A stretch of DNA of 57,717 nucleotides from Bacillota bacterium (lineage in GTDB: Bacteria; Bacillota; UBA5301), in contig JAAYHC010000073.1 in the NCBI GenBank assembly GCA_012735535.1, positions 1 to 57,717 of the forward strand. Direction: 5' to 3'. Both the position numbers and the translations under genes were made by a program. Below, piece after piece: positions 1-57,717 of this stretch. Positions within the stretch are counted from its first letter, which is position 1; every line of letters starts with the position of its first letter. The notes below the pieces were generated by a model. That model saw nothing but the letters and a program-made list of their open reading frames with translations, was not told the DNA's origin and searched no databases.

Positions 1-60
1 CCTCTCCGGTGATCTCGCCGGAATTATCGCCTGTCAGCGCAAGAACACTCTCTAAGCAGA

Positions 61-88
61 CAAAAAAGCCCCGGATTTCTCCGAGGCT
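61..88 (-). terminator. Rho-independent terminator after rpmA
   Basis: On the minus strand a 9-bp stem (67-75 with 80-88, one G-U pair) closed by a GAAA tetraloop is followed directly by six T residues (62-67). It lies 22 nt past the rpmA stop and should end the rplU-prp-rpmA transcript. Positions 1-60, beyond it, show no recognisable gene. Confidence 0.9.
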
Positions 89-110
89 CCGAAAACTTGC
101 TGAACACGAA

Positions 111-401
111 CTATAGAGCTACCTCAGCCGGTTGGACATGTACGACCTTAGAATCCTTGCCCTTGCGCTGAAAATGCACAATACCATCGGCTTTGGCATA
201 CAGGGTCATGTCCTTGCCCATGCCGACATTACGGCCGGGATATACTTTGGTCCCGCGTTGACGGACAATAATGCTGCCTGCAGTGACAAACTCGCCATCA
301 TGGCTTTTTACACCAAGCCGTTTGGAAATGCTGTCACGGCCGTTTTTCGAACTACCAACACCTTTTTTGTGCGCGAAAAACTGTAAATCAAAGCGAATCA
401 T
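111..401 (-). CDS. rpmA: 50S ribosomal protein L27 with cleavable N-terminal extension
   Basis: Large-subunit ribosomal protein L27, 96 residues from the chosen ATG at 401. The sequence begins [14 protein letters not shown]: the LQFF/A junction is the Firmicutes-type cleavage site at which the protease Prp removes the N-terminal extension before L27 functions near the peptidyl-transferase centre. The core (GSSKNGRDS, and the [14 protein letters not shown] stretch) is typical of L27. The ATG at 401 is preferred over an in-frame start 15 nt upstream because GAGGTG lies 7 nt before it. The start overlaps the end of prp by 14 nt. A terminator follows immediately. Family assignment is certain; cleavage is inferred from the motif. 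Confidence 0.97.
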
Positions 402-744
402 CGGGAAACACCTCACTTTCTATGATATCCAGACTTCCCGGATAACGCTGGGCAATCTGTTCCAAACCGAGTCTTAACGTTCGTAATAAAGTATCCGCTC
501 GGCACAAGTCCTCAGCGCTACAAGCCTCTTCAACTACTCGTACCGCCAACCAGCCGTTTGCACCTTGCTGGACATTAACGCGGGAGGCTAAAAACTCCGC
601 CAGCCCATTGGCAATCCCTAAGCTCAATCCGGAAATCCCGGCACAGACGATATCTTCGCCATGTGGTGCATACTGTGCATGGCCGGAAAGGATGAACCCT
701 TGGATCGACAATTTCCGCCCCGGTACGAACGTTGCCTTGACCAT
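388..744 (-). CDS. prp: Ribosomal-processing cysteine protease Prp
   Basis: Small cysteine protease (118 aa, YsxB family) encoded between L21 and L27 in Firmicutes. It cleaves the N-terminal extension of L27. The catalytic pair is visible: His22 in SGHAQYA and Cys34 in DIVCAGIS, at the positions expected for the family. The start codon lies 1 nt after the rplU stop, with GAGG 6 nt upstream, so translation is probably coupled. The neighbouring L27 carries the matching LQFF/A site, so enzyme and substrate are co-encoded. Confidence 0.93.
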
Positions 745-745
745 A

Positions 746-1057
746 CTAGGCCTCGATCTCTTGAATCATCAGTTTGGTAAAGGGTTGACGATGACCTCTC
801 CGACGACGGTAGTTCTTTTTGGCCTTAAACTTAAAGACCAAAATCTTCTTCCCTTTGCCATGGCCCAGAACTTTGGCGGTAACTTTGGCCCCGCTAACCA
901 GCGGTGTCCCGACCTTGAGCTCCGAACCGTTGTGGACCAGGAGAACCTTATCGAGAGCTACTTCGCTGCCCGCCTCGGCATCGAGTTTCTCGACGGTAAT
1001 CACATCGCCTTTGGAAACCTTGTACTGTTTCCCACCGGTCTCTACGATTGCGTACAC
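746..1057 (-). CDS. rplU: 50S ribosomal protein L21
   Basis: Large-subunit ribosomal protein L21, 103 aa. The start is the GTG at 1055-1057, giving [18 protein letters not shown], the usual L21 N-terminus; a strong GGAGGAGGTG sits 8 nt upstream. Earlier in-frame codons (up to 1147) fall in the untranslated leader. The C-terminal basic stretch ([19 protein letters not shown]) is characteristic of L21, which binds 23S rRNA. First gene of the rplU-prp-rpmA transcription unit, with its own promoter inside the end of rng. Confidence 0.97.
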
Positions 1058-1151
1058 TAGGATTGCACCTCCTCCACATGAGACTCGCCGAAAACAGGTA
1101 GCCAAACAGCTTTTCCGACCCGTTTCGTGCGGTTGGGCGCATAACACATGC
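1058..1151 (-). promoter_or_regulatory. rplU leader, candidate ribosomal-protein leader RNA
   Basis: About 94 nt of untranslated RNA between the predicted transcription start (near 1150) and the rplU GTG. Firmicutes often carry an L21 leader structure that mediates autoregulation here. I can see short complementary segments (GAAAA with TTTTC, AGC with GCT) but did not establish a match to the known L21 leader family. A covariance-model search would decide. Confidence 0.35.
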
Positions 1152-1155
1152 TCAA

Positions 1156-2919
1156 TTATTCTATCATAGCGACTAATCTAGTGTCAACGTCACCGTTAGA
1201 ATCAGGTCCGCCGAGCACTTGGACGACTTTTCCTTTTGCATAAGTGCGAAAAGCCCGGTTGATTTCCAGTTCGACCATTTTGCCCACGAGATCGCCGCCG
1301 TTTAATACATCGATCACATAGCCCTCAACCCGGGCGATCCCATCTTTCGGATTCGTCACGTGTGGCTCTTCGACCAGCACTTGGATCCGCTGACCTTCTC
1401 TTACCGGAACCGCTTTTTGTTTGATCTCCTCAACAGTTCCAGCCACAATCTGCGCATCCGTCAGATGCAACCCCTGGTTGCCCTTGATAAAGATGGTCCG
1501 ACCTGAGACCTCTTCCAACCGCTTAAGATTAGAGCCCCCCGAACCGATTAAGAGGGCCGCTACGGCCGGATGGGCATTGACCAAGACCGCTTCGATCCGA
1601 TCATTATTGGCCAACATGCTTAATAGACGGCGCTCGGTATTGATAGCTACAGTCTCTTCCGATAAGACTCGGCCGACGCCATCACAGTACGGACAAGGTT
1701 TTTGCAGAGTCTCATCCAAATCCCGTTTGACCTTTTTGCGGGTGATTTCGACCAGGCCCAGCTGGGTAAAGCCAACGATGTTGGTTTTGACGCGATCCCG
1801 TTTAATCTCTTCTTGCAACAGGTTGATCACCTTTGCCCGGTCTTCGTCACTTTCCATATCAATAAAATCCACAATAATTATCCCGGCCATATTGCGCAAG
1901 CGCAACTGGCGAGCAATCTCTTTGGCTGCTTCTAAATTGGTTTTCAGCACCGTATCCGACAAGTTGTTGGTATTACCGATATATTTGCCGGTATTGACAT
2001 CGATAATCACCATTGCCTCGGTTTCGTCAATGACTAAATACCCGCCACAATCTAGCCAAACTTTACGTTTCAAAGCCTTCTCAATCTGTGTTTCTATTTG
2101 GTAATAATCGAAAATTTGGATATTCGATTGATAGTAGCTGACTTTTTTCCGCAGTTTCGGAGAAAGGTTGCCGAGCATCTCTCTGATGCGCTCATACTCA
2201 GATCGCGAGTCCACTACCAAGCGATTAATATCATCGCTGAGATAATCCCGCACAATCTGGCTGATCAAATCATAATCTTTGTGCAACAAAGCAGGTGCTC
2301 GCACAGCCCCGGCTTTCTTTTGGATCTTGTCCCACAGCTTCACGAGGTATTTCATATCGCGCTTTAAACTCTTCTCGACTTGGCCCTCAGCGGCGGTACG
2401 AACAATTACCCCCATATTCTTGGGCTTAACCTTTTCGGCAATTTTGCGTAAACGTTCCCGTTCGGCCGGATCTTCAATGCGCCGGGATACTCCGACATAA
2501 TTAACCGAAGGCATCAAAACCAAAAACCGACCTGGTAAAGTCAGACCGGTGACCACGCGGGCCCCTTTGGTGCCAATCGGTTCCTTGGTAATCTGAACAA
2601 CGATCTCCTGACCAACTTTGAGCACATCGTCAATCTTTGGTTTCCGCTTTTTCGGCTGGTCAATCTCGTCGGGAATATCCTCATCACTATACCCGACCAA
2701 CGCATCCTCAACATACAAAAAGGCGTTGCGTTCAAGACCGATATTAACAAAAGCCGCCTGCATACCGGGGAGTACATTTTCAACTCGGCCCTTATAGATA
2801 TTGCCGGCAACCCGCTCATTAAAGGTTCGCTCAATGAACAGCTCCATCAAGCGACCATCTTCGACAAAGGCTGCCCTTTTTTCGCTATGCGAAACATTGA
2901 TGATGATGTCCTTCTGCAT
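1156..2919 (-). CDS. rng: Ribonuclease G/E family endoribonuclease
   Basis: Single-strand-specific endoribonuclease of the RNase E/G family (587 aa), acting in mRNA decay and rRNA maturation. An S1-like RNA-binding domain occupies roughly residues 35-130, interrupted by a charged insert ([10 protein letters not shown]). The catalytic core shows the metal-binding aspartates in [10 protein letters not shown] and [12 protein letters not shown], and the CPYCDGVGR zinc-link motif that in RNase E joins protomers. The last ~70 residues (from [10 protein letters not shown]) look like a TRAM-type OB fold, as in many clostridial homologues. ATG at 2919 follows a GGGGTGA site. It lies just downstream of the radical SAM pair and just upstream of rplU, a common clostridial arrangement. 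Confidence 0.95.
1158..1187 (-). promoter_or_regulatory. Sigma-A type promoter for rplU-prp-rpmA
   Basis: Minus-strand TTGACA (1182-1187), 18-nt spacer, TAGAAT (1158-1163). The hexamers lie inside the last codons of rng, the -10 touching its TAA stop. Gives the ribosomal protein genes a promoter independent of the upstream transcript. Confidence 0.75.
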
Positions 2920-2950
2920 CTGGTCACCCCCTTTCTATCACCCGTTTTGC

Positions 2951-3625
2951 TCAGAATAACTCGACTTCTGATTCGGTTGCCAGTTCGGTCCGCTCGACCA
3001 AAAGCCCTGGAGTGGTCAAATCCAGATTAAACAATCCTAGCACTTCACGGGGATTGGTCGCACCCTCCGAACCGACCCGCAGAGTGAACTCTAAATAAGC
3101 AACCGGCCCGTCAACCCAAGCCCTCAGCCCTAACAGATGCGGTCTAATCTCAACCCGCCGGGTTCTCCCTTTTTTCTCCCGCTCTACCACAATGGATTCT
3201 CTTTCCAGTATATCACCGATCTGGGCCGGCAGTGCCTTGGCTGCGGGCACGAGTTGTAGATCTGCCCGCACCAAATAGCTCGCGCGATCAATTAGCGTAG
3301 TCAGGGCCGGCTGGTCGATTGGTACAGCCGCAGCGCGCACGATCCGGCACTCGACCGGGAGCACCCGGTTTAAGCGGGACTGCACCTCAGTCGGCAAAAC
3401 CGGTGCGGCAAAGAAAAAATCGACCAATTCCACTCGGCTGATGATCCCGAGGGCTAGGGCGGGACCATAGGCAATCTTGGGCATCGGATGAAACCCTTCG
3501 GAGTAAGCGATAGGCAGCTGAGCTCTTTTGACCGCTCGTTCCATTACTCGGGTGAGGTCGAGATGAGAAATGAACCGTAAATCGCCCACCTTAGTATACT
3601 GGGCGCGAACTCGTAAAGCTTCCAC
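2951..3625 (-). CDS. TIGR03936 family (DUF2344) radical SAM-associated protein
   Basis: 224-aa protein of the DUF2344/TIGR03936 family, which is encoded next to, or fused with, the TIGR03960 radical SAM protein across Firmicutes. The N-terminus (QYTKVGDLRFISHLDLTRVMERA) and HPMPKIAYGPALALGI are family landmarks. The start is GTG at 3625, with GGGGG 7 nt upstream; the gene begins 3 nt after the stop of its partner. Function is unknown; the constant pairing suggests it works with the radical SAM enzyme, possibly in RNA modification, but that is inference. Confidence 0.85.
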   Translation of the reverse strand: MEALRVRAQYTKVGDLRFISHLDLTRVMERAVKRAQLPIAYSEGFHPMPKIAYGPALALGIISRVELVDFFFAAPVLPTEVQSRLNRVLPVECRIVRAAAVPIDQPALTTLIDRASYLVRADLQLVPAAKALPAQIGDILERESIVVEREKKGRTRRVEIRPHLLGLRAWVDGPVAYLEFTLRVGSEGATNPREVLGLFNLDLTTPGLLVERTELATESEVELF

Positions 3626-3628
3626 ACA

Positions 3629-5521
3629 CTATCCCCCAAACAAACCGGAGTCCCGGTAACGCAGACGATTAGCCACTTTTAGTCCCGGACAAACACCACA
3701 ATCTTCACAATCGGCACGGCAATCCACGGTCTTACTGCCGGCAAGCGCTTTGTCGGCTTCCCGGGCCAAAAACTCCTTGCTAACCCCACTATCGATGATC
3801 TCCCAAGGCAAAAGCTCCGTGTACCGGCGCGGCCGGTTCGCATAGAAAGCCGGATCAAGGCCGCAAGCTGCAAAAGCCTCTTCCCACCGGGTCACGCAAA
3901 AGAACTCGCTCCATCCCTCCAGTTTCGCCCCCCGGCGCCACGCTTCGTAAATCGCCCCGGCCACTCTACGGTCAGCTCTGGCCAAAACCGCTTCGATAAA
4001 ACTCACGTCAACATCGTGGTATTTCAGCGCAAGTCCCCGGGATTTTTTGAACAAGCTTTCGAGGTACCGCTGCTTGCGGCGCAGCTCATCCCGGGTATCC
4101 TGGGCAAACCATTGAAACGGGGTGTGGGCTTTCGGCACAAACGACGAAACACTGACGGTAACCGTAACCCGCTTGCCGCCGCCAATCTCGCGTCGAACAC
4201 TTTCTCCTAAGTCTGCAACTTTCTTCGCCAACAAATAAATCCCTGCGAGGTCTTCATCGGTCTCCGTGGGCAAACCAAGCATAAAATACAGTTTAACCGT
4301 ATGCCAGCCGGCGCGAAAAGCCGCCTCGGTAGTCCGCAGCAGGTCCTCTTCGGTGACATTTTTATTAATCACATCTCTTAACCGAGCCGTACCGGCTTCA
4401 GGAGCAAAAGTCAAGCCGGTCTTGCGGATGGACTGAATCTGCTCGGCAAGCTCAACCGCGAAAGTATCAATGCGTAGTGAAGGTAAAGATAAAGCGATAC
4501 CTCGCTCTTTTAATTTGGGCAGTAACTCTTCGACCAGACGGGTCAGACCGGTATAATCGCCTGTACTCAAAGAGACGAGAGATAATTCATCATATCCGGT
4601 GGCCAAAACAATCGCCTGGGCGAGCTCAACTAAATTCTCGACGCTCCGCTCACGCACCGGCCGATATATCATCCCGGCCTGGCAAAAGCGGCAGCCTCTG
4701 GCGCAACCGCGAAAGACCTCCACCATTGCGCGATCATGCACCGTCTCCAGATACGGTACGATAAAGCGGGTGGGGAAAAAAGCTTGATCCAGATCTTTGA
4801 TCACCTGTTTCTTAATCGGGAACGGAGCTTGGTCACGGACTTCCCAGCGGCTCAGCTTGCCATCTGCGTCATAAACCGGCTCATATAAAGCCGGTACATA
4901 GACACCGGGCAACTCAGCCAAAGCTCTTAAAAGCTCCGCCTTGCTCAATTCTGCGCTCGCGCGGAGCCGGCGATACTCGGCCACTAGCCGCGGCAGAATC
5001 TCCTCGGCTTCTCCGATGACAAACAAATCGATGAAAGGCGCCAACGGCTCGGGATTGAAAGCACACGGCCCGCCGGAAATAACCAAAGGATCATCCTCTT
5101 GCCGGTCGGCTGCAAATACGGCTAAACCGGCCAGATCGAGCATATTGAGGATGGTCGTAAAGCTGAGCTCGTACTGGAGGGTGAATCCGATCAGATCAAA
5201 ATCTTTGAGCGGTCGGGAACTCTCGAGAGAAAAAAGAGGCACGCCCCGCCTCTGTAATGCCTCTTCCATATCCGGCCAGGGTGCATACACCCTTTCGGCC
5301 AGGACGTCGTCCTCCTGGTTCAGCAAATGATAGAGGATTTTTAAACCTAGGTGGCTCATGCCGACCTCATAGACATCGGGGAAGGCTAACGCCACCTTGA
5401 CCATCTCGGCGCTCCACTCTTTATGCACCGAATTTAATTCATTACCGAGATACCGGGCCGGTTTACTTACTGTCGGCAAGATCTCATCTCTGAGTATTGA
5501 CCTAATCCTGTCTGGTTGCAT
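3629..5521 (-). CDS. TIGR03960 family B12-binding radical SAM protein
   Basis: 630-aa radical SAM enzyme. An N-terminal region resembling a cobalamin-binding domain (about residues 40-200, with VGMSHLGLKILY) is followed by the radical SAM core with the CxxxCxxC cluster motif CARGCRFCQAG and the usual GxIxGxPxE-like LGLPTETDED. The extreme C-terminus has a cysteine-rich tail (CRADCEDCGVCPG) that may bind another cluster or a metal. I start at ATG 5521, where GGAG lies 9 nt upstream, not the in-frame ATG at 5536, which lacks a properly spaced site. Substrate unknown. It is co-transcribed with the DUF2344 partner and followed by RNase G. Confidence 0.88.
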   Translation of the reverse strand: MQPDRIRSILRDEILPTVSKPARYLGNELNSVHKEWSAEMVKVALAFPDVYEVGMSHLGLKILYHLLNQEDDVLAERVYAPWPDMEEALQRRGVPLFSLESSRPLKDFDLIGFTLQYELSFTTILNMLDLAGLAVFAADRQEDDPLVISGGPCAFNPEPLAPFIDLFVIGEAEEILPRLVAEYRRLRASAELSKAELLRALAELPGVYVPALYEPVYDADGKLSRWEVRDQAPFPIKKQVIKDLDQAFFPTRFIVPYLETVHDRAMVEVFRGCARGCRFCQAGMIYRPVRERSVENLVELAQAIVLATGYDELSLVSLSTGDYTGLTRLVEELLPKLKERGIALSLPSLRIDTFAVELAEQIQSIRKTGLTFAPEAGTARLRDVINKNVTEEDLLRTTEAAFRAGWHTVKLYFMLGLPTETDEDLAGIYLLAKKVADLGESVRREIGGGKRVTVTVSVSSFVPKAHTPFQWFAQDTRDELRRKQRYLESLFKKSRGLALKYHDVDVSFIEAVLARADRRVAGAIYEAWRRGAKLEGWSEFFCVTRWEEAFAACGLDPAFYANRPRRYTELLPWEIIDSGVSKEFLAREADKALAGSKTVDCRADCEDCGVCPGLKVANRLRYRDSGLFGG

Positions 5522-5622
5522 CGATGTTATCTCCATCCCTGGTATAACCTAAACATATTATGCAGTTGGGGAAGTCTGGATTATTCCCCATAATTATGGT
5601 GTTAATATTCGCTTCGCGCCTA

Positions 5623-6513
5623 CTATTCCCTTCCCAAGGGATGCACCGGCAAATCCGCGAGCGGGATGTCCAGACCCTGATTCAACAACGCTTCTATTAT
5701 CTCCAACTCCGTCACATAGCCCAATAATTCCTTGTTTTGACCAAGCAGATAAACTAAGTGATAGCGCTGAGGTAAAAAATAGCGCACCACCTCTTTCACA
5801 GGCGTCTGATAGCTGCATAAGAGCGATTCGACCGGGCGCGGACCACGTTTGCCCAACTCAGCCCGGCGCCTGGTGATATAGCGGACAAACAGGTAGCGGC
5901 TGTAAAACTCCTCTTTTTTGGCCGCAAACCACAAAAAAATACCCGCCACCGGAATGCTGAGATTGCCTGTGCCGAGATATAGTAGGTAGGCGCCGCCGCA
6001 AATCAGGGCGACCGACCAGACACGAGCCGAGATCAAAGCGATCTGGGTAGCTCGCCGATAACCAAGTGATCCGGCGAGGTAAGCTCGGAGGATCCTGCCG
6101 CCGTCGAGCGGCAAGGCGGGCAAGAGATTGACGGTTGCTAGCGCCAAATTGCCAAAAACCCCGTAGACGAGTATCTCAGGATAAAGCGGCCAGTCGTTCT
6201 GTACTGCCCAGCTCAAAGCGGCCAAGAACAAACTGGCCGCCGGGCCGGCCATGGCGATCGTTTTCTCAACCTCAGGATCGAGCGCCCCCAGGTCTTCTAT
6301 TTTCGCCACCCCGCCAAAAGGGAGTAGTTCGACTTCCTCAGCTCGCAGGCCGTAGGCGCGCGCCGCCAACGAATGGGCCAGCTCGTGAATGAGGACGGAA
6401 ATAAAGAGCACGAGCGACTGCGGCAGCAAACCCAATAAGGCCAGCGCCAACAAGGTTACCAGAAACCACACATTGATCTTCACCGGCACTCCCAGTAGCG
6501 AACCGACTCTCAC
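5623..6513 (-). CDS. spoIVFB: Site-2 protease, SpoIVFB-like (M50)
   Basis: Intramembrane zinc metalloprotease (296 aa). SpoIVFB of Bacillus cleaves pro-sigma-K in the mother cell; this is the likely counterpart. The zinc motif HELAH is at residues 43-47, within the second hydrophobic segment, and the third ligand motif LLPALPLDGGR is present. Several membrane segments fill residues 15-200, and the C-terminal ~80 residues resemble a CBS-type regulatory domain. GTG start at 6513 overlaps the stop of the M23 gene (GTGA) and has GGAGG 8 nt upstream. The pairing with a SpoIVFA-like gene mirrors the Bacillus spoIVF operon. Alternative: a general M50 peptidase not tied to sporulation. Confidence 0.85.
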   Translation of the reverse strand: MRVGSLLGVPVKINVWFLVTLLALALLGLLPQSLVLFISVLIHELAHSLAARAYGLRAEEVELLPFGGVAKIEDLGALDPEVEKTIAMAGPAASLFLAALSWAVQNDWPLYPEILVYGVFGNLALATVNLLPALPLDGGRILRAYLAGSLGYRRATQIALISARVWSVALICGGAYLLYLGTGNLSIPVAGIFLWFAAKKEEFYSRYLFVRYITRRRAELGKRGPRPVESLLCSYQTPVKEVVRYFLPQRYHLVYLLGQNKELLGYVTELEIIEALLNQGLDIPLADLPVHPLGRE

Positions 6514-7109
6514 TGCAGATTCCTCCCGGGAGGCTCGGAAGCTAGATAAACCAGCGGATCAACCGGAACACCCTGGAGAAACAGCATAAAGTGGAGGTGG
6601 GGTTCGGCACCTAAACGTAATAATCCTGTGGTGCCGGATTGGGCGATCACCATTCCTCTCGCAACGAAATCGCCCTCCCCCACCAAGATCTGATCAAGAT
6701 GGGCGTAACCCGATGCCCACCCCTCACTATGCTGGATAATCACCGTGTGCCCAAGGGTGGCGCTGTAATAGACGCGGCTGACCTGGCCCTCGGCAGCCGC
6801 CCGAACCGGCGTCCCCACCGCGACCCCAATATCAACCGCCCGATGATAGTACGGCAACTTGGTCAACGGGTGCTTGTGCCAGCCATAAGCAGAAAAAATC
6901 GGCCCGTTTACCGGCCAACTGAAGCGCTGGGTGGTGGTAACGACCAGCTCGGGCTCTTTCCATGGGGAAACCAATTGTTCAAAGTAAGCTGGGATTTGCG
7001 TCCAGACTTGGGGCAGAGTCGACGGCACCGGCCGGAACTCGCCGGACAAGAAAAGAGAGGCCACTGCCAAAAGCAATAGATATCCCGCAATCCAAACTAC
7101 CCGCTTCAT
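6510..7109 (-). CDS. spoIVFA: Membrane-anchored M23 (LytM) peptidase, SpoIVFA-like
   Basis: 199-aa protein with one N-terminal membrane helix (residues 4-22) and a LytM/M23 domain (about 70-190). The catalytic zinc residues appear intact: His89 and Asp93 in HRAVDIG and the HLH at 171-173. In Bacillus, SpoIVFA holds and inhibits SpoIVFB at the forespore membrane. The 4-nt overlap with spoIVFB and the matching architecture favour that role. The intact active site leaves open real peptidoglycan endopeptidase activity. Confidence 0.78.
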   Translation of the reverse strand: MKRVVWIAGYLLLLAVASLFLSGEFRPVPSTLPQVWTQIPAYFEQLVSPWKEPELVVTTTQRFSWPVNGPIFSAYGWHKHPLTKLPYYHRAVDIGVAVGTPVRAAAEGQVSRVYYSATLGHTVIIQHSEGWASGYAHLDQILVGEGDFVARGMVIAQSGTTGLLRLGAEPHLHFMLFLQGVPVDPLVYLASEPPGRNLQ

Positions 7110-7174
7110 GGCAGTCCCCCCTTATTAACTCTTCTGCAAGATATTATATTACCGACTTCGGGGGGGTAGTACGT

Positions 7175-8296
7175 CTAGCCTTGGAAGCGTAGCCGATGCC
7201 GCCGAGCATAAATGTTAACCAAAAGACCGATACCGATCATATTGGTCAGTAATGACGAGCCGCCATAACTTAGAAAAGGCAACGGAATACCGGTGACCGG
7301 CATAATTCCAAGATTCATCCCGATATTGATCACGATATGCGTAGCCAACATTGACACTACACCGACGGCAATTAACATGCCATACTCGTCCTTAGCGGTA
7401 TACGCCACCATCAAGCCCCGCCTGAGGATGATAAAATAGGCTATCAGCACGAATAAGCCGCCCATGAACCCGAACTCTTCACCGATCACCGAGAAAATGA
7501 AATCGGTATGGTGGGCCGGTACAAAGTTGAGTTGAGTTTGTGAACCGGCAAATAAGCCTTTACCCCACAGCCGTCCGGAACCGATGGCAATCATCGACTG
7601 GATTACATTGTAGCCTGCGCCAATCGGGTCACTATACGGGTTGAGCAAAACCATGATCCGCTTTTGCTGGTAAGGCTGGAGGGCGAAAAAGTAAATCAGC
7701 GGCGAGATCGCTAGGGCTACGGCGATAATAAGGCCTAAGTGCTTGGGATTAGCGCCGGCTACAAACAGCATACCCAGCAGAATCCCGGCAAAAACCATGG
7801 CCGTGCCCAGGTCTGGTTGTAATAAAATTAAGCCGATCGGGACTAACACAATGACAAACGGTGGGATCAAACTTTTAAACGAGCTGAGATCTCGCTCAGC
7901 CAAGTAATTGGCCAAATACTGGATCACGGCAATCTTCGCCAGCTCGGAAGGCTGAAAAGAAGCGATACCGCCGATACTAAACCAGGCCTGGGCGCCGGAG
8001 ACCAGCTTACCGACGAGCAATACCAGCACCAGCAGGCCAAGCATGGCTAGATAGATGGTTTGACTAATCTTGCCAATGACATCGTAATCGACAAAAATAG
8101 TCCCGACAAAAGCCAACAAACCTACGAAGATCCAAAAAACCTGGCGTTTGAGATAAAAAGTCGGATCAGCACCCGCCTCAAGCAGCCTAGTGTGCGTGGC
8201 ACTATAAACGGCCAGCGCACCTAAGGCTACCAGAGCCAACACAACCCCAATGAGGATCAAATCATAATCTTTGGTGAGCATTCTCGCTTGCGCCAA
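7175..8296 (-). CDS. rodA: Rod-shape SEDS glycosyltransferase RodA
   Basis: SEDS-family peptidoglycan polymerase (373 aa, about ten membrane helices) that elongates glycan strands in the lateral wall with PBP2. Family motifs include SFQPSELAKI and the C-terminal GIPLPFLSYGGSSLL. It lies at the end of the mre-mrdA-min cluster, supporting RodA rather than FtsW or SpoVE. The start is uncertain: TTG at 8296 has GGCGGG 7 nt upstream, while ATG at 8281 has only a weak site; the difference is five residues. Confidence 0.93.
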   Translation of the reverse strand: MAQARMLTKDYDLILIGVVLALVALGALAVYSATHTRLLEAGADPTFYLKRQVFWIFVGLLAFVGTIFVDYDVIGKISQTIYLAMLGLLVLVLLVGKLVSGAQAWFSIGGIASFQPSELAKIAVIQYLANYLAERDLSSFKSLIPPFVIVLVPIGLILLQPDLGTAMVFAGILLGMLFVAGANPKHLGLIIAVALAISPLIYFFALQPYQQKRIMVLLNPYSDPIGAGYNVIQSMIAIGSGRLWGKGLFAGSQTQLNFVPAHHTDFIFSVIGEEFGFMGGLFVLIAYFIILRRGLMVAYTAKDEYGMLIAVGVVSMLATHIVINIGMNLGIMPVTGIPLPFLSYGGSSLLTNMIGIGLLVNIYARRHRLRFQG

Positions 8297-8298
8297 TC

Positions 8299-8571
8299 CT
8301 ATGCCCGCCTAACGCTTTTGACCGGAATATTGGCCACCAGAGCCACGGTATCATCTGCCCGGTCCAGATTTACCTCCAATCCGGCCACATCAATCTCCAG
8401 GTATTTGGTAAGAACATTGATTAATTCTTCTTTAAGCGTCATCAACAACTCCGGAGAGAGTGTCGCCCGATCATGAACCAGGACGAGGCGAAGCCGTTCT
8501 TTGGCTAGATCTTTGCTGGGCACATCGTCTTTGTTAAGCAATTTGTTGACAAAATCAATGAGAGCCCCCAT
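8299..8571 (-). CDS. minE: Cell division topological specificity factor MinE
   Basis: 90-aa MinE. It stimulates the ATPase of membrane-bound MinD and drives Min oscillation, keeping division at midcell. The N-terminal MinD-interacting helix region (KDLAKERLRLVLVHDRA) and the C-terminal dimer domain (LTKYLEIDVAGLEVNLDR) are recognisable. The gene follows minD with 1 nt between stop and start. MinE rather than DivIVA is the topological regulator in many clostridia. Confidence 0.95.
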   Translation of the reverse strand: MGALIDFVNKLLNKDDVPSKDLAKERLRLVLVHDRATLSPELLMTLKEELINVLTKYLEIDVAGLEVNLDRADDTVALVANIPVKSVRRA

Positions 8572-8572
8572 C

Positions 8573-9370
8573 TTACTTACCTCCCACCAGTCGACGCAGT
8601 TTTTCTAACAAACCGGGAGAGCTAAGATCCATTAAGGGGACATCTTCACCGGCAATTCGGCGGCTGATATTGCGGTACGCTTGCCCAGCCCGGGAGTGTT
8701 TATCCAATATCACCGGCTCGCCGCGGTTGGTTGAAACAATAATACTCTCGTCATCGGGCACCACGCCTAACAGATCAATGGCAAGGATTTCGATCACATC
8801 ATCAATATCCATCATGTCCCCTTTTTTCACCATATCCGGGCGTAACCGGTTGATGATCAATTTCGGCGCCGGAATTTCGGCAGCCTCGATTAACCCGATA
8901 ATACGGTCGGCATCTCTGACGGCAGAAACCTCCGGGGTTGTAACGATGATCGCCGCATCCGCGCCGGCGATGGCATTCTTAAAGCCGCGCTCAATACCGG
9001 CCGGGCAGTCGATTAAGATATATTGAAATTGTTCCCGCAGCTGCCGGTTTAACTCGATCATCTGTTCGGGCTGGACGGCATCTTTATCGCGGGTTTGGGC
9101 CGCCGGCAGCAGATATAGGTTCTCATTACGTTTATCCTTAATTAACGCATTGCGTAACTTACAGTTACCCTCAACCACGTCAACCAAGTCATAGACAATG
9201 CGGTTTTCTAAGCCCATAACGACATCAAGGTTGCGCAACCCGATGTCGGCATCTACCAAGCACACCTTGTATCCTTGCTCAGCTAAGCCATGACCTAGAT
9301 TAGCCGTGGAGGTCGTCTTGCCGACTCCCCCTTTGCCCGAGGTAATTACGATAACCTGTGATGATTCCAT
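8573..9370 (-). CDS. minD: Septum site-determining ATPase MinD
   Basis: 265-aa ParA/MinD ATPase that recruits MinC to the membrane. The deviant Walker A motif SGKGGVGKTT begins near residue 9, and the C-terminal amphipathic membrane-targeting helix (LEKLRRLVGG) is present. The start is ATG at 9370, with GGGGGAG 6 nt upstream; an in-frame start 33 nt earlier overlaps minC and is not supported. It sits between minC and minE in one operon. Confidence 0.97.
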   Translation of the reverse strand: MESSQVIVITSGKGGVGKTTSTANLGHGLAEQGYKVCLVDADIGLRNLDVVMGLENRIVYDLVDVVEGNCKLRNALIKDKRNENLYLLPAAQTRDKDAVQPEQMIELNRQLREQFQYILIDCPAGIERGFKNAIAGADAAIIVTTPEVSAVRDADRIIGLIEAAEIPAPKLIINRLRPDMVKKGDMMDIDDVIEILAIDLLGVVPDDESIIVSTNRGEPVILDKHSRAGQAYRNISRRIAGEDVPLMDLSSPGLLEKLRRLVGGK

Positions 9371-9383
9371 TGCAATCTCCCCC

Positions 9384-10013
9384 TTAGGAAGCAAACTCTT
9401 CAATTAAAACAACCCCATCCTGGACCCGAGCTACCTCCGGCCGATCGGGCAGGCTAATCATTTCATCAGGAGCTCTCGCGATCAGATTAGCAATCCGCAA
9501 TTGGGTCGGCGCTAAGCGCAAGGCAATCACGCGTGCAGCTAAGTTGCCGGTCGCACCCGCGTGTACCACGCCCCGCAAAGTACCAAAAACAATGATGTCC
9601 CCGCTGGCAATGACTTCGGATCCAGGGTTGACATCACCTAAGACCACGATATCTCCGTCATGGCTTACCTTCATGCCCGAACGCAGCGTTCGCTTGATTA
9701 CTTTCGCTCCTACCGGTGGGGAAACAAGTGGTTGAAGATTAGGCCGACTTTTCGATTTGGCTGGCGCCTTAACCTCCAATTGGGTGAGGGTCATACCGTG
9801 AGTGACCAGTATTTGGGCCAATTCAGCCAGCTCGGCGGGCTGCAGAATCCGACCTTCCGTGTAAACCCTGGCCGAACTGCCTTCCGAAAAAAAGCTCCTG
9901 TTGTTGGAGAGTTCAGCAGCCAACTGTGAAAAAACTTCCGATAGTTCCGCCTCCGCCGATAGAATGATCCGTAACCCGGCCTTATCTCCCTTAAAAGTAA
10001 CTAAGTCCGACAA
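9384..10013 (-). CDS. minC: Septum site-determining protein MinC
   Basis: 209-aa FtsZ antagonist. The N-terminal domain (1-95) inhibits FtsZ assembly. The C-terminal beta-helix (about 105-205, with GDIVVLGDVNPGSEVIASGDIIVFG) dimerises and binds MinD. The start is TTG at 10013, with AGGG 7 nt upstream. A sigma-H-like promoter lies 48 nt upstream. Confidence 0.94.
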   Translation of the reverse strand: MSDLVTFKGDKAGLRIILSAEAELSEVFSQLAAELSNNRSFFSEGSSARVYTEGRILQPAELAELAQILVTHGMTLTQLEVKAPAKSKSRPNLQPLVSPPVGAKVIKRTLRSGMKVSHDGDIVVLGDVNPGSEVIASGDIIVFGTLRGVVHAGATGNLAARVIALRLAPTQLRIANLIARAPDEMISLPDRPEVARVQDGVVLIEEFAS

Positions 10014-10060
10014 GCATTATCCCTACTCTCATACCAGCCCAAAGCCTAGTTATTACCAGA

Positions 10061-10087
10061 TTTCGCTTTGGCCGATTATTATCCTTC
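10061..10087 (-). promoter_or_regulatory. Candidate sigma-H-like promoter upstream of minC
   Basis: Minus-strand GAAGGATAA (10079-10087) fits the RnAGGAWWW -35 pattern of sigma-H. After 11 nt comes AGCGAAA (10061-10067), one base from RnnGAAT. It overlaps the mrdA stop codon. Plausible only; the -10 carries a mismatch. Confidence 0.4.
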
Positions 10088-11975
10088 ATGGCAGTCCAAT
10101 TTCTCCGGGGTCCTCGCCAAGCTCTTCCTCAGCCGGCTCCTCAACCACATCAAGACCGAAATAAGCCTCGAGCACGCGCCGCGCTACCGGCGCCGCCGAC
10201 CCGGAACCCCCGCCGCCACGTTCCATGGCTACAACGACCACCACCTCCGGATTATCAGCCGGGGCATAGCAGGCGAACCACCCATGAACATCGGAAGTAC
10301 TCTTCCCGAGCTCGGCGGTACCGGTCTTTCCCGCTACCGGTATCGGAAAATCAGCAAAGACATTGCGCGCCGTCCCATGAGTAATCACGCGGCGCAACCC
10401 ATCACGAACCGCGGCCAAAGCTTGCGGCTTAAAATCAACGCGTCGCTTGATGACCGGCGAAAAAACTTCGGCGATCTCCCCGGTGGGTTTTAAAATCGCC
10501 TGCACCAAATAGGGCTCATAAAAAACTCCACCATTAGCGATCGCAGCGTAGGCTACCGCCATCTGTAGCGGGGTCGTCAAAACAGCACCTTGACCGATGG
10601 CCACGTCTAAGGTCTCGATCGGGTACCAGATCTGCTGGTCGGCTCGTTTAAAGTTGGCCTGTTTCCATTCCCGGCTGGGAACCAGCCCACTGGCTTCGGG
10701 CGGATAAATATTGAGGCCGGTTTTTTCGCCAAATCCTAATAGACGCGACCAGCGATGTAATGAATCAATCCCCACCCGGCGCCCGATTTCATAAAAAACA
10801 ATATTGCACGAATCACGCAAGGCCTCAGCAATGTTGATTCTCCCGTGGTTGCGGCCTTGGGCCAAAATCCAGCAGGTCTTTTGGGGATAGACATAGTCAC
10901 GCCCGGTCGTCTCAAATATTTCCCACGGAGTCGTCTTGTTCTCCGACAAAGCGGCTAACGCGGTAACTACCTTATACACCGAGCCCGGGGTGATCTCGCC
11001 CTGGGTTACCCGGTTGCGGAGCGGATCATAAGGATTGTTAATCAATTCCCGCCAATACTCCACACTGACGCCGCCGACAAATTTCCCGGGGTCGTAGCCC
11101 GGCTCGCTGGCCATCACTAAGATCTGCCCATTGCGCGGATCCAAAACGACTACCGATCCTGCGTACGCATTGGGATATCGACCCTCATTCCGGATCTCGG
11201 CCAAGCGCTCTCTGAGTATCTGTTCGGCCTTGGCTTGTAATTTAATGTCAAGGGTCAGGATTAAATTGTTGCCCGGAACACTATCAACTTGACCAATAAC
11301 CCGAATCGGCCGGTTCACCCGGTTTACTTCCACCTGTTGGCCGCCTTCAATACCACGCAAGACGGTTTCATAAACCCATTCCAACCCGGTTCGGCCAACG
11401 ATATCATTGGCGCTGTAACCCAAAGGTCCGAGTTCTTTTAACTGCTCTAAACTGATCAAACCCAAATAGCCCAGGGTTTGGCCGGCCACTTCAGCGAAGG
11501 GATAATTGCGAATCGGGGTCTCCTCGATGATCACACCCGGAAGATCCAGACGAGCCTCTTCGATACGGGTTACGATCTCCGGCGAAACATCGCGAAACAA
11601 ACGCACCGGATAATATGGGAGGCGTTGCTGTGTCTCAATTGCGGTGGCAATCTCCTCCGGAGCATGCCCGACAATCTCGCCTAACCGCTCAAAAACGGGG
11701 GTCGGGTCGGATGGTAAGGCCCGGGGGATAATCGAAACGGTAAACGCCATCCGGTTGTTTGCGACGGGGACCAGATTGCGGTCGTAAATGATGCCACGCG
11801 GCGCAGGGATCGGCACAACACGCAAGGCGTTCGCTTCAGAACGACGCAAAAACTCCTCGCCTTTGATAATCTGTAGATACCAGAGCCGCCCGGCGATAGC
11901 CAGAAAGACAACAGCTAGGAAAATCAGGCTGATCTTAAGGCGCTTTTCAGTTTGCTGTTTAACCTTATCGATCAT
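10086..11975 (-). CDS. mrdA: Penicillin-binding protein 2
   Basis: Class B PBP (629 aa), the transpeptidase partner of RodA in elongation. An N-terminal membrane anchor (residues 14-34) precedes the PBP dimerisation region and the transpeptidase domain. The three active-site motifs are visible: SVYK (SxxK), SCN (SxN, in RDSCNIVFYEIG) and KTG (VAGKTGTAELG). The C-terminus is acidic (EEPAEEELGEDPGE). Its ATG overlaps the mreD stop (ATGA). Confidence 0.95.
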   Translation of the reverse strand: MIDKVKQQTEKRLKISLIFLAVVFLAIAGRLWYLQIIKGEEFLRRSEANALRVVPIPAPRGIIYDRNLVPVANNRMAFTVSIIPRALPSDPTPVFERLGEIVGHAPEEIATAIETQQRLPYYPVRLFRDVSPEIVTRIEEARLDLPGVIIEETPIRNYPFAEVAGQTLGYLGLISLEQLKELGPLGYSANDIVGRTGLEWVYETVLRGIEGGQQVEVNRVNRPIRVIGQVDSVPGNNLILTLDIKLQAKAEQILRERLAEIRNEGRYPNAYAGSVVVLDPRNGQILVMASEPGYDPGKFVGGVSVEYWRELINNPYDPLRNRVTQGEITPGSVYKVVTALAALSENKTTPWEIFETTGRDYVYPQKTCWILAQGRNHGRINIAEALRDSCNIVFYEIGRRVGIDSLHRWSRLLGFGEKTGLNIYPPEASGLVPSREWKQANFKRADQQIWYPIETLDVAIGQGAVLTTPLQMAVAYAAIANGGVFYEPYLVQAILKPTGEIAEVFSPVIKRRVDFKPQALAAVRDGLRRVITHGTARNVFADFPIPVAGKTGTAELGKSTSDVHGWFACYAPADNPEVVVVVAMERGGGGSGSAAPVARRVLEAYFGLDVVEEPAEEELGEDPGEIGLP

Positions 11976-12487
11976 GAAATCCGCTGCTCCTTATACCAGC
12001 CTCTGACCAGAAACTCATGGTACAGAGTTTTCACGAGTTTGACAATAAACGGCATCAACAGCGCGGTATAACCGGCACCAAAAAAGGTGAACCGCCGCAC
12101 ACTGATCCAAATTCCTTGGCCCAGCCCAAAGGACTGGCCCAAGAATAAAAAGGTAAACTGGTCGAGGATCACCGCCACCAAACCGGTGAAGATCGGGACA
12201 AGCAAATTATCTGCGTATACACGCTTGGGGACGAAGCCGACAGCCAACCCGGTCAAGACTTTGCCGGGAATCGATAGCCCGATGAAGGTGCCGCGATATA
12301 AATCGACTAAGAACCCGCCAAGCAGACCTGCCAGTATGCCTTCACGCGGTCCGGCGATAATGGCAACCGCAACCACCAAACCCAAGATCAAGTCCGGCCT
12401 CGCCCCAAAGAGTTGGAGATGCGAAAAGAAAGAAGATTGCAAAACAAAGAGTATGCTGATCAGAATCGATAAGATTAAGGCACGCAA
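11972..12487 (-). CDS. mreD: Rod shape-determining protein MreD
   Basis: 171-aa integral membrane protein with about five helices, a component of the elongasome linking MreC and MreB to RodA/PBP2. The start is TTG at 12487, with GGGAG 9 nt upstream. Sequence conservation in MreD is low, so the call rests on hydrophobicity, length and its fixed place between mreC and mrdA. Confidence 0.9.
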   Translation of the reverse strand: MRALILSILISILFVLQSSFFSHLQLFGARPDLILGLVVAVAIIAGPREGILAGLLGGFLVDLYRGTFIGLSIPGKVLTGLAVGFVPKRVYADNLLVPIFTGLVAVILDQFTFLFLGQSFGLGQGIWISVRRFTFFGAGYTALLMPFIVKLVKTLYHEFLVRGWYKEQRIS

Positions 12488-12512
12488 TTGGCTACACTCC
12501 CACCGCCTTCAG

Positions 12513-13328
12513 CTAGTTCGGGAGGATAACAAAGACTTCTTCAAGCCGCGCAAAATCAGTAGCCGGCTTTAACAGTCCGGTCACGGTCAGACCATACTGA
12601 TCCTCTTGTACTTCCACGATCTCGCCGATAGTAAGCCCCTTGGGGTAAATATCCCCCAACCCGGAGGTCAAGACCTGACCGCCCACTTCCAATCGAGCAT
12701 CATCAGCCAAAGGCCTGACCTTTAGCAATCTCGACTGATCCTGGGCGCCTTCGACCAACACATAATCACGATTGTCAGCAGTAATACCGCCAATCGCGCT
12801 ACGTGAATCAATTGCCAGCAAAACCGTAGCCGTATTGGCGGTCACTTGCCGGACTTGACCGACAACACCGGCGGTGGTAATCACCGGCAGGCCAGGTCTA
12901 ACCCCGGCCAACTCCCCTTTATCAATCGTGATCAGATTAAACCAATCCGGTATCGCGCGTCCGATAACTCGCGCCGCCAGCAGATTGTACTCTGAGTCTT
13001 GTTGGAAAGCGAATAACGCGGCCCAGCGTTTGTTTTCGCGGGCCGATTCCTGCAGCAAAGCATTTTCTGCTGCCAGGCGCGCCAGTTTCTCTTTTAGAAG
13101 CTGATTCTCGCGTTGAATTTGCCCCAAGTTGACAAATAAGTTCCAAGTTTCCGTAACCTGGTCAATGACTGACGTTATACCTTTTTGCAAAGGGGAAACA
13201 GCATCCCGCAACCAGCGCTCGACAACGGTGATCTGAGTGCGCTCACCGGAAGTAGTGTAGACCATAATGATCAGGCCGAGAATTAACCCAACCAAGACAG
13301 GCCAAACCCACCGGGTGGACCGGAACAT
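12513..13328 (-). CDS. mreC: Rod shape-determining protein MreC
   Basis: 271-aa membrane-anchored scaffold of the elongasome. One N-terminal helix (about 8-24) is followed by a coiled-coil segment (about 60-100, rich in Leu/Glu/Lys) and the beta-rich MreC domain (about 110-268, with GLPVITTAGVVGQVRQV and LTSGLGDIYPKGLTIGEI). ATG at 13328 is preceded by GGGAG. Confidence 0.95.
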   Translation of the reverse strand: MFRSTRWVWPVLVGLILGLIIMVYTTSGERTQITVVERWLRDAVSPLQKGITSVIDQVTETWNLFVNLGQIQRENQLLKEKLARLAAENALLQESARENKRWAALFAFQQDSEYNLLAARVIGRAIPDWFNLITIDKGELAGVRPGLPVITTAGVVGQVRQVTANTATVLLAIDSRSAIGGITADNRDYVLVEGAQDQSRLLKVRPLADDARLEVGGQVLTSGLGDIYPKGLTIGEIVEVQEDQYGLTVTGLLKPATDFARLEEVFVILPN

Positions 13329-13349
13329 TTGCTATCTCCCCCACCGGTC

Positions 13350-14369
<1,020 letters not shown>

Positions 14370-14444
14370 CTATTGTAAGCTCCTTTCGGAATAATGCACC
14401 TAAACCTTGTTTGTATTCTGGAAACAAGGCGTCAATACCTTTTG

Positions 14445-15185
14445 TCAGACTATCCCTTTTTCCCGCAGGCTAACGAAGGTATTATCCCCGACAATAATGT
14501 GATCTAACACCTGAATCCCCAAGAGTTTCCCACAGTCTACCAAGCGTTTGGTCAACTCGATATCCTCCCTACTGGGAGTCGGATCACCGCTGGGGTGGTT
14601 GTGCGCCAAAATGACTCCGGCACCGGATCTGGAGATCACCGGGCGAAAGACCTCGCGAGGATGGACCAGGCTGGAGTTTAATGTTCCAACCGAAATCAGC
14701 TCGTTGGCGATCACCTGGTTCTTGGTATCGACAACCAGACAGCGAAAAGTTTCTTTCGGTAAGAAGCGAAGGTCTGCCCACAGATAGGAAACAGCCTCGC
14801 GCGGCGTGCCGATCGTTTTTTTCTGTCTGGCTTCCAGTTGGGTCAGTCTCTGTCCTAAAGTCAAGGCTGCGCTCACTCGCGCAGCTTTTACCTGCCCAAT
14901 CCCACCAATGGTGGCGAGTTCACTTGGACTGGATGAGGCCAAGCCATGTAAACCGCCAAAGACCGATAAAAGCTGGTGTGCCAGCTCCAGCGCCGAGCAC
15001 CCGCGTACACCGGTACCCAAAATAACAGCGATCAATTCACTATCCGATAAGTAAGATGGACCCTGAAAATACAGTTTTTCACGTGGTCTCTCTACCAAAG
15101 GTAATGTCCTCAGATTGCTTAATCCGCTGATCGTGATCTCTCCTTTGGAGTATGGCAAAGTCAAACCGCTTGAGGAGTTGATCAA
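14445..15185 (-). CDS. radC: RadC family JAB/MPN domain protein
   Basis: RadC-like protein with an N-terminal helix-hairpin-helix region (LATIGGIGQVKAARVSA) and a C-terminal JAMM metal-binding domain (HNHPSGDPTPSREDIE). Its role in DNA metabolism is unsettled. The usual N-terminus LPLVERPREKL begins about 30 codons into the frame. The listed start is the first in-frame TTG (15185), which overlaps maf by 107 nt and lacks a ribosome binding site. AAAGGAG at 15140-15146 is well placed only for ATC codons (for example 15129-15131), so the true start is uncertain and may be non-canonical. Confidence 0.88.
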   Translation of the reverse strand: MINSSSGLTLPYSKGEITISGLSNLRTLPLVERPREKLYFQGPSYLSDSELIAVILGTGVRGCSALELAHQLLSVFGGLHGLASSSPSELATIGGIGQVKAARVSAALTLGQRLTQLEARQKKTIGTPREAVSYLWADLRFLPKETFRCLVVDTKNQVIANELISVGTLNSSLVHPREVFRPVISRSGAGVILAHNHPSGDPTPSREDIELTKRLVDCGKLLGIQVLDHIIVGDNTFVSLREKGIV

Positions 15186-15720
15186 GCGCGGACAGGGGCA
15201 AACCTACGACATTAAAATAACAACCTTTAATGCATTGGATAAAGACGGCGCCTAAGCCTTGGATACCATAAGCCCCGGCTTTGTCCAGCGGCTCACCTGA
15301 ACGGACATAAAGAGCAATCTCGGTTGCTGTCAGTGGCCGAAATTGCACCTCGGTGCCCACTACGTCTTGCTCCAGCCGACCCGTTGCCGCATCAATCACG
15401 GCCAATCCGGTATAAACCATGTGGCTGCGGCCGGAAAGGCGCGACAGCATGTCCACCGCCTGCGCGGCCGATTCCGGTTTACCCAGCACTTTACCGTCGA
15501 GAACGACAATCGTATCGGCGCCGATAACCAAACCGGAATGGAACTGCCGGGCAACCGCCAGAGCCTTCGCCTTGGCCAGCTCCTTCGCGTATGCGGCCGG
15601 GTCACTTCCGTCATAAGTAGGCTCAGTAACCGTACTAGGAATTACTGCAAAATCCAGGCCCAACCCGGCTAACAGCTCTTTGCGCCTGGGAGACCCGGAG
15701 GCCAGGATAAGCTCTGCCAA
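15079..15720 (-). CDS. maf: Maf family nucleotide pyrophosphatase
   Basis: Maf/YhdE-type pyrophosphatase that hydrolyses non-canonical or modified nucleoside triphosphates; overproduction blocks septation in Bacillus. ASGSPRRKELL near residue 7 and GADTIVVLDGKVLGKP are the family signatures. The start is TTG at 15720, with AGGAG 9 nt upstream. The protein is 213 aa, with roughly 25 residues beyond the normal end (after GLPLSALDQLLKRF) that overlap the radC frame; this tail looks like read-through sequence without conserved features. Confidence 0.92.
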   Translation of the reverse strand: MAELILASGSPRRKELLAGLGLDFAVIPSTVTEPTYDGSDPAAYAKELAKAKALAVARQFHSGLVIGADTIVVLDGKVLGKPESAAQAVDMLSRLSGRSHMVYTGLAVIDAATGRLEQDVVGTEVQFRPLTATEIALYVRSGEPLDKAGAYGIQGLGAVFIQCIKGCYFNVVGLPLSALDQLLKRFDFAILQRRDHDQRIKQSEDITFGRETT

Positions 15721-15778
15721 AGCTAATCACTCCTAAAAATTAGGTAATAATAGAATTTTTTCCTGTCAGCTTTATACT

Positions 15779-16723
15779 TTATTTTTCACTTTTCACCCAT
15801 CTAACCGGTAGGCTGCCAAATAATTCGGTCTGACCTGCTGCATCGACAAACAAAGCCCTGATCTGTAGCCCGGTCGCTTCTTCAACCTCGGCCACTTTTG
15901 CCGGGCCGGTCACAAACAGCAGCGTAGACAGGATATCCGCCGATAAACCGTCAGGTGCAATCACCGTCACCGCCCGAAAGTCTCCGGTTGGATAGCCGGT
16001 TCGCGGATCAATCAGATGGTGATAGCGGCGGCCTTGATAGAAAAAACCTCTTTCATAATCACCGGAAGTGGCCACGGCCAAACCGGAGGTCAATTCAAAA
16101 TAACCCAGGCTTCCGGGGGCCACGGGATTGCGTACCGCAACACGCCAGACTGGTCGCCACAAGCTTGGACGACCAAAGACTCTGATGGTTCCGCCTATAT
16201 CAATAAGAGCTTTATTAGCACCTTGCGCCTCAAGATAAGCGTAAATCCGGTCGGCCGCATATCCTTTGAGCAGTGAACCGAAGTCCAGCTCACCTAGGCC
16301 TTGTTCAATTAAGCGCACTGCTGCAGCGACCTTGTCCGGTGCCGGTGGTTCTCCGGCTCGAATCGCCTCCTGCCACAACATTGACAGAGGTGCGATATCG
16401 ACCCGGTAGGCTCCGCCGGATAGCCCGGCATAAAAATCGGCCTTAGCTGCCAGCAGCATAGTCTCGGCGTCAGCTAGGTCACACTCGACCTGGTCGAAAA
16501 TATTATAGCGCTGTTCCAGGCGGGCCAACTCAGAGCTGATCCACTGCCGGCCGGGCTGCTGCTCCGGTTCGGCTAAGCTCGTTTTAACCCGATAGTACGA
16601 ATCCATGGCAAAACCCTCCAGGATAAGCTCCGGGAGGGCCCGTTGATAAAGGATAACAAACAGCGCCACTAAGAAAAACGCGGTCAGTAAATAGATTTTA
16701 TGACGCATCTTGAGCTTGCTCAA
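15779..16723 (-). CDS. apbE: FAD:protein FMN transferase ApbE
   Basis: ApbE-family flavin transferase (314 aa) that attaches FMN to Ser/Thr residues of RnfG and RnfD. An N-terminal membrane helix (about residues 9-27) would place the catalytic domain outside the membrane, where those sites lie. Motifs include DFGSLLKGYAADR, LIDIGG and HLIDPRTGYPTGD. The TTG at 16723 has AAAGGGG 10 nt upstream; ATG at 16708 is an alternative. It overlaps rnfB by 26 nt and ends the rnf operon, matching its role in Rnf maturation. It lacks the lipobox found in some ApbE proteins. Confidence 0.93.
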   Translation of the reverse strand: MSKLKMRHKIYLLTAFFLVALFVILYQRALPELILEGFAMDSYYRVKTSLAEPEQQPGRQWISSELARLEQRYNIFDQVECDLADAETMLLAAKADFYAGLSGGAYRVDIAPLSMLWQEAIRAGEPPAPDKVAAAVRLIEQGLGELDFGSLLKGYAADRIYAYLEAQGANKALIDIGGTIRVFGRPSLWRPVWRVAVRNPVAPGSLGYFELTSGLAVATSGDYERGFFYQGRRYHHLIDPRTGYPTGDFRAVTVIAPDGLSADILSTLLFVTGPAKVAEVEEATGLQIRALFVDAAGQTELFGSLPVRWVKSEK

Positions 16724-17525
16724 ACAGCATGATCCCCTTTAGTACCAAACATTTCTTGGGACACTTCGCAACACAGTCGCCGCATTCATTACATAATTGA
16801 TAATCGACTACCGGTAGGTTATCTGCCATCTTGAGGGCCCCGTGAGTACATGCTTTTACGCACAAGCCACAGGCAATACAACCCGAATTACAAACGGCCA
16901 AAACCTGTTTGCCCTTTTCCGGATTCCGGCAGAGCAACTGCCAGGTCTCAGTTGGCTCACGCAAGACAATGACCGATCTCGGACAGGCTTTGACACATAA
17001 GCCGCAGCCGGTACACAGCGCCTCAGCGACCTGCATCAGCCCCTGCTCATCGCGGTATATTGCCCCCACCGGGCAGACAGCCTGACAATCGCCCAAACCA
17101 ACGCATCCGTAGGCACAGCCTAGAGTACCGCCGATCAAAGTCTGGTAACCTAAACAGGTGTCAATCCCGGTATAAGACGGAGGTTCTTTCAAATCAGGTT
17201 GGCAACGAATGACCGCTTTTTTCGTCGGACCGACTTGCGCGCTCCGGCCCAGCAATGCTCCGATCTGATCAGCGGTCGCTTGCCCGCCGACCGGGCAGGC
17301 ATTGACCTCCAACACCCCGGCGACAATTCCTTCGGCAACGCCTCGACAGCCGGTTTGGCCACAAGCACCACAATTGATACCGGGTAAAAGTTCTTCAACC
17401 TCATCGATGCGGGGATCGGTTTGAATCTTAAACTTCCGCTCGACGATAGCGAGAACTATACCGAAGAACACAGCTAGCCCGCCCATTAACAAGGTGGCCG
17501 CCAAGATCTCTTGTACTAACCCCAT
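16698..17525 (-). CDS. rnfB: Rnf complex iron-sulfur subunit RnfB
   Basis: Electron-transfer subunit of the Rnf ferredoxin:NAD+ oxidoreductase, likely the entry point from reduced ferredoxin. An N-terminal membrane helix is followed by a [4Fe-4S] motif of the CGACGQTGC type and several ferredoxin-like CxxCxxCxxxCP motifs (CTGCGLCVKACP, CIACGLCVKACT, CNECGDCVAKCP). The ATG at 17525 is preferred over ATG 17531 because GAGG is 8 nt upstream of it. Lies between rnfA and apbE. Confidence 0.95.
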   Translation of the reverse strand: MGLVQEILAATLLMGGLAVFFGIVLAIVERKFKIQTDPRIDEVEELLPGINCGACGQTGCRGVAEGIVAGVLEVNACPVGGQATADQIGALLGRSAQVGPTKKAVIRCQPDLKEPPSYTGIDTCLGYQTLIGGTLGCAYGCVGLGDCQAVCPVGAIYRDEQGLMQVAEALCTGCGLCVKACPRSVIVLREPTETWQLLCRNPEKGKQVLAVCNSGCIACGLCVKACTHGALKMADNLPVVDYQLCNECGDCVAKCPKKCLVLKGIMLFEQAQDAS

Positions 17526-17546
17526 CTCCATTACCTCTCTTGTCGA

Positions 17547-18131
17547 TTACTGGGCTACCAAACCGGTAAAGCCAAGAAACGCCATTGAGAGCAAACCGGC
17601 GGTAATCAGAACGATCGGTTTACCTTTAAAAGCTTCGGGAATGTCCGCCCATTCTAGACGCTCACGAATGCCGGCCAGCAAGACCAAGGCCAAGGTAAAG
17701 CCCAGACCGCCACCGGTCGCAAAGACAGCAGCTTCAAGCACATTGTAGCCTTTCTGAGCCACGAGAATCGCCAAGCCCAAGACGGCACAGTTCGTGGTAA
17801 TGAGCGGCAAGAAGATACCGAGCGTCCGATGCAGCGCCGGACTGGTTTTGGCCAAGATAGTTTCAATGGTCTGAACCATGGTCGCAATGACCAGAATATA
17901 GACCACATACTGCAGAAAACCAAGGTCAAAGGGGATCAACACATATTGCTCCAACCCCCACGTGACCACCGCGGAAACAGTCATGACCAGAGTTGTGGCC
18001 CAGCCCATACTGAGCGCAGTCTCAATTCTCTCTGAGACTCCGATGAAGGGACAAATCCCTAAAAACCTGGATAAAACGAAATTATTGACTAATACTGTGC
18101 TGACCAGTATGAGAAATAGGCCCTGCAACAC
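17547..18131 (-). CDS. rnfA: Rnf complex membrane subunit RnfA
   Basis: 194-aa integral membrane subunit with about six helices; RnfA and RnfE form an inverted-topology pair in the ion-pumping core. The N-terminus LVNNFVLSRFLGICPFIGVS is the family hallmark. The start is GTG at 18131, with GGGGGTG upstream, overlapping the end of rnfE by 50 nt. Confidence 0.95.
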   Translation of the reverse strand: MLQGLFLILVSTVLVNNFVLSRFLGICPFIGVSERIETALSMGWATTLVMTVSAVVTWGLEQYVLIPFDLGFLQYVVYILVIATMVQTIETILAKTSPALHRTLGIFLPLITTNCAVLGLAILVAQKGYNVLEAAVFATGGGLGFTLALVLLAGIRERLEWADIPEAFKGKPIVLITAGLLSMAFLGFTGLVAQ

Positions 18132-18738
18132 CGGTTACACCCCCAGCCACTTGTTTTTTTCGACTAATTTCGACTGCTTTAAAAGTCGCCAAGATTAAGC
18201 CCATCGTAATGAAGGCTCCCGGCGGGAGTAAGGCCAGGATCACCGGTTGATAAGCACTTCCTAAGACCTTAATCCCAAAAAGCGATCCGGCACCGAGGAG
18301 TTCCCTCACCGAACCGATCAGGGTCAGCGCCCACGTGAATCCCAGACCCATCCCCAGACCATCAAGGAGCGCTGCCAGCGGCGGGTTCTTGGCGGCAAAG
18401 GCCTCAGCTCTGCCCATGATAATGCAGTTGACGATGATTAAAGCGATAAACAGTCCTAAAACTCGATGAATCTCCGGAAAAAAGGCCTCCATAACCATAT
18501 CTACAACCGTCACCAACGCAGCAATCATTACAATATAGGACGGAATCCGGACTGCTTTGGGTATGAAGTTGCGCAGCAAAGAAACAAGTAGATTCGAACA
18601 AACCAAAACCGCCGTAGTAGCTAAACCCATCGCGATCCCGTTAACCGCTGCGGTCGTCACAGCCAGAGTGGGACACATCCCGATCATAATCACAAAAATG
18701 GGATTTTCTTTCCAAAGCCCTTTCAGGAAATTATTCAC
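18082..18738 (-). CDS. rnfE: Rnf complex membrane subunit RnfE
   Basis: 218-aa membrane subunit homologous to RnfA in inverted topology. MIGMCPTLAVTTAAVNG and IIVNCIIMGRAEAFA are family motifs; the conserved cysteines in them are ligands of the intramembrane Fe-S centre in studied complexes. The start is GTG at 18738, overlapping rnfG by 8 nt. A hydrophilic tail (after KAVEISRKKQ) is encoded in the region overlapping rnfA. Confidence 0.95.
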   Translation of the reverse strand: MNNFLKGLWKENPIFVIMIGMCPTLAVTTAAVNGIAMGLATTAVLVCSNLLVSLLRNFIPKAVRIPSYIVMIAALVTVVDMVMEAFFPEIHRVLGLFIALIIVNCIIMGRAEAFAAKNPPLAALLDGLGMGLGFTWALTLIGSVRELLGAGSLFGIKVLGSAYQPVILALLPPGAFITMGLILATFKAVEISRKKQVAGGVTGVAGPISHTGQHSISQ

Positions 18739-19270
18739 CTACGACACCTGCCTTTACCAGAGCCACTACTTTGTCAGCCGCCGCCTTAACACCTTCAGTC
18801 ACTGCCCGGGTCGAAATTGTGGCCCCGGTAATCACTTGGATGTCATGTTTCACCCGAAAAGGATCTGCCAGTGACTTGCCGGCGAATTGATCCGTAAAGG
18901 CAGCTTCTGTGATCCTCGCCCCCAATCCGGGTGTTTCACCGTGCTCAAGAACAACAATTTTCTCAACCCGTTCCTGATCCACATTAACGCTGACCATCAG
19001 AGAGATCGGGCCGCTAAAGCCGGGCGGTGCGGTCGTAAAAGCGACCACTTTCCCAGCCGGCGTATCGGCAGAATAAATTTTTCCGCCCTCGATCTCGGTG
19101 GTCGTAAAGGTTTCGGTCCCCAACACCGCGCTGACGGCGGCCTGTTCGCGCAACCGCCGATTCTCAGCAATTTTCTCGGCGGTAATACCGTTGAAATAGG
19201 CTAACGCCGCCCCGCTGACAACGGCAATCACAGTTAAGACAAGTGCATAACGGATCAGCGTGTTGTTCAT
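18731..19270 (-). CDS. rnfG: Rnf complex flavoprotein subunit RnfG
   Basis: 179-aa subunit with one N-terminal helix and an FMN-binding domain. The flavinylation motif TGATIST (within VITGATISTRAV), whose Thr receives FMN through ApbE, is intact. LEHGETPGLGARI is also typical. ATG at 19270 overlaps the rnfD stop (ATGA). Confidence 0.95.
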   Translation of the reverse strand: MNNTLIRYALVLTVIAVVSGAALAYFNGITAEKIAENRRLREQAAVSAVLGTETFTTTEIEGGKIYSADTPAGKVVAFTTAPPGFSGPISLMVSVNVDQERVEKIVVLEHGETPGLGARITEAAFTDQFAGKSLADPFRVKHDIQVITGATISTRAVTEGVKAAADKVVALVKAGVVGE

Positions 19271-20178
19271 TTCACCGCCCCCATTGGTTTCGGCCAGGTA
19301 GCTCGTTCAATCAGAGGTACCGCCGCATTCATCAGCAGAATAGCGAAAGACACACCCTCAGGATACCCTCCGAGCTGCCGGATCACGACCGTAATTATCC
19401 CGATACCGACACCAAATAACCAGCGTCCGGCCGGGGTAACCGGTGAAGTCACATAATCGGTGGCCATAAAAAAGGCTCCTAAGATCAAACCGCCGCTAAA
19501 CAAGGTGACCGAGACCGGCACGCCAAACCCTGCCCCTAAAACAGCGCTGCTAATGAGGACTCCGGCCGGAATCCGCCAATCAATATAGCCCTTCCAGAGC
19601 AGGAAGGCTGCGCCCACTAACAAGGCCAAGACCGAAGTTTCTCCGATGCTGCCGCCGATATTTCCAATAAACAGCTGACCCCAGGAGGGCAGCTGCTCCC
19701 CGGCTTTCAGCAAAGACAGCGGGGTGGCGGTTGTGACCGCATCCAGCGGTGCCTGCCAGGTCGTCATCGCCACCGGAAAAGAAATGAGCAGAAATGTCCG
19801 ACCAACCAAGGCCGGATTAAATGGGTTGTTCCCTAACCCGCCGTAAACCTGTTTGCCCAAAATGATCGCCACCACAGACCCGAGAGCCGCCAATACCGGC
19901 GAAAAGGTTGGTGGCAGGGTGAGCCCTAGGAGCAACCCGGTAAGCAGGGCGCTGCCATCCGGGCGTGGCTCGTAACCCCGCACATATTTGAGCCACAAAT
20001 ATTCGGTGACTACGGCGGCCGCCGAAGTAGTCGCCAAGACAACCAAAGCAGTCAAGCCAAAGAAATAAACTCCTGCCAAAGATGCAGGTATAAGTGCAAT
20101 AATCACCGACCACATTATCGTACGAGTCAGTTCCGGTGATCCGATATGCGGGCCGGGTCCCTGAACCAAAGCGCCCAT
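19267..20178 (-). CDS. rnfD: Rnf complex membrane flavoprotein subunit RnfD
   Basis: 303-aa multi-helix subunit that carries covalent FMN and contributes to ion translocation. The segment DAVTTATPLSLL corresponds to the flavin attachment site (here TTAT where many homologues have S/TGAT). The ATG at 20178 follows AAGGTGAG and gives MGALVQGPGPHIGSP; an apparent 57-residue upstream extension is rnfC read in another frame. It starts 1 nt after the rnfC stop. Confidence 0.94.
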   Translation of the reverse strand: MGALVQGPGPHIGSPELTRTIMWSVIIALIPASLAGVYFFGLTALVVLATTSAAAVVTEYLWLKYVRGYEPRPDGSALLTGLLLGLTLPPTFSPVLAALGSVVAIILGKQVYGGLGNNPFNPALVGRTFLLISFPVAMTTWQAPLDAVTTATPLSLLKAGEQLPSWGQLFIGNIGGSIGETSVLALLVGAAFLLWKGYIDWRIPAGVLISSAVLGAGFGVPVSVTLFSGGLILGAFFMATDYVTSPVTPAGRWLFGVGIGIITVVIRQLGGYPEGVSFAILLMNAAVPLIERATWPKPMGAVK

Positions 20179-20179
20179 C

Positions 20180-21526
20180 TCACTCACCTTTCCTTTCCCG
20201 TTGGCGCTGCTGAAGCTTGAACTTGATCTCCCGAATTTGCTGTACCAAAGGACGCTTACCGGGACAACTATACGCACAGGAACCGCATTCCAGGCAGGCC
20301 AGCGCACCCGCTTTCTCGGCGGCATCAAGTGCACCGGCCACGCCGGCATCAGCGATATAGCCAGGATAAAGCCCCATTGGGCAAGCAGTCAAGCAGCGCC
20401 CACACCTGATGCACGGACTGGTCTCCAAAGAGCCGATTTCGGCCGCGGTCAAAGCCAGGACACCCGAAGTGGTCTTGGTAACCACCTCCGAAAGAGCGCT
20501 CGCTGTCCGACCCATCATCGGACCACCGAGGACTACCCGGACACACTCATCCTCGCGCCATCCGGAGGCCTCCAGCAAAGCCTGAATCGGGACGCCAATC
20601 GGCACCAGATAATTGGCGGGTTTAGACACCGCACCGCCGTTGACCGTTACCACCCGCCGAGTCACCGGCTCGCCATAAGTAACGGCGCGAAAAACGGCAA
20701 TGAGGGTGGCCACATTTTGCACCAGCGCCCCAACCGCACTCGGCAAGGCTCCCAAGGGCACGGTGCGGCCGAGGACGGATTTAATTAAGTGCTTCTCCGA
20801 GCCCTGCGGGTACTTGGATGGCAAGACGACAACCTCAATATCGGAGGCGTCTTTGATTACTGCGCGGACGGCTTGAATGCTGTCAAGCCGGTCGGCTTCA
20901 AACGCCAAGTAACCTTTTTGGGCACCAACTGCCCGCATGGCCACTCTTAACCCGGCCACCAACTCGGTAGGATTCTCAATTACCAAGCGACTATCCGCGC
21001 TCAAATAGGGCTCGCACTCGCACGCGTTGACCAAGACCGAGTCGATTGGTTTGTCCGGCGGCGGCGCTAATTTAATATGCGTTGGAAATCCGGCGCCGCC
21101 CATGCCGACAATGCCCGCTTTGCGCACCCGATCGCGGATTTCTTCAGGGCTGAGCTCTCTCCAATCTGTTGCTTCGCCCGTCGGTTCAGCCTGTTGATCA
21201 GCGGCCGTCTCAATCACCACAGCCGGAATGGTCGCTCCGCCCGGCCTGCGTATGGTGGTGATTTCTTTGACTCTCCCCGCAACACTGGCATGGATGTAGG
21301 TGGAAACAAAGGCGGTCGGCTCACCGATAACACTACCGATGCGTACCTCATCGCCAGGCGCGACCACCGGTTTGGCCGGCGCCCCAATATGCTGGAGAAG
21401 CGGTATCACCACTTCGTCCGTTGGGGCAAGCGTGGTGATCGGTTCGGAGAGCGGACGAACCGGGCCGTGGATTTCCACCCCTCCCTTATATGCAGGGCGT
21501 TTAAACAAGTTCAATACTGCTCCCAT
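20180..21526 (-). CDS. rnfC: Rnf complex NADH-binding subunit RnfC
   Basis: 448-aa peripheral subunit that binds NADH and FMN and holds two [4Fe-4S] clusters. The nucleotide site (GIVGMGGAGFPTHIKL) is followed by the SLBB-type region and two cluster motifs (CIRCGRCLTACP and CLECGSCAYSCP). The ATG at 21526 immediately follows the aspA stop, with GGGGGA 5 nt upstream, so it is coupled to aspA. Confidence 0.95.
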   Translation of the reverse strand: MGAVLNLFKRPAYKGGVEIHGPVRPLSEPITTLAPTDEVVIPLLQHIGAPAKPVVAPGDEVRIGSVIGEPTAFVSTYIHASVAGRVKEITTIRRPGGATIPAVVIETAADQQAEPTGEATDWRELSPEEIRDRVRKAGIVGMGGAGFPTHIKLAPPPDKPIDSVLVNACECEPYLSADSRLVIENPTELVAGLRVAMRAVGAQKGYLAFEADRLDSIQAVRAVIKDASDIEVVVLPSKYPQGSEKHLIKSVLGRTVPLGALPSAVGALVQNVATLIAVFRAVTYGEPVTRRVVTVNGGAVSKPANYLVPIGVPIQALLEASGWREDECVRVVLGGPMMGRTASALSEVVTKTTSGVLALTAAEIGSLETSPCIRCGRCLTACPMGLYPGYIADAGVAGALDAAEKAGALACLECGSCAYSCPGKRPLVQQIREIKFKLQQRQRERKGE

Positions 21527-22945
21527 TTACTTCCCCCTACCCTGGTCCCAGAGCTGTCGGCCGGCGATGCCGGGCTCGGTCAGCTCATTGGGGCGCATGA
21601 TTACATCTAATTCCGCTGGTGTCAACAACCCTTTCTCGAGCACGATCTCGGCCACCGACCGACCGGTGGACAGTGCCTCCTGGGCAATCGACGAGGCTTG
21701 ATCATACCCGATATGCGGGCTGAGTGCGGTAACGATACCAAGGCTCTTGTTAAGTAACTCGCTACATCGCTCGCGGTTGGCGGTAATTCCGGATACACAC
21801 TTCGTTGTAAAAACGGTGACCACGTTGCGCAGCATATCGGCGCTGTGCAGCAAATTGTGAATGAGCACCGGTTGCATCACATTGAGCTCCAACTGCCCAT
21901 TCTGCGCGGCCAGGGCCACCGTCACATCACTGCCGATCAGCTGGAAAGCTACCTGGTTGACCGTTTCCGCAATAACCGGGTTAACTTTACCCGGCATGAT
22001 CGAGGAACCTGGCTGAACCGGCGGCAGATTGATTTCACCTAATCCGCCACGCGGCCCGGAAGAGAGGAGTCTGAGATCGGAAGCTATCTTGGATAAGCTG
22101 ACCGCAGCAGACTTAAAGGCCGTCGAGACGGCCACTAAGGCATCCACATTTTGGGTCGCATCCACCAGGTCCTCGGCCCCGACAAACGGGTAACCGCTAA
22201 ACTCGCGGAGATATTCTAAGACTTTGCTGATATAAGCCGGATCGGCATTGAGCCCGGTACCAACCGCCGTAGCTCCCATATTCACTGTGAGCAAGCCCTC
22301 ACGGGATCGCTTGATTCGCTCCGCATCGCGTTTGACGACCCGGGCGTAAGCACCAAACTCCTGCCCTAATCTAATTGGGACCGCGTCTTGTAAGTGAGTT
22401 CGTCCCAACTTAACAATATCATCATATTCGGCAGCAAGACGAAAAAATTCCTCTACCAGATTATTCAGGGCCTCGATTGTCCCATCTAAGATGCGTAACA
22501 AGGCAAGCCTAACCGCAGTGGGAATCACATCATTGGTGGATTGGGACATATTGACGTGGGTGTTGGGATGCACCAAGAAATAATCACCGCGACGACCGCC
22601 CAACAATTCGATCGCCCGGTTGGCCAAGACCTCGTTCATGTTCATATTAATCGAGGTCCCGGCCCCACCCTGAATGGGATCCACGACAAACTGCTCCAAC
22701 CATCGGCCGGCTTCGATCTCGGTGCAAGCAGTGATAATCGCCCGACCGATGTGAGCGGGAAGAAATCCGGTATCCATATTGGCCTGAGTCGCCGCTCGTT
22801 TAACTAGAGCCAGCGCTTTAATCAATGCGGGATGGAGCCGCAAACCGGTAATCGGAAAATTCTCGGTGGCCCGCAAGGTTTGAATTCCATAGTAAACGTC
22901 GGCGGGAAGTTCCCGCTCTCCCAGGAGATCACGCTCAACACGCAA
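21527..22945 (-). CDS. aspA: Aspartate ammonia-lyase
   Basis: Fumarase/aspartase superfamily enzyme (472 aa), converting L-aspartate to fumarate and ammonia. The signature loop GSSIMPGKVNPV with its catalytic Ser is present. The N-terminal YGIQTLRATENFPI favours aspartase over class II fumarase, though fumarase cannot be fully excluded without alignment. The start is TTG at 22945 (LRVERDLLGERELP), with GGAGG 8 nt upstream; the longer in-frame TTG at 22960 would overlap that site. The stop abuts the rnfC start, tying aspartate deamination to the Rnf operon. Confidence 0.88.
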   Translation of the reverse strand: MRVERDLLGERELPADVYYGIQTLRATENFPITGLRLHPALIKALALVKRAATQANMDTGFLPAHIGRAIITACTEIEAGRWLEQFVVDPIQGGAGTSINMNMNEVLANRAIELLGGRRGDYFLVHPNTHVNMSQSTNDVIPTAVRLALLRILDGTIEALNNLVEEFFRLAAEYDDIVKLGRTHLQDAVPIRLGQEFGAYARVVKRDAERIKRSREGLLTVNMGATAVGTGLNADPAYISKVLEYLREFSGYPFVGAEDLVDATQNVDALVAVSTAFKSAAVSLSKIASDLRLLSSGPRGGLGEINLPPVQPGSSIMPGKVNPVIAETVNQVAFQLIGSDVTVALAAQNGQLELNVMQPVLIHNLLHSADMLRNVVTVFTTKCVSGITANRERCSELLNKSLGIVTALSPHIGYDQASSIAQEALSTGRSVAEIVLEKGLLTPAELDVIMRPNELTEPGIAGRQLWDQGRGK

Positions 22946-23022
22946 CTTGTGTCCCTCCAAAGTTATTGACTATAATCGTTCGGGCTCGTCCACTATTTTC
23001 CTACAGGGATTTGCGGAGCAGT

Positions 23023-23421
23023 TTAATTTGTGCATTTTTTGACTATTTCCGCCGTTGCCTGCCCCTGCCAATAAGCATCACCTACGCGCAGGAGGGCCAA
23101 GGCCAGGATGAGCAGCATTGTTCCGATTAACAGCGCCCCCAGATTGCTGAAAAAGCGGTATCCGAAGATCAAACCGGTGAGAAAAAAGGCCAGCGGGATC
23201 AGATACAACCAAGCTGATGCGGTAACGAGACCACTCGGTGACATGGACACGACCACTGTCTCACCAAGCGCGGCTGAAATCCGGTTATATGCCCTGATTT
23301 CGTGCACGCGCGGGGCGCGTCCCAAGTTGCACTTACCGCACGCAGCACAGTGTGACAACTGGACAACCCGGACATCAGCCCATTCCCCGTCGACACGGAT
23401 AACCTCCCCCGTGAACTCCAT
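23023..23421 (-). CDS. rseC: RseC/MucC-like membrane protein
   Basis: 132-aa protein of the SoxR-reducing-system/RseC family. The cytosolic N-terminal domain carries a four-cysteine-type motif (CAACGKCNLG), and two membrane helices follow (about residues 70-115). ATG at 23421 is preceded by GGGGGAG. In many genomes rseC neighbours rnf, and in E. coli it is implicated with Rnf in keeping SoxR reduced. Here it lies upstream of aspA-rnf in the same direction. Its role in a Gram-positive organism is unknown. Confidence 0.82.
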   Translation of the reverse strand: MEFTGEVIRVDGEWADVRVVQLSHCAACGKCNLGRAPRVHEIRAYNRISAALGETVVVSMSPSGLVTASAWLYLIPLAFFLTGLIFGYRFFSNLGALLIGTMLLILALALLRVGDAYWQGQATAEIVKKCTN

Positions 23422-23446
23422 CCTCTCTCCCCCATTTTGTATGTCT

Positions 23447-23893
23447 TTATTGGGCCAACAGAATTCGCGCTCCGACCGCAACCAAAGCCAAGCCAATCAC
23501 CTTCCACCATGGAAAGGGGATGCGCTCCATCCCGAGGATCCCCAGATGGTCGATGAGCGCAGCCGTCAAAATCTGCCCGACAATAATGGCCGTCGTAGCC
23601 GAGGCAACACCGGCTTTTTGCATGGCATAGACTACACCGTAGGTGATAGCCACCCCGATCGCTCCACCAAGCCAAGTATACCACGGCGCCTTAACAATCG
23701 CAGTTACATTTCCCTCACCCAAGCCAAAACCAAATAGCAACATCCCGGCGGCAAACGCAGCAACGGCTTGCACAATAAATGTGGCTTCTAGTAGCCCGGT
23801 AATTTTCGACAAAGCCGTATTCAACGTCCCTTGCACAGCCATCGCTAAACCGGCCAAAGCTGCGACCACCAAAGCTATCAGCTGTAATCCCAT
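23447..23893 (-). CDS. DMT-superfamily (DUF606/YdcZ) membrane transporter
   Basis: 148-aa protein with about five membrane helices of the DUF606 (YdcZ) family, a half-size member of the drug/metabolite transporter superfamily. VQGTLNTALSKITGLLEATFIVQ and the repeated glycine-rich helices are typical. A single five-helix unit implies dimerisation; no partner gene is seen here. Substrate unknown. ATG at 23893 has GGAG in front. Confidence 0.8.
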   Translation of the reverse strand: MGLQLIALVVAALAGLAMAVQGTLNTALSKITGLLEATFIVQAVAAFAAGMLLFGFGLGEGNVTAIVKAPWYTWLGGAIGVAITYGVVYAMQKAGVASATTAIIVGQILTAALIDHLGILGMERIPFPWWKVIGLALVAVGARILLAQ

Positions 23894-23953
23894 CGGCTAC
23901 TCCTTCCGGCAAAATAATCCGGTTATAGGATTACCCTGATAGCAGCAGGTATG

Positions 23954-24754
23954 CTATGAAGCGAAATCCGAGTCAAAAGACCCGGAACGCAAACCCGCCA
24001 AGTCAAGGCAGATATGTTGATAACCAATTGACCGCAATCGTTCAACAATCGTCTCCTTAAGAGCGACAGCTTGCGGAAATTCGGCTGAGCTAACCTCCAA
24101 GCGCGCCAGATCTCCGTGGCTACGCAGGCGAAAATCGGTAAAGCCAAGCTCGCGCAAGAGGTTCTCCCCGCTTTCCACTTTAGCCAACAGCTCTCGGGTG
24201 AGCAAAGTGCCATAAGGAAAACGCGTGACCAAACAAGGAATCGAAGGCTTATCCCAGGTCGGCAAAGCGAGTTGACGAGACAGAGTGCGGATCTCCGCTT
24301 TGGTCAAGCCAACCGCTGCCAGCGGTGAAGCTACCCCCCATTCCTTAACCGCCCGCATCCCCGGCCGATACTCACGTGAATCATCCTGATTACTGCCCTC
24401 AGCCACCATTTCGTAGCCTAAGGCTCCTGCTAACTCGACTAATTTACCGCATAAATTATTCTTACATATATAGCAGCGCTCCGGCGGGTTGAGCGCAAAA
24501 CCATCGAGGCTGAGCTCGTCGGTCACAAGCAAGCGGTGCTCTGCTCCGACCAAGCCGGCAAGCGCTTTGGCCTCATCGGCTACCCGGGCGGGGCGGAGAG
24601 CAGAAACCGCAGTTACAGCCATGACCTTGCTATTGGCCGTTACTGCGGCTTTTAAGAGCAAGGTGCTATCAACACCTGCCGAAAAAGCTACTACTAGCCC
24701 TGCCGGTCGCGCCAGCAACTTAAGTAGCTCCTCATATTTGGCCTGCACACTCAT
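23954..24754 (-). CDS. larE: Sulfur transferase LarE (nickel-pincer cofactor synthesis)
   Basis: 266-aa PP-loop ATPase of the LarE family. LarE adenylates the pyridinium cofactor precursor made by LarB and supplies its sulfur. The PP-loop SAGVDSTLL lies near residue 25. Three cysteines stand out: the two in RCYICK and one in KPSIPCLVTRFPYG. This three-cysteine pattern is the one reported for [4Fe-4S]-dependent LarE proteins, rather than the single sacrificial cysteine type. The ATG at 24754 has GAAGGA 7 nt upstream and begins 1 nt after cysK. No larA, larB or larC is in the window. Confidence 0.85.
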   Translation of the reverse strand: MSVQAKYEELLKLLARPAGLVVAFSAGVDSTLLLKAAVTANSKVMAVTAVSALRPARVADEAKALAGLVGAEHRLLVTDELSLDGFALNPPERCYICKNNLCGKLVELAGALGYEMVAEGSNQDDSREYRPGMRAVKEWGVASPLAAVGLTKAEIRTLSRQLALPTWDKPSIPCLVTRFPYGTLLTRELLAKVESGENLLRELGFTDFRLRSHGDLARLEVSSAEFPQAVALKETIVERLRSIGYQHICLDLAGLRSGSFDSDFAS

Positions 24755-24755
24755 A

Positions 24756-25667
24756 TTAGAATCCTTCGACAGAGAGGTAGCGCTCACCTGTATCCGGTAA
24801 TACTGTCACCACATATTTGCCCCAGCCGAGCTCATCAGCCACCTTGCAGGCTGCATAAGCTGCCGCCCCACTCGAAATCCCGGCCAAAATACCTTCCTGC
24901 TCGGCCAAGCGGGAAGCATAAAGAAAAGCTTGGTCATCCGGAACCGTAATGATCTGATCAATTAACGACCGATCCAAAATCTCGGGCACAAAACCTGGCC
25001 CAATCCCTTGAATTTTGTGCGGTCCTTTGCTTCCTCCGGACAGGACAGGGGAACCGGCCGGCTCAACAGCGTAAATTTTCAGGTCAGGATTTTTCTCCCG
25101 CAAGTATTTACCTGCCCCGGTTAGTGTACCGCCGGTGCCGACCCCGACAACAAACGCATCGATCTTACCTCCACACTGCTCCCAAATCTCCGGACCGGTG
25201 GTTTTGTAATGAGTCAACGGGTTGTTGGGATTGGAGAATTGTCTCGGCATGAAAGCCTCGGGATACTGCTCTTTCAACTCGTTGGCTTTCTTAACAGCCC
25301 CCTCCATGCCCTCCGCTGCCGGAGTCAAAATCACCTGTGCACCGTAAAGCTTGAGCAGTTTGCGCCGCTCGATACTCATGCTTTCCGGCATTACCAGGAT
25401 CAATTGATAGCCCCGACTGGCCGCCACCAAGGCCAGGCCGATGCCGGTATTGCCCGAGGTTGCCTCGATAATCATGCCGCCGGCTCGGAGCATCCCACGG
25501 GCCTCCGCCTCGGCGATCATATTCCAGGCTATTCTGGTCTTGACACTGCCGCCGGGGTTCTGCCCCTCCAGCTTGGCAAGGATGGTAGCGCTCTTATTAG
25601 GATTTATCTTGCGCAACCGTACGAGTGGAGTATTGCCTATTGCTTCAACAATCGAAGAATAATACAT
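24756..25667 (-). CDS. cysK: Cysteine synthase A (O-acetylserine sulfhydrylase)
   Basis: PLP enzyme (303 aa) making cysteine from O-acetylserine and sulfide. The PLP lysine motif [14 protein letters not shown], the substrate loop [10 protein letters not shown] and [10 protein letters not shown] are intact. ATG at 25667 is chosen; GTG at 25670 is an alternative because AAAGG precedes both at acceptable distance. Followed after 1 nt by larE. A sigma-H-like promoter lies about 60 nt upstream. Confidence 0.95.
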
Positions 25668-25723
25668 CACAGCACATCCTTTCTCGATTAATCCCTAGTA
25701 TTTTGCTTGGAATTATTGCACAT

Positions 25724-25751
25724 ATTCCCTCTAAGGGTGCCAAACTCCTGC
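25724..25751 (-). promoter_or_regulatory. Candidate sigma-H-like promoter for cysK-larE
   Basis: Minus-strand GCAGGAGTT (25743-25751; one mismatch to RnAGGAWWW), 12-nt spacer, AGGGAAT (25724-25730; full match to RnnGAAT). The same stretch can be read as a sigma-54-like TGGCAG-N5-TGGCA (25738-25753), but no sigma-54 activator is seen nearby. Confidence 0.45.
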
Positions 25752-25872
25752 CAAAAGCTGAATTATCTTGTTATTCCGACTACCGGGGCAGATACTTTTT
25801 CCAACTCCGAAATCACTTTGCCGAAAGCATAGCCCAAACACGATGAACATAGCATCGGCGAGGTGTTGCCGG

Positions 25873-26613
25873 TTAGAGCCGGGAAACAATATAGGACATC
25901 ATAAAGCCTGCGACCGTAGCCAAACTGATGATATTGCCCCCGCTTTTTAGGGCTTCCGGCAGCATGGTATCCGAAAGCATGGCCAGTAAAGACCCGGCTG
26001 CGAAGGCCAGCAGGAAACCGAGAAAGTCGCCGGGAACCACTCCGGCAGCTAGAAAGCCCACAATCGTCACCCCGGTCGAAATCACGCCTAAAGCCAGCCA
26101 AAAGAGAATAATCCTGCCGGTACCCCATGATTCGCCCAACTTACTTGTACCGGCCATCGCCTCCGGGATACCGGCGATGACCGCGCCGAGCATGACGAGA
26201 AAGCCGAGGCTTGAACCGGCTTTAACCCCGACGCCAATCGCAAATTGTTCGGGCAGGCTGTCGAGTATGCTTGCCAGCAGGATTTTAACCCCGGATTGTT
26301 CCGCCGGGTTTCGGAAGTGAAGACCTTTTGGAGCGGAGTGGCGCAGAAAAAGTAAATGAAAAAGATAATAAGCTCCGGCACCGACAGCTAAGCCAAAAGC
26401 GGTCGAGTCAATTCCCCCATGACGAAAGCCATCTTCCATCAAGCCAAAACTCACCGAAGCGATAAGGGCGCCCGACCCAAAACCCATGATCAAGCCTTGA
26501 ATTCGTTTCGGGAACGGCCGGAAAAAGCAGAAAAGGCTTCCGAGCAAACCGGCAAATCCTGAAATCAAACCGTAAACGACCGCGATGAACAATTTGCTCC
26601 CATTAGCCTCCAT
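25873..26613 (-). CDS. ZIP family divalent metal transporter
   Basis: 246-aa membrane protein with about eight helices and the two ZIP metal-site helices in variant form: SILDSLPEQFAIG and GAVIAGIPEAMAG. The first has Asp-Ser where many ZIPs have His-Asn, so ion preference cannot be deduced. The ATG overlaps the stop of the small upstream gene (TAATG), without its own ribosome binding site, implying coupled translation. A 200-nt gap to cysK follows (25671-25872), holding the cysK promoter region and no other gene. Confidence 0.85.
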   Translation of the reverse strand: MEANGSKLFIAVVYGLISGFAGLLGSLFCFFRPFPKRIQGLIMGFGSGALIASVSFGLMEDGFRHGGIDSTAFGLAVGAGAYYLFHLLFLRHSAPKGLHFRNPAEQSGVKILLASILDSLPEQFAIGVGVKAGSSLGFLVMLGAVIAGIPEAMAGTSKLGESWGTGRIILFWLALGVISTGVTIVGFLAAGVVPGDFLGFLLAFAAGSLLAMLSDTMLPEALKSGGNIISLATVAGFMMSYIVSRL

Positions 26614-26804
26614 TAGTGTTTAACCAAAAGGATTATCCCGGTCGGCAACTCGTGAATCATGCTGTTGGTAATACGGGCCAGGGACGTAGCGATTGCTTGC
26701 ACCTCAGCAGTGTTCTCAGCCACCAAAACCAAAATATCCCCGGCCAACCTTTCCCGCGATTCTTTGGTTACGACCGCCGCGATAATCTGGTCGCCTCCTT
26801 GCAT
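26613..26804 (-). CDS. Capping complex subunit for YIEGIA-like small protein
   Basis: 63-aa protein starting MQGGDQIIAAVVTKESRERL. It matches the description of the small subunit encoded next to YIEGIA proteins in spore-formers. ATG at 26804 has GGAGG 7 nt upstream. A longer reading of this frame runs antisense to known sequence and is not supported. Starts just after the YIEGIA stop and is translationally coupled to the ZIP gene. Function unknown; the name rests on pairing and recognition, not on a search. Confidence 0.65.
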   Translation of the reverse strand: MQGGDQIIAAVVTKESRERLAGDILVLVAENTAEVQAIATSLARITNSMIHELPTGIILLVKH

Positions 26805-26808
26805 CACG

Positions 26809-27726
26809 CTACCTCCCGCTCCGCCGGGCAGCCAACCGTCCGGAAATGGCCGCGCTCGGTCGTCGTTTCGCACTTTCCAACAGTGGAACATGGGCGATGG
26901 CGACGCGCATCGCCTCGGCATCCTTGTTAACCGGGACAATGAAAATGCCAATTTTGCCTGATTCGTGGTCCAGACGTGCCTGCGGGGAGAATTCAGGCTC
27001 ATCCTGATCACGACGGATGCCCAAGATCGTCGCCAAATCGTGGAGAATTGCTTGGCGCTGGCCAAGATTGGCCAAGGTGACTCGGGCGTTAATATCACGG
27101 GGTGTTAAAACCGCCCCGAGCCCATGTTCAAGGATCAGATCTCTGGCCTCACGGCTGCCGACATTCAGCAACATGATCTCATCAACATACAGGATAGAAC
27201 CCTTAAACGATAAGCGGGCCGGGGTGATTTCGGCATAATCACCCACTCTCGCTCCGCGCAAACTATCCCGCAGATATAACACTAACAGTAGGCTGAGAAA
27301 TGCTGCCAGACTGACCTCCAAGAATCCATTTGCTTCGACCAAATAGATTACACCTGAAGTTATCAAAGCAGTGAACATCGCGATATAATTACGGGCTTCA
27401 AAAGCTTTGGCAATACCCTCAATGTAAGCGGGTCCACGGGGCACCAACTCGACCTTTTCCAAGTTTTCCAACCCGGTCCGCTCTAAATTACGGATCTCGC
27501 GGAACTGTTGGGCCGCCAGCGCAAGAAAAGTGGCGGCGGCAAAATCTTTACTGGCCAAAGCAGGAATGGCTACCGCACCCAGAAAAGCAGCGATAGCGCC
27601 CAATGACAAATGAACCAAGTATCCTTGGGGATAACTGGGATATTGACGGTAGTCCACTGTTAAGAAAAGAAACCGGCTGATCGTGCCGATAAGAGTAGCG
27701 AGAGCAACCGTAGTACCAGGAGTCAT
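26809..27726 (-). CDS. YIEGIA family membrane protein
   Basis: 305-aa protein bearing the eponymous motif YIEGIA at residues 101-106. Hydrophobic segments occupy about 5-60 and 110-150, and the C-terminal half is soluble (NVGSREARDLILEHGLG, then an acidic/Lys region). The family is conserved in endospore formers; its biochemical function is not established. ATG at 27726 follows GAGGTGGG. Forms a likely operon with the 63-aa protein and the ZIP transporter. Confidence 0.75.
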   Translation of the reverse strand: MTPGTTVALATLIGTISRFLFLTVDYRQYPSYPQGYLVHLSLGAIAAFLGAVAIPALASKDFAAATFLALAAQQFREIRNLERTGLENLEKVELVPRGPAYIEGIAKAFEARNYIAMFTALITSGVIYLVEANGFLEVSLAAFLSLLLVLYLRDSLRGARVGDYAEITPARLSFKGSILYVDEIMLLNVGSREARDLILEHGLGAVLTPRDINARVTLANLGQRQAILHDLATILGIRRDQDEPEFSPQARLDHESGKIGIFIVPVNKDAEAMRVAIAHVPLLESAKRRPSAAISGRLAARRSGR

Positions 27727-27766
27727 ATACCCACCTCGTACTTAAGTTGCCCCAAACATAAGCGGT

Positions 27767-28336
27767 CTATTTGATGATCACTTGGGAATAGCCGTCGGAA
27801 ATCAACTGATCAACAAGGTGCTTGGCCGCCGCCTGATCGGCAAAAGCCCCAACCTGGACGCGGTATGGTTTCTCAGTCGTAATGTAGGTCTCATAGCCAT
27901 CGGCCTTTAGCTTCTCAGCTAGGACCATCGCCTCAGGCCGGCTGGCGAAAGACCCGACCTGAACTCGGAGCAGACCATCGCTTTTGGTGGTTGCGGAATC
28001 CCGTGGCGGTTCCGGCGGGGCCGCGGGCTGGGCATCCCCCAACCGGACCAACAAGTCACCGGTTGCGGGCTGAGTCGGCTGACTGGCTTCGCTAACAGCC
28101 GGCAACGGTGTAACCGGTTTCGGCTCAGCCACGGGCTCAGGCTTAACCGTAGTCTGAACCGTCGGTAAACTTGTCGTCCGACTGGGATTATTACTCGGAG
28201 CGATTGCCATCTTGATGAAGTAATTACCCAGGAAATAACCTGCACAAATGGCAATGATTGCCACGATGATCAGGCTAAGACCGAACGAACCGTCGGACTT
28301 GGTCCTCTGCTTTTGTTTCACTCGCTTACCGGCCAC
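27767..28336 (-). CDS. SPOR-domain membrane protein
   Basis: 189-aa protein: a basic N-terminus, one membrane helix (about residues 18-37), a Pro/Thr-rich linker (40-110) and a C-terminal SPOR domain (about 118-189) with paired repeats LLRVQVGSFASRPEA and YRVQVGAFADQAAA. SPOR domains bind denuded glycan, so the protein is probably at septa or on the engulfing or spore wall. The start is GTG at 28336 after a GGGAGGTGG site. Several SPOR proteins in spore-formers are sporulation-related; this is inference here. Confidence 0.85.
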   Translation of the reverse strand: MAGKRVKQKQRTKSDGSFGLSLIIVAIIAICAGYFLGNYFIKMAIAPSNNPSRTTSLPTVQTTVKPEPVAEPKPVTPLPAVSEASQPTQPATGDLLVRLGDAQPAAPPEPPRDSATTKSDGLLRVQVGSFASRPEAMVLAEKLKADGYETYITTEKPYRVQVGAFADQAAAKHLVDQLISDGYSQVIIK

Positions 28337-28391
28337 CTTGCCACCTCCCTAGTCTTTTGAGTATTACGGAATCCCTGTGGCGATTTCCTGC

Positions 28392-29078
28392 CTAAATCTC
28401 AGCGTGCCACGGCGGTAATAGCTGGCGCCGCAGCGGGAAAATATCCAGCTCCGGAGTACAAGTCTTGAGATCAGGATGTCGGGCCAACAACGTGCTCTCC
28501 ACCGCCAGTGCCACGAGCGGCAAATTCACGATACGAGCGGCTTCTTTGACCATCGCTAACCCGCGATAAACTTGTTGTATAGTGGTTTCCCCCAACAGGT
28601 TAGGGTTAGCGATGATGCCTGTCGGCGGTAGACCGGCCGCCTCCGTTAACGCCTTTACTAACTCGCTAATCTGTTTCACTGCAGCGGTGAATGGCCGGAA
28701 AGGGTTGATCACCACCCAAAAATCCGCAGCCGCAAGGCGTGCTTCACCGGCAAAGCTGCGCATAACCTTGGCCCCAACCGGATCGCCGCCCAGATCAATG
28801 ATCAAGCGCGCCTGGTCCAACCGGATCGCCGCCGCAACCTGCCCGGAGATTGCCGGCAAATCAGCCGTCTCATACCCTCGGGCAGTGGAAATAACCTCCA
28901 CCGTCTCCGGCAGATTTCCGGCTTGTTCGCGCGAGCGGAAATACGGATTAACGAAGTCCAGATCGGCCAGGATGACCCGCTCACCGCTCTCAGCCGCTTG
29001 CCTGGCCAAGTGTAAAGCGATCTCAGACTTGCCGCTACCGTATGCCCCACCGATAATGATAATCCGACTCGCGTTCAT
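28392..29078 (-). CDS. P-loop ATPase of unknown function (MinD/CobQ-like)
   Basis: 228-aa soluble protein with a Walker A motif GGAYGSGKSEIALHLA at the N-terminus, DLDFVNPYFRSRE resembling the switch region of the SIMIBI class, and LIIDLGGDP as a Walker B-like segment. Related uncharacterised proteins occur in anaerobic Firmicutes; I cannot assign a substrate. Its ATG overlaps the folC stop by 4 nt (ATGA), so it belongs to the valS-folC transcript, with the SPOR gene after it. Confidence 0.7.
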   Translation of the reverse strand: MNASRIIIIGGAYGSGKSEIALHLARQAAESGERVILADLDFVNPYFRSREQAGNLPETVEVISTARGYETADLPAISGQVAAAIRLDQARLIIDLGGDPVGAKVMRSFAGEARLAAADFWVVINPFRPFTAAVKQISELVKALTEAAGLPPTGIIANPNLLGETTIQQVYRGLAMVKEAARIVNLPLVALAVESTLLARHPDLKTCTPELDIFPLRRQLLPPWHAEI

Positions 29079-30367
29079 TTCTCCACACTCTGCATCAGTT
29101 TAGTGCGGGCCGGGCCGACGAGAAAGAAAGAACCGAAGATGGCCACGAGCGCCCGGTCGGCTTTGGCTTTCGCGAGCCCCAACTCCACCGCACTTTCCAA
29201 GTCCGCTTCCTCGATAATCTGCATACTCGGCGGAAAAAGTGCGGCCAGCTCGCGACTCGACAGTTTGCGTTCGCTCCACGGCTCGGTAATAACTAACCCT
29301 TGAAAAGGATACTCAGTAAGCAGTGCGGCCACCGTCCGGTAATCCTTGTCCAGTAAAGACCCATAGACCCCCCAAATGGGAGTATCGGGGAAATACAATT
29401 GTAAATTTTCCAACAAGACCTTAATCGCTTGGGGGTTATGCCCGACATCAAGCAGAACCTGCTGGCCGTGGCTCTCCAGTAATTCAAAACGCCCCGGCCA
29501 CTTGGCCTCAGCCAAGAATCGCGCTATCCTTTCACGGGTCTGGGCTTGTGCTAACTGGCCTGATCCAACATACTCCTCTACGGCAGACAGTGCACAGGCG
29601 GCATTCATCACCTGCTGCCGGCCTTTTAACCCGAGACGAAAAGTATACCGTTGATCGTTACCCGCTAGCCACGTAAAATCTGTGCCGGCAGAAGTAAACT
29701 CCAAGATCTGATAGCGCTCAGCAACCGGAATCAAACGCGCTCGCTGTTCGAGCGCGACAGCTTCGATGACCGCAGTGGCCGCTGCCTGTTGTTCGGCAAC
29801 AACTACAGGTTGCCCCGGACGGATAATCGCCGCCTTTTCGGCGGCAATGCTAGCCAAATCGGTCCCGAGCCGGTCAAGATGGTCATAGTCGATCGGGCAA
29901 ATAACAGCCAATTTCGCCGGAAGCGCTGTCGTCGCATCCAAACGCCCGCCCAGGCCAACCTCAAAAACCGCGTTGGTCAGCCCGGCTTCGTAAAAGAGCA
30001 AGACCGCAGCAACGGTCCAGGCCTCGAATTCGGTTACCGGCCCCAAGGAGCTCGGCAAGTTTTTGGTGGCCTCAGCCACCCGGGCCAAGGCCAGCTCCAC
30101 TTGTTCAAATGGGAACGGGCGTCGCCCTTGATCATCGACGATCTGAAAACGCTCGTTGAGTTTTTCGAGGTGCGGCGAAGTGTACAAACCGACCGGTTCC
30201 CTGGTGACCGCACTCAGCAAACCGGCGGTTAAATACGAAACGCTTCCTTTCCCATTGGTACCCGCCACCTGGATGATCTGCAGTTTGTCTTCGAGATGAC
30301 CAAACTCGGCCAGTAACGGATACATCCGTTCTAAACCCAAACGCCAATGAGAATCAAAGGCTTTCAA
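29075..30367 (-). CDS. folC: Bifunctional folylpolyglutamate/dihydrofolate synthase
   Basis: Mur-ligase superfamily enzyme (430 aa) adding glutamate to dihydropteroate and to reduced folates. The ATP loop [13 protein letters not shown] and the dihydrofolate/folate-binding segment are present. [14 protein letters not shown] and [19 protein letters not shown] are typical. The TTG start at 30367 overlaps valS by 14 nt and lacks a well-spaced binding site; ATG 30325 would remove part of the N-terminal helix. Polyglutamylated folates serve the C1 genes further along. Confidence 0.93.
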
Positions 30368-33011
30368 CTTCGCTAATCCGCTCCTCCACTTTGGCTAAAT
30401 CGGCCTTGTACGCGGCCAACTTGGCTCGTTCATTCTCCACTACGGCAGCCGGTGCTTTACTGATAAACGCCTCGTTCGCGAGTTTTTGTTCCGCCCGAGC
30501 TACTTCTTGCAACAGGCGCTCCCGCTCCTTGTTCAGCCGTTCCAGCTCTTTTTCCACATCGAGCATACCTGCTAGGGGCAGGTAAATCTCGACCCCGGCA
30601 GCTAAAGCGCTCAGCGCCTTTTCCGGTTTGGCGGACTGCGCCGGCAGAATCGTTAACCGAGCGAGGCCGGCCAAAGCTGAAAACTCCGCCTCCAGCGCGG
30701 CAAAATCAGCCAGCAACCGGTCGTCAACCAACAAGATCGCTTCAATTCGTTTGCCCAATGGAACTTCGGCTTCAACCCGGGCATTACGGATAGCTCTGAC
30801 TACCTCAATAAAGGCGGTCATGGTCTGCGTTGCCTCCGGGAAGCTCAGCACAGACTCCCGTTGCGGGTAAGCCGCGGTCATAATTGTCTCGCCGCCGACC
30901 TTGAGATTCTGCCAGATCTCCTCGGTGATAAACGGCATGAATGGATGCAAGAGACGCATCGTTCCTTCGAGGACGTAAGTCAGCACCGCTTGGGCCACCT
31001 TTTTGCTCTCGGGAGTGCTCTTATCATACAAACGTCCTTTCACCAGCTCGATGTACCAGTCACAGAAGTCGCCCCAAATGAAATCATACAGGACCCTGGC
31101 GGCCTCGCCAAGATCGTAGCGGCCTAATTGACGATTGACCTCAGCCGCTACCCAGGCATAGCGGTCTAAGATCCACTGATCCGGCAGCTCCAAAGGTAGA
31201 GCGACCAGCTCTTCAGCGGACAAAAGACCATCAGCATAATCGGCCAGGTTCATGAGGGTAAAGCGGGCCGCGTTCCAAATCTTATTGGCAAAATTACGAC
31301 TCGCCTCGACCTGCTCAATGCGGAACCGCATATCGTAACCGGGTGCCACGCCGGTGACGATGCTGAACCGGAGAGCATCAGCCCCATATTCTTCGATCAC
31401 CTCAAGGGGGTCGATGCCGTTACCCAACGATTTGCTCATCTTGCGTCCTTGGGCATCACGCATCAAGCCATGAATGAAAACCTCATGGAATGGAATATCT
31501 TCGGCGAACTCCAGCCCCATAAAGATCATGCGGGCAACCCAAAAGAAAATGATATCAAACCCGGTTACCAATACCGAAGTCGGATAGAAATGCGCGAGCT
31601 CAGGTGTCTTTTCCGGCCAGCCCAGAGTCGAAAATGCCCAGAGAGCCGAGCTAAACCAAGTATCCAAGACATCCGGGTCTTGTTCCAGATTGGTGCTGCC
31701 ACATGGACAGCTGGTCGGATCTTCGCGGGAAACAATAACTTCACCGCAGTCTTGACAATACCACACCGGAATCCGGTGGCCCCACCAGAGCTGCCGGGAA
31801 ATGCACCAATCCCTGATGTTTTCGACCCAATTGAGATAGATCTTGGCAAACCGCTCAGGGATAAAGCGGATCTTGCCTGTCTTGACCACTTCGATGGCCG
31901 GCTCGGCCAAAGGAGCCATTTTGACAAACCACTGTTTGCTAATGAGCGGTTCAACCACAGTGCCACAACGATAACACTCACCAACCGCGTGGCTGTGGTC
32001 TGCTACCGCAACCAAATACCCTGCGGCTTCGAGGTCGGCAACCACCCGCTTGCGGGCTTCATAACGCTCCAGGCCGGCATAGACACCTGCTTCCTCGGTC
32101 ATCTTGCCATCTTTACCAATCACGGTGATATTGGGCAGGTTATGACGCAAGCCCATTTCGTAGTCGTTCGGATCATGCGCCGGTGTGACCTTGACCGCAC
32201 CGCTACCAAACTCCCGATCCACATATTCATCAGCGATGATCGGAATTTCTCTGTTCATCAACGGGAGAATCACCGTGCGGCCGATGAGATGCTGATAACG
32301 CTCATCTTCCGGATGCACGGCCACAGCCGTATCGCCCAGCATCGTCTCGGGCCTGGTGGTAGCAACCGTGATCTCACCGCTGCCATCCGCTAAAGGATAG
32401 CGAATATGCCAGAGGTTGCCTTGACGTTCCTGATGCTCAACCTCAATATCGGAAAGGGTGGTGTTGCAGTGCGGACAGTAGTTGATAATTCGGTTATCCC
32501 GGTAGATCAGGCCTTTTTCGTAAAGACTGACAAATACTTCGCGCACCGCCCGCGAACAGCCCTCATCCATGGTAAAACGCAGCCGCTGCCAGTCACAGGA
32601 TGAACCGAGCCTTTTGAGCTGGTTGACAATGCGTCCACCATATTCCTCTTTCCACGCCCAGACTCTTTCAACGAAGGCTTCACGCCCTAGATCATATTTG
32701 GTCAGTCCTTCTGCGGCCAGGGCTTCCTCGACCTTAGCCTGGGTGGCAATACCGGCATGGTCGGTACCCGGTACCCACAACGTGTTATCGCCAAGCATCC
32801 GGTGCCACCTGATCAAAATATCTTGCAAGGTATTGTCCCAGGCATGCCCCATGTGCAATTGGCCGGTAACATTCGGCGGCGGAATCACAATACAAAACGG
32901 CTTACGAGTCGGATCAACCTCTTGATGAAAATACCCCTGCTTCTCCCAATACTCGTACCATTTCTGCTCGGTGCCGGCGGGGTCGTATACTTTCGGCAAT
33001 CCTGCTTGCAT
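30354..33011 (-). CDS. valS: Valyl-tRNA synthetase
   Basis: Class I aminoacyl-tRNA synthetase (885 aa) charging tRNA-Val. The HIGH motif appears as HMGH in [17 protein letters not shown], the KMSKS loop in [11 protein letters not shown], and a [16 protein letters not shown] stretch plus cysteine pairs (CQDC, CPCG) indicate the zinc-bearing editing/connective region. The C-terminal ~70 residues form the valyl-specific coiled coil. ATG at 33011 follows AGGAGG. Expression is controlled by the T-box leader upstream. Confidence 0.97.
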
Positions 33012-33052
33012 TGGTTACTACCTCCTGCTGATATACTGACTACAAACTGAAT

Positions 33053-33080
33053 AAAAAAAGCCTTCGTCTAAGGACGAAAG
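33053..33080 (-). terminator. T-box attenuator of valS
   Basis: 8-bp stem (33061-33068 with 33073-33080, one G-U) with a four-base loop, followed on the minus strand by a T run (33053-33060). It is the default OFF structure of the valS T-box; the 5' side competes with the antiterminator. Confidence 0.85.
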
Positions 33081-33300
33081 CAATTCGCGGTACCACCTTA
33101 GTTCGCCTCGTGGGCGCACTCTAGTGCGATTTAACGCATCGCGGTCGGCGGCAACTACTGCCGGTTCGCTGCCGCAGCTCCCGGGCGACTTCCTGTGATC
33201 AAACCGTAGCGGTCTTTCAGCCGGTGAACCGCCTCTCTGATCCGGTCGGCATCAACAGTACTACTCCCGTTCCTCGCCGATTAAAGCCTGCTGAGATTAG
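33053..33300 (-). promoter_or_regulatory. T-box riboswitch, valine type (GUC specifier)
   Basis: Leader RNA of about 250 nt before valS that binds uncharged tRNA-Val. The antiterminator bulge AGGTGGTACCGCG is at 33086-33098. Upstream features fit stem I: an AGTAGTA stretch near the base, an AGAGAG bulge, a GCTGAAAG distal element, and GGAA-GTC with GTC at 33187-33189 as the specifier codon (valine). The terminator at 33053-33080 completes the switch. Confidence 0.92.
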
Positions 33301-33304
33301 TAAC

Positions 33305-33334
33305 ATAATATACTGTATATTTCCTGACTGTCAA
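33305..33334 (-). promoter_or_regulatory. Promoter of the valS T-box transcript
   Basis: Minus-strand TTGACA at 33329-33334. Two -10 choices overlap: TATATT (33307-33312, 16-nt spacer) and TATTAT (33305-33310, 18-nt spacer). Start point near 33298 fits the beginning of the T-box. Confidence 0.8.
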
Positions 33335-33346
33335 GGGGAAAGGATT

Positions 33347-33374
33347 TTGACAGTCCGGACTGGAATGATAAACT
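33347..33374 (+). promoter_or_regulatory. Candidate promoter for cca, very close to the ATG
   Basis: TTGACA (33347-33352), 16-nt spacer, TAAACT (33369-33374), one base before the cca ATG. It forms one arm of a 9-bp inverted repeat (33326-33334 and 33347-33355) shared with the valS -35. A start 7 nt after this -10 would fall inside the gene, so either the start is atypical, the mRNA is near-leaderless, or the -10 is wrong. Confidence 0.35.
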
Positions 33375-33375
33375 C

Positions 33376-34737
33376 ATGTATACTCGATTAAAATTCGATC
33401 TTCCCGCAGAAATAACAGCGATTATCACCCGACTGGAAGACTCGGGTCACCAGGCCTATCTCGTTGGTGGAGCGGTCAGAGATCTCTGTCGGGGCGTAAC
33501 CCCTCATGATTGGGATATCTGCACGTCCGCCCGTCCTGAGGAAATGTTGGCTCTTTTTGCTGATGCCTTTTCCATCGGTGCCAAATTCGGCACGGTGACC
33601 GTTCCCACTCAAACTTGCGGACAAGTTGAGATCACAACTTTTCGTCGTGAAGGCCCGTACTCGGACGGGCGTCATCCGGATTACGTGGAGTTTTCTACCG
33701 AACTCTCATCCGATCTGGCTAGACGTGATTTTACGTGTAATGCGCTGGCTTATCATCCTCTGTCCGGTCTCGTCGACCTTTTCGGCGGGCTGGCCGATCT
33801 TGAGCAAGGTATTCTCCGTTCTGTGGGCGAGGCCAAGGCACGCCTGGCAGAAGACAAACTGCGCATCCTCCGCGCTTTTCGCTTCCAACTCTTTCTAGGC
33901 TTAAGGCTGGAGGCTGAGCTCAAAAAAGCCATCTGCCAGTTAGCTCCGCTCGTTGCCAATCTGCCTGTGGAACGCATTGGCGGCGAAATGCGGCAGATCT
34001 TGGCACATCCTGAGGCGTATAAAGCGATCAGGCGCATGCGCGTCACCGGGGTTTTAGACGGAGTTCTGCCGGAGCTGGCGGCTTGCTACGGCCTGGTGCA
34101 GAACCAATACCATGCCTATACCGTCTATAGCCACACCATCGTAACCATGAAACACTGTCTCGATGACCTCGAGGTCCGCACGGCTATGTTATTGCATGAT
34201 CTCGGCAAAGGGGTCATCGCCAACCAATCTGCCGACGGGATCCGCCGTTTTTGGGGGCATCACGAAGTCTCCGCTCAGCTGGCAGAGGCCATCCTGCGCC
34301 GCTGGGCCTGGCCGAGCCGGTCGCGAAAACGCATCGTCACCCTGGTGCGGGAACATATGTTTTATTGGCCGGATGCCCCTTCCGAAAAGGCGCTCCGCCG
34401 CTTCATCGCCAAAGTCGGTCCCGACCTCGTCTTATCCCTGATGGAGGTGCGCAAGGCCGACATTATCGGCTTAGGACCACAAGGCAAACGCAGATTATGG
34501 CCCTGGAACATCTTGCGCAACCGGATCAGTGCCATGCTCGAAGCAGAGGAGGTTTTCTCCCTCCGTGATTTGGCCCTGGATGGCAATGATCTCATCGAAC
34601 ATTTCCAACTGGCTCCGGGACCGCTCATCGGCCAAATTCTTGACCAACTCCTTGATGCGGTAATCTCCGAAGAAGTCACTAACGAACGCCGCGCTTTACT
34701 GGAATACGCTAGGAGATTTGTGCCAGATGGTGAGTAA
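33376..34737 (+). CDS. cca: CCA tRNA nucleotidyltransferase
   Basis: Class II nucleotidyltransferase (453 aa) that builds or repairs the tRNA 3' CCA end. The G-motif LVGGAVRDLCRG and the catalytic pair in HDWDICTSA are near the N-terminus, and RRDFTCNALAY follows. The second half has an HD-type domain (TIVTMKHCL, MLLHDLGKG). It is the only clear plus-strand gene in the window, divergent from valS and overlapping the convergent phosphatase gene by 29 nt. No good ribosome binding site precedes the ATG. Confidence 0.94.
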   Translation: MYTRLKFDLPAEITAIITRLEDSGHQAYLVGGAVRDLCRGVTPHDWDICTSARPEEMLALFADAFSIGAKFGTVTVPTQTCGQVEITTFRREGPYSDGRHPDYVEFSTELSSDLARRDFTCNALAYHPLSGLVDLFGGLADLEQGILRSVGEAKARLAEDKLRILRAFRFQLFLGLRLEAELKKAICQLAPLVANLPVERIGGEMRQILAHPEAYKAIRRMRVTGVLDGVLPELAACYGLVQNQYHAYTVYSHTIVTMKHCLDDLEVRTAMLLHDLGKGVIANQSADGIRRFWGHHEVSAQLAEAILRRWAWPSRSRKRIVTLVREHMFYWPDAPSEKALRRFIAKVGPDLVLSLMEVRKADIIGLGPQGKRRLWPWNILRNRISAMLEAEEVFSLRDLALDGNDLIEHFQLAPGPLIGQILDQLLDAVISEEVTNERRALLEYARRFVPDGE

Positions 34738-35329
34738 GATTCAGGGCCAAGACCTTATCCCCGGTCTTTGCCAAGCTCACCACCGAAACCGCTGCATTGG
34801 CGATCTCCAGGCGATTACGATAATGTAACTGCATGCCTAAGATCAGAGTTAACAGCGTTTTGATCAGACCGCCATGGCTCACCACAATCACGCTTTGGCC
34901 TTCATGACCCCGGACCTCAGCCAAAAACTGCGCCGCCCTCGCACCCATCGCCTCCAAGCTCTCTCCGTCCGGAAGAGTCGTGCCGGCCGGGTTGCGTAGA
35001 TAAGCGCGGAGATCAATACCGAACTTAGCTCGCGCCTCCTCCACGAGAAAGCCTTCACAAACTCCGAAACACTGTTCGCGCAGTTCACGGCGGAAAACTA
35101 TCCGGCCGTTACACTTGGCAGCGATCGCCTCGGCGGTCTGCCGAGCCCGGAGCAAGTCGCTGCTGTAAATCTGATCATAGTTGGCAGACAGCCCGGCCAA
35201 GTATTCGGCAACCATCTCGGCTTGGCGCCGACCAAGCTCATTCAGCGGCGGATTTTGCTGACCTTGAATCCTCCCGGCTTTATTCCATTCGGTCTCACCA
35301 TGTCTGACAAGGTATAGCCGTACTGCCAT
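34709..35329 (-). CDS. Histidine phosphatase family protein
   Basis: 206-aa phosphoglycerate mutase-like phosphatase. The phosphohistidine motif LVRHGETEWN is at the N-terminus, and the second catalytic histidine is in VVSHGGLIKTL. Possible substrates include alpha-ribazole phosphate (CobC-like) or 3-phosphoglycerate; sequence alone does not choose, and there is no cobalamin gene here. ATG at 35329 has AGGAGG upstream. It is tail-to-tail with cca, the two coding regions overlapping by 29 nt. Confidence 0.88.
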   Translation of the reverse strand: MAVRLYLVRHGETEWNKAGRIQGQQNPPLNELGRRQAEMVAEYLAGLSANYDQIYSSDLLRARQTAEAIAAKCNGRIVFRRELREQCFGVCEGFLVEEARAKFGIDLRAYLRNPAGTTLPDGESLEAMGARAAQFLAEVRGHEGQSVIVVSHGGLIKTLLTLILGMQLHYRNRLEIANAAVSVVSLAKTGDKVLALNLTHHLAQIS

Positions 35330-35340
35330 TGTGAAGCCTC

Positions 35341-35373
35341 CTAAAAATAAAACGAGGACAGCTGTCCTCGTTT
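35341..35373 (-). terminator. Perfect-palindrome terminator after the ferredoxin gene
   Basis: A 24-nt perfect palindrome (35350-35373, core CGAGGACAGCTGTCCTCG) is followed on the minus strand by a T-rich tract (TTTTATTTTTAG). Ends the ferredoxin transcript 25 nt past its stop. Confidence 0.85.
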
Positions 35374-35397
35374 ACGCCGCAACCGGATGCAAAACAA

Positions 35398-35571
<174 letters not shown>

Positions 35572-35653
35572 TTAACTAGCCCCCTCTATTACTAGGAAAA
35601 TTATTCTAGTGATATTAGTTTTTGAGGCGCTTTTTTCCTGCTATAGACAAAAA

Positions 35654-36499
35654 TTATGCGGTAATTCTCCAGGTAGCGGTATACACATTTAGTCTGCGTC
35701 CTCTGGCAAAACCGGCGACGGTTACTCCCAGCTCATCGGCGATAGCTAGAGCCAACTCGGACGGCGCCGAACGACTGACCACAATCGGCAACCGCGCCTT
35801 CGCTGCTTTGATGAGCATTTCGGAGGAGATTCGTCCGCTCGTCATGATGATCTTGTCGGATAAATCCCACTCCTCTAGCACGGCCCGGCCCAACACCTTA
35901 TCGACCGCGTTATGTCTACCGATATCCTCCGCCAGCACCAAGAGCTTGCCCTCCGCATCACCGATCGCTGCCGCATGTACTCCGCCGGTGAGGAGGAACA
36001 ATCCTTTTGTCTCCTGCCAAACGCGCATCAATTCGCTGATCCGGTCGGCACTCACCCTTACCTGGGACTCATTTTTCGCGGTGCCAAGTGAGTCGGCAAC
36101 ATGGTAGAAGATCGTTCCGCGGCCGCAACCGGTGGTAATCGTGCGTTTGCCGTATAGCTTCTCGGCCAGCAAGTTCTTGCCGGCCAATTCCACTTTGACG
36201 CGTTGTTTTTCCAAATCCGCCTCAAAGCTCACCAGATCGCTCTTCTTTTTGATCAACGACTCGGTAAACAAGAAGCCAACAACGAGCTCTTCCAACATCA
36301 GCGGGGTACAAAGCAGGGTGACAAACTCTTTGCCGTTGACCTCCAGGGTGATTGGAACCTCCGAGATCAGATAATCCTCGGTCGTGAAAACCTCATCACC
36401 CCGGTAACTGACAACCTGTCTGACCGCTACCAATTCCTTAAGTTCAGGGCTAAGCTCGGCATACAATTCACGCCGCTGATCATGTTCAGTTGTGGCCAT
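35654..36499 (-). CDS. fdhD: Formate dehydrogenase accessory sulfurtransferase FdhD
   Basis: 281-aa FdhD, which passes sulfur from a cysteine desulfurase to the Mo/W cofactor of formate dehydrogenase. The sequences [12 protein letters not shown] (a one-cysteine version of the loop that has CxxC in E. coli), [13 protein letters not shown] and [15 protein letters not shown] are family landmarks. ATG at 36499 has AGGAGG upstream and overlaps folD by 14 nt. The co-operon with folD and fhs implies formate use, though no formate dehydrogenase gene is in view. Confidence 0.94.
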
Positions 36500-37364
36500 T
36501 GGTCTTCGCCTCCTGAATGGCGAACGCAGCTTCTAAGGTATTCTCCAGCAGCATGGCGATTGTCATCGGGCCAACCCCTCCGGGTACCGGAGTAATGGCT
36601 GAAACTACCTCAAGCGCCTCGGCAAAAGCCACATCGCCATACAATTTTCCTTCAACGCGATTAATACCAACGTCGATCACAATCGCACCTGGTTTAAGCC
36701 AATCGCCACGAACCAGTTCTTTGCGCCCGACGGCAGCCACCACCAGATCTGCCTGCCGGACCACGTTCGGCAGATCCACAGTGCGTGAATGGGCTATTGT
36801 GACTGTCGCATTCGCCGCCAAGAGCATCGCGGCAATCGGCTTACCGACTAAATTGCTGCGGCCAATAACCACGGCCGTTTTCCCGGTTAGGTCAACTCCG
36901 GTGGTTTGGATCAGCCGCATGATGCCTTTTGGAGTGCAGGGAACTAAACCCGGCAAGCCGGATGCCAAGCGCCCTGCGTTGAGCGGATGAAGCCCATCCA
37001 CATCCTTGGCCGGATCGATGGCATTGATTACCGCAGTTTGATCAAAGCCCTCCGGTAAAGGGAACTGCACCAAAATACCGTGCACCCGGGGATCTTTGTT
37101 GAGGGTATCAATCAGCGCCAACAACTCGCTTTGCGGCGTTGAGGCCGGAAGCCGGAATACTTGCGAGTGAAAACCGACTTCTTGACAAGCCTTTTCTTTA
37201 GAACGCACATAGACTTGCGAGGCAGGATCATCGCCGACCAGAACAACGCTGAGGCCGGGAGGAAACCCGGCCCACGCCTCAAATTCGGCTGCTTTGGCAG
37301 CCACATCCTTGCGGACCAAGGCTGCGACAGCTTTCCCATCAATAATCTTGCTCGTCAGATCCAT
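36486..37364 (-). CDS. folD: Methylenetetrahydrofolate dehydrogenase/cyclohydrolase
   Basis: Bifunctional FolD (292 aa) interconverting methylene-, methenyl- and formyl-THF. [15 protein letters not shown] contains the catalytic lysine region, GILVQFPLP and the NAD(P) site [11 protein letters not shown] are present, and [19 protein letters not shown] ends the fold. The ATG at 37364 ([11 protein letters not shown]) lies 4 nt after the ndk stop; an in-frame start 96 nt upstream runs through ndk and is rejected. The binding site is weak (GGGT), consistent with coupling. Confidence 0.95.
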
Positions 37365-37368
37365 AGTT

Positions 37369-37767
37369 CTACCCGAAAAAGCGGCGGATTTCGATCTCCG
37401 CAGTTTCAACTGAGTCTGAGGCGTGAACAACGTTGTGCGGCAAGACGGTGCCATAGTCACCGCGAATAGTGCCCGGTGCTGCCTCCAGTGGATTGGTTGC
37501 CCCGACGATGTTGCGGACTACTTTCACCGCGTCGACACCCTCGAGCACACCCATGACAACCGGGCCATCGGTAATGGTTTCGACCAACTCGTCAAAAAAC
37601 GGCTTGTCCTTGAGATGAGCATAATGCTCTTTCACAACTTCCGGTTCAATCTGTTTAACCGCCAGCTTAGCTAGTTTTAAACCCCGAGCTTCAAATCGCT
37701 GGATGACGATGCCAACCAGCCCACGTCTGACAGCTTCGGGCTTGACGAAGAAAAAGGTCTGTTCCAC
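37369..37767 (-). CDS. ndk: Nucleoside diphosphate kinase
   Basis: 132-aa NDK transferring the gamma phosphate between nucleotides through a phosphohistidine. The active site [10 protein letters not shown] is intact. Length is slightly below the usual 135-150. The start is GTG at 37767, with AGGAGG upstream. Its position between fhs and folD is uncommon. Confidence 0.94.
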
Positions 37768-37838
37768 ACGATCTCCTCCTGAGATTAAGGTTAAAAAACA
37801 ACGTACAAAGTATTCATCTTTGCCCGCAGGATGTCCTG

Positions 37839-39509
37839 CTAAGACAGCCCGGTTATCCGACCCTGCTCATCGATGCTCATTCGCTCCACGGCCGGCTGAG
37901 CCGGCAAACCGGGCATGGTTTGGATTTTCCCGGTATAACAGATGATGAAGCCGGCCCCGGCGGCAACCTTGACTTCCCGCACCGTGAGCTTCCATCCCTT
38001 CGGCGCCCCTAACAGACGGGGATCATCGGACAGCGAAAACTGGGTCTTGGCCATGCAAATCGGCAAGCTGCCAAAACCATTGCGAATCAGCTCGGCGATT
38101 TGGGCTTCAGCCTGAACCGAGTAATGAACATCCGCTGCTCCGTAAATCTGTGTCGCTAAACGATGAATCTTCTCTTTAACCGACTCTGCCGGATGGTAGA
38201 GGGGCCTAAAGCGGTTTTCCGCCGTTGCCAATACCTCCAAAACGGTCTCCGCCAACTCCCTGCCACCTGGACCGCCTTTGGCCACACATTCGGAAATGGC
38301 TGCTCTGACTTGTCGCTCCGCACAATAGGCGAGCACATAGTCCAGCTCGGCTTGGGTGTCGGTAGGGAAACGGTTGATACAGACGACAACCGGCAGACCA
38401 AACTTGGCCAGGTTGTCCAGGTGGGCTCCTAAATTGGCCAGACCGGCCTCTAGTGCCCGCAAATTTTCCGTGGCCAATTCGGCTAGGGATAATCCGCCAT
38501 GCATTTTTAGCGCCCGCACCGAGGCGACGAGCACCGCCACATCCGGTTTGAGGTCGGAAAGACTGCAGACAATATCAAAGAATTTTTCTGCCCCGAGATC
38601 AGCCGCAAACCCGCCTTCGGTTACCACATAATCGGCGAGGTGCAAAGCTAAATCGGTCGCGATGATACTGTTGTTCCCATGGGCGATATTGGCAAAGGGA
38701 CCGCCGTGCAGGAATGCCGGCTGCCCTTCGAGGGTCTGGACCAGATTCGGTTTGATCGCATCCTTTAATAAGATCGCCATCGCTTCCTCAGCCTTAAACT
38801 CACGGGCCAAGACCGGACGGCCATCGCGATCATATCCAACGATCAATGAACCTAAGCGTTTCTTTAGATCCGCGAAGTCTTTGGCCAGACAGAGCACCGC
38901 CATAATCTCGGAGGCCGCGGTGATCTCGAAACCGGATTCGCGGGGAATACCATTCTCTTTGCCCCCTAATCCGACCACAATATGCCGCAGTTGACGGTCG
39001 TTGACATCGAGTACCCGGCCCCAACCCGGCTTGGTCACATCAATGTTCAGCCGATTGCCGCGATAAATGTGATTGTCCACGAGCGCAGCGAGTAGGTTAT
39101 GGGCAGCCGCAACCGCTGCAAAATCTCCGGTAAAATGAAGGTTAATATCTTCCATCGGAACTACCTGAGCATATCCGCCCCCTGCCGCCCCGCCTTTGAT
39201 TCCGAAAACAGGACCTAATGAAGGCTCCCTGAGGCAAACCGCGGCTTTTTTTCCCAAAGCCCCGAGCGCCTGGGTTAAGCCGATTGCGGTACAAGTCTTT
39301 CCTTCCCCGGCCGGTGTCGGAGTGATCGCAGTAGTGAAGATGAGTTTGCCGCGCGGATTGTTCTTAACTCGTTCGCGCACCGACAAGGAGACTTTTGCCT
39401 TATACTTGCCGTATGGCTCCAGCTCTTCGGGCAAAATCCCTAATTGAGCCGCGATTTCGGTAATCGGGCGCAGCTTGGCCTGTTGGGCTATTTCAATATC
39501 ACTCAGCAC
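37839..39509 (-). CDS. fhs: Formate--tetrahydrofolate ligase
   Basis: 556-aa formyl-THF synthetase, the ATP-dependent step that activates formate in the Wood-Ljungdahl methyl branch (or recovers ATP in reverse). The P-loop TPAGEGKTCTAIGL and EPSLGPVFGIKGGAAGGGY are hallmark segments. GTG start at 39509 is 8 nt after GGAGG, which overlaps the end of nfnB. Together with FolD it covers formate to methylene-THF. Confidence 0.97.
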   Translation of the reverse strand: MLSDIEIAQQAKLRPITEIAAQLGILPEELEPYGKYKAKVSLSVRERVKNNPRGKLIFTTAITPTPAGEGKTCTAIGLTQALGALGKKAAVCLREPSLGPVFGIKGGAAGGGYAQVVPMEDINLHFTGDFAAVAAAHNLLAALVDNHIYRGNRLNIDVTKPGWGRVLDVNDRQLRHIVVGLGGKENGIPRESGFEITAASEIMAVLCLAKDFADLKKRLGSLIVGYDRDGRPVLAREFKAEEAMAILLKDAIKPNLVQTLEGQPAFLHGGPFANIAHGNNSIIATDLALHLADYVVTEGGFAADLGAEKFFDIVCSLSDLKPDVAVLVASVRALKMHGGLSLAELATENLRALEAGLANLGAHLDNLAKFGLPVVVCINRFPTDTQAELDYVLAYCAERQVRAAISECVAKGGPGGRELAETVLEVLATAENRFRPLYHPAESVKEKIHRLATQIYGAADVHYSVQAEAQIAELIRNGFGSLPICMAKTQFSLSDDPRLLGAPKGWKLTVREVKVAAGAGFIICYTGKIQTMPGLPAQPAVERMSIDEQGRITGLS

Positions 39510-39512
39510 GTG

Positions 39513-40892
39513 TTAGACCTCCGTGGATAAATAGTTAATGATCGAACGCGCCGCCGTCCGTCCGGCGCCCATGGCCTGGATGACGGTGGCTGCACCGGTA
39601 GCGGCATCACCGCCGGCCCAGACATCAGGGATATTCGTCCGCCCCTCCGCATCGACCACGACGTTGCCTTTCGGACCCAGCTGTAATTCCGGGATCGACT
39701 GAAAGAGAATGGGATTGGGACTCTGGCCAATCGCGATGATTGCGGTATCAATGGGCAACGTATATTCCGAACCCTCAATCGGTACCGGGCGCCGCCGGCC
39801 GTCAGGCCCGGGCTCGGTCAGCTCCATCTTTTGCAAGACCACTGCCTTGACCCAACCCCGCTCATCGCCGACGAACTCCACCGGGCTGACCAGAAGCTCA
39901 AATTTGACCCCTTCTTCTTCGGCATTCTCGATCTCTTCGAGCCGCGCCGGCATTTCGGCCCGGCTTCGCCGGTAGACAATCCGAACATCTTCGGCCCCTA
40001 AACGCAGAGCAGTCCTTGCCGCGTCCATGGCCACATTACCCGCGCCAAATACGGCCACGCGTTTGCCTACGCGTACCGGGGTGCCGGATACCTTAGACTC
40101 ATATGCCCGCATCAGGTTAACCCTGGTTAAGAACTCATTGGCCGAGTAAACCCCGTTCAAGTTTTCGCCCGGGATCTCCAAAAAACTAGGCAGGCCGGCC
40201 CCTGAGGCAATGAAGAAAGCCTGATAGCCTTGTGCGCGCAAATCGTCCAAGGTAACGGTCTTGCCGACCAAAGTGTTCAATTTGATCTCCACCCCGAGAG
40301 CCTTAATCGCCTCTATCTCCGCTTCCAAGATCGCTTTGGGCAACCGAAACTCCGGAATACCGTAACGCAAGACCCCACCGGCCGCATGCAAACTTTCGAA
40401 GACCGTGACCTGCATGCCGGCCTTGGCCAAATCCGCTGCCGCCGTCAATCCGGCCGGCCCGGAGCCGATCACCGCCACCTTTTTGCCGCGCAACTCCGGA
40501 ACAGGTTCGCCGGGCCCGGACTGCTCCGGAGCAAACTGGGCGACAAACCGCTCGAGCATCCCGATGGCCAGCGGCTCGGCTTTGACGCCGCGGATACACA
40601 CCCCTTCGCACTGGGACTCCTGCGGACAGACACGCCCACAGACGGCTGGCAGCGCATTTTTCGCCAAAATGGTCTCCGCCGCTTTGCCGAAGTCTCCCCG
40701 CGCAACTTGGGCGATAAACTCGGGAATCGGTACCCCAACCGGACAACCTTTAACACAAGGAGGATTTTTGCATTGCAAGCAGCGCTCGGCCTCTTGCCGG
40801 GCCTCTTCAGGGGTGATGGTTTGCGCCACCTCCTGGAAAGTGGTACGCCGCCGGTCCAACGGGATCTTCGGGGTTTTTACCCGTTGAGACAT
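39513..40892 (-). CDS. nfnB: NfnB / glutamate synthase small-subunit type flavoprotein
   Basis: 459-aa flavoprotein homologous to the NADPH-binding, electron-bifurcating subunit of NfnAB. N-terminal cysteine clusters (CLQCKNPPCVKGCP and CGRVCPQESQCEGVC) bind two [4Fe-4S] clusters, followed by FAD (VIGSGPAGLTAA) and NADPH (VFGAGNVAMDAART) Rossmann motifs. The ATG at 40892 has GGGGTG 7 nt upstream and is preferred over GTG 40898. Its start overlaps nfnA. Many databases call this family GltA; pairing with nfnA supports the Nfn role. Confidence 0.9.
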   Translation of the reverse strand: MSQRVKTPKIPLDRRRTTFQEVAQTITPEEARQEAERCLQCKNPPCVKGCPVGVPIPEFIAQVARGDFGKAAETILAKNALPAVCGRVCPQESQCEGVCIRGVKAEPLAIGMLERFVAQFAPEQSGPGEPVPELRGKKVAVIGSGPAGLTAAADLAKAGMQVTVFESLHAAGGVLRYGIPEFRLPKAILEAEIEAIKALGVEIKLNTLVGKTVTLDDLRAQGYQAFFIASGAGLPSFLEIPGENLNGVYSANEFLTRVNLMRAYESKVSGTPVRVGKRVAVFGAGNVAMDAARTALRLGAEDVRIVYRRSRAEMPARLEEIENAEEEGVKFELLVSPVEFVGDERGWVKAVVLQKMELTEPGPDGRRRPVPIEGSEYTLPIDTAIIAIGQSPNPILFQSIPELQLGPKGNVVVDAEGRTNIPDVWAGGDAATGAATVIQAMGAGRTAARSIINYLSTEV

Positions 40893-41722
40893 TGGCACTC
40901 ACCCCTTTCTTTCCGATAGCCGTCATAAGCCGTTTGCTCGTATTCGCGGTACTGGCAGAGACGATTGGCCAGACCGGTAAAATCGACCAAATGACCGTCA
41001 AACTCCGGTCCGTCAACACAGGTAAATTTGGTCTCGCCGCCAACCGCAACCCGGCAGGCGCCGCACATACCCGTCCCATCGACCATCAAGGCGTTCAAGC
41101 TAACCGTAGTCGGCAGAGACAGCTGCTTGGTAATCTTACACACTGCCGCCATCATCGGCAGCGGCCCAATCGCCAAAACCTCCTCGATTTTGTGTCTCCG
41201 GCTGACTTCAGGAATCAAGTCGGTCACAAAACCATGGTGTCCGGCACTGCCGTCATCAGTGCAGATATGAAGCTCGCTACTCACTTCCTGCAGGCGGTCA
41301 ACCAACAATAATAGTTCTTTGCTGCGCGCGCCAAGTATAGTCACCACTTTCCGTCCTTTCTGATGATAATCACGGGCGCGTGGCAAGATCGGCGCTGCTC
41401 CAACCCCTCCGGCTACGCAGAGGACGGTCCCCTCGCCCGGGCTTACCTCCGGAGCAATCCCCAAAGGGCCGAGCAAAGCCGGCAGCTTCGCCGGTGGCTC
41501 AAGCTCCGCCAGCAGTGCGGTCGAGACGCCCATTACCTGAAAAATCAGTTCAATACAGTCATCTTGGGCTGAAACAATAGTCAAGGGAATCCGCTCGCCA
41601 TCCTCGATGGCCTGAACGATGACGAAATGACCAGGGGCCGCTTTCGCCGCTACCAGCGGGGCTTTCACCAGGATGCGGTAGATCCCTGGCGCCAGCAACT
41701 CTTTATCAACAATTTCGAACAT
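40877..41722 (-). CDS. nfnA: NfnA / NAD-dependent ferredoxin:NADP+ oxidoreductase subunit
   Basis: 281-aa subunit with a ferredoxin-reductase-like FAD domain, an NAD-binding domain and a C-terminal [2Fe-2S] site (GTGMCGACRVAVGG with a later Cys in TKFTCVDGPEFDG). Together with NfnB it couples NADH and reduced ferredoxin to NADP+ reduction. The ATG at 41722 (MFEIVDKELL) lies 7 nt after GGGAGG; the earlier in-frame start at 41758 lies in the terminator region. Overlaps nfnB by 16 nt. Confidence 0.9.
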   Translation of the reverse strand: MFEIVDKELLAPGIYRILVKAPLVAAKAAPGHFVIVQAIEDGERIPLTIVSAQDDCIELIFQVMGVSTALLAELEPPAKLPALLGPLGIAPEVSPGEGTVLCVAGGVGAAPILPRARDYHQKGRKVVTILGARSKELLLLVDRLQEVSSELHICTDDGSAGHHGFVTDLIPEVSRRHKIEEVLAIGPLPMMAAVCKITKQLSLPTTVSLNALMVDGTGMCGACRVAVGGETKFTCVDGPEFDGHLVDFTGLANRLCQYREYEQTAYDGYRKERGECQCLNG

Positions 41723-41741
41723 CAAGGAACCTCCCATCTTG

Positions 41742-41766
41742 AAAATAAAAGCGACCACCTGGTCGC
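41742..41766 (-). terminator. Terminator between the PilZ gene and nfnA
   Basis: On the minus strand GCGACC and GGTCGC (41751-41766, short loop) form a stem followed by TTTTATTTT (41742-41750). It separates the lon-pilZ transcript from nfnAB-fhs. Confidence 0.75.
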
Positions 41767-41770
41767 ATCC

Positions 41771-42454
41771 TTACGTATCGCCCAGTTCGCGTTGGCGCCT
41801 TCGGCGTTGTTCCGCAAAAATGGCGGAAACGATCTTATCCTGCACTCGTGGTTCCAGATCAACAAATTTTAACCCGTAATGATATTTGTAGTCCGCTCGA
41901 TCTTCACTCTGCAGCTCATGCAAGTTGACGACCTTGCCTTTGACCTTTTGATCACCGAAAATCTCATGCTGCAGACTTAATTCAAGGAACGCGCCTAGCG
42001 GCAGACTAAGATTTGCCGCCAGTTTGATTCCTCCGCCACTGACATCAAGAGCAAGCCCCTGGTGGACTTCGGCTGGATCGAATCGGTCTCGATGTTCAGG
42101 CACTGCCAAGACGGAAAACTCCACCGGAAAGATCATCGGCAGCCGGAACATCTCACGGCGTTGGAACCTCGCTACCGCCGTCGGCAGGCTAAGATCATAC
42201 AGACGCAGGTCGTTTGTTCTCAACACCCGTCTAGCCAGTACCTTGCTGGTGAAAGAGTAGAAAGCATCCGGTTGCTCATAGCCAACCTGGATCAAAGCTC
42301 CCAATCTGAACGGAACTACCGCACCTTTGTCAAAAGGTGCGCTGATGGTTATTTTTTCATCATCATAATCCTCAACTCGACTCGCATACCACGGCTGCTC
42401 CGGTTCGACGATGCGAACCTTGATTCTCTGACCTATTGCCGGAAGATTCTCCAC
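41771..42454 (-). CDS. PilZ-domain protein (YcgR-like c-di-GMP receptor)
   Basis: About 227 aa. The N-terminal half resembles the YcgR-N domain of flagellar brake proteins; the C-terminal half is a PilZ domain with RREMFRLP (RxxxR) and DVSGGGIKL (D/NxSxxG), the two c-di-GMP binding motifs, both intact. The GTG at 42454 has AAAGGG 9 nt upstream; the longer GTG/ATG start at 42475/42472 has no binding site. No flagellar gene lies nearby, so output is unknown. Placed directly after lon, ended by its own terminator. Confidence 0.85.
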   Translation of the reverse strand: MENLPAIGQRIKVRIVEPEQPWYASRVEDYDDEKITISAPFDKGAVVPFRLGALIQVGYEQPDAFYSFTSKVLARRVLRTNDLRLYDLSLPTAVARFQRREMFRLPMIFPVEFSVLAVPEHRDRFDPAEVHQGLALDVSGGGIKLAANLSLPLGAFLELSLQHEIFGDQKVKGKVVNLHELQSEDRADYKYHYGLKFVDLEPRVQDKIVSAIFAEQRRRRQRELGDT

Positions 42455-42482
42455 ACCACTTAACCCTTTCATCACAACCGTA

Positions 42483-44861
42483 TTACCGTTCTAATGCCAA
42501 CTCAAGCACTTCATCCATATGATTGACGAACTTAAACTCAAGCTTATTTCGCACATTTGCAGGAATTTCCTGCACATCGCGGCGATTCCGTTCCGGCAGA
42601 ATAATCGTTGTTATGCCGGCTCGATAGGCCGCTAAGGCCTTCTCTTTCAACCCGCCGACCGGAAGAACCCTGCCTCGCAGCGTAATTTCACCGGTCATCG
42701 CCACGTTATTGCGCACCGGTACACCCATGAGGGCGGAGGCCAGAGCGACCGCCATCGTTATCCCTGCGGAAGGACCGTCCTTCGGAATGGCTCCTTCCGG
42801 ACAGTGAATATGCACATCCTTGCGTTCATAAAAGTCTTGGGCAATACCCAGGGTCTCAGCCCGGGAACGGATATAGCTGTAACTGGCCTGAGCTGACTCT
42901 TTCATCACTTCGCCCAGCTTGCCCGTTAGGGTCAGCTTACCTTTGCCGTCGACAACGGCAACCTCGATGGCCATCAAGTCGCCGCCCACTTCCGTCCAAG
43001 CCAAGCCGTTAGCGACCCCGACCAAACTTTTTTCTTCCGTCTCACCCCAGTGAAACTTAGGCGGCCCCAAGTACTTTTCCAAATTGCTTAAGGTAATCCG
43101 GACGCTCGCGGTTCGGCCTTGAACGATCTCCTTGGCCGTCTTACGGCAGAGCGCAGCAATTTCACGCTCCATACCACGCACACCGGCTTCCCGCGTATAC
43201 TCTCTGATGATGCTCAAAATCGCATTATCAGAAATACTCAACTGCTCGGGCTTGAGCCCGTGGGCCTCCAATTGCTTGGGAACAACAAAACCCTTAGCGA
43301 TGTTCAGTTTTTCTTCCTCGGTATATCCCGCAATCGTGATGACTTCCATCCGATCCTGCAAGGGGCGCGGGATATTCTCAAGCAAGTTGGCCGTAGTGAT
43401 GAACAGCACATCGGAGAGATCATAAGGGATTTCGAGATAGTGGTCTCCGAAATTGCTGTTTTGCTCCGGGTCTAAGACCTCCAATAGGGCGGCCGAAGGG
43501 TCGCCTCGGAAATCGGTGCTCATCTTGTCGATCTCATCGAGCAGGATCACCGGGTTCTTGGTTCCCGCTTGTTTCATCACCTGAATGATCTTCCCAGGCA
43601 TCGCACCAACGTAAGTGCGACGATGACCCCTGATCTCGGCTTCATCACGCACCCCGCCAAGTGAAAACCGAACGAATTTCCGTTGCAAAGCGCGAGCGAC
43701 CGACTTGGCCAGCGAGGTCTTGCCGACACCCGGCGGACCGACCAAGCAGAGGATCGGCCCTTTTAACTTGGAGGTCAATTGTCTGACCGCTAAAAACTCG
43801 AGAATCCGTTCTTTCACTTTGGTTAGGCCGTAATGATCCTCATCGAGGATCTCAGCGGCGACATTGATATCCAAACGATCCCTGGTCTTTTTGGTCCAGG
43901 GTATGGCCAATAACCAGTCAAGATAGGTGCGGACCACTACCGCCTCCGCAGCCATGGCTGGCATCCGCTCAAGCCGGGAAAGCTCCTCGTTCGCTTTTTC
44001 CTCGACCTCTTTGGGCAGTTTGGCTTTGGCGATCTTCTCCCGATACTCGGCGACCTCGGCTGCCCGCTCATCGCGCTCGCCGAGCTCTTTTTGGATCGCT
44101 TTGATCTGCTCGCGCAAGTAGTACTCCTTCTGGGATTTTTCCATCTGCTTGCGCACGCGGACATGAATCTTTTTTTCGACTTCTAAGATCTGAATCTCTT
44201 TACTGATAATCTCTAGCAGTTCTTCAAAGCGACCCCGCACGGACGGGTTTTGCAAGATTGATTGCTTATACTCGATGGATACGGGCAACTGTGAGGCGAT
44301 ACTGTCGGCCAAACGCAAGGGGTCTTTGATGCCCGAAATTGACGAAAAAAGCTCCCCCGGAATCTTGGTGCTAAGTCTGGAATACTCCTCAAAGCGGTCC
44401 AGAACCGCACGGGTTAACGCCTCAAGCTCCAAGGAATCCTCGAATTCGTCTTCGAGAATCGCCAAGCGTACTTTATAAAAAGGTTGAGTATGGATGTAGC
44501 GTTCAATCCGCACCCGCTTGAGCCCTTCGACCAGGATGCGCACCGTACCGTCAGGCAGTTTCAACAACTGCTTGATCTGGCCCACAGTACCGACACGGTA
44601 GATATCATCCGGCTCCGGTTCGGAAATTGAGGCCTCTTTTTGGGCAGCCAGAATAATCATCCGGTCCAGTACCATAGCCTCTTCCAACGCGCTGACCGAC
44701 CGCTCACGGCCGACATCAAGCGGAGCGACCATATTCGGAAAAACGATGACTCCCCTGAGCGGGAGGAGTGGTAACTCCAACGGGATCTCAAGGGCGTCAT
44801 CATCTGCAGAACGTTGTTCTTTGATGACGTACTGTCCAGCCTGTTTAGTGTCTTGTGCCAT
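42483..44861 (-). CDS. lon: ATP-dependent protease Lon (LonA)
   Basis: 792-aa AAA+ protease for misfolded and regulatory proteins. N-terminal LAN substrate domain (about 28-230), AAA module with [15 protein letters not shown], and C-terminal protease domain with the Ser-Lys dyad ([10 protein letters not shown] and the Lys in [13 protein letters not shown]). ATG at 44861 is preceded by GAGGGAG. A sigma-H-like promoter lies in the gap after lonB, so lon can be expressed separately. Confidence 0.97.
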
Positions 44862-44911
44862 CTATGCCACTCCCTCGGCGGAAGCCTATTTCCATTTTAT
44901 TTTTATATACT

Positions 44912-44938
44912 ATTCTTTAGGGGGGTAGCAATTCCTGC
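44912..44938 (-). promoter_or_regulatory. Sigma-H-like promoter of lon
   Basis: Minus-strand GCAGGAATT (44930-44938) and AAAGAAT (44912-44918) separated by 11 nt match RnAGGAWWW and RnnGAAT without a mismatch. The -35 begins just after the lonB stop; start point would be about 40 nt before the lon ATG. Confidence 0.6.
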
Positions 44939-46636
44939 CTAGCTGCCGGAGGAGGCCGAGGCTGGGCCGAAGATCGCGGCATCGCTTGGTTCCCACTGTA
45001 CCAAACCGGTTTTTTCGGACGCAGTAGGTACCCAAATGGCTGCTTGGATGACTTCTTCGATCCGGGAGACCGGGATGACTTTAACCCCCTCGAGCTTAGT
45101 AAAGAGGTCTTGCCAGTTCTCCTGCGGAATAATCACCCGTTCGGCTCCGGCGTTCTTAGCCGCCATTACCTTTGGGATGATACCGCCAACCGGTTTAACC
45201 ATCCCATGGATCGACACTTCACCGGTCATCGCCACCTTATTGTCGATGGGTTGGTTAGTGATCGCCGAATATATTGCGGTTACCATCGTCACGCCGGCCG
45301 ATGGTCCATCCACCGGGGTGCCGCCGGGGAAGTTAAGGTGAATATCGTAGTCATACGGGTTGACCTTGAGATTGCGGCGTAAAACGGTAAAGACATTCTC
45401 GACCGAATTTCTCGCCAAGCTCTTACTGCGGATCAGCTTATTGTGCCCGCTAATCTCCTCTTCCTCGACCACACCGGTGACGGTCAAGCGACCTTTGCCC
45501 GGTTCAGCCTTTAGCGCAGAGGCCTCGATTTCCAGCAACATCCCCATATTAGGCCCATAAACCGCCAGGCCATGGGCAAAACCGACCTGGGGATAAGGCG
45601 CAATCCGTTTTTCCGGTCGCGGGGAATACTGGCCGCTGCTCACCACCCACTCTGCATCCGCGCGGGTGATGGACTTCCGCCCATCGGTCAGTGCCAAGCC
45701 GGCCGCAATTTGGATCATATTAACCGCTTCGCGTCCGTTGGTAGCGTATTTGGCAATCACTTTCAGGGCGTCTTCCTCTAAATTGAAATCAATTTTCTTA
45801 GCTGCATTTTTGGCGATAATTTCGATTTCTTCAGGTAATAACGCCCGAAAGAAGATCTCCAAGCACCGCGAACGAATCGCCGGCGGAATGTCTTCCGGTC
45901 GCCGGGTGGTCGCCCCGACCAAGCGGAAATCAGCCGGCAACCCTTTCTGAAAGACCTCATGGATATATGGCGGAATCGCCGTATCCTCCGGGCTGTAATA
46001 CGCGCTTTCCAGAAAGACCTTGCGATCCTCCAAGACCTTGAGGAGTTTGTTCATCTGAATGGGATGAAGCTCTCCGATCTCATCAATAAAGAGAATGCCG
46101 CCGTGTGCCTTGGTTACCGCCCCCGGTTTTGGCTGGGGAATCCCGGCCAGCCCCATCGGTCCGGCCCCTTGGTAGATGGGGTCATGAACCGATCCCATCA
46201 ACGGGTCGGCGATCCCGCGATCATCAAAGCGGGCGGTGGTCGCATCAACCTCCACGAACTTGGCTTCCTCGGTAAATGGTGATAAAGGATTCTTTTTAGC
46301 CTCCTCCAGGACAATGCGGGCAGCGGCGGTTTTGCCCACCCCAGGTGGGCCATAGATGATCACATGTTGCGGGTTAGGACCGCAGAGAGCCGCCTTGAGT
46401 GCTTTGATACCATCTTCTTGACCGATGATTTCGTCAAACTGTGTTGGTCTGGTTTTTTCACTTAACGGCTCGGTTAGCTGGATCTGGCGCAACTTGTGCA
46501 GACGATCAAGTTCCTTGCGCGATTCTCTTTCCACAGCTGACCGGCTGGATTGTTGAGTCCGGAGGAGGTTCCAAAAGTAGAGTCCTATGATGATCGTAAA
46601 AAAAAGGCTTAAGATGCTTATGAAACTAGCCGCCAC
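44939..46636 (-). CDS. lonB: Membrane-anchored ATP-dependent protease LonB
   Basis: 565-aa LonB of the kind found beside lonA and clpX in spore-formers; in Bacillus its expression is forespore-specific. It lacks the LAN domain and instead has an N-terminal membrane helix (about 4-22). The AAA module carries [14 protein letters not shown] and the protease domain DGPSAGVTMV with a lysine in GIIPKVMAAKNAGA. The start is GTG at 46636, with GGGGG 8 nt upstream. The start codon lies within one arm of a 10-bp inverted repeat. Confidence 0.93.
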   Translation of the reverse strand: MAASFISILSLFFTIIIGLYFWNLLRTQQSSRSAVERESRKELDRLHKLRQIQLTEPLSEKTRPTQFDEIIGQEDGIKALKAALCGPNPQHVIIYGPPGVGKTAAARIVLEEAKKNPLSPFTEEAKFVEVDATTARFDDRGIADPLMGSVHDPIYQGAGPMGLAGIPQPKPGAVTKAHGGILFIDEIGELHPIQMNKLLKVLEDRKVFLESAYYSPEDTAIPPYIHEVFQKGLPADFRLVGATTRRPEDIPPAIRSRCLEIFFRALLPEEIEIIAKNAAKKIDFNLEEDALKVIAKYATNGREAVNMIQIAAGLALTDGRKSITRADAEWVVSSGQYSPRPEKRIAPYPQVGFAHGLAVYGPNMGMLLEIEASALKAEPGKGRLTVTGVVEEEEISGHNKLIRSKSLARNSVENVFTVLRRNLKVNPYDYDIHLNFPGGTPVDGPSAGVTMVTAIYSAITNQPIDNKVAMTGEVSIHGMVKPVGGIIPKVMAAKNAGAERVIIPQENWQDLFTKLEGVKVIPVSRIEEVIQAAIWVPTASEKTGLVQWEPSDAAIFGPASASSGS

Positions 46637-46687
46637 GTGTACAACCCCCTCGATTAATTGGTTTTCTGAGGTTAGTATACACGTGGC
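46632..46687 (-). repeat. Inverted repeat covering the lonB start codon
   Basis: Two perfect 10-nt arms, GCCACGTGTA (46632-46641) and TACACGTGGC (46678-46687), are separated by 36 nt. In the minus-strand mRNA they could pair and bury the lonB GTG (46634-46636) while leaving the GGGGG site in the loop. Could alternatively be an operator. Confidence 0.6.
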
Positions 46688-46735
46688 GACTTTGCAATTA
46701 TCCTGAGATCAGCTTGTTAAAATGAGGCAGGGTTA

Positions 46736-47992
46736 TTAAGCCCCAACCTCCTTTGATTTTGGCTCAGCCCGCAACAGCAAGGGTTGGGACTCACCTGCCA
46801 CAACCTGCTCGTTGATTACAACTTTGACAATCCCTTCTGCCGATGGAACTTCGTACATCACGTCGGTCATGATCTCTTCGATAATCGTCCGCAGTCCCCG
46901 TGCGCCGGTCTTACGACTGAGGGCCTTCTTAGCAATCGCCCGCAGGGCCTCCGGCGAGAACTCGAGCTCGACATTATCGTAACTCAGCAATTGCTGATAC
47001 TGCTTGACCAAGGCATTCTTGGGCTCGGTGAGAATCCGCACCAGCGCCTCCTCATCCAGTTGGTCTAAGGTGACGACTACCGGGACCCGGCCGATAAACT
47101 CGGGGATCATGCCGAATTTGAGCAGATCCTCCGGCATCAACTGCCGCAAAAGCTCACCGATCGGCTTTTCTTCCCGCTTTCGCACATCAGCGCCAAAGCC
47201 CAACGATTTTCTACCGATCCGATTTTCGACCAGCTTCTCAATCCCCTCAAAGGCGCCACCGCAGATAAACAGGATATTGGTTGTGTCAATTTGAATGAAA
47301 TCCTGGTGCGGGTGCTTGCGTCCGCCCTGCGGCGGGACACTGGCAATCGTACCTTCGAGTATTTTTAACAATGCCTGCTGGACACCTTCGCCGGAAACAT
47401 CCCGCGTGATTGAAGGGTTCTCCGATTTACGGGCAATTTTATCGATTTCATCGATATACACAATGCCTTTCTCTGCCCGCTCGACATCGTAATCAGCCGC
47501 CTGGATCAGCTTTAACAGTATATTTTCTACATCTTCGCCAACATAACCGGCTTCGGTTAGCGATGTAGCATCAGCAATGGCAAAGGGAACGTTGAGAATC
47601 TTCGCCAGGGTTTGCGCGAGCAAGGTTTTCCCACACCCGGTAGGGCCAAGCATCAGAATATTGCTCTTTTGCAGCTCAACATCGCTGGTCTTATGGCTGC
47701 TGTTAATCCGTTTATAATGATTATAGACAGCGACTGAGAGTACTTTTTTGGCCTCTTCCTGCCCGATTACATATTGGTCGAGAATCGCCTTGATCTCCTT
47801 GGGCTTCGCAATATTGCCCATTTCCATCTCGGCATCCTCGTTGAACTCCTCTTCAATGATCTCCGTACACAGCTCTATACACTCGTCACAGATGTAGACC
47901 CCTGGACCGGCAATCAGCTTCTTAACCTGCTCTTGAGTTTTCCCGCAGAAAGAGCACTTCAGCTGTCCCTTCTCATCGCCAAATTTAAACAT
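46736..47992 (-). CDS. clpX: ATP-dependent Clp protease ATPase subunit ClpX
   Basis: 418-aa AAA+ unfoldase delivering substrates to ClpP. The N-terminal C4 zinc domain (CSFCGK and CDECIELC), Walker [13 protein letters not shown] and the sensor regions are present. RKSLGFGAD contains the ClpP-docking loop, here LGF in place of IGF. ATG at 47992 follows GAGGTG. Starts 38 nt after clpP. Confidence 0.97.
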
Positions 47993-48030
47993 TGAATCAC
48001 CTCATTAAAAATGGGGGCCTAACAACACAA

Positions 48031-48630
48031 CTATTTAACTACCTCGCGCTTATTGGTGAAAATATTGTCAATAATCCCGTACTCTTTTGCTTCTTGGGCT
48101 GACATGAAATAATCGCGGTCCGTATCAACTTCGATCTTGGCGAGATCCTGCTTTGTATGTTTGTGCAAAATTTCATTGGCTACCTGTTTGAGGTAGAGTA
48201 TTTCTTTCGCGCGGATTTCGATATCTTTGGCCTGCCCTTGAGCCCCACCTAAGGGTTGGTGGATCATAATCCGCGAGTACGGCAGGGCCGAGCGTTTCCC
48301 CGGCGTACCCGAGGCCAGCAACAAGGCGGCCATTGATGCTGCCATCCCAACACAGATTGTGCAAACATCCGACTTAATATACTGCATTGTGTCGTAGATG
48401 GCCAGCCCGGAGTAAATATCGCCTCCAGGGCTGTTAATGTATAAGTAGATGTCTTTATCGGGTGCTTCCCCCTCAAGATGCAGCATCTGAGCGATGACCA
48501 GATTAGCGACGGTGTCGTTAATCGGTCCGCCCAGGAAAATGATCCGCTCCTTTAACAATCTGGAGAAAATATCATATGCTCTTTCTCCCCGATTGGTTTG
48601 TTCAACTACCATCGGAATTAATGAGCTCAT
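48031..48630 (-). CDS. clpP: ATP-dependent Clp protease proteolytic subunit ClpP
   Basis: 199-aa serine protease forming the double-heptamer chamber. Catalytic Ser99 lies in [11 protein letters not shown] and His124 in MIHQPLGG; the Asp is in [10 protein letters not shown]. Standard length. Lies between trigger factor and clpX, the usual Firmicutes order. Confidence 0.98.
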
Positions 48631-48654
48631 CGTTATTAGCTTCCTCCCTGCAGC

Positions 48655-50007
48655 TTAGTCAACCGGTTGCGGCTCCACCGTCCCTGTGTCAACCGGATCT
48701 TCAGGATCTTTATACTCGGTAGTAACATCCGCATGGTCGACTAAAAACTGTAATATTTTTTCACCCAGTATCTGATCTTTAAAACGTCGGCTGGCGCCGT
48801 CATGTTCCAACCGGGCCTTTAATTTTGGCAAATCTTCGTCAGTAGCGCCAAAAATCTCTTTAATTCTGGCTTCATACTCCGCTTCATCAACCACAATATT
48901 CTCTTTCTTAGCCATCGCTTCTAGAACCAAGGCGGTTTTAACATCTTGGATTGCGCCAGGGCGAAACTCTTCCCGCAACTGGTCGCCGGAGATCTTTTCC
49001 GCCTCCAAGTAGGCCTCCAGGGTATAACCTTGCTGCGAGAGACGCAAGCTGAGGTCGTTGACCCTCCGGTCGATCTGCCGTTCGATCATCTTCTCCGGAA
49101 TATCTACCTCGGAGGCTTCGCAAACCATCCGCACCAACTCATCCTCGAGTCTGCGGCTAGCTACCCTCTCGTTATCTTTAGCCACCGCCTCGGCAATCTC
49201 TTCTTTAAGCGCCGCCAAAGTTTCGTGTTCACTCACATCTTTGGCGAACTCGTCATCCAACTCCGGTAGTTTCTTTTCTTTAATCTCCTTGACCTTGATC
49301 TTAAAGATGGCGGTTTTGCCTTGGACAGAATCAGCACCGTATTCGTCCGGAAAAGTAACCGAAACCTCAACCTCTTCTCCTAACTTGGCTCCGACAACAC
49401 CCTCTTCAAATTCGGGTAAAAACCGGCCACCGCCAACCTCCATGGTCACATCTTTGCCTGATCCACCGCTGAACGGCTTATCATCAATGAAACCTTCAAA
49501 ATCAATCACGACGAAATCGCCCTTGGCAACCTCTTGTTTTTCGGAGGCAACCAATTCGGCTTGACGATCCCGGAGCTGATCGAGAACCATATTGATTTGG
49601 GCCTCAGTTACATTTTCGACAACCTTAGTCGCTTTTAGTCCGGTGTATTGCCCTAATTTAACCTCAGGCTTAACCTCAATGGTAGCCTTGAAGATAAACG
49701 GCTTATTCTCTCCAAACTGGACGAGCTCCAGCTGTGGATCATCAATCGGCTCAACTTGCTCTTTGGCGAGAGCCTCACTATAAGCACCAGGGAATAGCTG
49801 GTTCATGGCTTCTTCGTACAGAACTGCGCTGCCAAGATGGCGCTCCACCAAGGCTCTGGGCGCCTTGCCTTTACGAAAACCTGGAATGGTTACATTGGTG
49901 CGTAGTTTACGATAAGCTTTTTCGATTGCCTCGTTAACTCGTTCCGCCTCAACTTCGACAGTCAGTTCGACGGTATTGTTCTCAAGCTTTTTCAACTCCG
50001 TTTGCAT
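48655..50007 (-). CDS. tig: Trigger factor
   Basis: 450-aa ribosome-bound chaperone. The ribosome-docking motif GFRKGKAPRALVE is in the N-terminal domain, followed by the PPIase (FKBP-like) domain (about 150-245, GDFVVIDFEGFIDDKPF) and the C-terminal chaperone arms. ATG at 50007 has GGAGG upstream. First gene of the tig-clpP-clpX-lonB series. The C-terminal tail is acidic and Pro-rich. Confidence 0.97.
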   Translation of the reverse strand: MQTELKKLENNTVELTVEVEAERVNEAIEKAYRKLRTNVTIPGFRKGKAPRALVERHLGSAVLYEEAMNQLFPGAYSEALAKEQVEPIDDPQLELVQFGENKPFIFKATIEVKPEVKLGQYTGLKATKVVENVTEAQINMVLDQLRDRQAELVASEKQEVAKGDFVVIDFEGFIDDKPFSGGSGKDVTMEVGGGRFLPEFEEGVVGAKLGEEVEVSVTFPDEYGADSVQGKTAIFKIKVKEIKEKKLPELDDEFAKDVSEHETLAALKEEIAEAVAKDNERVASRRLEDELVRMVCEASEVDIPEKMIERQIDRRVNDLSLRLSQQGYTLEAYLEAEKISGDQLREEFRPGAIQDVKTALVLEAMAKKENIVVDEAEYEARIKEIFGATDEDLPKLKARLEHDGASRRFKDQILGEKILQFLVDHADVTTEYKDPEDPVDTGTVEPQPVD

Positions 50008-50028
50008 GCGGTTTCCTCCTGCTTCTCT

Positions 50029-50058
50029 AGTCTATGCCGCTACCTTAGCATCTGTAAA
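50029..50058 (-). promoter_or_regulatory. Candidate promoter for tig-clpP-clpX
   Basis: Minus-strand TTTACA (50053-50058), 18-nt spacer, TAGACT (50029-50034), about 20 nt before the tig ATG. Two mismatches in total to sigma-A consensus. It sits in the 128-nt gap between the tRNA terminator and tig. Confidence 0.4.
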
Positions 50059-50135
50059 CCAAGGGCTATTTCATGAGAACCTTTCGCTAAAAGCGATACA
50101 ATTCCCTCTAATTTAAATCATTCCAAAATAACACC

Positions 50136-50165
50136 AAAAGGAGTCCTTGCACTGACAAGAACTCC
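50136..50165 (-). terminator. Terminator of the tRNA-Leu/tRNA-Gly unit
   Basis: 10-bp stem (50140-50149 with 50156-50165, one G-U) with a six-base loop; a TTTT run then a T-rich stretch follow on the minus strand. Confidence 0.8.
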
Positions 50166-50179
50166 ACTTTCGACAAGTC

Positions 50180-50254
50180 TGGAGCGGAAGACGGGACTTG
50201 AACCCGCGACCCCCACCTTGGCAAGGTGGTGTTCTACCACTGAACTACTTCCGC
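50180..50254 (-). tRNA. tRNA-Gly (anticodon GCC)
   Basis: Complete 75-nt cloverleaf with encoded CCA. Acceptor GCGGAAG/CTTCCGC, discriminator T, anticodon stem CACCT with loop containing GCC, T-arm GGTTCAAGTCC. It follows tRNA-Leu by 10 nt and shares its terminator. Confidence 0.97.
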
Positions 50255-50264
50255 CCGGTCTCTA

Positions 50265-50349
50265 TGGTGCGAGAGGGGGGAGTTGAACCCCCACGGTTTT
50301 ACCCGCTAGATCCTAAGTCTAGTGCGTCTGCCAATTCCGCCACTCTCGC
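50265..50349 (-). tRNA. tRNA-Leu (anticodon TAG)
   Basis: 85-nt class II tRNA with long variable arm and encoded CCA. Acceptor GCGAGAG/CTCTCGC, anticodon stem CTAGA with loop CTTAGGA, giving TAG (reads CUA and likely other CUN codons). Confidence 0.96.
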
Positions 50350-50363
50350 GAACCGCAGTCTTT

Positions 50364-50392
50364 ATGATAACACAGCTTACCGATTTGCGCAA
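50364..50392 (-). promoter_or_regulatory. Promoter of the tRNA-Leu/tRNA-Gly unit
   Basis: Minus-strand TTGCGC (50387-50392), 17-nt spacer, TATCAT (50364-50369), 14 nt before the tRNA. Its -10 neighbourhood (GTTATCATAA) matches that of the other tRNA promoter at 51031. Confidence 0.7.
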
Positions 50393-50409
50393 GAGTGACT
50401 TCGCAAGTC

Positions 50410-50625
50410 CTAGTAGAGCTCGATGACCTGGTATCCGGCATCCGCCAGCGCCTCCTGAAGGCGGCCGACCCCTATTTGTTCGGGATCATACCTGATTTCG
50501 GCAACCGCTTCCGCCAGATCGACAATAACCTGCTCGACCCCGGGCAGCTTTTTCAAGCGCCCTGCTAGGAGGATATTACTCTGTTGGTCGGAGGTCCCGG
50601 CAATCTTGAAGGTTACCTCTTGCAT
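50410..50625 (-). CDS. HMA-fold protein lacking the metal-binding cysteines
   Basis: 71-aa protein with the beta-alpha-beta-beta-alpha-beta pattern of heavy-metal-associated domains: LPGVEQVIVDLAEAVAEIRY and LQEALADAGYQVIEL align with the usual LPGV...A.V.YDP and ALxxAGY segments. The site that should read GMxCxxC is GTSDQQS, with no cysteine anywhere in the protein, so copper chaperone activity is unlikely. GGAGGGG precedes the ATG. It lies between two tRNA units; a weak TTATTA-N17-TATACT promoter is possible upstream. Function unknown. Confidence 0.75.
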   Translation of the reverse strand: MQEVTFKIAGTSDQQSNILLAGRLKKLPGVEQVIVDLAEAVAEIRYDPEQIGVGRLQEALADAGYQVIELY

Positions 50626-50689
50626 TAGTCCCCTCCGGTTCTTTGCACTTACCTCTTAGTATAACCCGGAAGCCGAGGAGTAATAACAA

Positions 50690-50723
50690 AGAATAGAAAG
50701 GACTTTCTGCCGGTAGAAAGTCC
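50690..50723 (-). terminator. Terminator of the tRNA-Pro/Arg/His unit
   Basis: Perfect 9-bp stem (50700-50708 with 50715-50723, loop of six), followed on the minus strand by TTTCTATTCTTTG. It lies just past tRNA-His. Confidence 0.75.
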
Positions 50724-50736
50724 CCTGAAAAATGTT

Positions 50737-50814
50737 TGGGGTGAGTGATGGGACTTGAACCCACGACCTCCAGGGCCACAACCTGGCGCTCTAACCGGCT
50801 GAGCTACACCCACC
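50737..50814 (-). tRNA. tRNA-His (anticodon GTG)
   Basis: 78 nt including encoded CCA and the extra 5' G (position -1, at 50814) facing C73, the identity element of tRNA-His. Anticodon stem CCAGG with loop TTGTGGC. Confidence 0.96.
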
Positions 50815-50829
50815 ATAGTTGACTGATAT

Positions 50830-50905
50830 TGGCGCGCCTGGTAGGAATCGAACCTACGGCCCACGGATTAGAAGTCCGTTGCTCTATCCCCTGAGCTACA
50901 GGCGC
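50830..50905 (-). tRNA. tRNA-Arg (anticodon TCT)
   Basis: 76-nt cloverleaf with CCA. Acceptor GCGCCTG/CAGGCGC, anticodon stem ACGGA with loop CTTCTAA. Reads AGA/AGG. Second of three tRNAs in the unit. Confidence 0.97.
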
Positions 50906-50911
50906 AGGAAA

Positions 50912-50988
<77 letters not shown>

Positions 50989-51030
50989 ATCCGCCATGAA
51001 AGAATGTGCAGTCCCCAGGACTGCTTTATT

Positions 51031-51059
51031 ATGATAACATGAGGCGATTGCCGTGTCAA
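51031..51059 (-). promoter_or_regulatory. Promoter of the tRNA-Pro/Arg/His unit
   Basis: Minus-strand TTGACA (51054-51059), 17-nt spacer, TATCAT (51031-51036). The -35 box contains the rdgB stop codon. Confidence 0.85.
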
Positions 51060-51658
51060 CAATCGGCCCCCGATAAAATTTCGGCCAGTACCTCTTTGAG
51101 CTTGGCCATCGCCACAGCACGGTGGCTAATCCGGTTCTTTTCTTCCGGTGTGAGCTCGGCAAAGGTCTTCCCTAACTCCGGCAGATAAAATAACGGATCA
51201 TAACCAAAGCCATTAAAACCACGGGCTTCGGTGGCAATCACTCCCCGACAGGTTCCCTCAACAAAGATGGTTGGCTGCCCCGGACGAGCCAGTGCAATCA
51301 CCGAGCGGAACTGCGCTCCCCGCTCAGCGGGGGGCACGTCTTTCAGCAAAGCCAGCAGCTTTGCGTTGTTTTCGGCATCAGAAGCATCTTCCCCGGCAAA
51401 CCGCGCCGAGTATACCCCGGGCTTACCCCCCAGAAAATCCACCTCCAAACCCGAATCATCGGCCAGGGCCCACTCTTGGGTATAAGCCGCGATCGTCTCG
51501 GCTTTTTTCGCTGCATTCGCCTGGAAAGTCTCGCCATCTTCGACCACCGCCGGAGCTTCCGCAGGTACCGGTACGATCGTCAGACCCAAGTCGGCCAGCA
51601 ATTCGGCTAACTCGGCGATTTTATGTTGGTTGCGCGAGGCTAAGACGATTTTACGCAC
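51056..51658 (-). CDS. rdgB: XTP/dITP pyrophosphatase (RdgB/HAM1)
   Basis: 200-aa house-cleaning enzyme removing ITP, dITP and XTP. The N-terminal [12 protein letters not shown] and [26 protein letters not shown] segments are the family signatures. The GTG at 51658 ([10 protein letters not shown]) has GGGAG 8 nt upstream and overlaps rph by 8 nt; the longer in-frame start at 51715 runs through rph coding sequence. rph-rdgB adjacency is conserved in many bacteria. Confidence 0.95.
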
Positions 51659-52409
51659 CCGACCATCTCCCAACCTTGGCGGCATCGGCTCCCAAAATTT
51701 CTTTTTGCAGAGCAATCAACTCGGAGATTCCTTGCTGGGCCAAAGCCAGCAACTCGCCCAACTCCTCTTGAGTAAACGGATATTGTTCTGCGGTTCCCTG
51801 AATTTCGATCACTCGGTTACCGGAGGTCATCACGAAATTCATATCGACCTGAGCCACCGAATCCTCAGCATAGTTGAGGTCCAAGAGCGGCACTCCCTCT
51901 ACTATCCCCGCACTAACAGCTGCGAGATAATGGGTCACGGGCAAAGTCCGCCAGTTGAGGTTGTCATTGTTCTGCCAAATATGCAGTAGCGCATCGATTA
52001 GCGCGACGAACGACCCGGTAATCGAGGCGGTCCGGGTACCCCCGTCGGCCTGGATAACGTCACAGTCCACCCAGATCGTCCGTTCTCCCAAAGCCGTTAA
52101 ATCAACCACCGAACGTAGTGCGCGCCCGATTAACCGTTGAATCTCCATCGTCCGTCCACTTTGCTTGCCCTTGCTGGCTTCACGGAGATTGCGGGTTTCG
52201 GTCGCCCGCGGAATCATCCCATACTCCGCGGTGATCCAGCCTTGACCGGATCCTTTGAGCCACTGCGGCACCCGGTCTTCAACGGTAGCGGTACAGATAA
52301 CCCTGGTATCACCGGCTTCAATCAGCACCGACCCTTCGGGATACTTGAGATAATTGCGGATTATTTTAACCGGGCGCAGTTCTCCCGGTGCACGTCCATC
52401 AGCACGCAT
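51651..52409 (-). CDS. rph: Ribonuclease PH
   Basis: 252-aa phosphorolytic 3'-5' exoribonuclease trimming tRNA 3' ends. The N-terminal [33 protein letters not shown] with phosphate-site residues, and [18 protein letters not shown] are characteristic. ATG at 52409 follows GGAGG by 8 nt; TTG one codon upstream is less likely. Confidence 0.97.
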
Positions 52410-52439
52410 CAATTGATCCTCCTTGTCGAGATGCAGTTC

Positions 52440-53807
52440 TCACTTTAATTCAGATACCAACTCTTTAAACACCCGACCACGTTCGCGATAATTCGGGAAC
52501 ATGTCGAAACTGGCACAAGCTGGCGAAAGCAGCACCACCTCACCAGCGACAGCAATCTGCCTGGCTTTATTGACTGCCTCTTCTAAACTAGCGCAGAGCG
52601 TGTAATCCGGACCATCCGGAAGTGCATCGACCAGTTTGGCGATGAGCGGCGCGGTTGCCCCGAGCAGCAGTAAGTGGCGCACCCTCCCGGGAAATTCGCG
52701 GACAAACTCGTCAAACGGCAATTTTTTATCGTACCCGCCGGCAATTAAGATTACCGGTTCGCTAAATGAGCGGATACCGGCGATCGCTCGCGCCGGTGAA
52801 GTAGCAATTGAATCGTTATAGTACTTAACCCCATCCAACTCCCGTACCAGCTCTAACCGATGCTCGACCGGCCGGAAATCGCGGATCGCCTCCCGTATCA
52901 CTTCAAGCGTGACCCCACACCGGTCCGTGAGAACTGCTGCGGCCAGAACATTCTCCACGTTGTGAGCTCCCCGCAAAGGGATCTCGGAAATCGGCAAGAC
53001 CGGGCGAACAGCTTCACCTGTCGTGAGCACAAGTTGATCCCCCTCCAAACAGGCCCCATTGGTAACCCGTCTCTGCCGGGAGAACGTAAATAATTGACCG
53101 GGGGCCTCGGCAGCTAAGTACATCAGCACAGGATCATCCGCATTTAACACCACCGTATCACATTTCTCCTGCCGGGAGAAGATCTGTTTTTTGGCCTCGA
53201 TATACTCCTGCATGGAAGTATGGTAGTCAAGATGATTCGGTGTTATGTTAGTGATCAACGCTAGTTGAGGACTTTTCCGTACATTCATCAGCTGAAAACT
53301 GCTTAGCTCCAAAACCAGGATGGTCTGCTCCGTCATCTCCGGCACTTTAGTGATCAACGGTTCGCCGATGTTTCCGCCGACAAGCACCAACCGGCCGGCC
53401 TGCTGCAGGATATGCCCGACCAAACTGGTCGTGGTTGTTTTCCCGCTCGACCCGGTGATGCCGATGACCAAACCCGGAGCTAAATGCAGCAACAAATCTA
53501 TTTCATTGGTGATGATCGCTCCATCGGCTGCCGCAGCCTTGACCAGTGGAATATCTGCCCGGATGCCGGGGGAGACAAATACATAATCGAACCCGGTCAA
53601 ATGCCGGGTAAAGCTCTCCGGTCCAAGCTTTAGGTCAACACCAAGCTCCTCCAGGGTTTGTGCAGCCGCCCCCAACTCCGACCGGGTTTTCTGGTCATAA
53701 CCGACTAAAGAAACCCCCAGCTTAGCCAAGTACTCCGCTACCGCCTGATTGGTTAGACCAAGGCCGATCAAGGCACACCTTTTTCCTGCACCCAAATCTG
53801 CGAACAC
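52440..53807 (-). CDS. murD: UDP-N-acetylmuramoylalanine--D-glutamate ligase
   Basis: 455-aa Mur ligase adding D-Glu to UDP-MurNAc-L-Ala. The ATP loop GITGSSGKTTTTSLVGHIL, the carbamylated-lysine region and YYNDSIATSPARAIAGIRSF are present. The GTG at 53807 has GGGGA upstream and lies 2 nt after murI. Linking it to glutamate racemase puts D-glutamate synthesis and use in one unit, away from the usual dcw cluster. Confidence 0.96.
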   Translation of the reverse strand: MFADLGAGKRCALIGLGLTNQAVAEYLAKLGVSLVGYDQKTRSELGAAAQTLEELGVDLKLGPESFTRHLTGFDYVFVSPGIRADIPLVKAAAADGAIITNEIDLLLHLAPGLVIGITGSSGKTTTTSLVGHILQQAGRLVLVGGNIGEPLITKVPEMTEQTILVLELSSFQLMNVRKSPQLALITNITPNHLDYHTSMQEYIEAKKQIFSRQEKCDTVVLNADDPVLMYLAAEAPGQLFTFSRQRRVTNGACLEGDQLVLTTGEAVRPVLPISEIPLRGAHNVENVLAAAVLTDRCGVTLEVIREAIRDFRPVEHRLELVRELDGVKYYNDSIATSPARAIAGIRSFSEPVILIAGGYDKKLPFDEFVREFPGRVRHLLLLGATAPLIAKLVDALPDGPDYTLCASLEEAVNKARQIAVAGEVVLLSPACASFDMFPNYRERGRVFKELVSELK

Positions 53808-53809
53808 TC

Positions 53810-54637
53810 TTATCCCCAGCTTTCTAGATTCACTTTTCTCGGATTCGGCAGCACTTGACCGATCAACCGCGAGCCGATCCGGCCAAATTTACCGGGCTCG
53901 CCGCTGGTGAAAAAGCGGTCATACCCGCTCTTTTTTTCAGCGAACAGTTGATTCTGCGTTAAGTACTCTTTGACCTCTAAGACGCAGCTGCGCGCCGGGT
54001 TGATGTGCTGAAATTGGTCTGGAAAGAGGCGCTCCACCTCGGCCTGTAAAAAAGGATAGTGGGTACATCCGTAAACGAGAGTGTCGACTCTTTCCTGGTG
54101 CAAGGGGGCAAGATACTCGTGCAGAGCCCCTTGGACCGCAGCCCGGTCAACCAGACCGTCTTCAATAAGTGGAACGAGTTTGGGCGCCGCCTGTTCAAAC
54201 AGAGTCACCTCAGGATTGAGGGCGGTGATCGCTTCACGATACGCCCCGCTCTTGACGGTCGCCTCGGTCGCCAGCAACCCGATCCGCCGGTTCTGGGTGG
54301 CCGCCACAGCAGCCTTGGCCCCCGGCTTGATAATACCGAACATCGGCACGGCAAATTGCTCCCGCATCGTGGTCAGCGCCAACGCCGTTGAGGTGTTACA
54401 GGCAAAGATGATCGCTTTTGCGCCCAAAGAAATCAAGAAATTGATGATCTGTCGATTAAACTCGATAATCTCGGCTTGAGTTCGACCACCATAAGGCACC
54501 CTGGCCGTATCGCCGAAATATATGATCTGCTCGGCCGGCAACAAGTCCCAGACCTCTCGGACCACCGTCAATCCCCCGAGCCCCGAATCAAAAATACCGA
54601 TTGGCTTATTTCTCATCCCTGTTTTTGTCTCCATCAT
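53810..54637 (-). CDS. murI: Glutamate racemase
   Basis: 275-aa cofactor-independent racemase making D-glutamate for peptidoglycan. Both catalytic cysteines are seen, in FACNTSTALAL and VYGCTHYPFL, with the N-terminal IGIFDSGLGGLTVVRE. The start is uncertain: ATG 54637 and ATG 54634 follow the amidase stop closely, while ATG 54616 gives the shortest conserved protein; none has an ideal binding site. Confidence 0.95.
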   Translation of the reverse strand: MMETKTGMRNKPIGIFDSGLGGLTVVREVWDLLPAEQIIYFGDTARVPYGGRTQAEIIEFNRQIINFLISLGAKAIIFACNTSTALALTTMREQFAVPMFGIIKPGAKAAVAATQNRRIGLLATEATVKSGAYREAITALNPEVTLFEQAAPKLVPLIEDGLVDRAAVQGALHEYLAPLHQERVDTLVYGCTHYPFLQAEVERLFPDQFQHINPARSCVLEVKEYLTQNQLFAEKKSGYDRFFTSGEPGKFGRIGSRLIGQVLPNPRKVNLESWG

Positions 54638-54639
54638 GG

Positions 54640-56778
54640 CTATTGTATTTGTATCACCTGAACCTTATCCACTATACCTGCCCCTGGTTTAACGGGGGTA
54701 ACTTGGAGCTGCTGCCAACTAAACTCTTCTTTATGCTCCGACCCGCTCTGAGAGGCACTGCCGGAGGTTGCCGGCGGAGCCAGAAACTCCTGAAGCCCTG
54801 GACCCGCACTTGTCGGGGCCAGCAATTCTCGATACTGCCACGTTGGGCCGGCGAAGTAAGCTACTAAACCCCTGAAGATCGCCTCGGCAGCCTTTTGCCT
54901 AAACGCAGGTTGCCCTAACAACTTCTCCTCGGCTCGATTACTGATGAAAGCGACCTCAGTTAAGACAGCCGGAACTGTGTTCTCCTTGAGCACCACAAAA
55001 TCCCGGTTTGGCCTGGGGGCGCGATTGCTCAGCTCTAAAGTCGTGAGCATCTCCCGCTGAATCAGAGTCGCTAATTCTTGCCCTTTGGGGTCGGCATAGT
55101 AGTAGTATGTCTCCGTACCGTTAGCCTCTTTGTTAACCGAAGAATTGACATGAATGCTGACAAAGACTTCGGCTCCGGTCCGCTCAGCCAAACAAGCTCG
55201 GTCGATCAGCGAGATGAAGGTGTCGTCTTCGCGGGAGAGTATTACTTCCGCACCCTGCTTTTCAAGCAAATCACGCAGGCGCAAAGCAATATCCAAGACG
55301 ACATCTTTTTCGCGCAAGCCGGTCCAGCCGATAGCACCGGGGTCTTGCCCGCCATGACCGGGGTCGATCAAGATCCGGTGGCCGGCTAAAGGCGATTCAT
55401 TCACAAGCACCCGGAGCCCCTGACTACTCGCGAGCACCTCGTGCCCCCGATAACCGCGCAGCCCAATCTGGACTTGCACCGCTGTCGGTGCGACCTGCAA
55501 CAGCTTAACATCGCTAACCGGTCCTTGTTCAAAGACCAATCTCGGTTGATCCGTCGCCAGTATGGCCGACGGAATGTCTACGAGAATCTGGGCGAGGTCG
55601 GGGAAATACTCGACCACATACTGGTCGATCCCTGATCCCTGAATCAGGAAGGCCAAGCGCCCATCTACCGGCGAGACCTGCACCCCGGTTATTTTCTTCA
55701 CCAGCTCAAAGAGTAATGAATTCGGGTCAGCGGTTTGCGCCAGCACCGTCCCGGCCGGATTGTTTAGCTCCAGGACTATCCGCACGATATGTGGCAAGAA
55801 TTGATTGACCCTGATTTTGTTGACCAAAGGATCATTGGGCAGTTCAAGCTCTTGTATCGCCGTCGCCAGCGTAGCTTTCTCAATATCGATGACCAAGCGC
55901 TCCGGATTCTGGAGACTGGTAACCGAGTAATGCAAAGGCCCCGAGCCTTTGATCTCTAGTTGGGCCTTGCCGAAAATTCGCTGGAAGGAGACGGCTTGCA
56001 CCTGCTTATATAACTGGATATCCAAGCCCTGGCCGTTCGGGGCCGGCAGCACCTCAAAACCAACGCTGCGGGCCAAATCGATAACCACCCGGGCGACATT
56101 AGGTCTAAACTGGTGCCAACGGATACCTAGAATCCCGGTTTCTACCGGTAACGAGCCGTCAAAATCGCCATGCAAGTCGATCTGCGTATCATACAAATCA
56201 ACGACGATACGATCCGGCGCAGCCAGTAAATAGGTTTCAAACCGCGGCAGGCCGGTTGTGCGGATGCTCACCACGGGCCGGCCTTGCTGGATCGTGGCAC
56301 TCAGCCCGGTCAGCAACTCGGTCGGAATTGACAGATCGATCCGGTCAGGTCTGATCTCCGTCTCGTAACCAAAAACCTCGGCGAGAAAGCTCAGGGGAAT
56401 CATCAACCGGTCGTTGACCAACTGCATGGGCTCCCTGAGAAAAAACTGGTTGGAGTTGACCAAAGCTACCGTCGCTCCGACTTGCAGATACGCAATTACG
56501 GAGGTGTCTTTGATCCGGACCGTTTTGGATTCGTCCAACCACCCGAGAGTCAACCCGGTCTGCTCCGCGAAGTCCCGTAAAGAGACGAGCCATTCCCCTT
56601 CGGTCTGCCCCGGTAAGAGAGCGACCGGATAAGCGTATCCGTTAATGTAAAAACCGATTTGGCTTTCTTCAGCTCGGGTGATTGGGGAAAGAACAACCCC
56701 CACTAAAAAGCAAAAAACTAGATACAGTGCTATTTTCTTACTATAACAGCTTCGGGAAGCCGCGACGGATCTGATCAC
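54640..56778 (-). CDS. Secreted N-acetylmuramoyl-L-alanine amidase (stalk-AMIN-amidase_3)
   Basis: 712-aa cell-wall hydrolase. A signal peptide/anchor (about 16-37) is followed by a copper-amine-oxidase-like stalk domain (about 40-150), at least two AMIN domains (about 155-265 and 270-370, with RIVVDLYDT and RLVIDIEKA) and another beta-rich region (about 380-455), then the zinc amidase_3 domain (about 465-650). Zinc and catalytic residues: DPGHGGQDPGA, the Glu in LREKDVVLD, SIHVNSS and TEVAFISN. The tail is low-complexity. GTG at 56778 is used because AGGAG lies 7 nt upstream; the TTG 56793 overlaps that site. Followed by murI-murD, 3 nt apart. Confidence 0.92.
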   Translation of the reverse strand: MIRSVAASRSCYSKKIALYLVFCFLVGVVLSPITRAEESQIGFYINGYAYPVALLPGQTEGEWLVSLRDFAEQTGLTLGWLDESKTVRIKDTSVIAYLQVGATVALVNSNQFFLREPMQLVNDRLMIPLSFLAEVFGYETEIRPDRIDLSIPTELLTGLSATIQQGRPVVSIRTTGLPRFETYLLAAPDRIVVDLYDTQIDLHGDFDGSLPVETGILGIRWHQFRPNVARVVIDLARSVGFEVLPAPNGQGLDIQLYKQVQAVSFQRIFGKAQLEIKGSGPLHYSVTSLQNPERLVIDIEKATLATAIQELELPNDPLVNKIRVNQFLPHIVRIVLELNNPAGTVLAQTADPNSLLFELVKKITGVQVSPVDGRLAFLIQGSGIDQYVVEYFPDLAQILVDIPSAILATDQPRLVFEQGPVSDVKLLQVAPTAVQVQIGLRGYRGHEVLASSQGLRVLVNESPLAGHRILIDPGHGGQDPGAIGWTGLREKDVVLDIALRLRDLLEKQGAEVILSREDDTFISLIDRACLAERTGAEVFVSIHVNSSVNKEANGTETYYYYADPKGQELATLIQREMLTTLELSNRAPRPNRDFVVLKENTVPAVLTEVAFISNRAEEKLLGQPAFRQKAAEAIFRGLVAYFAGPTWQYRELLAPTSAGPGLQEFLAPPATSGSASQSGSEHKEEFSWQQLQVTPVKPGAGIVDKVQVIQIQ

Positions 56779-56875
56779 ACTAACTCTCCTCAAGAGATTT
56801 ACAAGAGTAGTTTTCTACTCCCCGAGTGGTAATCCTCTACCTTTTGGCTTTGGTAAAAAACAGAAAAGAGGCCTG
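56779..56875 (-). other. Leader of the amidase gene
   Basis: No gene. On the minus strand it holds a T-rich run just after the repeat array (near 56850-56866), a small 6-bp hairpin (56805-56810 with 56815-56820) and the AGGAG site of the amidase. I could not identify a clear sigma-A promoter. Confidence 0.4.
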
Positions 56876-57187
56876 TAGTGGCCTGCGCTCCGGCTACCAT
56901 AGATCCCTACAGAACCCGCAACAACCTTTCGGCTGCTACAGACCCTTACGGAACCTATGACAACCTTTGCTCGACTACCACAGATTCCTGAGCAACCTGC
57001 AGCAATCTCACGACTGCTGCAGATCACCAGCTCGAGTAGCCTGCGGAACCGGTGATAGTCTTAACTCGGCTACCATCGATCTGGTCTGGAGCCTACTGCA
57101 ACCTTTCGGGCTGCAGTAAACCCGTGGCCGACCGATGATAACCTTCGCTCCGGCTATTATGGATCCCGCCGCGAACCCATAATAACC
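56876..57187 (-). repeat. Tandem array of ~42-nt imperfect hairpin repeats
   Basis: Seven successive hairpins plus an eighth half-unit; the AACC-like (GGCC or AGTC in two units) edge of each left arm recurs at 56883, 56926, 56965, 57007, 57060, 57103, 57143 and 57187 (steps 43, 39, 42, 53, 43, 40, 44). On the minus strand each unit reads stem-loop-stem: for example GTAGCAGCC-GAAA-GGTTGTTGC (56918-56939) and TGCAGCAGTC, GTGA loop, GATTGCTGCA (56998-57021). Stems of 8-10 bp differ between units but still pair, mostly with G-U rather than mismatches when read on the minus strand. Loops are purine-rich (GAAA, GTGA, CGAAA, GAGCAAA). Linkers often carry GGTTC. Steps that are not multiples of three argue against coding. 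Confidence 0.75.
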
Positions 57188-57309
57188 TTTGCTCGACCGA
57201 TACGCATCCGAAGTCTCGAACACGTATCGATCTTAGTCCGGTCACTACAAACCTCTTGCCCATAGCTTCTCCGCGCCGGCAGCCAATTATACATCGCTCG
57301 TGCAGAAAA

Positions 57310-57717
57310 TTATGTGTGGGGGTTCCAATCATCATCAAGAATGCACACCGTTTCGAGTATCATCAGCGTTGCCCCACCCGCATCCCATTGCTGTTGCGAG
57401 GCAAAGATGCATTTTAACGAGTAGACCGCATCCGGCAGCGGATTGGGCACCGGGGGCAGATTGACTCGGAAGAACTCTCCCGGCTTAACAAGGACCGCCG
57501 GTTTAGGTTTGGCAATGAAGTTGGTGTCACTACGCGTACCGGTGATGGCCCGGAAATCCTCGCTAGTGCGCAACAGATCCAAGATCTCCGCACCAAAAGG
57601 ACTGTAGATGACCAAACCGAGGAGATAATAGTTCTGGCTGCTGCCGTTGGCCAGCGCAAGCTCTCCAAAACACCGCCCTTGCTCCAAACTTGCCGGCGTG
57701 TAATAGAGGTGAAAATC
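57310..57717 (-). CDS. Unknown protein, 5' end beyond window
   Basis: C-terminal 135 residues of a longer protein; the frame is open to the window edge (last residues read inward DFHLYYTPASL). The first in-frame start inside the window (TTG 57687) is not needed. Alternating hydrophobic strands (YYLLGLVIYSPFGAEIL, PAVLVKPGEFFRVNLP) suggest a beta-sandwich or other extracellular-type fold. The C-terminus is DDDWNPHT. I do not recognise the family. About 120 nt separate its stop from the hairpin array. Confidence 0.65.
   Translation of the reverse strand, partial: DFHLYYTPASLEQGRCFGELALANGSSQNYYLLGLVIYSPFGAEILDLLRTSEDFRAITGTRSDTNFIAKPKPAVLVKPGEFFRVNLPPVPNPLPDAVYSLKCIFASQQQWDAGGATLMILETVCILDDDWNPHT

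Follow-up and report, generated by a model that had tools for sequence, protein, structure and literature searches.

A widespread structured RNA of spore-forming Bacillota with nine wobble-marked helices and a predicted forespore promoter

We describe a structured RNA, encoded on the minus strand of a 57,717-nt contig of a Bacillota bacterium (the whole stretch analysed, referred to here as the window), in which the long helices follow a single sequence template marked by G.U wobble pairs at fixed positions. That the element is a genuine RNA gene is close to certain. The reading that we favour for it, with a probability of about 0.6, is that of a structural RNA expressed in the forespore, whose helices would serve as equivalent docking sites.

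The RNA spans positions 57257 to 56866 of the minus strand (about 392 nt) and folds into a single closed multibranch domain, in which nine helices of about 15 bp (P1–P6 and P8–P10) are set on a multibranch core. The minimum free energy of the minus strand was −220.5 kcal/mol, as against −137.9 ± 5.1 kcal/mol in 100 dinucleotide shuffles (z = −16.3), while the fold of the plus strand was much weaker relative to its shuffles (z = −6.1). The preliminary description of this DNA had reported repeated stems of differing sequence and had assigned them to a minus-strand RNA, and on both points it agrees with these values, which lie far beyond chance. The closing stem P1 (17–18 bp) pairs 57257–57240 with 56883–56866. 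Five arms leave the core, of which P2 (57232–57195, 17 bp in the window) and P3 (57187–57152, 15 bp) are single helices, and the remaining three are of a two-helix type. The P4–P5 arm (57143–57068) consists of P4 (57143–57126 with 57086–57068) and P5 (57123–57109 with 57103–57089), the latter with the loop CGAAA. The P6–P8 arm (57060–56973) contains P6 (57060–57045 with 56988–56973), P7 (57041–57029), which is variable and weakly conserved with 61% of cells paired, and P8 (57028–57012 with 57007–56991), with the GNRA loop GTGA. The P9–P10 arm (56965–56892) is the best conserved portion of the RNA, and is formed by P9 (56965–56950 with 56907–56892) and P10 (56946–56931 with 56926–56911), with the GNRA loop GAAA.

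The locus therefore holds one domain closed by P1, rather than the seven separate hairpins proposed earlier. Three of the four hairpins singled out at that stage correspond to conserved helices, namely 56918–56939 (P10), 56998–57021 (P8) and 57095–57117 (P5), but the fourth (56956–56982) joins a strand of P6 to a strand of P9, and the conserved fold gives both strands other partners. A pairing of 57152–57162 with 57177–57187, thought to hint at alternative folds, is real and is the conserved helix P3 itself. A protein-coding reading of the element was also considered and dropped, since the overlapping open reading frames had no Pfam match, lengths were mixed modulo 3, and open stretches were barely longer than in shuffles.

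We then imposed the fold derived from the window alone on an alignment of 17 homologues. Pairing was retained in 95.2% of 2531 cells, compared with 77.5% in shuffles and 29–43% in slid versions. Double-change (compensatory) cells numbered 475 against 144 in shuffles, two-sided changes were seen at 114 of the 154 pairs, and none of 500 shuffles reached any of the covariation measures. RNAalifold returned 148 pairs, 107 of them with compensatory changes. A covarying, structured minus-strand RNA had been suspected in the preliminary description, which had named a test for significant covariation and a covariance-model search of related genomes as checks; the first bears the suspicion out, and the second recovered homologues in many genomes of the phylum, as detailed below.

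Placed in a common register, helices P1–P6 and P8–P10 all conform to G1-R2-U3-Y4-N5..N10-G11-G12-N13-U14-C15, and their sequences otherwise differ. G.U wobbles occurred at positions 3, 12 and 14 in 76%, 88% and 76% of cells in the 17 sequences, and in 31% or less elsewhere. The register was replicated in 41 sequences outside its definition, with 75%, 88% and 82% at the same positions and 1–28% elsewhere. A wobble can pair in the transcript of one strand and not in that of the other, so that the register fixes the minus strand as the one transcribed. Moreover, U3 and U14 share a strand and are separated by 11 bp, roughly one turn of an A-form helix, which places the marked minor grooves on one side. 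The period of about 42 nt reported earlier is indeed present, and has its source in this template of about 15 nt, which every helix strand follows. To our knowledge, there is no precedent in natural RNA for one helix template that recurs with its wobble pairs at fixed positions.

Upstream of P1, on the minus strand, lies a predicted promoter of the forespore sigma-F/G type. Its −35 element GTATA (57288–57292) and −10 element GGAGAAGCTA (57263–57272) form GTATA-N15-GGAGAAGCTA, which scores 10 of 11 against the Bacillus sigma-F/G consensus used for scoring, and the same motif, including the −10 box, stands in register upstream of nearly all of 60 homologues. In 58 of these, the −10 box of GYATA-N14/17-GGNNANANTA ends 6–12 nt before P1. 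The score was perfect (11/11) in 12 of the 60 and at least 10 in 33, against a background of 0.03% perfect and about 1% at 10 or more in dinucleotide shuffles, and of 0.2% and 1.3%, respectively, in 1891 windows taken upstream of neighbouring genes. In some lineages the −35 box matches GYATA poorly. A sigma-A pattern was not enriched upstream of the RNA in the 60 homologues, and many SASP genes of the same genomes, which served as a positive control, carried GYATA-N14/15-..ATACTA. A forespore-regulon motif (GYATA-N14-17-GGNNANANTA/CATNNTA) is thus present at the correct distance from the 5′ end, and we consider forespore control by sigma-F and/or sigma-G, as predicted from this motif, to be likely. 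The consensus sequences of SigF and SigG overlap in C. difficile (PMC7438776). At the other end, a U-rich tract directly behind P1 (56855–56867, minus strand) is likely to be an intrinsic terminator, judged by its sequence. Six or more T within the first 12 nt past the RNA were seen in 26 of 60 homologues, where a control position gave 12 of 60, and a separate hairpin with a T-run lay within 60 nt past the RNA in 24 of 60.

To survey the distribution of the RNA, a covariance model built on its 3′ 112 nt was run against 399 genomes, all from the phylum of the window. The RNA was found in 170 of these genomes, about 40% of those sampled, and in 118 of 267 genera; carriers include Carboxydocella thermautotrophica and metagenome-assembled genomes of Desulfotomaculum, Desulforudis and Syntrophomonas. 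Weak matches, on inspection, were mostly divergent full-length members with 36–64% GC, although some folded unclearly. Elements extracted from relatives adopt the same domain fold, and the length of 60 copies ranged from 353 to 445 nt, indicating a size and architecture that are fixed across the phylum. When 60 relatives were searched at the DNA level, 24 additional genomes had matches, which mostly covered the element and in a few cases lay in flanking DNA alone. Among 84,980 species scanned with one strict pattern, a search of low sensitivity, all records that matched were labelled Bacillota or Clostridia.

The copies also differed in ways that bear on their history. One locus (L014, in genome G017) shares 94% identity with the window in P9–P10 and 49–71% elsewhere, and another (L025, in G005) has the reverse pattern, with 70–73% in P2, P3 and P6–P8 and 55% in P9–P10; these identities suggest that arms may have been exchanged among lineages. 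A short form of about 130 nt in G042 (L031) retains only P1 and the P9–P10 arm and is probably a deletion derivative; a full-length copy (L118, in G250) exists in the same genus. At two loci (L084 in G079 and L131 in G299) a single contig carries two full-length copies, 2.6 kb and 6.7 kb apart. In several contigs of metagenome-assembled genomes (for example L035, L108, L115 and the window) the RNA is often no more than a few hundred bases from the contig end, perhaps as assemblers break at repeated helices. The patchy presence of the RNA is compatible with its gain and its loss.

Carriage of the RNA was associated with the capacity to form spores. SpoIVA, found in 335 of the 399 genomes, was encoded by 165 of the 170 carriers as against 170 of the 229 non-carriers (Fisher p = 4e-11, kinship ignored), and three of the five carriers in which it was not detected (G081, G125, G236, G284 and G333) are 61–80% complete. 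The two genomes searched from the window's own family (G001 and G002) encode SpoIVA and lack the RNA, indicating that the RNA is dispensable over evolutionary time. Half of the spore-formers are without it, and it is therefore not essential to sporulation. In one family (G049, G300 and G364) the RNA directly adjoins spoIVA in convergent orientation. The absence from Rfam 15 of an RNA of about 390 nt that is carried so widely, and nearly always by spore-formers, represents a sizeable gap.

Taken together, these observations lead us to propose that sigma-F and/or sigma-G would transcribe the RNA in the forespore from its own promoter, and that transcription would end at the U-tract or at the hairpin behind P1. 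The wobble-marked minor grooves on one side of the helices may constitute a docking face, which could be read by a dsRNA-binding protein, or by GNRA loops and A-rich linkers, whether from the same RNA molecule or from a neighbouring one. In the developing spore the RNA would then act as a stable multivalent scaffold, within an RNP or an RNA assembly, a role unlike that of an antisense sRNA or of a leader. The docking role, for which the wobble register is our evidence, is advanced tentatively, at somewhat under even odds. We hold to the same tentative degree the view that the RNA forms a new class among bacterial structural RNAs: its nine equal 15-bp helices, with three fixed wobbles each, would line up identical sites at which a spore dsRNA-binding protein could dock or self-assembly take place. 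With the wobble-marked template comes a sharp code that can be tested, whether it is read by a dsRNA-binding partner or in RNA self-assembly, and the role of a structural RNA inside the developing endospore becomes directly testable.

The fixed G.U pairs could instead be anti-determinants against RNase III or other nucleases and against DNA cruciforms, in which case the RNA would merely be very stable and its function would reside in loops or junctions. Such a role would suit the wobbles fixed at three positions in every helix, the fact that G.U pairs turn into mismatches once DNA forms a cruciform, and the much lower stability of the plus-strand fold. However, stability need not fix the same three positions in the same orientation in nine helices, and helices of about 15 bp are already below the length of about 22 bp that is usual for RNase III substrates. 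We consider this explanation unlikely.

Comparison with known RNAs raises a second possibility. Rfam 15 covariance models gave no match to the element at the gathering score, nor at E ≤ 10, so that at the curated score it falls in no Rfam 15 family, including GOLLD, ROOL, OLE and raiA; among 15 homologous loci the sole match was an unrelated c-di-GMP riboswitch. This strongly supports the preliminary description, which had seen no likeness to any CRISPR, terminator or riboswitch that it recognised. As a working likeness, the RNA appears most like the large ornate RNAs GOLLD, ROOL and OLE, which form homo-oligomers (PMC12286853) and are likewise large and intricately folded, stand as independent genes in bacteria and have functions that are poorly understood or unknown. 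Our RNA, at about 390 nt, is shorter than these, has no Rfam match and builds nine helices on one template behind a forespore-type promoter; a phage or prophage link of the GOLLD/ROOL kind was not seen, and searches of phage, plasmid and viral collections by exact patterns and blastn did not find it. An RNA-only homo-oligomer or cage, in which the minor grooves marked by wobbles receive GNRA loops and linkers from adjacent copies, would be in keeping with the two GNRA loops (P8 and P10) and with equal helices that share identical terminal motifs. Neither a pseudoknot nor an intermolecular pairing was identified, which together with the missing phage connection makes an RNA-only assembly as improbable, in our estimate, as the anti-determinant explanation.

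A regulatory sRNA that pairs with mRNAs in the forespore has a precedent in Bvs196, a Bacillus sRNA of 294 nt under sigma-F/G control that is reported to bind the spo0A and sspN-tlp mRNAs (PMC9147052). Bvs196 and CsfG resemble our RNA in being independent RNA genes of spore-formers, and the forespore-type promoter would fit such a function. Nevertheless, nearly every residue here lies in a helix, and the helices change freely in sequence while compensation keeps them paired. A long, conserved, single-stranded seed is not apparent, and the loops that are conserved are GNRA tetraloops; base pairing with mRNAs is thus a distinctly doubtful function. By description, Bvs196 is also set apart by its folding energy, as its consensus of 294 nt has a minimum free energy of about −82 kcal/mol, compared with −220 kcal/mol for about 392 nt here. 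raiA/ModT (RF03072) is, like our RNA, a conserved structured Bacillota ncRNA with a link to sporulation, its deletion causing a sporulation defect (PMC11706538), but it is about 200 nt long, differs in structure and is abundant in growing cells, whereas our RNA has a forespore-type promoter. Its own model found raiA in 47 of the 399 genomes and not in that of the window; the idea that raiA replaces our RNA in a complementary manner was dropped, as the two partly co-occur and raiA is absent from most genomes. The one-template helices and the forespore-type promoter set our RNA apart from the ornate RNAs, raiA/ModT and Bvs196 alike. We found no description of it in the open-access literature, although it may have been described elsewhere.

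Patchy distribution, including its lack in the two genomes searched from the same family, together with the apparent exchange of arms and the derivative in G042, might recall the expanded mobile palindrome considered in the preliminary description, that is, a repeat without host function. Yet the element is single-copy in the window's own genome, it had no match in the phage, plasmid and viral collections searched, its size is constant, gene order around it is kept within related genera (and only there), and covariation, promoter and wobble register are all under selection, making this reading very improbable. A CRISPR or tandem palindromic array was likewise rejected, the arms being diverged, their number fixed and the locus single in this genome.

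An amidase (wall hydrolase) gene lies downstream on the same strand in the window (54640–56793), from which a leader of a wall-hydrolase operon had been proposed. For the family overall, however, a cis-acting leader or riboswitch is refuted, since the RNA has no fixed place upstream of a co-oriented gene family, amidases do not recur as neighbours, and in 44 of the 56 loci scored the gene that follows runs antisense to the RNA. No neighbour was universal among the homologous loci, and a conserved neighbour gene as a partner was therefore dropped; the commonest neighbours, by inspection, resembled HD-domain and ABC-type proteins. With a predicted promoter of its own, a downstream gene that is usually antisense and no universal neighbour, the RNA is a free-standing gene. 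Rfam matches elsewhere in the window are ordinary, and comprise a T-box leader (33067–33283), an L21 leader (1071–1144) and a tRNA cluster (50183–50988).
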